From a virus: 29,141 bases of DNA. Shown here one piece after another: positions 1-29,141 of this stretch. The position numbers and the translations under genes were made by a program. Location of the stretch: IMG/VR virus record IMGVR_UViG_3300025070_000162, positions 1-29,141 of that record. One strand, given 5' to 3'. How positions within the stretch are numbered: position 1 is the first letter of the stretch; the number at the start of each line of letters is the position of its first letter. Below the pieces are notes generated by a model. That model searched no databases. It was not told the origin of the DNA and saw only the letters and a list, made by a program, of their open reading frames with translations.

Positions 1-1
1 A

Positions 2-403
2 GGTACAGAGTTAAGAACAAACAATGCACCTCAAGCCTACTATGGTGTATTTCACCCAAAGCAAATCTTTAATGTTAAAAAAGCATTAACAAATACATTT
101 GCAGGTTCAGCTAATATTCCAGACTTAGGTAATGATGCTTTAAGAAATGGTTTTGTCGGACAAATCGCAGGAATACAAATATTTGAAAGTTCAAATGTTT
201 CTGTAGATGGTTCTGATGACTCTATTGGTGGTGTATTTTCTCAAGATGCTTTAGGTTTAGCTATGATGCAAGACCTTAAGATTGAATCACAAAGAGATGC
301 TTCATTAAGAGCAGATGAAATCGTAGCCACAGCAGTTTATGGAGTTGCAGAACTTCACGATAGCTATGGTGTCAAGCTAACAGCAGATAGTTTAGCAAAC
401 TAA
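2..403 (+). CDS. Major capsid protein, C-terminal part (5' truncated)
   Basis: An open frame runs from the first bases of the window to a TAA at 401-403, giving 133 residues with no start, so the N-terminal part lies outside the window. The C-terminal segment has the look of a phage coat protein: an alternating strand region with a Y-Y-G-V-F-H-P motif, a glycine-rich loop, then an Ile-Glu-Ser-x-Arg-Asp-Ala-Ser-Leu-Arg-Ala-Asp stretch followed by a strand that ends with Tyr-Gly-Val-Lys-Leu, as in many marine phage coat proteins. It is followed at once by a strong terminator and then by head-tail joining genes, which is where the coat gene sits in siphovirus head modules. The exact coat family cannot be fixed from this fragment. 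The terminal location and order support the role more than any single motif. Confidence 0.7.
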   Translation, partial: GTELRTNNAPQAYYGVFHPKQIFNVKKALTNTFAGSANIPDLGNDALRNGFVGQIAGIQIFESSNVSVDGSDDSIGGVFSQDALGLAMMQDLKIESQRDASLRADEIVATAVYGVAELHDSYGVKLTADSLAN

Positions 404-413
404 TTTAACAATG

Positions 414-435
414 GGGGTGGGCAACCACCCCTTTT
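414..435 (+). terminator. Intrinsic terminator after the capsid gene
   Basis: A perfect 7-bp stem, GGGGTGG at 414-420 and CCACCCC at 425-431, closes a GCAA (GNRA) tetraloop and is followed directly by TTTTATT. It begins 10 nt after the capsid stop codon. This is a textbook rho-independent terminator and probably lowers transcription of downstream joining genes relative to the coat gene. Confidence 0.85.
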
Positions 436-451
436 ATTAAGGATTTGTATT

Positions 452-664
452 ATGGAAATGATTAAATTAGTTAATGGTAAAGGCGATATTATTGAAAGAA
501 AAAAGATTGATTATTTGCCAAATATAAAAATCTGGGAACAAAGAGGGTGGAAACCTTATGTTGAGCCTAAAGTAGAGCCAAAGCCACAACCAACACCAGA
601 ACCAATAGTAGATAATGAGTGGCAACCAGAAGTAAAGAAAAAATCTAAAAAAAAGGGTAAGTAA
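452..664 (+). CDS. Small Pro/Lys-rich hypothetical protein
   Basis: Encodes 70 residues. The first 37 residues look folded, with a Trp-Glu-Gln-Arg-Gly-Trp motif; residues 38-52 are a Pro-Glu-Pro-Lys/Gln low-complexity linker; the tail is a run of lysines. An AAGGA Shine-Dalgarno at 439-443 sits 8 nt before ATG 452, favouring this start over the ATG two codons later. It lies between the coat gene and the head-tail connector and abuts the next gene with no gap. The place and the charged tail would suit a small virion or head-completion accessory protein, but no family is recognised. Confidence 0.7.
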   Translation: MEMIKLVNGKGDIIERKKIDYLPNIKIWEQRGWKPYVEPKVEPKPQPTPEPIVDNEWQPEVKKKSKKKGK

Positions 665-1141
665 ATGGCTACATCTGAATTTGCAGTTGCTAATACCGAT
701 TTACAAAAGATACAACCAGATATATTAGGTTTTGGCATCACCGATTTTGGCGATCAATTACAATTTGCTGAAAATGATGTTTTAAGACGAGTTCGTGAAG
801 AATGGTGGGAAAGATATAGGCATCAAGTCAGATACAAGGATATTACTAAAGTAACATCAGTTGAAATGACTAATAGCAAGCTAACAAACTCACAATGGAC
901 ACAATCAGTAGTTTATCTAGCTTTATGGAAATATGCTTATCCAATTCTAACTAAATGGAAAGACCCAGATACTGGCGAGGGCAAAGACACATTCCAAGTT
1001 CAAATAGATTTCTATAGAGATAGGTATGAAGAAGAATTCCAAGCTATCCTAAGAGATGGTGTTGAATATGACGAAGATGGTGGTGGTACTGTTTCAGATA
1101 GCGAAAAAGAATCATTACATCAGTTAAGGTTAGTTAGATAA
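665..1141 (+). CDS. Putative head-tail connector / adaptor protein
   Basis: Encodes 158 residues, mostly helical, with a Trp-Trp-Glu-Arg-Tyr-Arg motif near residue 48, a Leu-Trp-Lys-Tyr-Ala-Tyr-Pro motif in the middle and an acidic Gly-rich tail. Size, helical content and the position directly after the coat gene are those of the gp6/gp15-type adaptor that docks on the portal. The start codon follows the preceding stop without any spacer, and the stop overlaps the next start (TAATG). The call rests on gene order and general features rather than on a diagnostic motif. Confidence 0.55.
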   Translation: MATSEFAVANTDLQKIQPDILGFGITDFGDQLQFAENDVLRRVREEWWERYRHQVRYKDITKVTSVEMTNSKLTNSQWTQSVVYLALWKYAYPILTKWKDPDTGEGKDTFQVQIDFYRDRYEEEFQAILRDGVEYDEDGGGTVSDSEKESLHQLRLVR

Positions 1142-1611
1142 TGTCAGTTGATGTAAAAGTTAACGTAAATTCTATAGAAATAACTAATCTATTAAAGAAA
1201 ATTAGTAGAAAACAAAAGGCAGTAATAACCAAATCACTTAATAGAGTTTCAAACATGGCTATATTGATGATTACAAAGCGAACACAAGCAGGAAAGCTAC
1301 CAGATGGGGGTAATATGCGATCATATGCACCATCTACTGTGAGAAGCCGAAAAAAGCGAGGTAGGCAAACTGGTTTTGTTGATTTAACAGATACTGGTAA
1401 AATGTTTAGAAGTTTAGACTTTAAAACTGGTGGTTTAAAAAGCACATTATTCTTTGCAAATAAGGAAAGAGAAAAGATTGCAAGTTATCACGATAGTTTT
1501 GGTGTAGGCAAAAGAAATACAAAAAGACCTTTTTTTGCTATAGGTAACAAAGAAGAAGATAAAATAATTAAAGAATTTCAAAATTTTTATTTTAAAGAAA
1601 TGAAATTATGA
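1141..1611 (+). CDS. Putative tail completion / virion morphogenesis protein (HK97 gp10 or gpS type)
   Basis: Encodes 156 residues, strongly basic. A central Tyr-Ala-Pro-Ser-Thr segment, a Thr-Asp-Thr-Gly-Lys-Met-Phe-Arg-Ser-Leu motif around residues 86-95, and a later Phe-Gly-Val-Gly...Arg-Pro-Phe-Phe-Ala-Ile motif match the general pattern of phage virion morphogenesis / neck proteins, in which a conserved Arg-Pro-Phe-Phe segment precedes the C-terminal helix. Such proteins close the head-tail junction. It overlaps the previous stop by one base and the next gene by four (ATGA), so the genes are translationally coupled. Confidence 0.6.
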   Translation: MSVDVKVNVNSIEITNLLKKISRKQKAVITKSLNRVSNMAILMITKRTQAGKLPDGGNMRSYAPSTVRSRKKRGRQTGFVDLTDTGKMFRSLDFKTGGLKSTLFFANKEREKIASYHDSFGVGKRNTKRPFFAIGNKEEDKIIKEFQNFYFKEMKL

Positions 1612-2051
1612 GCAAAAGAGAAAACATAGCTAGTGATATAATTACTAAACTTGATGCTGTAACAAGTCCTATTGAGTTTAAAAAGATTACTAGAGAACCT
1701 TTTGAAGTTGAAGAATTAAGTGATGCCCAGTTTCCTGCAATGTTTATTCAAAGTGGTGATGAAACAAGGGAAGTGTTAAGCATAGGCGATACTGGAGCAG
1801 GTACATATCGAGGTACAATAGATTTTTTAATAGTTGCTTTTGGTAAAGGTACAACAACAAATATAGATACTGTTAGAAATCAAATTATAGAAGTTGTTGA
1901 AGAAACTTTAGATAATGATATAACTAGAAATGGTAATGCGATAGATACCCAAATAATAGAAGCATCATCAGACGAGGGTACAATTTATCCTTATGGTGGT
2001 GTAAGAATAACAGCAAGGGTTATTTATGAATTTACTAGAGGGAGTGCATAA
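1608..2051 (+). CDS. Putative tail terminator protein
   Basis: Encodes 147 residues. The pattern is of an N-terminal helix, a Phe-Pro-Ala-Met-Phe-Ile strand around residues 42-48, a long Asp-Thr-Val-Arg-Asn-Gln-Ile-Ile-Glu-Val helix, then Gly-Gly-Val-Arg-Ile-Thr-Ala-Arg-Val-Ile-Tyr strand, which is the architecture of small tail-terminator proteins (lambda gpU type) that cap the growing tail tube. It sits between the completion protein and the tail tube gene, the usual place for this function. ATGA overlap upstream and TAATG overlap downstream. Confidence 0.55.
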   Translation: MSKRENIASDIITKLDAVTSPIEFKKITREPFEVEELSDAQFPAMFIQSGDETREVLSIGDTGAGTYRGTIDFLIVAFGKGTTTNIDTVRNQIIEVVEETLDNDITRNGNAIDTQIIEASSDEGTIYPYGGVRITARVIYEFTRGSA

Positions 2052-2218
2052 TGGCTAAAAATGTTACTATGAAAAAAGGCGAAACTATTATAAAATGTTC
2101 AGAAGACCATGTAGAGCATTTTAAGAAAAATGGGTTTACTATAGGAAATGAAAAAGCAGTTGTTAAAAAAACTGAAAAAATAAAAGAAACTAACGAAGCT
2201 AACGATAAGGAGTTATAA
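2051..2218 (+). CDS. Small Lys-rich hypothetical protein
   Basis: Encodes 55 residues. The N-terminal half has Met-Ala-Lys-Asn-Val and a Val-Glu-His-Phe-Lys-Lys-Asn-Gly-Phe segment resembling short phage proteins that lie next to the tail tube; the C-terminal half is a charged Lys/Glu helix. The start overlaps the previous stop (TAATG) and its stop is directly followed by the tail tube ATG, with an AAGGAG Shine-Dalgarno for the tail tube inside its last codons. No function is assigned. Confidence 0.65.
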   Translation: MAKNVTMKKGETIIKCSEDHVEHFKKNGFTIGNEKAVVKKTEKIKETNEANDKEL

Positions 2219-2605
2219 ATGGCTACACATCATGGAAAAGAGGGTGTTGTTACTATAGGTAGTGATACACTAGGTAATGCAACTGGATTTACTGTAGATA
2301 CTACACAAGACGTTGTAGAAGATACACCTTTAGGAAATTCAATGAAATCCTATATAGTTGGTAGAGGTACTTATACAGCAAGTATCGATATGAACTTTGA
2401 TGAAACAGATACAGCACAAACTAATCTAGTACAAGGTGCAGAACTTACATTTGCATTTTTACCAGAGGGTAATGCTTCTGGAGATAGAAAGTTCTCTGGA
2501 ACTGGTATTGTAACTGGAATGTCAGTAGGTGTTACATTAGATGGTGTTACAACTAGAACTGTATCAGTACAAGGCAATGGTGGTCTTACTATCGGTACTG
2601 TGTAA
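2219..2605 (+). CDS. Major tail tube protein
   Basis: Encodes 128 residues, rich in Thr, Val and Gly with regular beta strands. The N-terminal Gly-Lys-Glu-Gly-Val-Val-Thr-Ile-Gly, the Thr-Gly-Phe-Thr-Val-Asp-Thr segment, and the sequence Val-Gly-Arg-Gly-Thr-Tyr-Thr-Ala-Ser-Ile-Asp-Met around residues 47-58 are typical of short tail tube proteins built on the tube/Hcp-type beta barrel. It lies just before the assembly chaperone pair and tape measure gene, the conserved siphovirus order, and has a strong AAGGAG upstream as expected for a highly made protein. Confidence 0.75.
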   Translation: MATHHGKEGVVTIGSDTLGNATGFTVDTTQDVVEDTPLGNSMKSYIVGRGTYTASIDMNFDETDTAQTNLVQGAELTFAFLPEGNASGDRKFSGTGIVTGMSVGVTLDGVTTRTVSVQGNGGLTIGTV

Positions 2606-2971
2606 ATGACAGAACAAAAAATTGATTATTTTGATGGTATTAGAGACCATTTCAGTACCCTTGACACTCAAATAATTGAAGTACCAGAATGGGATTTAGT
2701 AGGCGATAAAGCTATATTTTGTAAACCTTTCAATATGCTTGAAAAACAAAAGATTTTTAAAGGTGCTAGTGGCACAGATTTAATTGTTTTGATTGATGTT
2801 ATTATTGAAAAGGCATTAACAAAAGATGGTAATAAAATGTTTAATGGAACTCATGTTTTAGCTTTTAAAACAAAAGCTGATACTAATGTTATTGCAGACG
2901 TTGCCACAAAGATTATGGGAACTGGAAACACAGATATTGAAGATAATAAAAAAAACTTAGAAATGATGTAG
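2606..2971 (+). CDS. Tail assembly chaperone, short (gpG-like) product
   Basis: Encodes 121 residues. The first 90 residues resemble a small helical chaperone with a Pro-Phe-Asn-Met-Leu-Glu-Lys-Gln motif. It sits between tail tube and tape measure, the position of lambda gpG. Near its 3' end the zero frame reads AAT AAA AAA AAC TTA, holding the slippery heptamer A-AAA-AAC at 2950-2956, only four sense codons before the stop. The short product would be made by most ribosomes; a minority would shift to give the long form. Confidence 0.75.
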   Translation: MTEQKIDYFDGIRDHFSTLDTQIIEVPEWDLVGDKAIFCKPFNMLEKQKIFKGASGTDLIVLIDVIIEKALTKDGNKMFNGTHVLAFKTKADTNVIADVATKIMGTGNTDIEDNKKNLEMM

Positions 2972-3129
2972 AATTACATAATATTTTTGGGTTAGCAGAA
3001 AAACTACACAAGACTGTTTCCGAAATCTTGCAAATGTCAGTAGATGAGTTTAATATGTGGTTAGCATACTTTCAAATTCAAAGTGATGAACGAGAAAGAC
3101 AAGAACGACTAGCAAAGGCTCAAAGATAG
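2606..3129 (+). CDS. Tail assembly chaperone, -1 frameshift fusion (gpGT-like)
   Basis: Join 2606..2956 with 2956..3129. A -1 slip on A-AAA-AAC at 2950-2956 lets translation continue in a frame that would otherwise have no start of its own, adding 57 residues and giving 174 in all. The extension has a Leu-His-Asn-Ile-Phe-Gly-Leu-Ala-Glu-Lys-Leu segment, then Val-Asp-Glu-Phe-Asn-Met-Trp-Leu-Ala-Tyr-Phe, then a charged Glu-Arg-Gln-Glu-Arg helix. A Trp-x-Ala-Tyr motif after a helix is common in gpT-type chaperone domains. The fused frame ends at TAG 3127-3129, one base into the tape measure GTG start. In lambda and many siphoviruses gpG and gpGT bind the tape measure protein during tail assembly. 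Confidence 0.8.
2950..2956 (+). other. -1 ribosomal frameshift slippery heptamer
   Basis: AAAAAAC in the phase A-AAA-AAC relative to the upstream gene, fitting the X-XXY-YYZ rule, and lying in a run of eight A (2948-2955) followed by C. No clear downstream pseudoknot or hairpin was picked out by eye. Confidence 0.8.
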
Positions 3130-5255
3130 TGGCAACAAAACAAGTAAATATAGACATTATAGCCAAAGATAAGACCAGACAAGCTATGAATTCTGCTACA
3201 AAAGGTGTAGATGGTCTTAAAAGTTCGGTATTCAATTTAAAAAATGCTCTTATTGGATTAGGTGCAGGGGTTGCCATAAAGTCTTTTATAGATGTTGGTA
3301 AATCAGTTGAATCATTACAACTAAGATTAAAATTTTTATTTGGTAGTGTTCAAGAGGGTGCAAAAGCATTTGATGTTATGTCAAAGTTTGCATCTAGAGT
3401 GCCTTTTAGTTTAGAGCAAATACAAGCAGGTTCTGGTAATCTGGCGATTGTTTCAAAAAATGCAGATGAACTTGCTAAAATGCTTGAAATTACTGGTAAT
3501 GTTGCAGGGGTTGTTGGTCTAGATTTTAGGACAACAGCAGAACAAATACAAAGATCATTTACAGCAGGTATAGCAAGTGCAGATATATTTCGAGAAAGAG
3601 GTGTTAGAGATATGCTTGGTTTTAGTGCAGGTGCAAAAGTATCTGCAAAAGAAACAGCAGAAGCATTTGAAAGACTTTTTAGTGGTAATGGAAAATTTGC
3701 AAATGCTACAAAAGATTTAGCAAAAACTTTAGAAGCCACTTTTTCAATGATTGGAGATACTGTTTTTAATTTCCAAAAAAAAGTAGCCGAAAGTTTTTTT
3801 GTTGGTTTGAAATCAGAATTTGGAGCATTAGATCAAGCATTAAAGGACAATCAAAAAACAATAGATGAAATAGCAAAATCTATAGGACAAGGGTTATCAA
3901 CAGCAATTATTGCTACTGGAAATGCTGTTAGGGTTTTAAGTGATAATTTTGAAATTATTAAAACATTAGGTATAGCATTAATTGTAGGTAAAATGGCTAC
4001 TGCTTTTCTTAACTTAGCTAAAGCAATAGGAACAGCAAAAGGTGCTTTACTTTTATTTTCTAAGGTTTCTAAAACTACTGTCATAGGTGCTTTTGTTGGA
4101 ATTACTACTGCTATTCTTATGATGAATGAAGCAGTAGCAGATGGAGAAGAACCAAACAAAAAGCTGAATGATTTATTAGAAAAGAAAAAATTATTAGAAT
4201 TACAACTATCCAAAAGTGGAAATGTTGTTAATCAAACATTACAAAAGCAAATAGAATTTATTAATGAACAAATTGATGCTTTCAAATCAAGTGCAACTGC
4301 TATGGCTATGGCAGAAGCAGGTAAACAAAGATTAATTACTCAATCAAAAGAATATCAAGATACACTAAAAGATGAAATGAAAAGACTTGCTGAACTAGAA
4401 AAGGCAAATCAAAAGTTTATTACTGGTTCAGAAATTGGACAAGCAAATCGTCTTGATGCAAGTATGACTGGTTCTGAACTTTCTGTCGGTGGTATTTCAG
4501 ACCCAGTTGGAGCATTAAGGCAACAATTAGAAACCGAGTTTGAATTACAAAAAGAAATGAACCTTAAACATTTTCAAAGCATACAAGCACAAGATGAATT
4601 AGAAGTGGAACTTGCAAGAATAAAAGCTGATAAAGTTCTTAGAATTGCTAAAGAAACTGCTGAAAAAGAAAAAGCTATTAGGCAAACATTTATAAATGAA
4701 CAATCAGCTATTATGAGGTCTGGACAATTTCAAGATTTAAAAATGACTGGATTAACCGAACAACAGAAAAAAGATATGATAATAACTGGTGGCAAACAGA
4801 TTTTAAATTCTATGTCGCAAAATAATAAAAAGGCATTTCAAATAAATAAAGCCTTAAATATGGCAGATGCTTTTATGAATACTGCTACTGGTGTAACTAA
4901 AGCATTAGCATCAGCTAATATTCCTATGGCTATCTTAATAGGTGCATTAGGTGCTGTTCAAATAGCTACTATTGCCCAACAAAAATATCAAGGTAGACGT
5001 TTGGGTGGTCGAATGAATCAAGGTCAGCCATATATGGTTGGTGAAGCAGGTGCAGAATTAATTATTCCAGATAAACCATCAAATGTAGTTCCCAATCATC
5101 AATTAGGTGGAATGGGTAAAGCAGTAACAGTTAATTTTAATATAAACACAGTAGATGCTAGAGGATTTAATGAGTTATTAGTTAATAGTCGTGCTACAAT
5201 AGTAAACATGATTAATAGTGCAATTAATGAAAAGGGTAATATGGCGATAATATGA
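3129..5255 (+). CDS. Tape measure protein
   Basis: Encodes 708 residues from a GTG start that overlaps the TAG of the frameshifted chaperone by one base; AAAGG lies about 10 nt upstream. N-terminal residues 1-150 match the TP901-type tape measure pattern: Asp-Lys-Thr-Arg-Gln-Ala, then Leu-Gly-Ala-Gly-Val-Ala and a Phe-Arg-Glu-Arg-Gly-Val-Arg-Asp segment. Hydrophobic stretches occur near residues 275-345 and 595-620; charged coiled coil fills about 350-590. The C-terminal Gly-Glu-Ala-Gly-Ala-Glu-Leu-Ile-Ile-Pro motif near residue 638 is a hallmark of the family. It sets tail length and may help genome entry. At 708 residues a tail of roughly 100 nm would be expected, a rough inference. Confidence 0.9.
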   Translation: MATKQVNIDIIAKDKTRQAMNSATKGVDGLKSSVFNLKNALIGLGAGVAIKSFIDVGKSVESLQLRLKFLFGSVQEGAKAFDVMSKFASRVPFSLEQIQAGSGNLAIVSKNADELAKMLEITGNVAGVVGLDFRTTAEQIQRSFTAGIASADIFRERGVRDMLGFSAGAKVSAKETAEAFERLFSGNGKFANATKDLAKTLEATFSMIGDTVFNFQKKVAESFFVGLKSEFGALDQALKDNQKTIDEIAKSIGQGLSTAIIATGNAVRVLSDNFEIIKTLGIALIVGKMATAFLNLAKAIGTAKGALLLFSKVSKTTVIGAFVGITTAILMMNEAVADGEEPNKKLNDLLEKKKLLELQLSKSGNVVNQTLQKQIEFINEQIDAFKSSATAMAMAEAGKQRLITQSKEYQDTLKDEMKRLAELEKANQKFITGSEIGQANRLDASMTGSELSVGGISDPVGALRQQLETEFELQKEMNLKHFQSIQAQDELEVELARIKADKVLRIAKETAEKEKAIRQTFINEQSAIMRSGQFQDLKMTGLTEQQKKDMIITGGKQILNSMSQNNKKAFQINKALNMADAFMNTATGVTKALASANIPMAILIGALGAVQIATIAQQKYQGRRLGGRMNQGQPYMVGEAGAELIIPDKPSNVVPNHQLGGMGKAVTVNFNINTVDARGFNELLVNSRATIVNMINSAINEKGNMAII

Positions 5256-5860
5256 GTGGTGCTTTACCAAATGTTAGATTTAATGCGATTAACGTAAAAA
5301 TTAATCAAGATACTTTATATAGTGAAACCGATAGTGGAAAATCATTTACTAGACAAATACAAGGTCAAAGGTTTAGTTTTACAATATCATATCCACCAAT
5401 GACTAGGTCAGAATTTGCACCTATCATGGCTTTTATAATGAAACAAAGAGCCAGAAAAGAAGATTTTACTGTTACATTCCCAAGCTATTTAAATGCATTA
5501 GGAAACGAAAGTGGAACTTTATTAGTTGATGGAGTTCATGCAGTCGCAGATACAACTATAGCTATAAATGGATTTGCAGGAGATGGTGCAGGTAGATTAA
5601 AAGCAGGTGATTTTATAAAGTTCGCACATTCTAAGGTTTATATGGTTGTAGAAGATGCAACTTCATCTAGTAATGCATCAACAGTAACAATAGAGCCACC
5701 TTTAAGAGAAGCATTAACAAATGATAGTGCTGTAACTTATGATGCAGTCCCATTTACAGTTCATCTTGTCAATGATGCTCAAGAGTTCAATAGTGGGCAA
5801 GTTGATAAAGATGGTAATTTGTTATTTGTTTATGAATTTGATGTTATTGAGAGTTTATAA
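5252..5860 (+). CDS. Distal tail / minor tail protein
   Basis: Encodes 202 residues, beta-rich. It begins four bases inside the tape measure gene (ATGA). Residues 20-60 carry Ser-Gly-Lys-Ser-Phe-Thr-Arg-Gln then a Tyr-Pro-Pro-Met-Thr-Arg-Ser-Glu-Phe segment, followed by a helix Phe-Ile-Met-Lys-Gln-Arg-Ala-Arg; the C-terminal half holds a Gly-Asp-Phe-Ile-Lys-Phe strand and Glu-Phe-Asp-Val at the end. The pattern (a region described relative to a segment of data, and a small inserted barrel) is seen in marine phage minor tail proteins placed where lambda gpM or a Dit protein would be. Function is inferred mainly from position. Confidence 0.55.
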   Translation: MSGALPNVRFNAINVKINQDTLYSETDSGKSFTRQIQGQRFSFTISYPPMTRSEFAPIMAFIMKQRARKEDFTVTFPSYLNALGNESGTLLVDGVHAVADTTIAINGFAGDGAGRLKAGDFIKFAHSKVYMVVEDATSSSNASTVTIEPPLREALTNDSAVTYDAVPFTVHLVNDAQEFNSGQVDKDGNLLFVYEFDVIESL

Positions 5861-6426
5861 TGCCCAGAGGTTTAACAAGTGCAGTTAAAACGGAATTAGC
5901 AACTGGTAATATAGCACCAATTTTATTAATTGATTTTGGATTTGCTACACCTATATATTTAACAAATGCAAGTTTTGATATTACATCAAGTGTTTCTGGA
6001 AGTTCAAGAACATACCTTTCAAATGGACACTTGAACAAAGTTAGTGGTGTAAGCGAAACCAACAAACCAACTAAAAATACACTTCAAATATCTTTGTCTG
6101 CTGTTGACCAAACCTATGTTTCAATAGTTTTAAATGAAAACATAATAAATGATGATGTTCATATTTACAGAGGTTTTTTAGACTCAAACAGAACATTGAT
6201 AGCAGACCCATTTTTGCTGTTTTATGGAACTGTTGATGAATATAAAATAACAGATGATACAAACACAGCGAATTTACTTTTAGTAATTACTTCACATTGG
6301 GGAAATTTTAGTAAAACAAATGGTCGTGTTACTACCGATAATTCTCAACAAAGATTTTTTTCTGGGGATAAAGGTATAGAATTTTCAGCACTTACAATTA
6401 AAGACATTAAATGGGGTAGGTTGTAA
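5860..6426 (+). CDS. Minor tail / tail hub assembly protein
   Basis: Encodes 188 residues. It starts with Leu-Thr-Ser-Ala-Val-Lys-Thr-Glu-Leu-Ala, then Leu-Leu-Ile-Asp-Phe-Gly, and has a central Val-Tyr-Arg-Gly-Phe-like segment (His-Ile-Tyr-Arg-Gly-Phe) and Leu-Phe-Tyr-Gly-Thr-Val-Asp-Glu, a pattern known from phage tail proteins of the DUF2163-like kind that lie between the distal tail protein and the tip protein. The start overlaps the preceding stop (TAATG) and the stop overlaps the next start the same way. Likely part of the tail tip complex; the exact counterpart (gpL/gpK-like) is not certain. Confidence 0.5.
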   Translation: MPRGLTSAVKTELATGNIAPILLIDFGFATPIYLTNASFDITSSVSGSSRTYLSNGHLNKVSGVSETNKPTKNTLQISLSAVDQTYVSIVLNENIINDDVHIYRGFLDSNRTLIADPFLLFYGTVDEYKITDDTNTANLLLVITSHWGNFSKTNGRVTTDNSQQRFFSGDKGIEFSALTIKDIKWGRL

Positions 6427-9323
6427 TGGGATTTTCATTAAAATCATTAACAAAATTTGTTTCTGATGCTTTTGATTTTGTAGTTGATGGAGTTGTTGAT
6501 GTTTTTGAAACTGCCGTTGGGTGGCTAGTTCCTACACCAGAAATACCAGATTTTTCACAAAACCTAGCAGAACAACAAGCAGGAGGTGTTTTAGTTAATA
6601 AATTTACTGCAAATGGTCATATTCCCATTGTTTATGGAACAAGAAAAGTTGGTGGTCATGTAGTTTTTTTAGAAACATCTGGTACAGATAATCAATATCT
6701 TTACATGGCTATAGTTTTAAGTGAGGGCGAAATTAATGATATTACTTCAATAGAAATAAATGATAATCCAGTTACATGGTCTGGAGATATTGCAGATAAT
6801 ACACAAATAACTGTGGGCAGTAGTGATGCTAATTTTTATGATGGTGCAAGTTTAATAACCTGCGAACCTCATTTTGGTTCAGATACACAAACAGCATCAA
6901 GTTTATTATCAACATTAAGTTCTTGGACAAGCAATCACAGATTAAGAGGTTTGGCATATCTTGCTATTAGGTTTGAATGGAATAGAGATAAATTTGGTTC
7001 ATTGCCTACTGTTGGTGCTGTTGTGCAGGGCAAAAAAGTTTATAATCCTAATTTAGATGGAACTGTTACTGGTGGTTCTGGTAGTCATAGAGCAGATACA
7101 AGTTCAACATGGGAATATTCTGATAATCCAATTTTTCAGTTACTTGATTATTTAAGAAATGAAAGATTTGGTATGGGCATTCCGAATAGTTATTTTGATG
7201 CTAATTTTGCAGATTGGCAAGTTGCAGGAGATGTTTGCGATACAGATATAACACCTTTTAGTGGTGCAAGTACGATTGATTTAATCGATAGTCATACTGT
7301 TGTTGATACATCAAAAAAAGCCATTGATAATGTTAAGGCATTTATAAGAGGGTGTAGGGGATATTTAAACTTTACTGGAGGTAAATATAACATATTAGTT
7401 GAAACTACTGGTTCAGCATCAATTACATTAACAGAAGATAATATTATTGGTGGCATTTCAGTTTCCAGTAAAAGTAAAAATTCCAGATATAATAGAGTTA
7501 TTGTTAATTTCATTAATCCAGATAAGGGTTATCAATCAGATACAGCACAATTTCCACCAGTAGATGAAACTGGGGTAGCAAGTGCAGACCAACATGCGAC
7601 TATGAAAACAGCAGATGGAGGGTTGCTTTTAGAGGGTAGGTTTGATTTTTCTATGTTTACAAGCCCATATCAAGCCCAAGAGATGGCAGAAATCATTTTA
7701 AGGAGGTCTAGGTCTAGTTTAGATGTTTCTCTAATGGCAGATGCAACAGCTTTAGATTTAGCTATAGGCGATTTAGTTAATATAACTCATGCAACACCAA
7801 GTTTTTCTGCAAAACCTTTTAGGGTTCAAGGAATGAGTGTTAATAGTGATCTGACTGTAAGTTTACAATGCACAGAACACCAAGACAGTTATTATACATT
7901 TGGAACTCAACAAGAAGTAGCATCAATACCAAACACAACTTTACCGAATGTTTTTTCAGTTCAGCCACCTGCAAGTGTTACTTTGTCAGACCAATTAATT
8001 CAATATAATGACGGAACTGTTATTGTTGCATTAGATATTTTAGTTGGTGCAAGTCCAGATAAATTTATTGATTTTTACCAAGTAGAATATAAATTAAGTT
8101 CTGAATCTGATTTTATTATTTATGCTCAAGGTTCTGGTCTTAATCATAGGGTTTTAAATGTTGTTGACCAATCAATATATGATGTAAGAGTTAAAGCAGT
8201 TAATACAGTAGGAGTTTCTTCAACTTATGTTTCTGCTCAAAGAACTATTGTTGGAGCAATCGCACCACCATCAGATGTAACAGATTTTTCATGTAATATT
8301 TCTGGTCAAGAAGCACATTTATCATGGGAAGCTGTAACAGATTTAGATTTAGCCTATTATAATCTTAGATTTTCAGAAGAATTAGATGGAACAGCAGATT
8401 GGCAAAACTCGGTTGCTTTAGTTGAAAAAATATCAAGACCTGCAACATCAATATCAGTTCCTGCTAGAAAAGGCACATATCTTATAAAAGCTGTGGATAA
8501 GTTAGGAAACTTTAGTTCAAATGCTACTGCAATAATTTCTAATGTTAGTGGAGTTTTAAATTTTAATGCCATAACAAGTCAAGCAGAACACCCTTTATTT
8601 AATGGTACAAAAAATAATGTTGTATTGTTAGATGGTTCTTTAGAGTTAGATAGTTCAGAAGAATTTGAATCAGCAACTGGATTATTTGATGCAAACACAA
8701 CTAGGTTCTTTGATTCTGGTGCAAGTAATGCAGATTTTTTATCATCTGGTAACTATGAATTTGCAAATGTAATTGATATTGGTGCTAAACATACTGCAAG
8801 AGTAACAGCATCTATAACACAAAGTTCAGATAATCCAGATGATTTATTTGATAATAAAACTGGAAATTTTGATGATGCTAGTTCTAACTTTGATGGCGAT
8901 ACCCCTGCAAACTGTAATGCTCATTTAGAAATTGCTACAAGTGATAATAATAGTACATACACAGATTTTAGAAATTTTGTTATTGGAGAATACGAAGCTA
9001 GATATTTAAAATTTAGAGTTGTTTTAACTTCAAGAGATTTAGCAAGTACTCCAGTTGTATCGGCTGTAACTGTAAATGTAGACATGCAAGATAGAATATT
9101 TAGTGGCAATGATATTGTTTCTGGAACATCAACTAAATCTGTTACGTTTACAAATCCATTCAAAAGTGGTAACTATGCTTTAGGAATAACTGGGCAATCA
9201 ATGGCAACTGGAGATTATTTTACAGTTTCAAATAAAACAATAAATGGATTTGATGTTGCCTTTTTAAATAGTTCTAATTCTGGAGTTTCAAAAACTTTCG
9301 ATTTTATTGCAAAGGGATTTTAA
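6426..9323 (+). CDS. Tail tip / host specificity protein, gpJ-like
   Basis: Encodes 965 residues. The N-terminal part (1-50) is amphipathic; residues 55-190 contain Pro-Ile-Val-Tyr-Gly-Thr-Arg-Lys-Val-Gly-Gly and Leu-Arg-Gly-Leu-Ala-Tyr-Leu-Ala-Ile-Arg-Phe, the pattern of gpJ-type tail tip proteins. Residues 225-260 hold Asn-Pro-Ile-Phe-Gln-Leu-Leu-Asp-Tyr-Leu-Arg-Asn and a Tyr-Gly-like Phe-Gly-Met-Gly-Ile-Pro. Residues about 510-710 look like two fibronectin type III domains, followed by a C-terminal beta-rich segment likely for receptor contact. In this family the protein closes the tail tip and determines adsorption. The gene is joined to its neighbour by TAATG overlap. Confidence 0.8.
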   Translation: MGFSLKSLTKFVSDAFDFVVDGVVDVFETAVGWLVPTPEIPDFSQNLAEQQAGGVLVNKFTANGHIPIVYGTRKVGGHVVFLETSGTDNQYLYMAIVLSEGEINDITSIEINDNPVTWSGDIADNTQITVGSSDANFYDGASLITCEPHFGSDTQTASSLLSTLSSWTSNHRLRGLAYLAIRFEWNRDKFGSLPTVGAVVQGKKVYNPNLDGTVTGGSGSHRADTSSTWEYSDNPIFQLLDYLRNERFGMGIPNSYFDANFADWQVAGDVCDTDITPFSGASTIDLIDSHTVVDTSKKAIDNVKAFIRGCRGYLNFTGGKYNILVETTGSASITLTEDNIIGGISVSSKSKNSRYNRVIVNFINPDKGYQSDTAQFPPVDETGVASADQHATMKTADGGLLLEGRFDFSMFTSPYQAQEMAEIILRRSRSSLDVSLMADATALDLAIGDLVNITHATPSFSAKPFRVQGMSVNSDLTVSLQCTEHQDSYYTFGTQQEVASIPNTTLPNVFSVQPPASVTLSDQLIQYNDGTVIVALDILVGASPDKFIDFYQVEYKLSSESDFIIYAQGSGLNHRVLNVVDQSIYDVRVKAVNTVGVSSTYVSAQRTIVGAIAPPSDVTDFSCNISGQEAHLSWEAVTDLDLAYYNLRFSEELDGTADWQNSVALVEKISRPATSISVPARKGTYLIKAVDKLGNFSSNATAIISNVSGVLNFNAITSQAEHPLFNGTKNNVVLLDGSLELDSSEEFESATGLFDANTTRFFDSGASNADFLSSGNYEFANVIDIGAKHTARVTASITQSSDNPDDLFDNKTGNFDDASSNFDGDTPANCNAHLEIATSDNNSTYTDFRNFVIGEYEARYLKFRVVLTSRDLASTPVVSAVTVNVDMQDRIFSGNDIVSGTSTKSVTFTNPFKSGNYALGITGQSMATGDYFTVSNKTINGFDVAFLNSSNSGVSKTFDFIAKGF

Positions 9324-9340
9324 AAGGAGTATAACAAACT

Positions 9341-10246
9341 ATGACCTTACCAAGTTTACCAACCGATTTAGCTGTAGCTAATCAATCTTTCCCATCATTT
9401 AGAAGTGATTTAAATGAAGTTTTAGATGCCATTAAACAAACCCATGCAATCGCATCTTCTACAAGACCTGCATATGCTGAACAAGGTATGTTTTGGCTAG
9501 ATTATTCTACTCCATCTGCACCCATTTTAAAATTTTATGATGGAACTGATGATATAACATTTGCCACATTTAATGTTTCAGCAAATACAGTAAACATATC
9601 TGATTCAGCAACAGATGTTTTAGGTGATACAAGTCCACAATTAGGTGGTGATTTAGATGTAAATGGGAATGATATAGTTTCAACATCAAATGCAAATATT
9701 GATTTAGTTCCCAATGGTACTGGTGATGTAACTTTACAAGCAGATACAATCCAAGTTGGAGATAGTAATGCTAATGCAACTATTACTACTAATGGTACTG
9801 GTGATTTAATTTTAAACACAAATGCAGGTACAAACTCTGGAAATATTACTATAGCTGATGGTGCTAATGGCGATATTACTTTAACACCAAATGGAACTGG
9901 TAGGGTGGTTTTAGGAACTGCTTGTTTACCAAAAACAAATGCTTCATCTGGTTTAACCTTAAATTTTGATACCCACCAAAATCATTTTGTTAATTTATCA
10001 TCTGGTTCAAATACTTTAGCAGAACCAACTACAGAGGCATCTAATGTTGGGCAAACTGGTGTTATAATTTTTATACAACCATCAAGCAGTAGTGCAGGAA
10101 CAGTAAGTCATCATACAGATTATGAAACAGTCGGTGGTGCAACATTAAGTTTATCTTCTGTTAATAATGCTTATGATGTCGTGCCTTATATAATCAAAGC
10201 AGATAATTCAATCTTATTAGGAACACCACAACTAGGGTTTGCATAA
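9341..10246 (+). CDS. Repeat-containing tail fibre protein
   Basis: Encodes 301 residues. An AAGGAG at 9324-9329 serves the ATG at 9341. Residues 1-60 resemble a virion-attachment region; residues 95-195 are made of imperfect repeats of the kind Asn-Ala-Asn-Ile-x-Leu-x-Pro-Asn-Gly-Thr-Gly-Asp-Val, typical of beta-helical shafts of marine phage fibres; the C-terminal 100 residues form a compact beta domain. It lies right after the tip protein and overlaps the adhesin gene by one base (TAATG). It probably forms part of the receptor-binding apparatus. Confidence 0.65.
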   Translation: MTLPSLPTDLAVANQSFPSFRSDLNEVLDAIKQTHAIASSTRPAYAEQGMFWLDYSTPSAPILKFYDGTDDITFATFNVSANTVNISDSATDVLGDTSPQLGGDLDVNGNDIVSTSNANIDLVPNGTGDVTLQADTIQVGDSNANATITTNGTGDLILNTNAGTNSGNITIADGANGDITLTPNGTGRVVLGTACLPKTNASSGLTLNFDTHQNHFVNLSSGSNTLAEPTTEASNVGQTGVIIFIQPSSSSAGTVSHHTDYETVGGATLSLSSVNNAYDVVPYIIKADNSILLGTPQLGFA

Positions 10247-13161
10247 TGGTAAGTTCAGAAAATTGGTTTGGAGCAAGTCCAAGTTTCTATAATGGTGCAA
10301 CTTCTACTTCTATGAGATTTAGGAGAGGAGTTGGCAGTAACACAGAATTAAATAGAGACCCAAGTTCGGCAGGCAATAGAAAAAAACATACTTTAGCTTT
10401 TTGGGTTAAGAGATGTAAACCGAGTGATGGAAGTCAAATTGTGTTATGTGCTTTTGCTTCTTCATATTCAGATTTCGCATATTTTAGAAGTGATGATAAA
10501 TTTGAGTATACTTTGGGTAATGCATATAGTGTTGCAACTGATATGGTATTTAGAGACACATCTGCTTGGTATCATATTGTGGCACATTTTGATGTAGCAA
10601 ACAGCACAACTACTAACAGACTTAGATTTTGGGTAAATGGTGTTGAGCAAAGCAAAACTGTTACATATGGAAGTTACCCTGCTGACCAAGATTATGCTTT
10701 TAGTAATACAGTTGACCAAACAGTAGGAGGTGCAACACACTTTAGTGGTTATGAATTAGATGGTTATTTATGTGATTTAAATTTTATAGATGGCAGTTTA
10801 GTTCCTTATACTTCTTTTGGTGAATTTAAAAATGGAATTTGGGTTCCTATAAAGATTGACACTTCTGCAATAACTTATGGAACAAATGGTTTTAGAATGT
10901 TGTTTAATGGAACAGACACAGATGGAGCATCTACAAGTGGTAGTGTAAATGCTAATAGTGTAGGTGCATCAAGTGTAAATTCAAATCACTTTCATGCTTA
11001 TAGCACAGCATTAGCAAATCATTCTGCATTGCCTGATTCGCCAGAAAACAACTTCTGCACCCTTAATCCTTTATATATGTCGGCAGGAACTGTGTCAGAG
11101 GGCAATTTAAGATATGATAATAGTGCATGGAACGAAGTAGCATCAACATTCGCTTTTTCATCAGGTAAATGGTATTTTGAGGTGAGATTTGATGATTATG
11201 ATTCTTCAGCACAAGCACTCGGAGTTGGAATTAGAGAGGTTGGTAGACAACAAATAGCCTCAGGTTCTTGGTGGCATCGTAACACTTGGTCTAATGCTAC
11301 AAATGGCTATGTTTATGGAGTTAATGTGAATGGAACTACCGAATATAAGATAACTGGGGGAAGTGAAACAAGTATAGAAAGTTCTGCTCCTGAGATTACA
11401 GCAAATGTAGTTGTTGGAATAGCAATAGATTTAGATAGTTCTACAACTTCAATAAAATACAATGTAGATGGTGGAACTTTTTTCACTCTTTTTGAAGATA
11501 TGGAAGCACTTACTTACCACCCTGCTATAGATGGTTATCAAGCACAAGCAACGATAAACTTCGGTCAAGATAGTTCATTTGCAGGACAAGAAACAGCTAC
11601 ATCTAATGCAGATGCAAATGGCAATGGTACGTTCCATAGTGCTGTACCGAGTGGCTATCTTTCTTTATGTTCAGCTAACCTACCAGAAACAACCATAAGT
11701 CCTAATGCTGATACACAAGCTGATGACCATTTTAATACAGTTCTTTATACTGGTAATGATTCAAATGGACATGGTAGAACTGGTGTGGGTTTTCAACCTG
11801 ATTGGACATGGATTAAAGCAAGGACAGATTTTAGAACTCATGTTCTTTATGATTCTACTAGAGGTGCTGGAAAATATTTAAGTTCTGATTCTCAAAATGG
11901 ACAAGGAACAGATACAACATCATTTGCTTCATTTGATCCAGATGGTTTTACTGTAGGCACATCTGAAAATTATATTAATAATAGTTCCCACACATATGTA
12001 GCTTGGAACTGGAAAGCAGGAGGAGCAACACCATCAAAAACTTATAAGGTTAAAGTAGTTTCTGATAGCACCGATTATGGTCATGGTACTGGCTCTAATA
12101 AATATCAATTTTTTAAAAGTGATGGTTCAACTGGATTTGGTACAAATGGTGTAGATTTAGATTTGCAAGAGGGTGGTACATATACGTTTGATTGGTCTGA
12201 TAGTTCTGCACAATCTCACCCTTTAAGATTTTCATTAACAAATGATGGCACACATAGTAGTGGAACAAGTGCAGGTTCTGAATATACAACTGGAGTTGTA
12301 AAAGATGATTCTGCATATTTAACTACAATAACACTTCCTACAACTGCTTCTGGTGGTGTTGCTAATCTTTATTATTATTGTCAAAACCATTCTGGAATGG
12401 GTGCAGAGGTTCGGACAAACGCATTATTCGGACAAACTAACTTTGATGCAGGAAGTGGCTCAAATATATCAAATGGTACTGCTAATATTGCTACAGTACA
12501 AGAAAATCAAGATGCAGGGTTTAGTATAGTTACGACAACTTTAACAGTAAGAAGTACGGCAGTAGCAACTATTCCACATGGATTAGGGTCAACACCACAT
12601 TTCATATTAGCAAAACAATATGATACGGCTAATATATGGTCTATATATCATCAAGACATACCATCTAATTCTTTAATGTTAGGTGGTTCATATGGTGATG
12701 ATGCTATGAATAGTAACAGTAATTTTTCAAGTGTAGGTAGTACAACTTTTGGACATCAAACTAATTCTATTAGTAATAATGCTAATGAAAATCATATTTT
12801 TTATTGTTTTAAAGAGATAGCAGGTTACAGCCGTTTTGGCAGTTATACTGGAAATGGTTCAGACACAGATGGCACATACGTCTTTACTGGGTTTGATGTT
12901 GGGTTCGTTGTGGTGAAAAATAAAAGTACTGGTAGTTGGACAGTTTATGACAATGCAAGAAATCCATTCAATAATAGGTCTATAAGACTTGCATGGAATG
13001 TAACAAATGATGAAACAGATACATCAACTCAAGCAGTGTCATTTTTTTCTAATGGATTTAAATTAATGTCTAATAATAGCGATCAAAATGCAACTGGTGC
13101 AGGTTATGTATACATGGCATTTAGTTCATCAGCACCTTTTAAGTATGCAAATGCAATATAG
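10246..13161 (+). CDS. Large multidomain adhesin with lectin-, SPRY- and cupredoxin-like domains
   Basis: Encodes 971 residues. Residues about 15-200 have a concanavalin/LamG-like pattern (Leu-Ala-Phe-Trp-Val-Lys-Arg; Trp-Tyr-His-Ile-Val; Phe-Trp-Val-Asn-Gly-Val). Residues about 285-450 are SPRY-like (Gly-Lys-Trp-Tyr-Phe-Glu-Val; Gly-Val-Gly-Ile). Residues about 500-590 and 750-960 look like repeats of an uncharacterised marine phage adhesin domain (Pro-Asp-Trp-Thr-Trp-Ile-Lys-Ala; Trp-Asn-Trp-Lys-Ala-Gly-Gly). Between them residues about 598-724 form a cupredoxin-like domain with His658, Cys712, His715 and Met718 in the Cys-x2-His-x2-Met spacing of type 1 copper sites. The product is likely a tail-tip adhesin that binds surface glycans. 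Domain borders are estimates by eye. Confidence 0.7.
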   Translation: MVSSENWFGASPSFYNGATSTSMRFRRGVGSNTELNRDPSSAGNRKKHTLAFWVKRCKPSDGSQIVLCAFASSYSDFAYFRSDDKFEYTLGNAYSVATDMVFRDTSAWYHIVAHFDVANSTTTNRLRFWVNGVEQSKTVTYGSYPADQDYAFSNTVDQTVGGATHFSGYELDGYLCDLNFIDGSLVPYTSFGEFKNGIWVPIKIDTSAITYGTNGFRMLFNGTDTDGASTSGSVNANSVGASSVNSNHFHAYSTALANHSALPDSPENNFCTLNPLYMSAGTVSEGNLRYDNSAWNEVASTFAFSSGKWYFEVRFDDYDSSAQALGVGIREVGRQQIASGSWWHRNTWSNATNGYVYGVNVNGTTEYKITGGSETSIESSAPEITANVVVGIAIDLDSSTTSIKYNVDGGTFFTLFEDMEALTYHPAIDGYQAQATINFGQDSSFAGQETATSNADANGNGTFHSAVPSGYLSLCSANLPETTISPNADTQADDHFNTVLYTGNDSNGHGRTGVGFQPDWTWIKARTDFRTHVLYDSTRGAGKYLSSDSQNGQGTDTTSFASFDPDGFTVGTSENYINNSSHTYVAWNWKAGGATPSKTYKVKVVSDSTDYGHGTGSNKYQFFKSDGSTGFGTNGVDLDLQEGGTYTFDWSDSSAQSHPLRFSLTNDGTHSSGTSAGSEYTTGVVKDDSAYLTTITLPTTASGGVANLYYYCQNHSGMGAEVRTNALFGQTNFDAGSGSNISNGTANIATVQENQDAGFSIVTTTLTVRSTAVATIPHGLGSTPHFILAKQYDTANIWSIYHQDIPSNSLMLGGSYGDDAMNSNSNFSSVGSTTFGHQTNSISNNANENHIFYCFKEIAGYSRFGSYTGNGSDTDGTYVFTGFDVGFVVVKNKSTGSWTVYDNARNPFNNRSIRLAWNVTNDETDTSTQAVSFFSNGFKLMSNNSDQNATGAGYVYMAFSSSAPFKYANAI

Positions 13162-13170
13162 GAGAAAATA

Positions 13171-13725
13171 ATGGCTTATAAATATAAAGATAGATACCTT
13201 AAGGTTGGTAAGGCATGGCAAGATGATGAAAATTTTAAGCACCCATATAACTGGCAGTCATCTTGGTCTGCTGATGATTTAAAGAAGTGGGGTGTAACTT
13301 TTGAAGCTGATGTTGATACAAGTTATGATAGTACATTTTATTGGGCAAAAGGTATTGAACGTAAACTAGCAGATGAAAATGTAGTTGATGATGATGGCAA
13401 GGCTGTTATTGACTCTATTACTGGAAAGCAAAGGGTTCAGTTAGGCTTAAAATCTATATGGATTGCTAAAACAAAAGAAACTACTAACAACAAACTATCT
13501 AAGTCAGATTGGGAAATAACCAGAAAAGCAGAAAAAGGAACTGCTATAGCTTCTGCCACAACTACATACAGAGACAAAGTCAGAACTGCTTGTGATACAA
13601 TAGAAGATAAAATAAATGCTTGTAGTAAATTAGCTGATTTTAAAAAATTATTTGATGTTCCAGTAGATAGTGATGGCAAACCAACTGGAAATGCTCCAAT
13701 TTTTGACTACCCAGACGAGGTGTAA
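13171..13725 (+). CDS. Putative tail-fibre-associated protein
   Basis: Encodes 184 residues, with AGGAGA 8 nt before the ATG. N-terminal residues are rich in Tyr and Trp (Tyr-Lys-Tyr-Lys-Asp-Arg-Tyr; Pro-Tyr-Asn-Trp-Gln), a central part has Trp-Glu-Ile-Thr-Arg-Lys-Ala-Glu followed by Thr-Tyr-Arg-Asp-Lys-Val-Arg-Thr-Ala-Cys-Asp and a helical C-terminus. The combination, a Trp segment plus a helix that follows an Arg-Lys-Ala-Glu-x-Gly motif, recalls small proteins after fibre genes that act as fibre assembly chaperones. It follows directly on the adhesin. Assignment is from context. Confidence 0.45.
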   Translation: MAYKYKDRYLKVGKAWQDDENFKHPYNWQSSWSADDLKKWGVTFEADVDTSYDSTFYWAKGIERKLADENVVDDDGKAVIDSITGKQRVQLGLKSIWIAKTKETTNNKLSKSDWEITRKAEKGTAIASATTTYRDKVRTACDTIEDKINACSKLADFKKLFDVPVDSDGKPTGNAPIFDYPDEV

Positions 13726-13893
13726 ATGGCAAAACCATCATTACAAGAAATTCATGTTTCTTTAGAAAAACATATAGTTCTATCAGACGAAAGATGGAAA
13801 GAAAGTATCTTGAGAATTAAACGTATCGAACATATTATGATTGGTACAAGTGGAACTGCTATTGTTTTACTTATAGGTTTATTAGTGAGGTAG
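13726..13893 (+). CDS. Small membrane protein, XhlA-like
   Basis: Encodes 55 residues, too short for many gene finders. The first 36 residues form an amphipathic helix (Leu-Gln-Glu-Ile-His-Val-Ser-Leu-Glu-Lys...Arg-Ile-Lys-Arg-Ile-Glu-His), then one membrane segment at about 38-54 and a final Arg. This is the plan of XhlA-type haemolysin/lysis accessory proteins. It begins directly at the stop of the previous gene and leads into the lysis region. The similarity is of layout only; a structural role is possible. Confidence 0.5.
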   Translation: MAKPSLQEIHVSLEKHIVLSDERWKESILRIKRIEHIMIGTSGTAIVLLIGLLVR

Positions 13894-13894
13894 A

Positions 13895-14638
13895 ATGGTT
13901 GTTGCAGAAGTTCTAACTGGTATTGCTCTAGTTCAAAAATCAGTAGAGTTTATTAAAAGCAACATCAGTACAGTTCAAGATATATCAGGCATAGCCAAGC
14001 AAATTGATGGGTTCTTTCTTGGTGAAGAACAAATGAATAAAAAGCAGGGAAAAGGCATGTCTATTGCTGAACAGTTTGGTTCAGTAGAAAAGTCAGCAGA
14101 TGATTTCATTAATCGAAAATTATTAGAAGAAAAACGCGAAGAATTAAAATTCATAATCAATATGAGATTTGGTGCGACGGCTTGGGATGAAATTATTTCT
14201 GAAAGAGCCAATAGAATAAATCAAGCAAAAGAAGCACAAAAACAAGCAAGAATTCAAGCTAGAAAACAACAAGAAGAAATAATGGAGATTCTAAAATGGG
14301 TTGGTTATACGTTTATTGGCATTGGCTTAATGTTAGCTGTATTGGTTGTAACTGTAAGAGCGTTTGCTTACGAGTACAAAAGTAAAGATTACACCAGACA
14401 ACAAAAAATATGGCAGGGGAAAATACAAGAAAAAAAATACACAACTTGTAGATTAAAGAAAATAGTTAAGTCTCAAATTACTGGTCAACAAGCATGTATA
14501 TATCAAGGTGGCAATAAAACTTTTGAAATGATGATAGAAAAAACCTGCCCTAAACAATATAAATGCTATTATAATCCTCATGGTGAAGAACCAGATATTG
14601 ATAAAGTAATGGAAAGTTTGAGGAGTATCGCGAAATGA
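13895..14638 (+). CDS. Membrane protein with coiled coil and Cys-containing tail
   Basis: Encodes 247 residues. Residues 1-100 are helical with Met-Arg-Phe-Gly-Ala-Thr-Ala-Trp-Asp-Glu near 90; residues about 100-131 are a Gln/Lys/Arg-rich coiled coil; a single membrane segment spans about 135-156; the remaining 90 residues are basic with four or more cysteines (Thr-Cys-Arg; Ala-Cys-Ile; Thr-Cys-Pro; Lys-Cys-Tyr-Tyr) that could form disulphides if exported. Long helical membrane proteins with a similar N-terminal half occur before lysis genes in other marine phages. A spanin-like or envelope-directed role is possible; none is shown. Its stop overlaps the next gene by four bases (ATGA). Confidence 0.6.
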   Translation: MVVAEVLTGIALVQKSVEFIKSNISTVQDISGIAKQIDGFFLGEEQMNKKQGKGMSIAEQFGSVEKSADDFINRKLLEEKREELKFIINMRFGATAWDEIISERANRINQAKEAQKQARIQARKQQEEIMEILKWVGYTFIGIGLMLAVLVVTVRAFAYEYKSKDYTRQQKIWQGKIQEKKYTTCRLKKIVKSQITGQQACIYQGGNKTFEMMIEKTCPKQYKCYYNPHGEEPDIDKVMESLRSIAK

Positions 14639-14865
14639 AAGAAAAAAAATTAGATACTAAAAAAATGTATGAAAAACCATTAAAACTTAAAATAGATGAA
14701 AATAGTTTTGAATTATCTTTAAGAATATTAGGAAACGAATTTGTTGCAATAAAGATTGGTTCTACAAATTTTTCTGGTAAACTAATAGCAGGTGGAATTT
14801 TATTGTTGTTTTTTACTCTTATTTTATTAGAGGGTTTTGGTTTAAATGAGATATTATTAAGATGA
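14635..14865 (+). CDS. Small single-span membrane protein
   Basis: Encodes 76 residues. The first 45 residues are charged and possibly beta-structured (Phe-Glu-Leu-Ser-Leu-Arg-Ile-Leu-Gly-Asn-Glu-Phe), followed by one strongly hydrophobic segment at about 50-66. It overlaps both neighbours by ATGA, so it is translationally coupled within the lysis region. No family is recognised; it could be an accessory to the holin genes. Confidence 0.6.
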   Translation: MKEKKLDTKKMYEKPLKLKIDENSFELSLRILGNEFVAIKIGSTNFSGKLIAGGILLLFFTLILLEGFGLNEILLR

Positions 14866-15068
14866 ATGTTGAAACTTTTTTAAAATGGAAAATACTGCCA
14901 AGATTAATGATGCTTGCTAGTACTGTAATGTCGTGGAGATGTGCAGAATGGTTTATGGGGTTAGATGCACCCACAGCATCACAATCAGCTTTTGTATCGG
15001 TTGTTATGGGTGTAATGACTGGAATTTTTGGAATTTGGATAGGTCAAGAACATAAGGTGGATAAATAA
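14862..15068 (+). CDS. Two-span membrane protein, holin candidate
   Basis: Encodes 68 residues with two membrane segments (about 14-32 and 43-61) separated by a short Leu-Asp-Ala-Pro-Thr-Ala-Ser-Gln turn, and a Gly-Gln-Glu-His tail. A Trp-Phe-Met...Pro-Thr...Phe-Val-Ser-Val-Val pattern is found in conserved small proteins upstream of phage endolysins. Its stop overlaps the lysozyme start (TAATG). Class II holins have two spans, so a holin role fits, although a second holin candidate follows the lysozyme. Confidence 0.5.
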   Translation: MNVETFLKWKILPRLMMLASTVMSWRCAEWFMGLDAPTASQSAFVSVVMGVMTGIFGIWIGQEHKVDK

Positions 15069-15502
15069 TGGATTTAGAGACATTAAAAGACGATATAATG
15101 AGGGAGGAGGGTCATTTGGTGCTAGAACCCTATCAAGACCATTTAGGCTTCTGGACAATCGGCTGTGGGCATTTAATTCGTGATGATGAAAAAGATGAAC
15201 TAATGAACCCAATAACAGAACAAAGAGCAAGAGAACTATTTGTTTTAGATTTAGGGGTTTCTATACAAGATGCAGAAACTTTTTATAAAGGTATGGAAAT
15301 AGACGATAATGTTAAAGAATGTGTAATCCATATGTCATTTCAATTAGGGTTGCCAAAATTAAATCAATTTAAGAAATTCAAAAAAGCATTACAAGATAAT
15401 GATATTGAAACAGCTATTGCAGAAATGAAAGATAGCAGGGCATATAATCAAACCACAAATAGATGGGATAGGTTAATAGAAAAGATGAGGAAAAGTATCT
15501 AA
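15068..15502 (+). CDS. Endolysin, T4-type lysozyme (GH24)
   Basis: Encodes 144 residues. The catalytic pattern of glycoside hydrolase 24 is visible: Glu14-Gly, Asp24, then Gly27-x-x-Thr30-Ile-Gly-x-Gly-His35, corresponding to Glu11, Asp20 and Thr26 of T4 lysozyme, with one extra residue between Glu and Asp. The downstream Met-Ser-Phe-Gln-Leu-Gly-Leu motif and the Ala-Tyr-Asn-Gln-Thr...Arg-Trp-Asp-Arg-Leu segment are also typical. It cleaves peptidoglycan at the end of infection. There is no signal peptide or N-terminal anchor, so it needs a holin to reach the cell wall. It sits between two holin candidates. Confidence 0.9.
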   Translation: MDLETLKDDIMREEGHLVLEPYQDHLGFWTIGCGHLIRDDEKDELMNPITEQRARELFVLDLGVSIQDAETFYKGMEIDDNVKECVIHMSFQLGLPKLNQFKKFKKALQDNDIETAIAEMKDSRAYNQTTNRWDRLIEKMRKSI

Positions 15503-15546
15503 GTTGTTGATTTATAAGGGTAAATCCCTGGAGAAAGGTTAATAAA

Positions 15547-15954
15547 ATGTTAACAGCACTAATTGCACCAGTATCAAAATTAGTTGGTAAATTTATAGAA
15601 GATAAAGACCAAAAAAATAAGTTGGCACATGACTTGGCAACATTAGCATCTCGCCATGCTCAAGAATTGGCAAAAGGTCAAATTGAAGCTAATACAGCAC
15701 AAGCCAAACACCCTTCTCTATTTGTAGCTGGTGCAAGACCAGCCATAATGTGGATTTGCAGTCTGGGTGTACTATGGGAATTTTTCTTAAAACCTATCGC
15801 AACATGGGGAATTTTAGTTACTGGTTCTGATATACCTATGATTAACATTCCCACCGATGGATTAATAGGGTTGACCATGAGTTTATTAGGATTATCTGGA
15901 ATGAGATCATGGGAAAAGACAAAAGGTGTTGCAAGGGAGAATATGAAAAAATGA
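15547..15954 (+). CDS. Holin of the three-membrane-helix (GTA holin) type
   Basis: Encodes 135 residues. An amphipathic start (1-20) and a charged helix (21-55) precede an Ala-Gly-Ala-Arg-Pro-Ala-Ile-Met-Trp motif and hydrophobic segments at about 65-80, 83-93 and 103-120. The Arg-Pro-x-x-Met-Trp motif before the first span is characteristic of the holin family known from gene transfer agents and alphaproteobacterial phages. Near the C-terminus a Ser-Leu-Leu-Gly-Leu-Ser-Gly-x-Arg-Ser-Trp-Glu-Lys segment completes the match. It follows the lysozyme after 44 nt with GGAGAAAGG as its Shine-Dalgarno. Confidence 0.7.
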   Translation: MLTALIAPVSKLVGKFIEDKDQKNKLAHDLATLASRHAQELAKGQIEANTAQAKHPSLFVAGARPAIMWICSLGVLWEFFLKPIATWGILVTGSDIPMINIPTDGLIGLTMSLLGLSGMRSWEKTKGVARENMKK

Positions 15955-16142
15955 TGTTGTGGCATTGGCTAACATTAGCTAAGTTTTTTAATAAGATTGG
16001 GAATTATTTTTATAATCTTCATGTAAAGACACTAAAAAATAAACAAAGAAAGGAAAGAGAAATGCCTAAAGGATATGGATATGGTACAAAAACCAAGCCA
16101 ATGAAAAAAAAGAAAAAGCCAGTAAAAAAGAAGAAGAAGTAA
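15951..16142 (+). CDS. Small Lys-rich protein with a possible internal start
   Basis: Encodes 63 residues from ATG 15951, which overlaps the holin stop (ATGA). Residues 1-35 are amphipathic and aromatic (Leu-Trp-His-Trp-Leu; Phe-Phe-Asn-Lys-Ile-Gly-Asn-Tyr-Phe-Tyr), then a tail almost wholly of Lys after Gly-Tyr-Gly-Tyr-Gly. A very good Shine-Dalgarno (AAAGGAAAGAGAA) stands before an in-frame ATG at 16062, which alone would give a 26-residue polybasic peptide. Both products may be made, or only one. A frame extended further upstream would begin inside the holin gene and is less likely. Function unknown. Confidence 0.6.
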   Translation: MMLWHWLTLAKFFNKIGNYFYNLHVKTLKNKQRKEREMPKGYGYGTKTKPMKKKKKPVKKKKK

Positions 16143-16325
16143 ATGGTTTTAGTAAAATCTATAAAAAATATTACTAAGGATTTAACACCCAGACAACGTA
16201 AAACCATGAATAGTCATGCTAGGCATCACTCATTAAAGCATATGAGGGAAATGGCTAATGCTATGAAAAAAGGTTCTACATTTTCTCAGGCACATTCTAA
16301 AGCTATCAGGAAAGTTGGAAAATGA
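16143..16325 (+). CDS. Small basic His/Lys-rich hypothetical protein
   Basis: Encodes 60 residues, highly basic. It contains Leu-Thr-Pro-Arg-Gln-Arg-Lys-Thr-Met followed by a His-rich helix and a Lys-Lys-Gly-Ser-Thr-Phe-Ser-Gln-Ala-His tail. Similar small proteins are seen in other marine phage genomes. It begins directly after the preceding TAA and overlaps the following gene by ATGA. A nucleic-acid-binding or internal virion role would suit its charge, but this is inference. Confidence 0.6.
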   Translation: MVLVKSIKNITKDLTPRQRKTMNSHARHHSLKHMREMANAMKKGSTFSQAHSKAIRKVGK

Positions 16326-16477
16326 GTGGTCTAACAACTACTTCTACTATTTCGGAACTTATAGGGAAAAGACCCATGAGAAGAAGAAAAACTAGAACCA
16401 GAAAGAACAAGATGCCCTTTAAGGGCGATTTTAGGGCAGTACAGCGACTTTTGTCCACTAAAAGGCTAAAGGGTTAG
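16322..16477 (+). CDS. Small Arg/Lys-rich hypothetical protein
   Basis: Encodes 51 residues. Residues 16-31 are a polybasic cluster (Arg-Arg-Arg-Lys-Thr-Arg-Thr-Arg-Lys), followed by Met-Pro-Phe-Lys-Gly-Asp-Phe-Arg-Ala-Val-Gln-Arg-Leu-Leu. ATGA overlap with the previous gene supports translation. It is the last gene of the rightward late run and converges with the leftward nuclease gene, only 9 nt away. No known family recognised. Confidence 0.55.
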   Translation: MSGLTTTSTISELIGKRPMRRRKTRTRKNKMPFKGDFRAVQRLLSTKRLKG

Positions 16478-16486
16478 GCAGTATCC

Positions 16487-16849
16487 TCAACACCTCATAG
16501 GAATGTTAGTTTCAATAATTTGTTTTACTTGATCTAAACATTCGGTCAGACCCCCCTTGACTACAAAATGAGGTGTACCTAATCCTTTAGATTGTACTGC
16601 CCACAACTTTTGATTTTCGGATAATCTACCCTTTTCGTTTTTAAGTTCGATATAAAGAATTTTACCCATAGGATATTCAACAATTATATCTGGACAGCCA
16701 GATTTCAAACCCATTTTTTTCATTTGAGCATGAAGATAAATAGACCTTTTACCCTCATTTGGAACATGAAAATGTCTGAAATAGTAGGTATTGGCTAAGA
16801 TGTTTAGTAGCTGATTACAAGCTATTTGTATGGCTGATTCTTTAGTCAT
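16487..16849 (-). CDS. VRR-NUC domain nuclease
   Basis: Encodes 120 residues on the minus strand, the only leftward gene here. The VRR-NUC (PD-(D/E)XK-type) pattern is clear: Glu4 with Ile-Gln in the first helix, His28-Val-Pro-Asn-Glu-Gly-Lys-Arg, then Gly51-x-Pro53-Asp54, and Glu68-x-Lys70 with Gly74-x-Leu-Ser-x-x-Gln80-x-x-Trp. These residues bind metal and cut DNA; in characterised members they act on branched or flapped DNA. In phages of this size such a stand-alone domain may resolve replication or packaging intermediates. It reads toward the end of the late genes with 9 nt between stop codons, and its start faces the control region at 16.85-17.1 kb. No strong Shine-Dalgarno is seen. Confidence 0.85.
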   Translation of the reverse strand: MTKESAIQIACNQLLNILANTYYFRHFHVPNEGKRSIYLHAQMKKMGLKSGCPDIIVEYPMGKILYIELKNEKGRLSENQKLWAVQSKGLGTPHFVVKGGLTECLDQVKQIIETNIPMRC

Positions 16850-16933
16850 AAGGGGTAAACCTAGTTCTGTTTCACTTCATATAAATACTGCGATTTATTT
16901 AAGTACCTCGAAGAAATAATCTTTACCCCCTAT

Positions 16934-16962
16934 TTATACTACGATTGGAGATCAGAGTATAA
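16934..16962. promoter_or_regulatory. Inverted repeat in the divergent control region
   Basis: TTATACT at 16934-16940 and AGTATAA at 16956-16962 form a perfect 7-bp inverted repeat with a 15-nt spacer. The spacer holds ATTGGAGATCA, the leader motif found before several genes, but no start codon follows here. It lies between the leftward nuclease and the rightward early genes, so it could be a protein-binding site or a relic leader. The role is inferred from structure and place only. Confidence 0.4.
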
Positions 16963-17042
16963 TTACTTTCTATCATATAGTATCAAATAAAGCCATAATT
17001 AACAATAGTTTGAAAAAAAATTAAAAAAAGTGCATTTAGGGT

Positions 17043-17076
17043 TTGACATATATAAACCTAGGTATTAAGCTAGGTT
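17043..17076 (+). promoter_or_regulatory. Candidate early promoter with overlapping palindromic operator
   Basis: TTGACA at 17043-17048 is a consensus -35 box. The -10 box is less clear: candidates are TATTAA 17063-17068 (14-nt spacer, short) or TAAGCT 17066-17071 (17 nt). A perfect palindrome, AACCTAG at 17055-17061 and CTAGGTT at 17070-17076 with an 8-nt spacer, covers this area and would let a dimeric protein block the promoter. The first early gene starts about 40 nt further on. No repressor gene was recognised. Confidence 0.5.
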
Positions 17077-17118
17077 AATTAATAAATAAATAATAATAAT
17101 AAATTGGAGATCAAACTA

Positions 17119-17481
17119 ATGACAATCAAACAAAAATTCGCAAATTACTTAGGTTACACAGATATTAACCCTTATGAGGTTGTAAAGGTTATTTCTGATA
17201 AGTGTATTGAAATCAGAGAAATGAGTGCAGAAAAAATCAAATGGGATATGAAAATATATCAAGGTGGTTTTTCTCATCATGTAGCAAATCAACATGACCA
17301 GAAATGGGATATTACTTCTAATGAAGATAATCCAATAATTAGAATTAGACTTAATAAGTCTGGTCAGAAATATGATTGTAAAACCAAATCATATAAGCCT
17401 TGTTATATTTGGAAAGATAAATATGGTGATAGGTATGGTTTATCAGATAAGCCTATCAAATTTTACGACTACAACTTCTAA
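17119..17481 (+). CDS. First rightward early gene, conserved hypothetical protein
   Basis: Encodes 120 residues. ATG 17119 is preferred over an in-frame TTG at 17104 because TTGGAGATCA covers the latter and acts as its Shine-Dalgarno. Visible features are Pro-Tyr-Glu-Val-Val-Lys-Val-Ile-Ser-Asp-Lys-Cys-Ile-Glu-Ile-Arg, Gly-Gly-Phe-Ser-His-His-Val-Ala-Asn-Gln, Gln-Lys-Trp-Asp, and a terminal Phe-Tyr-Asp-Tyr-Asn-Phe. The same pattern (Gly-Gly-Phe...Asn-Gln...Gln-x-Trp...Asp-Tyr-Asn-Phe) occurs in an uncharacterised family found in many bacteria, plasmids and phages. The gene is followed within 3 nt by a strong terminator, so it is expressed as its own unit right after the control region. Function unknown. 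Confidence 0.7.
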   Translation: MTIKQKFANYLGYTDINPYEVVKVISDKCIEIREMSAEKIKWDMKIYQGGFSHHVANQHDQKWDITSNEDNPIIRIRLNKSGQKYDCKTKSYKPCYIWKDKYGDRYGLSDKPIKFYDYNF

Positions 17482-17483
17482 TG

Positions 17484-17514
17484 GGGGGTGCTTTATGCAC
17501 TTCCTTTTTTTTTT
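17484..17514 (+). terminator. Strong intrinsic terminator after the first early gene
   Basis: An 8-bp stem with two G-U pairs (17484-17491 with 17497-17504) encloses a 5-nt loop TTTAT and is followed by ten T (17505-17514). It begins 3 nt after the stop codon. Because no new -35/-10 is evident before the next gene, downstream early genes probably depend on read-through. Confidence 0.85.
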
Positions 17515-17537
17515 AATAATAATAATTGGAGTTCAAT

Positions 17538-17768
17538 ATGACAAATTTAAACAACGAGGAATTAAGATTAATAATATTTTCTATAAATACAAAAATGTCG
17601 GTTCTTGAAGAACAGATTAATAATTTATATAAATTAGGTGGTAAAGGAAATTTAGAACAAAGAAAAATATTAGTTCGCAAGTTTTCTAAACTAAGTCAAT
17701 TAGGCAATAAATTAAGTGAAAAATTAAGTTCTAATTTAGGTGATAAATTTTTATGGGGGGTAAACTAA
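17538..17768 (+). CDS. Small helical hypothetical protein
   Basis: Encodes 76 residues, with heptad-like Leu/Ile spacing (Leu-Arg-Leu-Ile-Ile-Phe; Val-Leu-Glu-Glu-Gln-Ile-Asn-Asn-Leu) suggesting two helices. ATG 17538 is chosen since ATTGGAGTTCA directly upstream is the leader motif and the in-frame TTG at 17526 lies inside it. The leader resembles that of the first early gene, including the preceding TAATAATAATAA tract. The last codons GGG GTA AAC TAA double as the Shine-Dalgarno of the next gene. Not recognised. Confidence 0.6.
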   Translation: MTNLNNEELRLIIFSINTKMSVLEEQINNLYKLGGKGNLEQRKILVRKFSKLSQLGNKLSEKLSSNLGDKFLWGVN

Positions 17769-18085
17769 TGAGAGCAATAGTTAAAAGTGCTAAGAATGTA
17801 AGTGAACTATGCAACCAGTTCATTGATATTGATAACATGACTTGGAAACAAGTTGATGAATTTTATGCCGATACATACATAATTCAAGAAGCTGAATATC
17901 TTTTGGGTGTTGTTGTAGAGGAGATAAAAAACTGGGAAAGTGATGAACCAGATTATGCAATTTTTAGAAAAGACATTATGCAACTTAAAAGGTTTATCAA
18001 GTATTGGAAACCTAAATGTAAGCCACATAAGAATGATGGGATTGCATGGGAAGATTTAGAAATAATCATTAAGGGGGTAAACTAA
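17768..18085 (+). CDS. Hypothetical protein (105 aa)
   Basis: Encodes 105 residues. An upstream in-frame ATG at 17753 is rejected because GGGGGG at 17755-17760 is the Shine-Dalgarno for ATG 17768, which overlaps the previous stop (TAATG). The protein is acidic in the middle (Val-Glu-Glu-Ile-Lys-Asn-Trp-Glu-Ser-Asp-Glu-Pro-Asp-Tyr) and basic near the end (Tyr-Trp-Lys-Pro-Lys-Cys-Lys-Pro-His-Lys). It ends in Gly-Val-Asn, encoded by the same junction sequence used at the previous border. No family recognised. Confidence 0.6.
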   Translation: MRAIVKSAKNVSELCNQFIDIDNMTWKQVDEFYADTYIIQEAEYLLGVVVEEIKNWESDEPDYAIFRKDIMQLKRFIKYWKPKCKPHKNDGIAWEDLEIIIKGVN

Positions 18086-18279
18086 TGAGATTGAAATTAT
18101 ATAAAATTAGAAAATCAATTACCCTAAGAAATGGTGTTGCTATTCTTGATGATAAAAAAATAGTTAGCTTAATACTTAGAGGTTTTTCAGATACAAAAAT
18201 TAGAATATTAGCAATAGAGCAGTTTTATTATTGGGATAACCCTACATATTGGGAAAACAAAAATAAGGGAGTTGCCTAA
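18085..18279 (+). CDS. Small hypothetical protein
   Basis: Encodes 64 residues, basic in the N-terminal half (Leu-Lys-Leu-Tyr-Lys-Ile-Arg-Lys-Ser-Ile) and aromatic near the end (Gln-Phe-Tyr-Tyr-Trp-Asp-Asn-Pro-Thr-Tyr-Trp). GGGGG at 18073-18077 is its Shine-Dalgarno, and TAATG joins it to both neighbours. Nothing about its function can be read from the sequence. Confidence 0.55.
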   Translation: MRLKLYKIRKSITLRNGVAILDDKKIVSLILRGFSDTKIRILAIEQFYYWDNPTYWENKNKGVA

Positions 18280-18587
18280 TGATAGATAAACCTACAAGAA
18301 TTGGAAATTTAGAACTCTACAATGCTAGGGTTCTGAATGTTGGTGTAGCTAAATATTATGGAGTTCTTAAAGAATATAATCAAATATTAGAAGCTACAAG
18401 AGAATTGAATAAAAAAGAATTAGAAAAGAATGGAGAAAAAGCAGAACTAAATCTTTATTATTCAGTAAGATATAATCTTAATTTACTGGTGTTTCAAAAA
18501 ATATGTGAAAGTAAATCTAAAAAAGAAATTCTAAATGTTTTGGCATCACAAACAAAAAAAATAAAAAAATTAAAAGGGGGGAAATAA
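18279..18587 (+). CDS. Hypothetical helical protein (102 aa)
   Basis: Encodes 102 residues, mainly helical and Lys/Glu-rich, with Tyr-Tyr-Gly-Val-Leu-Lys-Glu-Tyr and Tyr-Tyr-Ser-Val-Arg-Tyr-Asn-Leu-Asn-Leu-Leu. AAGGGAG upstream is the Shine-Dalgarno. It ends in Lys-Gly-Gly-Lys, whose codons supply GGGGGG as ribosome binding site of the tiny following gene, with TAATG coupling. Not recognised. Confidence 0.55.
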   Translation: MIDKPTRIGNLELYNARVLNVGVAKYYGVLKEYNQILEATRELNKKELEKNGEKAELNLYYSVRYNLNLLVFQKICESKSKKEILNVLASQTKKIKKLKGGK

Positions 18588-18679
18588 TGATTAATTTTGT
18601 AAAAAATTATGGTGTTTATCTTTTGGAATTTATAGTTTACGGAACTATAGGTTTCTGTTTATTAATGTTTTTTTTATAG
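18587..18679 (+). CDS. Tiny single-span membrane protein (30 aa)
   Basis: Encodes 30 residues. After Met-Ile-Asn-Phe-Val-Lys-Asn-Tyr the rest is hydrophobic and long enough for one membrane span. The start is coupled to the previous stop by TAATG and has a GGGGGG Shine-Dalgarno 5 nt before. Small phage membrane peptides of this sort sometimes act on host envelope functions; none is shown here. Confidence 0.45.
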   Translation: MINFVKNYGVYLLEFIVYGTIGFCLLMFFL

Positions 18680-18728
18680 ACCTAACCCAAAAAATAATAT
18701 AGGTTTATAAATGATTTGGAGATCAAAA

Positions 18729-19034
18729 ATGTATAAAACAATTTCAATAATTTTCGTTCTAGTATCTATAGGGGGGTGTTCTACAATGCCAATAGTAGAT
18801 AGCAGGGGAAAATCATCTGCAAATATCAAAGGCGATATGAACAGATTCCATGATGACTATTTTACTTGTAAAAGCCTAGTTGAAGACCAGACAAGTGCAG
18901 GTTGGAACATAGGCAAAACCATCTATAATAATCTTAGATGGAAAGTATTGTGGTTAAGTCCAAAATTAGACACTCGCACAGACTTCGTTAATAGATGTCT
19001 TGAGGGTCGTGGCTATAATGTAATAAATAAATAG
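18729..19034 (+). CDS. Phage-encoded lipoprotein
   Basis: Encodes 101 residues. ATG 18729 is chosen over ATG 18711 because ATTTGGAGATCA between them is the recurrent leader motif and the shorter product begins with a proper lipoprotein signal peptide: Lys3, a hydrophobic core at 5-13, then Ile-Gly-Gly-Cys17 as lipobox. The mature part has two further cysteines and segments such as Phe-His-Asp-Asp-Tyr-Phe-Thr-Cys and Asn-Arg-Cys-Leu-Glu-Gly-Arg-Gly-Tyr, which recall a small lipoprotein family of marine phages. It should be anchored in the envelope of the infected cell. Superinfection exclusion is one possible role, by analogy only. Confidence 0.7.
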   Translation: MYKTISIIFVLVSIGGCSTMPIVDSRGKSSANIKGDMNRFHDDYFTCKSLVEDQTSAGWNIGKTIYNNLRWKVLWLSPKLDTRTDFVNRCLEGRGYNVINK

Positions 19035-19042
19035 AGGGTAAA

Positions 19043-19489
19043 ATGGCTAATATAATAGATAAAATTTATGATAATACTAAAGATGGTGTTCCTAACTATT
19101 CAATAAATCTAATTGATGGAACTAGACTTTATTATAGAGGTGTAGTAATGAACCCTATGCCCAAGTCTGGTGATGCTATCAGCTACACTATAATGAATGT
19201 TAAAACGTCAGCAAATGGCAATCAGTATACTAATGTTAAAGATGTTCAAATTGCTGATAATAATGTTCAGCAAAATAATGCACCTCAAACATTAGGTAAT
19301 GTTGTAAACAATTCAAACTTTACACCACCTGCTAATGGTTTTAATAAAGGCGATACACAAAGATTAGATATTTTTGTAACTGGTATTGTTGGCAGGTCAA
19401 TGGGTTCTGGGCATTTTAGTGTTGAGGATATTGAAAAATTAACCAGAAATGCAGTAAGTGCTTTTAATGAAAACCTCAAAAAATTATAA
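19043..19489 (+). CDS. OB-fold-like hypothetical protein of the replication module
   Basis: Encodes 148 residues. Residues 15-72 show five beta strands (Tyr-Ser-Ile-Asn-Leu; Leu-Tyr-Tyr-Arg-Gly-Val; Ile-Ser-Tyr-Thr-Ile; Gln-Tyr-Thr-Asn-Val-Lys-Asp-Val-Gln-Ile) that resemble an OB barrel with a Gly-Asp-x-Ile turn. A Gln/Asn-rich linker follows, then Asp109-Ile-Phe-Val-Thr-Gly-Ile-Val-Gly-Arg-Ser and a helix. It precedes HNH and SSB genes. It may handle single-stranded DNA or recombination; this is inferred. GAGGG upstream of the ATG. The 3' end overlaps the HNH gene. Confidence 0.55.
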   Translation: MANIIDKIYDNTKDGVPNYSINLIDGTRLYYRGVVMNPMPKSGDAISYTIMNVKTSANGNQYTNVKDVQIADNNVQQNNAPQTLGNVVNNSNFTPPANGFNKGDTQRLDIFVTGIVGRSMGSGHFSVEDIEKLTRNAVSAFNENLKKL

Positions 19490-19766
19490 AAAACTATTTG
19501 CCGACTTTTGGGGGTATCATGCAGACGATATTCCCATCTGTTGGGGTTGCTTTAGACAGCAAGCTGTAGATATACACCATCTTATTCCGAAAGGCATGGG
19601 TGGGGTTAAAAACAACAGATTAAATAGAATTGATAATTTATTTCCAGTTTGTAGGTCATGCCATGATTTGGCACACAAAGATAAGTCTATAAACAAGGAA
19701 TGGATAGAAAAGTTAAAAGAAAGAATTTATAATAAAGAGTGGGGTAATTTATATAATGGAAAATAA
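19467..19766 (+). CDS. HNH endonuclease
   Basis: Encodes 99 residues from ATG 19467; a GTG three codons upstream (19458) is an alternative start. Zinc ligands Cys25-x2-Cys28 and Cys62-x2-Cys65 frame the HNH core: Asp36-Ile-His37-His38, Asn56, and His66 in Cys-Arg-Ser-Cys-His-Asp-Leu-Ala-His70. These are the metal- and DNA-contacting positions of the family. It overlaps the preceding gene by 23 nt in another frame with no visible Shine-Dalgarno, so it may rely on coupling. It could be a free-standing homing-type nuclease or a replication/recombination nuclease. Late HNH genes that assist packaging usually lie beside terminase, which this one does not. Confidence 0.8.
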   Translation: MKTSKNYKKLFADFWGYHADDIPICWGCFRQQAVDIHHLIPKGMGGVKNNRLNRIDNLFPVCRSCHDLAHKDKSINKEWIEKLKERIYNKEWGNLYNGK

Positions 19767-19926
19767 TAATTGGAAAGATAAACGTATTCATAAAATAAAT
19801 GCAAGTGGTGCAACATATTCACCTAACAGTAAATATTTTGATGAAGTTTATGCGATTTATGAAAGTAAAGCTAAAACATACAAACAATTTAAAAGGGAGT
19901 TTCTAAAAAATGCCAATAAAAAATGA
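19756..19926 (+). CDS. Small hypothetical protein (56 aa)
   Basis: Encodes 56 residues, basic, with Asp-Glu-Val-Tyr-Ala-Ile-Tyr-Glu-Ser-Lys-Ala-Lys-Thr-Tyr in a C-terminal helix. It overlaps the HNH gene by 11 nt and the next gene by 17 nt; both neighbours are in other frames. The overlap on each side and lack of a shared family make this a modest call. AAGGGAG for the next gene lies inside its coding sequence. Confidence 0.5.
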   Translation: MENNNWKDKRIHKINASGATYSPNSKYFDEVYAIYESKAKTYKQFKREFLKNANKK

Positions 19927-20098
19927 AATGTCTTTAAAAAAGTTTGTTATTCATTGTAAAGAAACCAAATATTACAATGTCAATATAAAAGCTAAGAATT
20001 ATGAGGAAGCAGAAAAAAGGTGGAAAAATATTGCTACAAGGCGAGATTATCAAACCCTGCATAATGAACTAGAAGTTATCAGCATAAGTGAAGAATAA
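19910..20098 (+). CDS. Small hypothetical protein, DpnD/PcfM-like pattern
   Basis: Encodes 62 residues with AAGGGAG about 10 nt before ATG 19910. The pattern Tyr-Asn-Val-Asn-Ile-Lys-Ala-Lys-Asn-Tyr-Glu-Glu-Ala-Glu (strand, then helix) resembles short DpnD/PcfM-type proteins in phages and plasmids, which have no settled function. It lies in the run of short genes before SSB. The resemblance is weak and short. Confidence 0.5.
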   Translation: MPIKNEMSLKKFVIHCKETKYYNVNIKAKNYEEAEKRWKNIATRRDYQTLHNELEVISISEE

Positions 20099-20110
20099 AA
20101 GGGAGTTAAA

Positions 20111-20290
20111 ATGAAAAAAAAATATAATATTGAAATCACTAGGTCGCAAATGAATGTTTTTATAGAAGCATTAAATTGGTTGACATATTCAATAATAGAA
20201 CAAAATGGTGGTGCTGTGCCAACTCGAGGCACTAGTTATTATATTGCTAAAAGATGGCAAAACAAATTAATGGAGTTAAAAAATGAATAA
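20111..20290 (+). CDS. Small hypothetical protein upstream of SSB
   Basis: Encodes 59 residues. GGGAG at 20101-20105 serves the ATG at 20111. It has a basic start, an amphipathic helix with Asn-Trp-Leu-Thr-Tyr, a Gly-Gly-Ala-Val-Pro-Thr-Arg-Gly turn and a basic C-terminal helix. Its end overlaps the SSB start by 8 nt, so it is likely co-translated with SSB. No family recognised. Confidence 0.5.
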   Translation: MKKKYNIEITRSQMNVFIEALNWLTYSIIEQNGGAVPTRGTSYYIAKRWQNKLMELKNE

Positions 20291-20642
20291 TTGTAATTTT
20301 GATGGCAGACTTGCAAAAGATGCCGAATTAAAAGAAGTAAGTGGATATAATGTTTGTAATTTTTCTATAGGAACTAATGTTGGCTATGGAGACAATAAAA
20401 AGACTTTATGGGTAGATTGTGCAATCTGGGGAAAGCAAGGTGAGGGAGCAGTTAAGTATCTTTTAAAAGGTCAGCAAATATTTGTAAATGGCGAGTTATC
20501 CACAAGAGAATATGAAAAAGATGGTGTAAACAAAACTATACTCAGCTTAAAGGTTAATAGCTTTTCATTTGGTGCAAAACCAGTAAATGCTCAAACTAAT
20601 AATATTCCAAATCCAGACCTAGATGATGAGATACCATTTTAA
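20283..20642 (+). CDS. ssb: Single-stranded DNA-binding protein
   Basis: Encodes 119 residues, somewhat shorter than bacterial SSB. An OB fold is visible from Asn-Phe-Asp-Gly-Arg-Leu-Ala-Lys-Asp-Ala-Glu-Leu through Trp-Val-Asp-Cys-Ala-Ile-Trp-Gly, then Leu-Leu-Lys-Gly-Gln-Gln-Ile-Phe-Val-Asn-Gly-Glu-Leu-Ser-Thr-Arg-Glu-Tyr. A short linker leads to an acidic tip Asp-Asp-Glu-Ile-Pro-Phe (114-119), the typical interaction tail of bacterial SSBs. It protects single-stranded DNA in replication and recombination and may recruit host proteins through this tip. It overlaps the previous gene and abuts the next by TAATG. Confidence 0.92.
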   Translation: MNNCNFDGRLAKDAELKEVSGYNVCNFSIGTNVGYGDNKKTLWVDCAIWGKQGEGAVKYLLKGQQIFVNGELSTREYEKDGVNKTILSLKVNSFSFGAKPVNAQTNNIPNPDLDDEIPF

Positions 20643-20998
20643 TGAGTGATATTTATTTAGTAGATTTTGAACCAAACAAGCTATCTTATCAGCAAGAAGA
20701 ACTAGGAATTACATTTGCTGATTTAGATACTGCTGTAGAATTAATGAAAAAAGAAGAAAAAATGATTGTTGCAGAATTAACAGTTTACTTCAGCAGACAA
20801 GGTGGTTACAAAAATATAACCGAATTAAATGGTTTAATTTATTCGGACACAAAGTTTAAGGATTATTTTGATAGATACGAGATAACCTTAAAAAAGAGGA
20901 ATCAAGCTAAAATTAGATTTGAATCCTTTAAAGCCTTTCGTGATGACCTAAGAACTAAGGTTGTTAATGAAAGGGAAATGGCAAAACATAATTTGTAG
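20642..20998 (+). CDS. Hypothetical protein co-transcribed with SSB
   Basis: Encodes 118 residues, mostly helical and charged, with Glu-Leu-Asn-Gly-Leu-Ile-Tyr-Ser-Asp near the middle and Arg-Asp-Asp-Leu-Arg-Thr-Lys-Val-Val-Asn-Glu-Arg-Glu near the end. The last motif looks like one seen in small phage proteins beside SSB or recombination genes. TAATG overlap with SSB points to coupled production and a possible replication or recombination role. Identity not established. Confidence 0.6.
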   Translation: MSDIYLVDFEPNKLSYQQEELGITFADLDTAVELMKKEEKMIVAELTVYFSRQGGYKNITELNGLIYSDTKFKDYFDRYEITLKKRNQAKIRFESFKAFRDDLRTKVVNEREMAKHNL

Positions 20999-21010
20999 AA
21001 AGGAATTATC

Positions 21011-21256
21011 ATGTCAAATCAAGGTATAAGCTATAAGCTAACACAAAACGAACAAATACTTAATCATCTTAAAAATGGTAAATCAATTACACCATTAGAA
21101 GCATTACAAGAATATGGGTGTTTTAGATTAAGTGCCAGAATTTATAACCTTAGATTAGATGGTTATAATATAATCACAAATAACATCACCGAAAATGGCA
21201 AAACTTTCGCTGAATATACTTTGTTAAGCAGTACATTGTTAAAGGAGAAAGATTAA
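21011..21256 (+). CDS. Winged-helix DNA-binding protein
   Basis: Encodes 81 residues. The pattern Gln-x2-Ile-Leu-x2-Leu-x2-Gly-Lys-Ser-Ile-Thr-Pro-Leu-Glu-Ala-Leu-x4-Gly-Cys-x-Arg-Leu-Ser-Ala-Arg-Ile-x2-Leu-Arg-x2-Gly-Tyr-x-Ile is that of the small helix-turn-helix domain found in many phage early regions, with a beta wing (Thr-Phe-Ala-Glu-Tyr-Thr-Leu) after the recognition helix. It probably binds DNA and may control phage transcription or replication; a candidate for the protein that recognises the palindrome at 17055-17076. AAAGGAA precedes the ATG. It overlaps the next gene by TAATG. Confidence 0.75.
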   Translation: MSNQGISYKLTQNEQILNHLKNGKSITPLEALQEYGCFRLSARIYNLRLDGYNIITNNITENGKTFAEYTLLSSTLLKEKD

Positions 21257-21501
21257 TGTCAGATAAATATAATCTTGAGGAAGAATTAAACCAAAGAGAA
21301 TTAGATCAAGACACAGAAAAAGAAACTGCAATGTTTAAACATTTAGCTGATATAGGTGTAATGGATAAATTAGTTTTTGCTCTAAATGAATATATCATTA
21401 AGTTTGGCAGGACTAGCAATGTTCATGATCAATGTTTTGATTTAAAGCTACAAGTTCTTGAAAATAAAAAACATCTTCAAGAGTGGATTGATAAAATATG
21501 A
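21256..21501 (+). CDS. Small acidic helical hypothetical protein
   Basis: Encodes 81 residues, with a Glu/Gln/Asp-rich N-terminal third and a helical C-terminal part including Lys-Leu-Val-Phe-Ala-Leu-Asn-Glu-Tyr and Leu-Lys-Leu-Gln-Val-Leu-Glu. AAAGGAGAAAG is its Shine-Dalgarno. ATGA overlap with the RecB-like nuclease gene suggests joint function or coupling. No family recognised. Confidence 0.55.
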   Translation: MSDKYNLEEELNQRELDQDTEKETAMFKHLADIGVMDKLVFALNEYIIKFGRTSNVHDQCFDLKLQVLENKKHLQEWIDKI

Positions 21502-22289
21502 TAGAGCATTTTGAAAAGTTTAATGATTATGGAAAGGGTTTACTTCCATTGTCATTTAGCCATCTTAATGAATTTGCTTTTTATCGTGAAAGGTGGGCAT
21601 TAAGGCGAATATTTGGCTATCAATTTCCAACATCTGCACCTGCTATTAGAGGGCAAGTTGTTGAATCTGGTATCAATATGTTTCTAAATGGAATACCTAT
21701 TGAAGAAGCTAGTGAAAAGATGATAGATGAATATGATGCTAATTGTTTAGAGATAAATGACCCTAAAATAGATGATGAAAGGGCAAACCTAGTTCCATTA
21801 TTAGAATTAGGTACTAAAACCTTTCAAGAGTATGCTTATAGGTGGACATTACTAAACTATCAAAAAAAGGTAGAATTAGATATAAAAGGTATTCCATTCA
21901 TAGGATATACCGATTTTCATTTTGAAGATAAAAACACTAAAGAAGATTTTTTTATTGATTTGAAAACATCTAAACTTTTACCTCAAAAGATAAGTATTTC
22001 TCATGCTATGCAACAAGCTATTTATCAAAAGGCAACTAATGCCAAGCAGATATTATGGTATCTTAAAAACCCAACTAAAACTAAAGATGCTGAATATATT
22101 GCTATGTCATTAGATGATTATGTGATGCCTATGAAAATATGTGAACACATAGTTGAAGTTATGGGTAATTACTTAAAAACTGTTAATAGTCCAGATGACG
22201 TTAAAAACTCTTTGATACCTAATCCTGATAATTGGATTTGGAAAGAAGAAACTGTTTTAAATGCCAGAAAAGAAGTCTGGGGATATTAA
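21498..22289 (+). CDS. PD-(D/E)XK exonuclease, RecB/Cas4-like
   Basis: Encodes 263 residues. N-terminal Leu-Ser-Phe-Ser-His-Leu-Asn-Glu-Phe and Arg51-Gly-Gln-Val-Val-Glu56 match motif I of RecB/Cas4-type nucleases; Gly136-Tyr-Thr-Asp139 supplies the catalytic aspartate, Asp154-Leu-Lys156 the D/E-x-K, and a following Gln-Gln-Ala-Ile-Tyr-Gln the Gln/Tyr motif. There is no obvious four-cysteine Fe-S cluster. Such phage enzymes degrade or process DNA ends and often work with an SSB or annealing protein. It sits between SSB-linked genes and the initiator, agreeing with a recombination/replication role. A strong hairpin follows its stop after 9 nt. Confidence 0.8.
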   Translation: MIEHFEKFNDYGKGLLPLSFSHLNEFAFYRERWALRRIFGYQFPTSAPAIRGQVVESGINMFLNGIPIEEASEKMIDEYDANCLEINDPKIDDERANLVPLLELGTKTFQEYAYRWTLLNYQKKVELDIKGIPFIGYTDFHFEDKNTKEDFFIDLKTSKLLPQKISISHAMQQAIYQKATNAKQILWYLKNPTKTKDAEYIAMSLDDYVMPMKICEHIVEVMGNYLKTVNSPDDVKNSLIPNPDNWIWKEETVLNARKEVWGY

Positions 22290-22298
22290 AAACCAAAA

Positions 22299-22328
22299 AA
22301 CCCCTTTAGGTTTATGCTTAGAGGGGTT
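22299..22328. terminator. Stable 12-bp hairpin between nuclease and initiator genes
   Basis: 22299-22310 pairs with 22317-22328 (two G-U pairs) around a 6-nt loop TTTATG. No T tract follows on the plus strand; instead A-rich sequence precedes it, so on the minus strand the hairpin is followed by TTTTTTGGTTTTT. It is therefore a good intrinsic terminator for leftward or antisense transcripts, and may act as a pause, attenuator or mRNA 3'-end protector for rightward ones. Confidence 0.65.
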
Positions 22329-22358
22329 ACAATAAACTAAATAGATTTGGAGATCACA

Positions 22359-23240
22359 ATGTTTATAGACGAAAATTCAAAACCAAGAGAGAAATTAAAA
22401 GCATGGTATCTTTTCACAGAAGATTTTATTGCAGGTACTCAAGCCTTAACAAATGAGGAAATAGGCATATATATCAGATTACTTTGTTATAACTGGAACA
22501 AAAGATGTTCTGGAATACCTAGTGAGCCTTTAAAATATCAAAGAATAGCAAATTGTATTTCAGATAGCGAGAAAGAAAGCTGTGAAACAGTTCTTAAAGA
22601 TTTCTTTGTTTTAGTTAACAATCATTTTCAAAATGAAAGACAGTTACAAGAGTATCTATTTATAACAAGAAGAATGGAAGCATCTAAGGAAAATGGCAAG
22701 TTAGGTGGTAGACCAAAAAAACCTAGCATAGAACCTAGAGTAGAACCTAAAGGTAACCTAGACGAAACCCCTCCTACCCCTACCACTACCCCTACCACTA
22801 CTAAAACCACTAAAATAAGTTATAATCCTTTTTTTAAGAAGTTTTGGGATAAGGTTTCTAATAAAGTGAGTAAGGGAATAGCTGAAAAGAATTTTATCAA
22901 GCTAGAACCTGAGTGGATAGAAAAACCAGAAGAACTAGCAGATATGTATAATAAATATTATAATTCTGTTGAGGATAAGCAATTTGCCAAACAACCTGCT
23001 TTCTGGTTATCAGCTAAAAAGTATGAAGATGAAAAACCAACTAAACAAATTGAAGAAAAACTTCAGCCATATGATATGAGGTTAAAAATGTTTTTAGATG
23101 CTGTGCAAAAGAAGCAAGGTAGTGCATTTATACACAAATATGCAAAACAACATCCCTATGACGTTCAAAGAGCAATTAATGAGGGTGTGTTTAGTAGAGA
23201 AGATGCAATTAAATATTTAGATATGGGGAGTTGGATATGA
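22359..23240 (+). CDS. Replication initiator-like protein (DUF1376 N-terminal domain)
   Basis: Encodes 293 residues. ATG 22359 is chosen because TTGGAGATCA just before it is the leader motif; a TTG at 22347 lies inside the motif. Residues about 14-115 carry the DUF1376 pattern: Ala-Trp-Tyr-Leu-Phe, Asp-Phe, Leu-Thr-Asn-Glu-Glu-Ile-Gly-Ile-Tyr-Ile-Arg-Leu-Leu, and Gly-Gly-Arg-Pro-Lys-Lys ending it. A Pro/Thr-rich linker (about 120-155) precedes a C-terminal helical region (Phe-Phe-Lys-Lys-Phe-Trp-Asp-Lys-Val; Ala-Phe-Trp-Leu-Ser-Ala-Lys-Lys-Tyr) typical of phage O/DnaT-like replication proteins. It likely recognises the origin and loads host helicase. The linker DNA holds tandem repeats. ATGA overlap with the Mom-like gene. 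Confidence 0.75.
   Translation: MFIDENSKPREKLKAWYLFTEDFIAGTQALTNEEIGIYIRLLCYNWNKRCSGIPSEPLKYQRIANCISDSEKESCETVLKDFFVLVNNHFQNERQLQEYLFITRRMEASKENGKLGGRPKKPSIEPRVEPKGNLDETPPTPTTTPTTTKTTKISYNPFFKKFWDKVSNKVSKGIAEKNFIKLEPEWIEKPEELADMYNKYYNSVEDKQFAKQPAFWLSAKKYEDEKPTKQIEEKLQPYDMRLKMFLDAVQKKQGSAFIHKYAKQHPYDVQRAINEGVFSREDAIKYLDMGSWI
22720..22800 (+). repeat. Tandem 11-12 bp repeats in the initiator gene, candidate replication origin
   Basis: ACCTA occurs at 22721, 22733, 22745 and 22756, i.e. with periods 12, 12 and 11; three of the copies are AACCTAG. It is followed by an exact tandem duplication of the 12-mer CCCCTACCACTA (22777-22788, 22789-22800), then by an AT-rich stretch. In lambda the origin iterons lie within gene O in its linker-coding part, so this arrangement in an initiator gene suggests an origin. 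Low-complexity coding of a Pro/Thr linker is the alternative. Confidence 0.5.
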
Positions 23241-23887
23241 AAAACTTAAATGTCATTCAAATTAAAGCTGAAGAAACTCACGATTGGTTTAAGAATAGGC
23301 ATTACGCTAAAACATTACCTAAATGCACAAGTTATGCTTTTGGATTATATGATGGAGCATATTTAATTGGGGTTGTTTCTTATGGAGACCCAACTGGAAG
23401 AACAGTTTTAGAAGCTATGACTTCAAAAGAATATATACACCCTATATTAGAATTAAATAGACTTTGTTTATTAGAAAATAAAAAGAATTATGCTTCTTTT
23501 TTAATAGGCAATAGTCTTAAATTATTACCAAAACCTAATATAATCATTTCATATGCAGATAAATCAATAAATCATGCAGGGTATATTTATCAAGCAACAA
23601 ATTTTATTTATTGTGGATTATCAGAAAAAAGAACAGATTGGATAATGAAAGGTATTAACAAACACCCTAGAGGGGTAAAGCCAACAGAAGAAATGAAAAA
23701 AGATAAATCTAAATTTGAATTAATAGAAAGAGCAAGAAAGCATAGATACATTTATTATTTGGGAAATAAAAAACAAAAAAAACAATTTATGGAAAATTTT
23801 AAATATGAAATATTACCATATCCAAAGACAGAAAATAAGTATTATGAAACAACTTTTGTGCCAAATACACAAATGGCATTGATTTAG
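23237..23887 (+). CDS. Mom-family adenine modification protein
   Basis: Encodes 216 residues from ATG 23237, which overlaps the initiator stop (ATGA) and has GGGGAG upstream. It shows the GNAT-like Mom pattern: His-Tyr-Ala-Lys-Thr-Leu-Pro, Phe-Gly-Leu-Tyr-Asp, Ile-Gly-Val-Val-Ser-Tyr-Gly-Asp-Pro-Thr-Gly, Glu-Leu-Asn-Arg-Leu-Cys-Leu, and Ser105-Tyr-Ala-Asp-x-x-x-x-His113-x-Gly-x-Ile-Tyr-Gln-Ala-Thr-Asn-Phe-x-Tyr125. Mu Mom converts adenine in DNA to N6-methylcarbamoyl-adenine and so hides DNA from restriction enzymes. Here the gene lies in the replication module, not beside a Com-like regulator. A Lys-rich C-terminus may aid DNA contact. Catalytic activity is inferred from the family. Confidence 0.75.
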   Translation: MKNLNVIQIKAEETHDWFKNRHYAKTLPKCTSYAFGLYDGAYLIGVVSYGDPTGRTVLEAMTSKEYIHPILELNRLCLLENKKNYASFLIGNSLKLLPKPNIIISYADKSINHAGYIYQATNFIYCGLSEKRTDWIMKGINKHPRGVKPTEEMKKDKSKFELIERARKHRYIYYLGNKKQKKQFMENFKYEILPYPKTENKYYETTFVPNTQMALI

Positions 23888-23896
23888 GAGATTAAT

Positions 23897-24094
23897 ATGA
23901 CTGTAATAGATATTAGAAATCCATTAGAAAAGAAAAGGCAAACGTATTTAGCTTTTTACAAAGATGGAATTTATGATGGCATATTAAATCAAAAGCCAGA
24001 CCCTAGAAATAATTCATCAGCTTATTATAAAAAAGGTTTTGATGATGGTTTAAAATTGTTAGAGTTAATTAAAGAATATAATCTTGGAGATTAA
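23897..24094 (+). CDS. Small hypothetical protein (65 aa)
   Basis: Encodes 65 residues; AGGAGATTAAT provides the Shine-Dalgarno. Two similar short segments are visible: Phe-Tyr-Lys-Asp-Gly-Ile-Tyr-Asp-Gly and Tyr-Lys-Lys-Gly-Phe-Asp-Asp-Gly, each an aromatic-Lys-Gly/Asp-Gly helix, which looks like an internal repeat of a small folded domain. It follows the Mom-like gene by 9 nt and may share its transcript. Function unknown. Confidence 0.55.
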   Translation: MTVIDIRNPLEKKRQTYLAFYKDGIYDGILNQKPDPRNNSSAYYKKGFDDGLKLLELIKEYNLGD

Positions 24095-24096
24095 AA

Positions 24097-24393
24097 ATGT
24101 ATGTAAATAGCGAAGTCAAAAATAGTTATTATGGTTTAAAAAAGGTTTTTAGAGATTTTAAAAATAAAAACAAACGACTTAAAACAGATGATGAGGGTAA
24201 ATTTGAAGATGTACCCAAAGAACTATCAGATAAAGACAAAGAGGGTTCTTATAAGTTTATTGGTTATATGGATTACTATTTAGGTGTTAAGTTCGACCAA
24301 GATAAAGATTTAGAAGTGCAACCATCTGGAGTTACTGCTAAAAATAGAAATTACGATTATGCCAATGCAAAGTTTGTAGGGAGTTTAGACTAA
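24097..24393 (+). CDS. Charged hypothetical protein (98 aa)
   Basis: Encodes 98 residues. A TTGGAGATT variant of the leader motif precedes ATG 24097. The first half is Lys/Asp/Glu-rich, the second half has Tyr-Lys-Phe-Ile-Gly-Tyr-Met-Asp-Tyr-Tyr-Leu-Gly-Val-Lys and Asn-Arg-Asn-Tyr-Asp-Tyr-Ala-Asn-Ala. It is the last gene of the early/middle run; its stop codon forms the base of the large hairpin upstream of terminase. No family recognised. Confidence 0.55.
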   Translation: MYVNSEVKNSYYGLKKVFRDFKNKNKRLKTDDEGKFEDVPKELSDKDKEGSYKFIGYMDYYLGVKFDQDKDLEVQPSGVTAKNRNYDYANAKFVGSLD

Positions 24394-24451
24394 TTTAAGA
24401 GGTGCAATCATACCATAGGGTTAGTTAACCCCTGCTCTATGGCTCTTAAAT
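24393..24451. promoter_or_regulatory. Large nested hairpin upstream of the small terminase gene
   Basis: Outer arms ATTTAAGAG (24393-24401) and CTCTTAAAT (24443-24451) pair perfectly over 9 bp; a second perfect 6-bp stem CCATAG/CTATGG (24413-24418 with 24437-24442) is stacked on the right arm, and an inner GGTT/AACC closes a loop AGTT. An 11-nt bulge lies on the left side. The rest of the 148-nt gap up to 24541 is AT-rich with no gene, tRNA or clear promoter. It may be a transcript end, a processing site, or part of a cos/pac site, given its place before terminase. No T tract follows. Confidence 0.55.
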
Positions 24452-24541
24452 CAAGCCTAAAATGTATAAAATATAAAAATATGTAGCTTTTTTAAAAATA
24501 ATTATATAAATCTTAATTACCTAACTATGGGGTAAATAGGA

Positions 24542-24847
24542 ATGGCAAGACCAAAAAAATATAATATCGATACTGAACAATTAAGTAAATTAGCTAAATT
24601 GGGTTGTACTAATAAAGAAATGGGTGACTTTTTCGGTTGTTCAGCAGACCTATTAGAAAAGAGTTATTCGGAATTTCTGATAAAAGGTAGGGCAGAACAA
24701 AAAATGAGGTTAAGACAACTTCAATGGAAAGCTTGTGAAAGTGGAAATGTTACTATGTTAATATTCTTAGGAAAGAATATGTTGGGTCAGCAAGATAAGA
24801 TAGAGCAAAATGAATTAGAAGAACCTTTAGTCTGGTCATCAGATTAA
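24542..24847 (+). CDS. terS: Terminase small subunit
   Basis: Encodes 101 residues. The start is Ala-Arg-Pro-Lys-Lys-Tyr, then a helix-turn-helix (Leu-Ala-Lys-Leu-Gly-Cys-Thr-Asn-Lys-Glu-Met-Gly-Asp-Phe-Phe-Gly-Cys-Ser) typical of small terminases, a central helical region for oligomer formation, and Met-Leu-Ile-Phe-Leu-Gly-Lys-Asn-Met-Leu-Gly-Gln near residue 75-86, a recurring motif in this family. It binds the packaging site and recruits the large subunit. TAATG couples it to the large subunit gene. The structured element upstream may be its binding site. Confidence 0.82.
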   Translation: MARPKKYNIDTEQLSKLAKLGCTNKEMGDFFGCSADLLEKSYSEFLIKGRAEQKMRLRQLQWKACESGNVTMLIFLGKNMLGQQDKIEQNELEEPLVWSSD

Positions 24848-26064
24848 TGGCATTAACCAAACCTCAAAAGAAAGTAATAAGTAACGAAGCAAGGTTTAGG
24901 GTTCTTATTACTGGTAGGCGATTTGGTAAAACATTCCTAGCGATTAATGAATTAGCTAAGTTTGCCAGTAAGCCTAATCAAAGAGTTTGGTATGTTGCAC
25001 CAACTTATAGACAAGCTAAAGCCATATGTTGGAATGTATTAAAAGAAAAAATGATATATCACAAATGGGTTAAGAATATAAACCATAGTGATTTAACAAT
25101 TACATTAAAAAACAATAGCCAGATAACACTAAGAGGTAGTGATAATGAGCAATCATTAAGAGGTGTTGGTTTGAATTTCTTATGTATTGATGAGTTTGCA
25201 GATGTAAGCCAAGAAGCATGGTATGAGGTTTTAAGACCTACATTATCAGATACAAAAGGTCATGCTCTATTCTGTGGAAGTCCAAGAGGGTTTGGTAACT
25301 GGTCATATGAACTATTTAAGCAAGGTGAAACCAATAAAGACTGGGCAAGTTTTAAATATACTACTATTGAGGGTGGTAATGTAGATAAAGACGAAGTAGA
25401 GCAAGCAAAACAAGATTTAGATATAAGAACATTTCAGCAGGAATATGAAGCCACATTTGTTAATTATTCTGGAATGATTTATTACAACTTTAATAGACAA
25501 AATAATATTATTGAAAAATACCAGAAAGAAACAGCAATTTTACACATAGGTTTAGACTTTAACGTAGACCCTATGAGTGCTGTAGTTTGTATTATAGTTA
25601 ATGAGAAAATTATAGTTGTTGATGAGATACAAATATATTCGTCAAATACCCAAGAAATGTGTGATGAAATAAAGAATAGATACAAAAATAAACAGATAGT
25701 TGTTTATCCAGACCCTAGTGCTAGACAAAGAAAAACATCAGCAGGTGGATTTACTGATTTAAGTATCTTGAAAAATGCAGGATTTGATGTAAAATGTAAA
25801 AATACAGCACCTTTAATTAGGGATAGAATTAATGCAGTTAATGCAAAATTAAAAAATGTTAATGGGAAAAATAGTCTGTTTATTGTTAAATCTTGCAAAA
25901 ATGTTATTAAAAGCATAGAACGACAAATATACAAAGAGGGAACTCATGTACCTGATAAAGATAGTGGGTATGACCATATGAATGATGCTCTTGGCTATTT
26001 AATAGAGTTTAATTTCCCACTAAGACGTAATTTTGCACCTAGCCAACCTAAGAGGTGGAGTTAA
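24847..26064 (+). CDS. terL: Terminase large subunit
   Basis: Encodes 405 residues. The ATPase half has the Walker A Gly23-Arg-Arg-Phe-Gly-Lys28-Thr, an adenine-binding Tyr-Val-Ala-Pro-Thr-Tyr-Arg-Gln, Walker B Leu112-Cys-Ile-Asp115-Glu116-Phe, and a coupling motif Leu-Phe-Cys-Gly-Ser-Pro-Arg-Gly. The nuclease half has Asp237 in Gly-Leu-Asp-Phe-Asn, Tyr-Pro-Asp-Pro-Ser-Ala, and Tyr-Asp376-His-Met-Asn-Asp380, the acidic metal ligands. It powers and cuts genome packaging through the portal. Length is at the short end for this family. TAATG overlap with the portal gene. Confidence 0.93.
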   Translation: MALTKPQKKVISNEARFRVLITGRRFGKTFLAINELAKFASKPNQRVWYVAPTYRQAKAICWNVLKEKMIYHKWVKNINHSDLTITLKNNSQITLRGSDNEQSLRGVGLNFLCIDEFADVSQEAWYEVLRPTLSDTKGHALFCGSPRGFGNWSYELFKQGETNKDWASFKYTTIEGGNVDKDEVEQAKQDLDIRTFQQEYEATFVNYSGMIYYNFNRQNNIIEKYQKETAILHIGLDFNVDPMSAVVCIIVNEKIIVVDEIQIYSSNTQEMCDEIKNRYKNKQIVVYPDPSARQRKTSAGGFTDLSILKNAGFDVKCKNTAPLIRDRINAVNAKLKNVNGKNSLFIVKSCKNVIKSIERQIYKEGTHVPDKDSGYDHMNDALGYLIEFNFPLRRNFAPSQPKRWS

Positions 26065-27482
26065 TGGATAGAGAAACACTTACACAGAAACATGATTTAT
26101 GGCACTCAAATATAAGTAATTGGGAGTTTTATATAAGAAGCTATTTAGGTGGTAATGACTATAAAAATGGTTATTACTTACATAGATATGTATTAGAATC
26201 TCCAGAAGAATATGACCAAAGAGTAAGGCATACACCCTTAGATAATCATTGTAAGAATGTTGTCCAGATATACACCAGTTTCTTATGGAGAGTACCACCA
26301 TCAAGAGATTATGGTGATTTAGATGATGAGCCACAATTAACATCATTTATTCAAGATGCTGATTTAGATGGTAGGTCATTTGATTCAGTCATGCGAGAAG
26401 TCCAGATGAATGCTAGTATTTATGGTAATTGTTGGATTGTAGTTGATAAGCCACAATCTAACGCAAAGACTAGAGCAGAAGAACTTGCTCAAGATATTAG
26501 ACCTTATATTTCAATATATACACCAGAAAACATAGTAAATTGGAATTATGCTAGATCAGCTAGTGGAAGATTTTATTTAGATTTACTGGTTATTGTTGAA
26601 GATATAAATGCAGATAGAGCCATCATTAAAGTATTTACAGAAGAAACTATAACTACATATTCAGTAGAAGAATATGATAAAGAACATTCAGAGGGTGAAG
26701 TTAAGTTATTAGAAGAAATAGTTAATCCAATAGGAACTATTCCTGCTGTTAATGTTTATAATTTACGAGGTAATAAACGACCTATTGGTATTAGTGATTT
26801 AGCTGATGTGGCACATTTGCAACAATCTATTTATAATGATTATTCCGAGAAAGAACAATTAATCAGATTAGCTAATCACCCAAGTTTAGTTAAAACACCT
26901 AATGTTGAAGCTAGTGCAGGTGCAGGTGCTATAATAGAAATACCAGAAGATTTAGATGCATCTTTAAAGCCTTATATAATCCAACCTAGTGGTCAAAACC
27001 TAGATGGAATAATGAAATGTATACAAAATAAAGTTGATGCCATTGATAGAATTACCCATATGGGTTCTGTTAGGGCAACTGGTACACAAATAGCTAGTGG
27101 AATTGCCTTACAAACAGAATTTCAACTATTAAATGCTAGATTATCAGAAAAAGCCGATTATTTAGAAAATGCAGAAGAACAAATCTGGGGTTTATTTGCT
27201 AAATGGTTAGATAAACAATGGAATGGTTCAGTTAATTATCCAGACACATTTGATATTAGAGATTGGGCAAATGACCTGCAATATTTACAAATGGCTAAAG
27301 CATCTGGCATAAAATCAGAAACCTTTAACAAAGAAATAGATAAGCAAATAGCAGAAGCAGTAATAGATGATAACGAAACTATGAAAACTATTAATGAAGA
27401 AATAGATGCTGTTAGAACTGTTAGAGGGCAATTCCAGACAACCGAAGTAGAGGGGCAAACAGTTGGCGAAGAAAGTTCCTAA
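26064..27482 (+). CDS. Portal protein (DUF4055-type)
   Basis: Encodes 472 residues. ATG 26064 overlaps the terminase stop (TAATG) with AGAGGTGGAG upstream; an in-frame GTG at 26055 is less likely because it lies inside that sequence. N-terminal helices with Tyr-Leu-His-Arg-Tyr-Val-Leu-Glu-Ser, a central Ile-Tyr-Gly-Asn-Cys-Trp-Ile-Val-Val-Asp and Tyr-Thr-Pro-Glu-Asn-Ile-Val-Asn-Trp, then Pro-Ile-Gly-Ile-Ser-Asp-Leu-Ala and a Gln-Gln-Ser-Ile-Tyr-Asn-Asp-Tyr-Ser-Glu helix are portal features. The C-terminal Glu-rich helix is typical of the barrel region. It forms the dodecameric DNA gate and docks terminase. Confidence 0.88.
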   Translation: MDRETLTQKHDLWHSNISNWEFYIRSYLGGNDYKNGYYLHRYVLESPEEYDQRVRHTPLDNHCKNVVQIYTSFLWRVPPSRDYGDLDDEPQLTSFIQDADLDGRSFDSVMREVQMNASIYGNCWIVVDKPQSNAKTRAEELAQDIRPYISIYTPENIVNWNYARSASGRFYLDLLVIVEDINADRAIIKVFTEETITTYSVEEYDKEHSEGEVKLLEEIVNPIGTIPAVNVYNLRGNKRPIGISDLADVAHLQQSIYNDYSEKEQLIRLANHPSLVKTPNVEASAGAGAIIEIPEDLDASLKPYIIQPSGQNLDGIMKCIQNKVDAIDRITHMGSVRATGTQIASGIALQTEFQLLNARLSEKADYLENAEEQIWGLFAKWLDKQWNGSVNYPDTFDIRDWANDLQYLQMAKASGIKSETFNKEIDKQIAEAVIDDNETMKTINEEIDAVRTVRGQFQTTEVEGQTVGEESS

Positions 27483-27636
27483 AGATAAAAAGACCAAGAT
27501 ACCTAAAAAATATCTATCTGGTTTAAAAGGTGCAAAAAGAAATGCTAGAGCAACCTTATTAAAGCAGATTAGTTCTTTGTATAAGGCAGGTGCAAGAATA
27601 CCTATGGCACTATTAAAGAAAAGGAATAAATCTTAA
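27463..27636 (+). CDS. Small basic protein with TTG start, overlapping the portal gene
   Basis: Encodes 57 residues from TTG 27463, in a different frame from the portal end, with GAGGGG about 8 nt upstream. The sequence is Lys-rich with Pro-Lys-Lys-Tyr-Leu-Ser-Gly-Leu-Lys-Gly and Leu-Leu-Lys-Gln-Ile-Ser-Ser-Leu-Tyr-Lys-Ala-Gly, resembling small conserved proteins next to portal or head genes in marine phages that begin with a Pro-Lys-Lys-Tyr-Leu segment. No ATG exists before residue 46, so the non-ATG start is needed. Its stop overlaps the next start (TAATG). Function unknown. Confidence 0.6.
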   Translation: MAKKVPKDKKTKIPKKYLSGLKGAKRNARATLLKQISSLYKAGARIPMALLKKRNKS

Positions 27637-27899
27637 TGGCAGTAAAAAGAAAACCTTTATCAGCAAGAACTATTGCAACACTTAGAGCAAAAGCCAAAAA
27701 ATCTAAGTTATTTAATTTAGCAGATTTAAAGGCTAGTTTTCGTAGAGGTCAAGGTGCATTTCTTTCATCAGGGAGCAGACCTAGAATACCAATGTCAGCA
27801 TGGGCAATGGCAAGAGTAAACAAGCTAATTAGTCGTGGCAGGTCAGGAACATTTGATAAAGATATAATATCAAGAGCCAGTAAACGTAAAAGAAAATGA
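27636..27899 (+). CDS. Small basic protein, DUF5824-like
   Basis: Encodes 87 residues, highly basic. The segment Leu-Lys-Ala-Ser-Phe-Arg-Arg-Gly-Gln-Gly-Ala-Phe-Leu-Ser-Ser-Gly-Ser-Arg-Pro with Trp-Ala-Met-Ala-Arg-Val-Asn-Lys-Leu following resembles the core of a small DUF5824-type domain seen in phage and virus genomes. A polybasic tail (Ser-Lys-Arg-Lys-Arg-Lys) follows. It probably binds nucleic acid or helps head assembly, inferred from charge and place after the portal. TAATG overlap upstream. Confidence 0.55.
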   Translation: MAVKRKPLSARTIATLRAKAKKSKLFNLADLKASFRRGQGAFLSSGSRPRIPMSAWAMARVNKLISRGRSGTFDKDIISRASKRKRK

Positions 27900-27909
27900 T
27901 GCTGATGTT

Positions 27910-28029
27910 ATGGAAAAGCCTAAAAAAATATGTGTTATTTGCAAGGTTTTTCTGATTGAGAAAATAAAAGACGTTTATCAATGCCCAGTATGTAAGGCAA
28001 TAGTAAACGAAAGATTAAATGATAGGTAA
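27910..28029 (+). CDS. Tiny zinc-ribbon protein
   Basis: Encodes 39 residues. Two pairs Cys8-x2-Cys11 and Cys25-x2-Cys28 (Ile-Cys-Val-Ile-Cys-Lys and Gln-Cys-Pro-Val-Cys-Lys) form a plausible four-cysteine zinc site. It falls between two basic head-region genes, with no clear Shine-Dalgarno. An alternative reading from ATG 27896, in another frame, gives 19 residues without features. The regular cysteine pattern supports translation, but the gene is short. Confidence 0.5.
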   Translation: MEKPKKICVICKVFLIEKIKDVYQCPVCKAIVNERLNDR

Positions 28030-28067
28030 TAATCCTGGGAAAAACCTAGTAAAAACAAGGACTTAGT

Positions 28068-28355
28068 ATGGCATTATATAGAGGGAAAAACGTATCACTT
28101 AACAAACCATTTAGACTATCAGCAACCGAATCTAAAAGAAAAAAGTTTGGGGTTTATGTTAAAAATAAATCTACTGGTAACATCAAAAAGGTTACATTTG
28201 GTGCTAGGGGAATGACCATAAAGAAAAACATACCTGCAAGACAAAAGTCTTTTTTAGCTAGAATGGGTGGGGTTTTAAAAGAAGTTAAAGGGCAAAAAAC
28301 ACTTTCACCTGCTTACTGGTCAATAAGGGCATGGAAAAAGAACTTTCCATTATAA
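28068..28355 (+). CDS. Conserved small basic head-region protein
   Basis: Encodes 95 residues. It begins Leu-Tyr-Arg-Gly-Lys-Asn-Val-Ser-Leu-Asn-Lys-Pro-Phe-Arg, has Lys-Lys-Phe-Gly-Val-Tyr-Val-Lys-Asn, then Thr-Phe-Gly-Ala-Arg-Gly-Met-Thr-Ile-Lys-Lys-Asn-Ile-Pro-Ala-Arg-Gln-Lys-Ser-Phe-style motifs, and ends with Tyr-Trp-Ser-Ile-Arg-Ala-Trp. The Phe-Gly-x-x-x-Met-x-Ile-Lys ... Pro-x-Arg-x-x-Ser-Phe-x-Ala-Arg pattern followed by a Tyr-Trp-Ser motif is widespread in phage head modules, sometimes near prohead protease genes, but its function is not known. An AAGGAC lies upstream of the ATG. It is followed after 3 nt by the minor head gene. Confidence 0.6.
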   Translation: MALYRGKNVSLNKPFRLSATESKRKKFGVYVKNKSTGNIKKVTFGARGMTIKKNIPARQKSFLARMGGVLKEVKGQKTLSPAYWSIRAWKKNFPL

Positions 28356-28358
28356 AAT

Positions 28359-29141
28359 ATGTCAAGAATTTTAGAAAAACTAGCCGACCAACATGAAGAA
28401 CGTATAATAAACGTATTATATAAGCTAGAAGATGACGTAGTTAATGAAATTACTAGAGCCACAAAAGGGAACTTAGTTTCTCAAAGATTAGCTATTCAGT
28501 TACAACCCAGACTAAGAACCATAATTGAATCTACCTTTTTAAATGAAGCTGATTTATTAATTAATGATGATTATAATAAAATAGCGAAAGAAACATTAGA
28601 CACTTTTGGTAAAATGCCTATTCCTGCAAAATTTAAGAATTTAACAGATGTAGATTTATCCACAATCAATGCCTTAAAAACTCAATCATTTAGTGGCTTT
28701 GAAGATATAGCAGAACGATTTTTGAAAGTAATTAATGATGAGGTTTACCAAAGTACAATAGCAGGTAGACCATTTAACGATATGGTTAGTAATATCAAAT
28801 CACATATCAATGGAGTTTATAAATCCTCAAATACTCGTGAGATAAATGAATTAGTTGATTTTGTTAACGAGAATAAATTTGATAGTGCAAAAAAGGCACA
28901 AGTAGAAGATGCAGTAAGAAAACTTCACACTCAATATGCGAGTGATAGGGCAGGAAACAATCTTAGACGTTATGCTAGTCAGATTGCTCATGATAGTGTA
29001 ATGCAGTTTCATGGACAATTCACAGTAGCGAAAGCTAAAGCATCTGGGTTAAATCATTTTACATATACTGGTACATTAGTCCGAGATAGTAGACCTTTTT
29101 GCATTGAAATGCTTAATAGGACACTTACAGAAGAACAAATT
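28359..29141 (+). CDS. Minor head / head morphogenesis protein (SPP1 gp7 / Mu F type), 3' truncated
   Basis: Open from ATG 28359 to the window end, 261 codons without a stop. A long helical N-terminal region is followed by Arg-Arg-Tyr-Ala-Ser-Gln-Ile-Ala-His-Asp-Ser-Val-Met-Gln-Phe-His-Gly-Gln, Ala-Lys-Ala-Ser-Gly-Leu, Tyr-Thr-Gly-Thr-Leu-Val-Arg-Asp-Ser-Arg-Pro-Phe-Cys near residue 243, and Met-Leu-Asn-Arg-Thr-Leu-Thr. These are the C-terminal motifs of the Mu F / SPP1 gp7 minor head family, including the Asp-Ser-Arg-x-x-Cys segment. Such proteins bind the portal and aid head assembly or genome entry. Genes for scaffold and coat should follow outside the window. Confidence 0.82.
   Translation, partial: MSRILEKLADQHEERIINVLYKLEDDVVNEITRATKGNLVSQRLAIQLQPRLRTIIESTFLNEADLLINDDYNKIAKETLDTFGKMPIPAKFKNLTDVDLSTINALKTQSFSGFEDIAERFLKVINDEVYQSTIAGRPFNDMVSNIKSHINGVYKSSNTREINELVDFVNENKFDSAKKAQVEDAVRKLHTQYASDRAGNNLRRYASQIAHDSVMQFHGQFTVAKAKASGLNHFTYTGTLVRDSRPFCIEMLNRTLTEEQI

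Follow-up and report, generated by a model that had tools for sequence, protein, structure and literature searches.

The window, that is, the whole stretch of 29,141 b that was analysed, is an IMG/VR record classed as linear, with a GC content of 32%, and the reading of it as a compact phage is plausible. The genes and features of the locus are listed below.

22359 to 23240, plus strand: DUF1376/primosomal-type replication initiator (Pfam, PHROG), the conserved left flank of the slot
23225 to 23230, plus strand: GGGGAG, Shine-Dalgarno-like, 6 nt before the mom ATG
23237 to 23240, plus strand: ATGA stop/start overlap of initiator and mom, read from the sequence
23237 to 23887, plus strand: mom-like ORF, 216 aa from ATG, predicted GNAT-fold DNA-modification enzyme, the cargo in the window
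23241 to 24541, plus strand: variable DNA-modification exchange slot, between the initiator and the terminase small subunit
23495 to 23497, plus strand: Ser87 codon, equivalent by alignments to Mu Ser114 (231-aa numbering)
23897 to 24094, plus strand: 65-aa ORF, slot member, with a homologue in 5 of 12 contigs
24097 to 24393, plus strand: 98-aa ORF, slot member, with a homologue in 7 of 12 contigs
24542 to 24847, plus strand: terminase small subunit-like gene (phrog_309, 3.7e-6), the conserved right flank of the slot
24847 to 26064, plus strand: terminase large subunit, 57% identical to that of pelagiphage HTVC202P

The initiator matched Pfam PF07120 (DUF1376, 2.4e-10), phrog_9327 (primosomal, 3.1e-24) and phrog_270 (replication initiation, 1.3e-10), and it is preceded by a PD-(D/E)XK nuclease-like gene. 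In the gap before the initiator there is a strong, perfect hairpin at 22299-22328 (about -20 kcal/mol, CCCCTTTAGG...AGAGGGG, without a T run), possibly a regulatory element or terminator. One minus-strand ORF (16487-16849, 120 aa), in a genome otherwise on the plus strand, looked by eye like a VRR-NUC nuclease, and similar ORFs were seen in about 13 related records. At the terminase end, the four best cultured-phage large terminases were those of HTVC202P, HTVC026P, HTVC111P and HTVC112P (55.9-57.0% identity over 100%), all of them Pelagibacter phages, so that the window shows the kinship with HTVC111P/112P/202P-like siphophages. Considering that these nearest large terminases come from cultured Pelagibacter phages, a SAR11-type host is likely, judging from kinship.

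The original prediction had assigned the protein to the Mom family by its motifs, and both SYAD (105-108) and HAGYIYQATN (113-122) are present in it. Pfam, PHROGs, the PDB and a Foldseek search with a predicted model all agree with this assignment. Pfam PF25680 (Mom) was matched with an E value of 2.7e-37 and 128.9 bits (cut-off 27.1), over residues 4-197 of the protein and positions 2-202 of the 202 in the profile; phrog_1384, the 'Mom-like DNA modification protein' group in which Mu Mom also falls, gave 1.6e-55; and the PDB sequence search returned 8bv8 (Mu Mom, 1.7e-10) as the only match at E <= 10. The AlphaFold model, built from eight viral homologues, had a mean pLDDT of 73.9 and a pTM of 0.73, and with it Foldseek found 8bv8 with an E value of 7e-11 and a TM of 0.62-0.66, the next GNATs appearing only from E 1e-3. 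We also looked for a better match to an unrelated GNAT family, but Mu Mom was far better, and such an identity is ruled out by Pfam, the PDB sequence search and the structure match.

An alignment was made of 19 Mom proteins from phages that differ widely. In it, the columns of H48, Y49, E98, S114, D139 and Y149 of Mu were invariant and that of R101 was conserved in 18 of the 19; the window protein keeps all seven. In Mu Mom, H48, Y49, R101, D139 and Y149 are functional residues. Structure 8bv8, which is titled 'inactive mutant S124A', has an Ala opposite S87 of the window protein, where wild-type Mu has Ser; a residue that bears an inactivity label in structural biology is therefore kept in the window. 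On each feature tested, whether profile, fold or active-site residues, the protein is a Mom, and it is practically certain that the gene is a new member of this known family, with closest annotated relatives that are 38-41% identical over 94%. Mu Mom has been reported to bind a CoA thioester and iron, with acetyl-CoA and a methylcarbamoyl/glycinamide-type adduct on adenine. A DNA-modifying role of the window protein is probable.

It had also been proposed that mom is coupled to a replication gene by ATGA, with no Com-like gene in sight, and both observations hold. The ATG of mom (23237-23239) overlaps the TGA of the initiator (23238-23240), whose DUF1376 and primosomal matches are those of a replication-type gene, and no Com-like ORF was found at E <= 10 in the six frames of the window. 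Two CxxC motifs each were present in three small ORFs, of which one is of HNH type, another lies at 27868 and the third is on the minus strand; these were considered as Com candidates and rejected, none of them being Com-like. The window thus lacks the Com translational activator that overlaps mom in the Mu-type operon, and it also lacks the RNA structure that hides the mom start there: the start region was predicted to be unstructured (-6.7 kcal/mol, z +0.78), while that of Mu gave -17.4 kcal/mol and a z of -1.25. The two Moms share the family, the GNAT fold, the seven columns and the position of the inactivating Ser. Mu mom, however, is expressed late and lies next to tail genes, whereas the window gene is coupled to a replication initiator within the exchange slot.

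The position of Mom outside the com-mom operon and the late region is already known. Homologues were found at E <= 1e-3 in 306 annotated phage records, many of them already named Mom-like. In BarnCat a Com-less Mom has an HTH gene on one side and DNA polymerase I on the other, in phiSHEF2 another one follows the DNA polymerase, and the phages vB_EauM-23 (Exiguobacterium) and P12002L (Polaribacter) carry Com-less Moms in early regions. A Com-less Mom on the replication side is ordinary, since it is common in known phages. The Com-less Moms of Listeria, Bacillus, Acinetobacter, Proteus and Exiguobacterium phages (phrog_1384) are on the same branch of the Mom tree as that of the window, but their neighbours differ from those found here. 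To our knowledge, the products of the Listeria/Bacillus-type enzymes have not been studied. A survey of jumbo phages had earlier recorded Mom enzymes in phages and bacteria (PMC7824862).

We then compared the region between the initiator and the terminase in viral contigs retrieved through relatives of the DUF1376 gene; these belong to related marine phages, akin to pelagiphages HTVC111P and HTVC112P. After duplicate removal there were 84 distinct complete initiator-to-terminase slots, which are to be taken as non-independent samples. Cargo types were named on representatives by Pfam and PHROGs, and since the slot proteins were clustered by BLAST and each cluster labelled by its representative, single assignments in the following counts may be wrong. 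A modification-type gene was present in 46 of the 84 slots, and the 38 with no recognised one hold small unknown ORFs. Mom was found in 8 slots, in four of them alone, in three after a ParB-like gene and in one as two Moms. ParB-N6/N4 methylase fusions occupied 14 slots (one also with a Dam-like methylase), and a ParB-like gene with a TET-associated glycosyltransferase (TAGT) occupied 10, one of which had a Tet_JBP dioxygenase and two a Dam-like methylase. The Dam-like methylase of phrog_799, alone or with a PAPS-reductase-like gene, was present in 7 slots and the PAPS-reductase-like gene alone in 2; a C5 methylase was seen in 2, and an MT-A70, a Tet_JBP with an FkbM methyltransferase and a queuosine-type transporter with a DpdA-like gene in one each. 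Genes for ADDT, a glutamine amidotransferase and a GNAT were seen in a further slot, which is longer and incomplete. The roles of the PAPS-reductase-like, ParB-like, radical-SAM and FkbM members as DNA modifiers are putative here, and the DpdA/transporter pairs could act on RNA instead. In one relative (L039, the same as L002, 4401-6561) the slot holds two Mom genes, the second of which encodes 307 aa, with about 90 aa inserted where the core passes into the C-terminal part.

The initiator ended in ATGA in 40 of the 84 slots, across cargos, the remaining 44 having mostly ATAA or TTAA. The coupling is therefore common but neither universal nor special to Mom, and the idea that expression tied to replication is a feature of the Mom gene was dropped, since other cargos share it.

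The flanks of the slot are conserved while its content changes. Among 12 long related contigs the genes on both sides were present in all 12, with homologues of the initiator and of both terminase subunits in each, and mom in only one; gene content thus drops to 1/12 within the slot from 12/12 on either side. Between the last ORF of the slot and the terminase small subunit there is a structured intergenic stretch (24394-24541), which ends in ACCTAACTATGGGGTA directly before the latter gene. This end block recurs in many slots whatever their cargo, and it marks the right boundary of the slot.

We considered whether the slot might take up early accessory genes in general, with modification genes frequent there only as common phage morons. 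The 38 slots with small unknown ORFs and no recognised modification gene agree with this, and so do four records that carry an MT-A70 gene elsewhere. In 40 longer records, the listed families were found in the slot in 27 and elsewhere in 4, although the non-slot sequence compared was 13 times as much (794 kb vs 59 kb of slot). All four of the elsewhere cases (G013, G028, G035 and G037) are MT-A70-type methylases, and modification genes are therefore not confined to the slot. In 21 records, the Pfam profiles of N6/N4 methylase, C5 methylase, TAGT and Tet_JBP gave nine matches (2 N6/N4, 5 TAGT, 2 Tet_JBP and no C5), all within the initiator-terminase span. This control supports a preference of these genes for the slot and not exclusivity, because it is biased towards families first seen there. 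Against a general accessory site, almost every slot ORF of 130 aa or more is of modification type, whereas the non-slot ORFs of at least 110 aa without a window homologue look, by reading of the recognisable ones, structural, nuclease or GNAT-like. We regard the general accessory site as improbable, and a locus dedicated to modification, with restriction as its driver, is moderately favoured. Within the latter reading, the chemistries would be Mom acylation, methylation of A and C, TET/TAGT glycosylation, ADDT amino-acid transfer and 7-deazaguanine insertion, all of them putative.

It could also be proposed that the window protein has the Mom fold but another substrate, placing a different acyl group on DNA or acting on RNA or protein, and not a maker of methylcarbamoyl-adenine. 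The protein is only about 24% identical to Mu Mom, so donor and product could differ, and it groups with the Listeria/Bacillus-type Moms. However, the seven tested active-site columns and the predicted fold are kept, and the position in the slot is shared with DNA-modification enzymes, so that another substrate seems unlikely.

The cargo turns over repeatedly. On the initiator tree, cargo type required 34 changes, the least possible being 9, and Mom alone required 8, of which at least 6 are forced by well-supported branches; each change could be either a gain or a loss. The Moms of the slots do not form a single clade (p-AU 1e-17). Three of them, those linked to ParB, fall with the Mom of an Arthrobacter phage, while that of the window is with the Listeria/Bacillus type. 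Mom has entered the slot more than once, from two distant branches of the family. Mosaics were also seen in the closest relatives. Compared with L005, the start of the initiator is 98% identical and mom 88%, and compared with L002, the end of the initiator is 81% identical and mom 95%. Judging from these sequences, homologous recombination in the conserved flanks would be the simplest route. That cargo turns over at the exchange locus as described here is held with high confidence. A single moron-type acquisition of an ordinary Com-less Mom beside replication genes, with no special locus, would suit the 306 annotated records and the Moms adjoining DNA polymerase genes or lying in early regions, but it is quite unlikely and largely refuted by the slot comparison, with at least seven other modification-type families at the same position in close relatives and Mom entries from two distant branches.

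A protective effect of the cargo was looked for in the avoidance of palindromes. In the window, GGCC was seen 0 times for 19.9 expected, GATC 16 times for 78 (about five-fold depleted) and TCGA 13 times for 41; among 222 testable 4-mers no other is as depleted as these three, all of them palindromes. This shows that a strong pressure resembling restriction acts on the lineage. A similar palindrome avoidance was observed through most of the lineage. Among 40 records, the avoidance of hexamer palindromes in those with Mom (O/E 0.68-0.73) was not relaxed in comparison with cargo-free ones (mean 0.74), which gives no sign of a long-standing protection; this is compatible with a Mom that came recently or stays only briefly, or with weak protection. 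Avoidance was weaker in TAGT/TET records, with a mean O/E of 0.804 vs 0.737 in empty ones (Mann-Whitney p 0.002, uncorrected), but with phylogeny controlled, in 4 independent pairs, the difference was not significant (p 0.6). That cytosine-modifying cargo frees GGCC from avoidance was considered and is not claimed: one C5-MTase record, HTVC111P and one record with TET+FkbM agree with it, but GGCC is also unrestrained in HTVC202P, which lacks such cargo, and only partly so in HTVC112P.

Counterparts of the slot are present in cultured pelagiphages. Downstream of its DUF1376 gene, HTVC112P carries ParB-like, Tet_JBP dioxygenase and FkbM methyltransferase genes, and in HTVC111P a DnaD gene and a DNA methyltransferase overlap by 4 nt. 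The product of HTVC112P gp18 (L102, 4100-5005) is annotated as DnaJ/SNF2, yet by Pfam it is a Tet_JBP dioxygenase (1.1e-29). In the annotation of HTVC026P and HTVC202P there is no such modification gene at the corresponding place.

Other systems resemble the slot in part. The families of hypermodification cassettes (ParB with TET/JBP and TAGT, ADDT, DpdA) are found at the slot position in sister phages as alternatives to Mom, and none is present in the window itself. In HTVC023P-type pelagiphages, hypermodification partner genes lie near DNA replication genes and have been argued to move between phages (PMC9599517). Like the window lineage, for which the host is inferred, these infect SAR11 and keep hypermodification genes near replication genes, but they are podoviruses with thymidylate synthase and aG/PT-PPlase, and have one chemistry by clade instead of many swapped at one locus. 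P2-like phages and P4-like satellites carry variable hotspots with exchangeable cargo, which is antiviral defence (PMC9122126), whereas the slot cargo is predominantly nucleic-acid modification. We found no description of a single locus with many interchanging DNA chemistries in the literature searched, subscription papers lying mostly outside it.

Taking these results together, we propose, with a probability of roughly 0.8, that the window carries a Mom-family enzyme in an exchange locus that swaps modification cassettes and masks phage DNA. Most likely, the enzyme would bind a CoA thioester and move a small CoA-derived group onto the adenine N6 of the phage DNA, and the modified adenine would mask this DNA from the restriction enzymes of the host. 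One cassette would replace another by recombination between the conserved flanks, and the incoming one would land in the putative transcription unit of the initiator, often at an ATGA start. Being in that unit, the enzyme would be made during the copying of phage DNA, with no need of a Com-type switch. Through the ATGA, translation of mom would follow that of the initiator; mom would also have a strong ribosome-binding site of its own, and modification could thus begin as DNA is made.

The Mom gene is one more member of a known family, and the exchange locus is the weightier result. It is somewhat probable that the lineage keeps an initiator-coupled locus that swaps chemistries, with a disguise that turns over faster than the core genes under restriction by the host. 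The cultured SAR11 phages HTVC112P and HTVC111P allow direct tests of the predictions for such a locus. With one position and many DNA chemistries in similar phages, a comparative set is available to ask which restriction systems are overcome by which modification, and new modification enzymes may be found by reading the cargo between the DUF1376/DnaD gene and the terminase.
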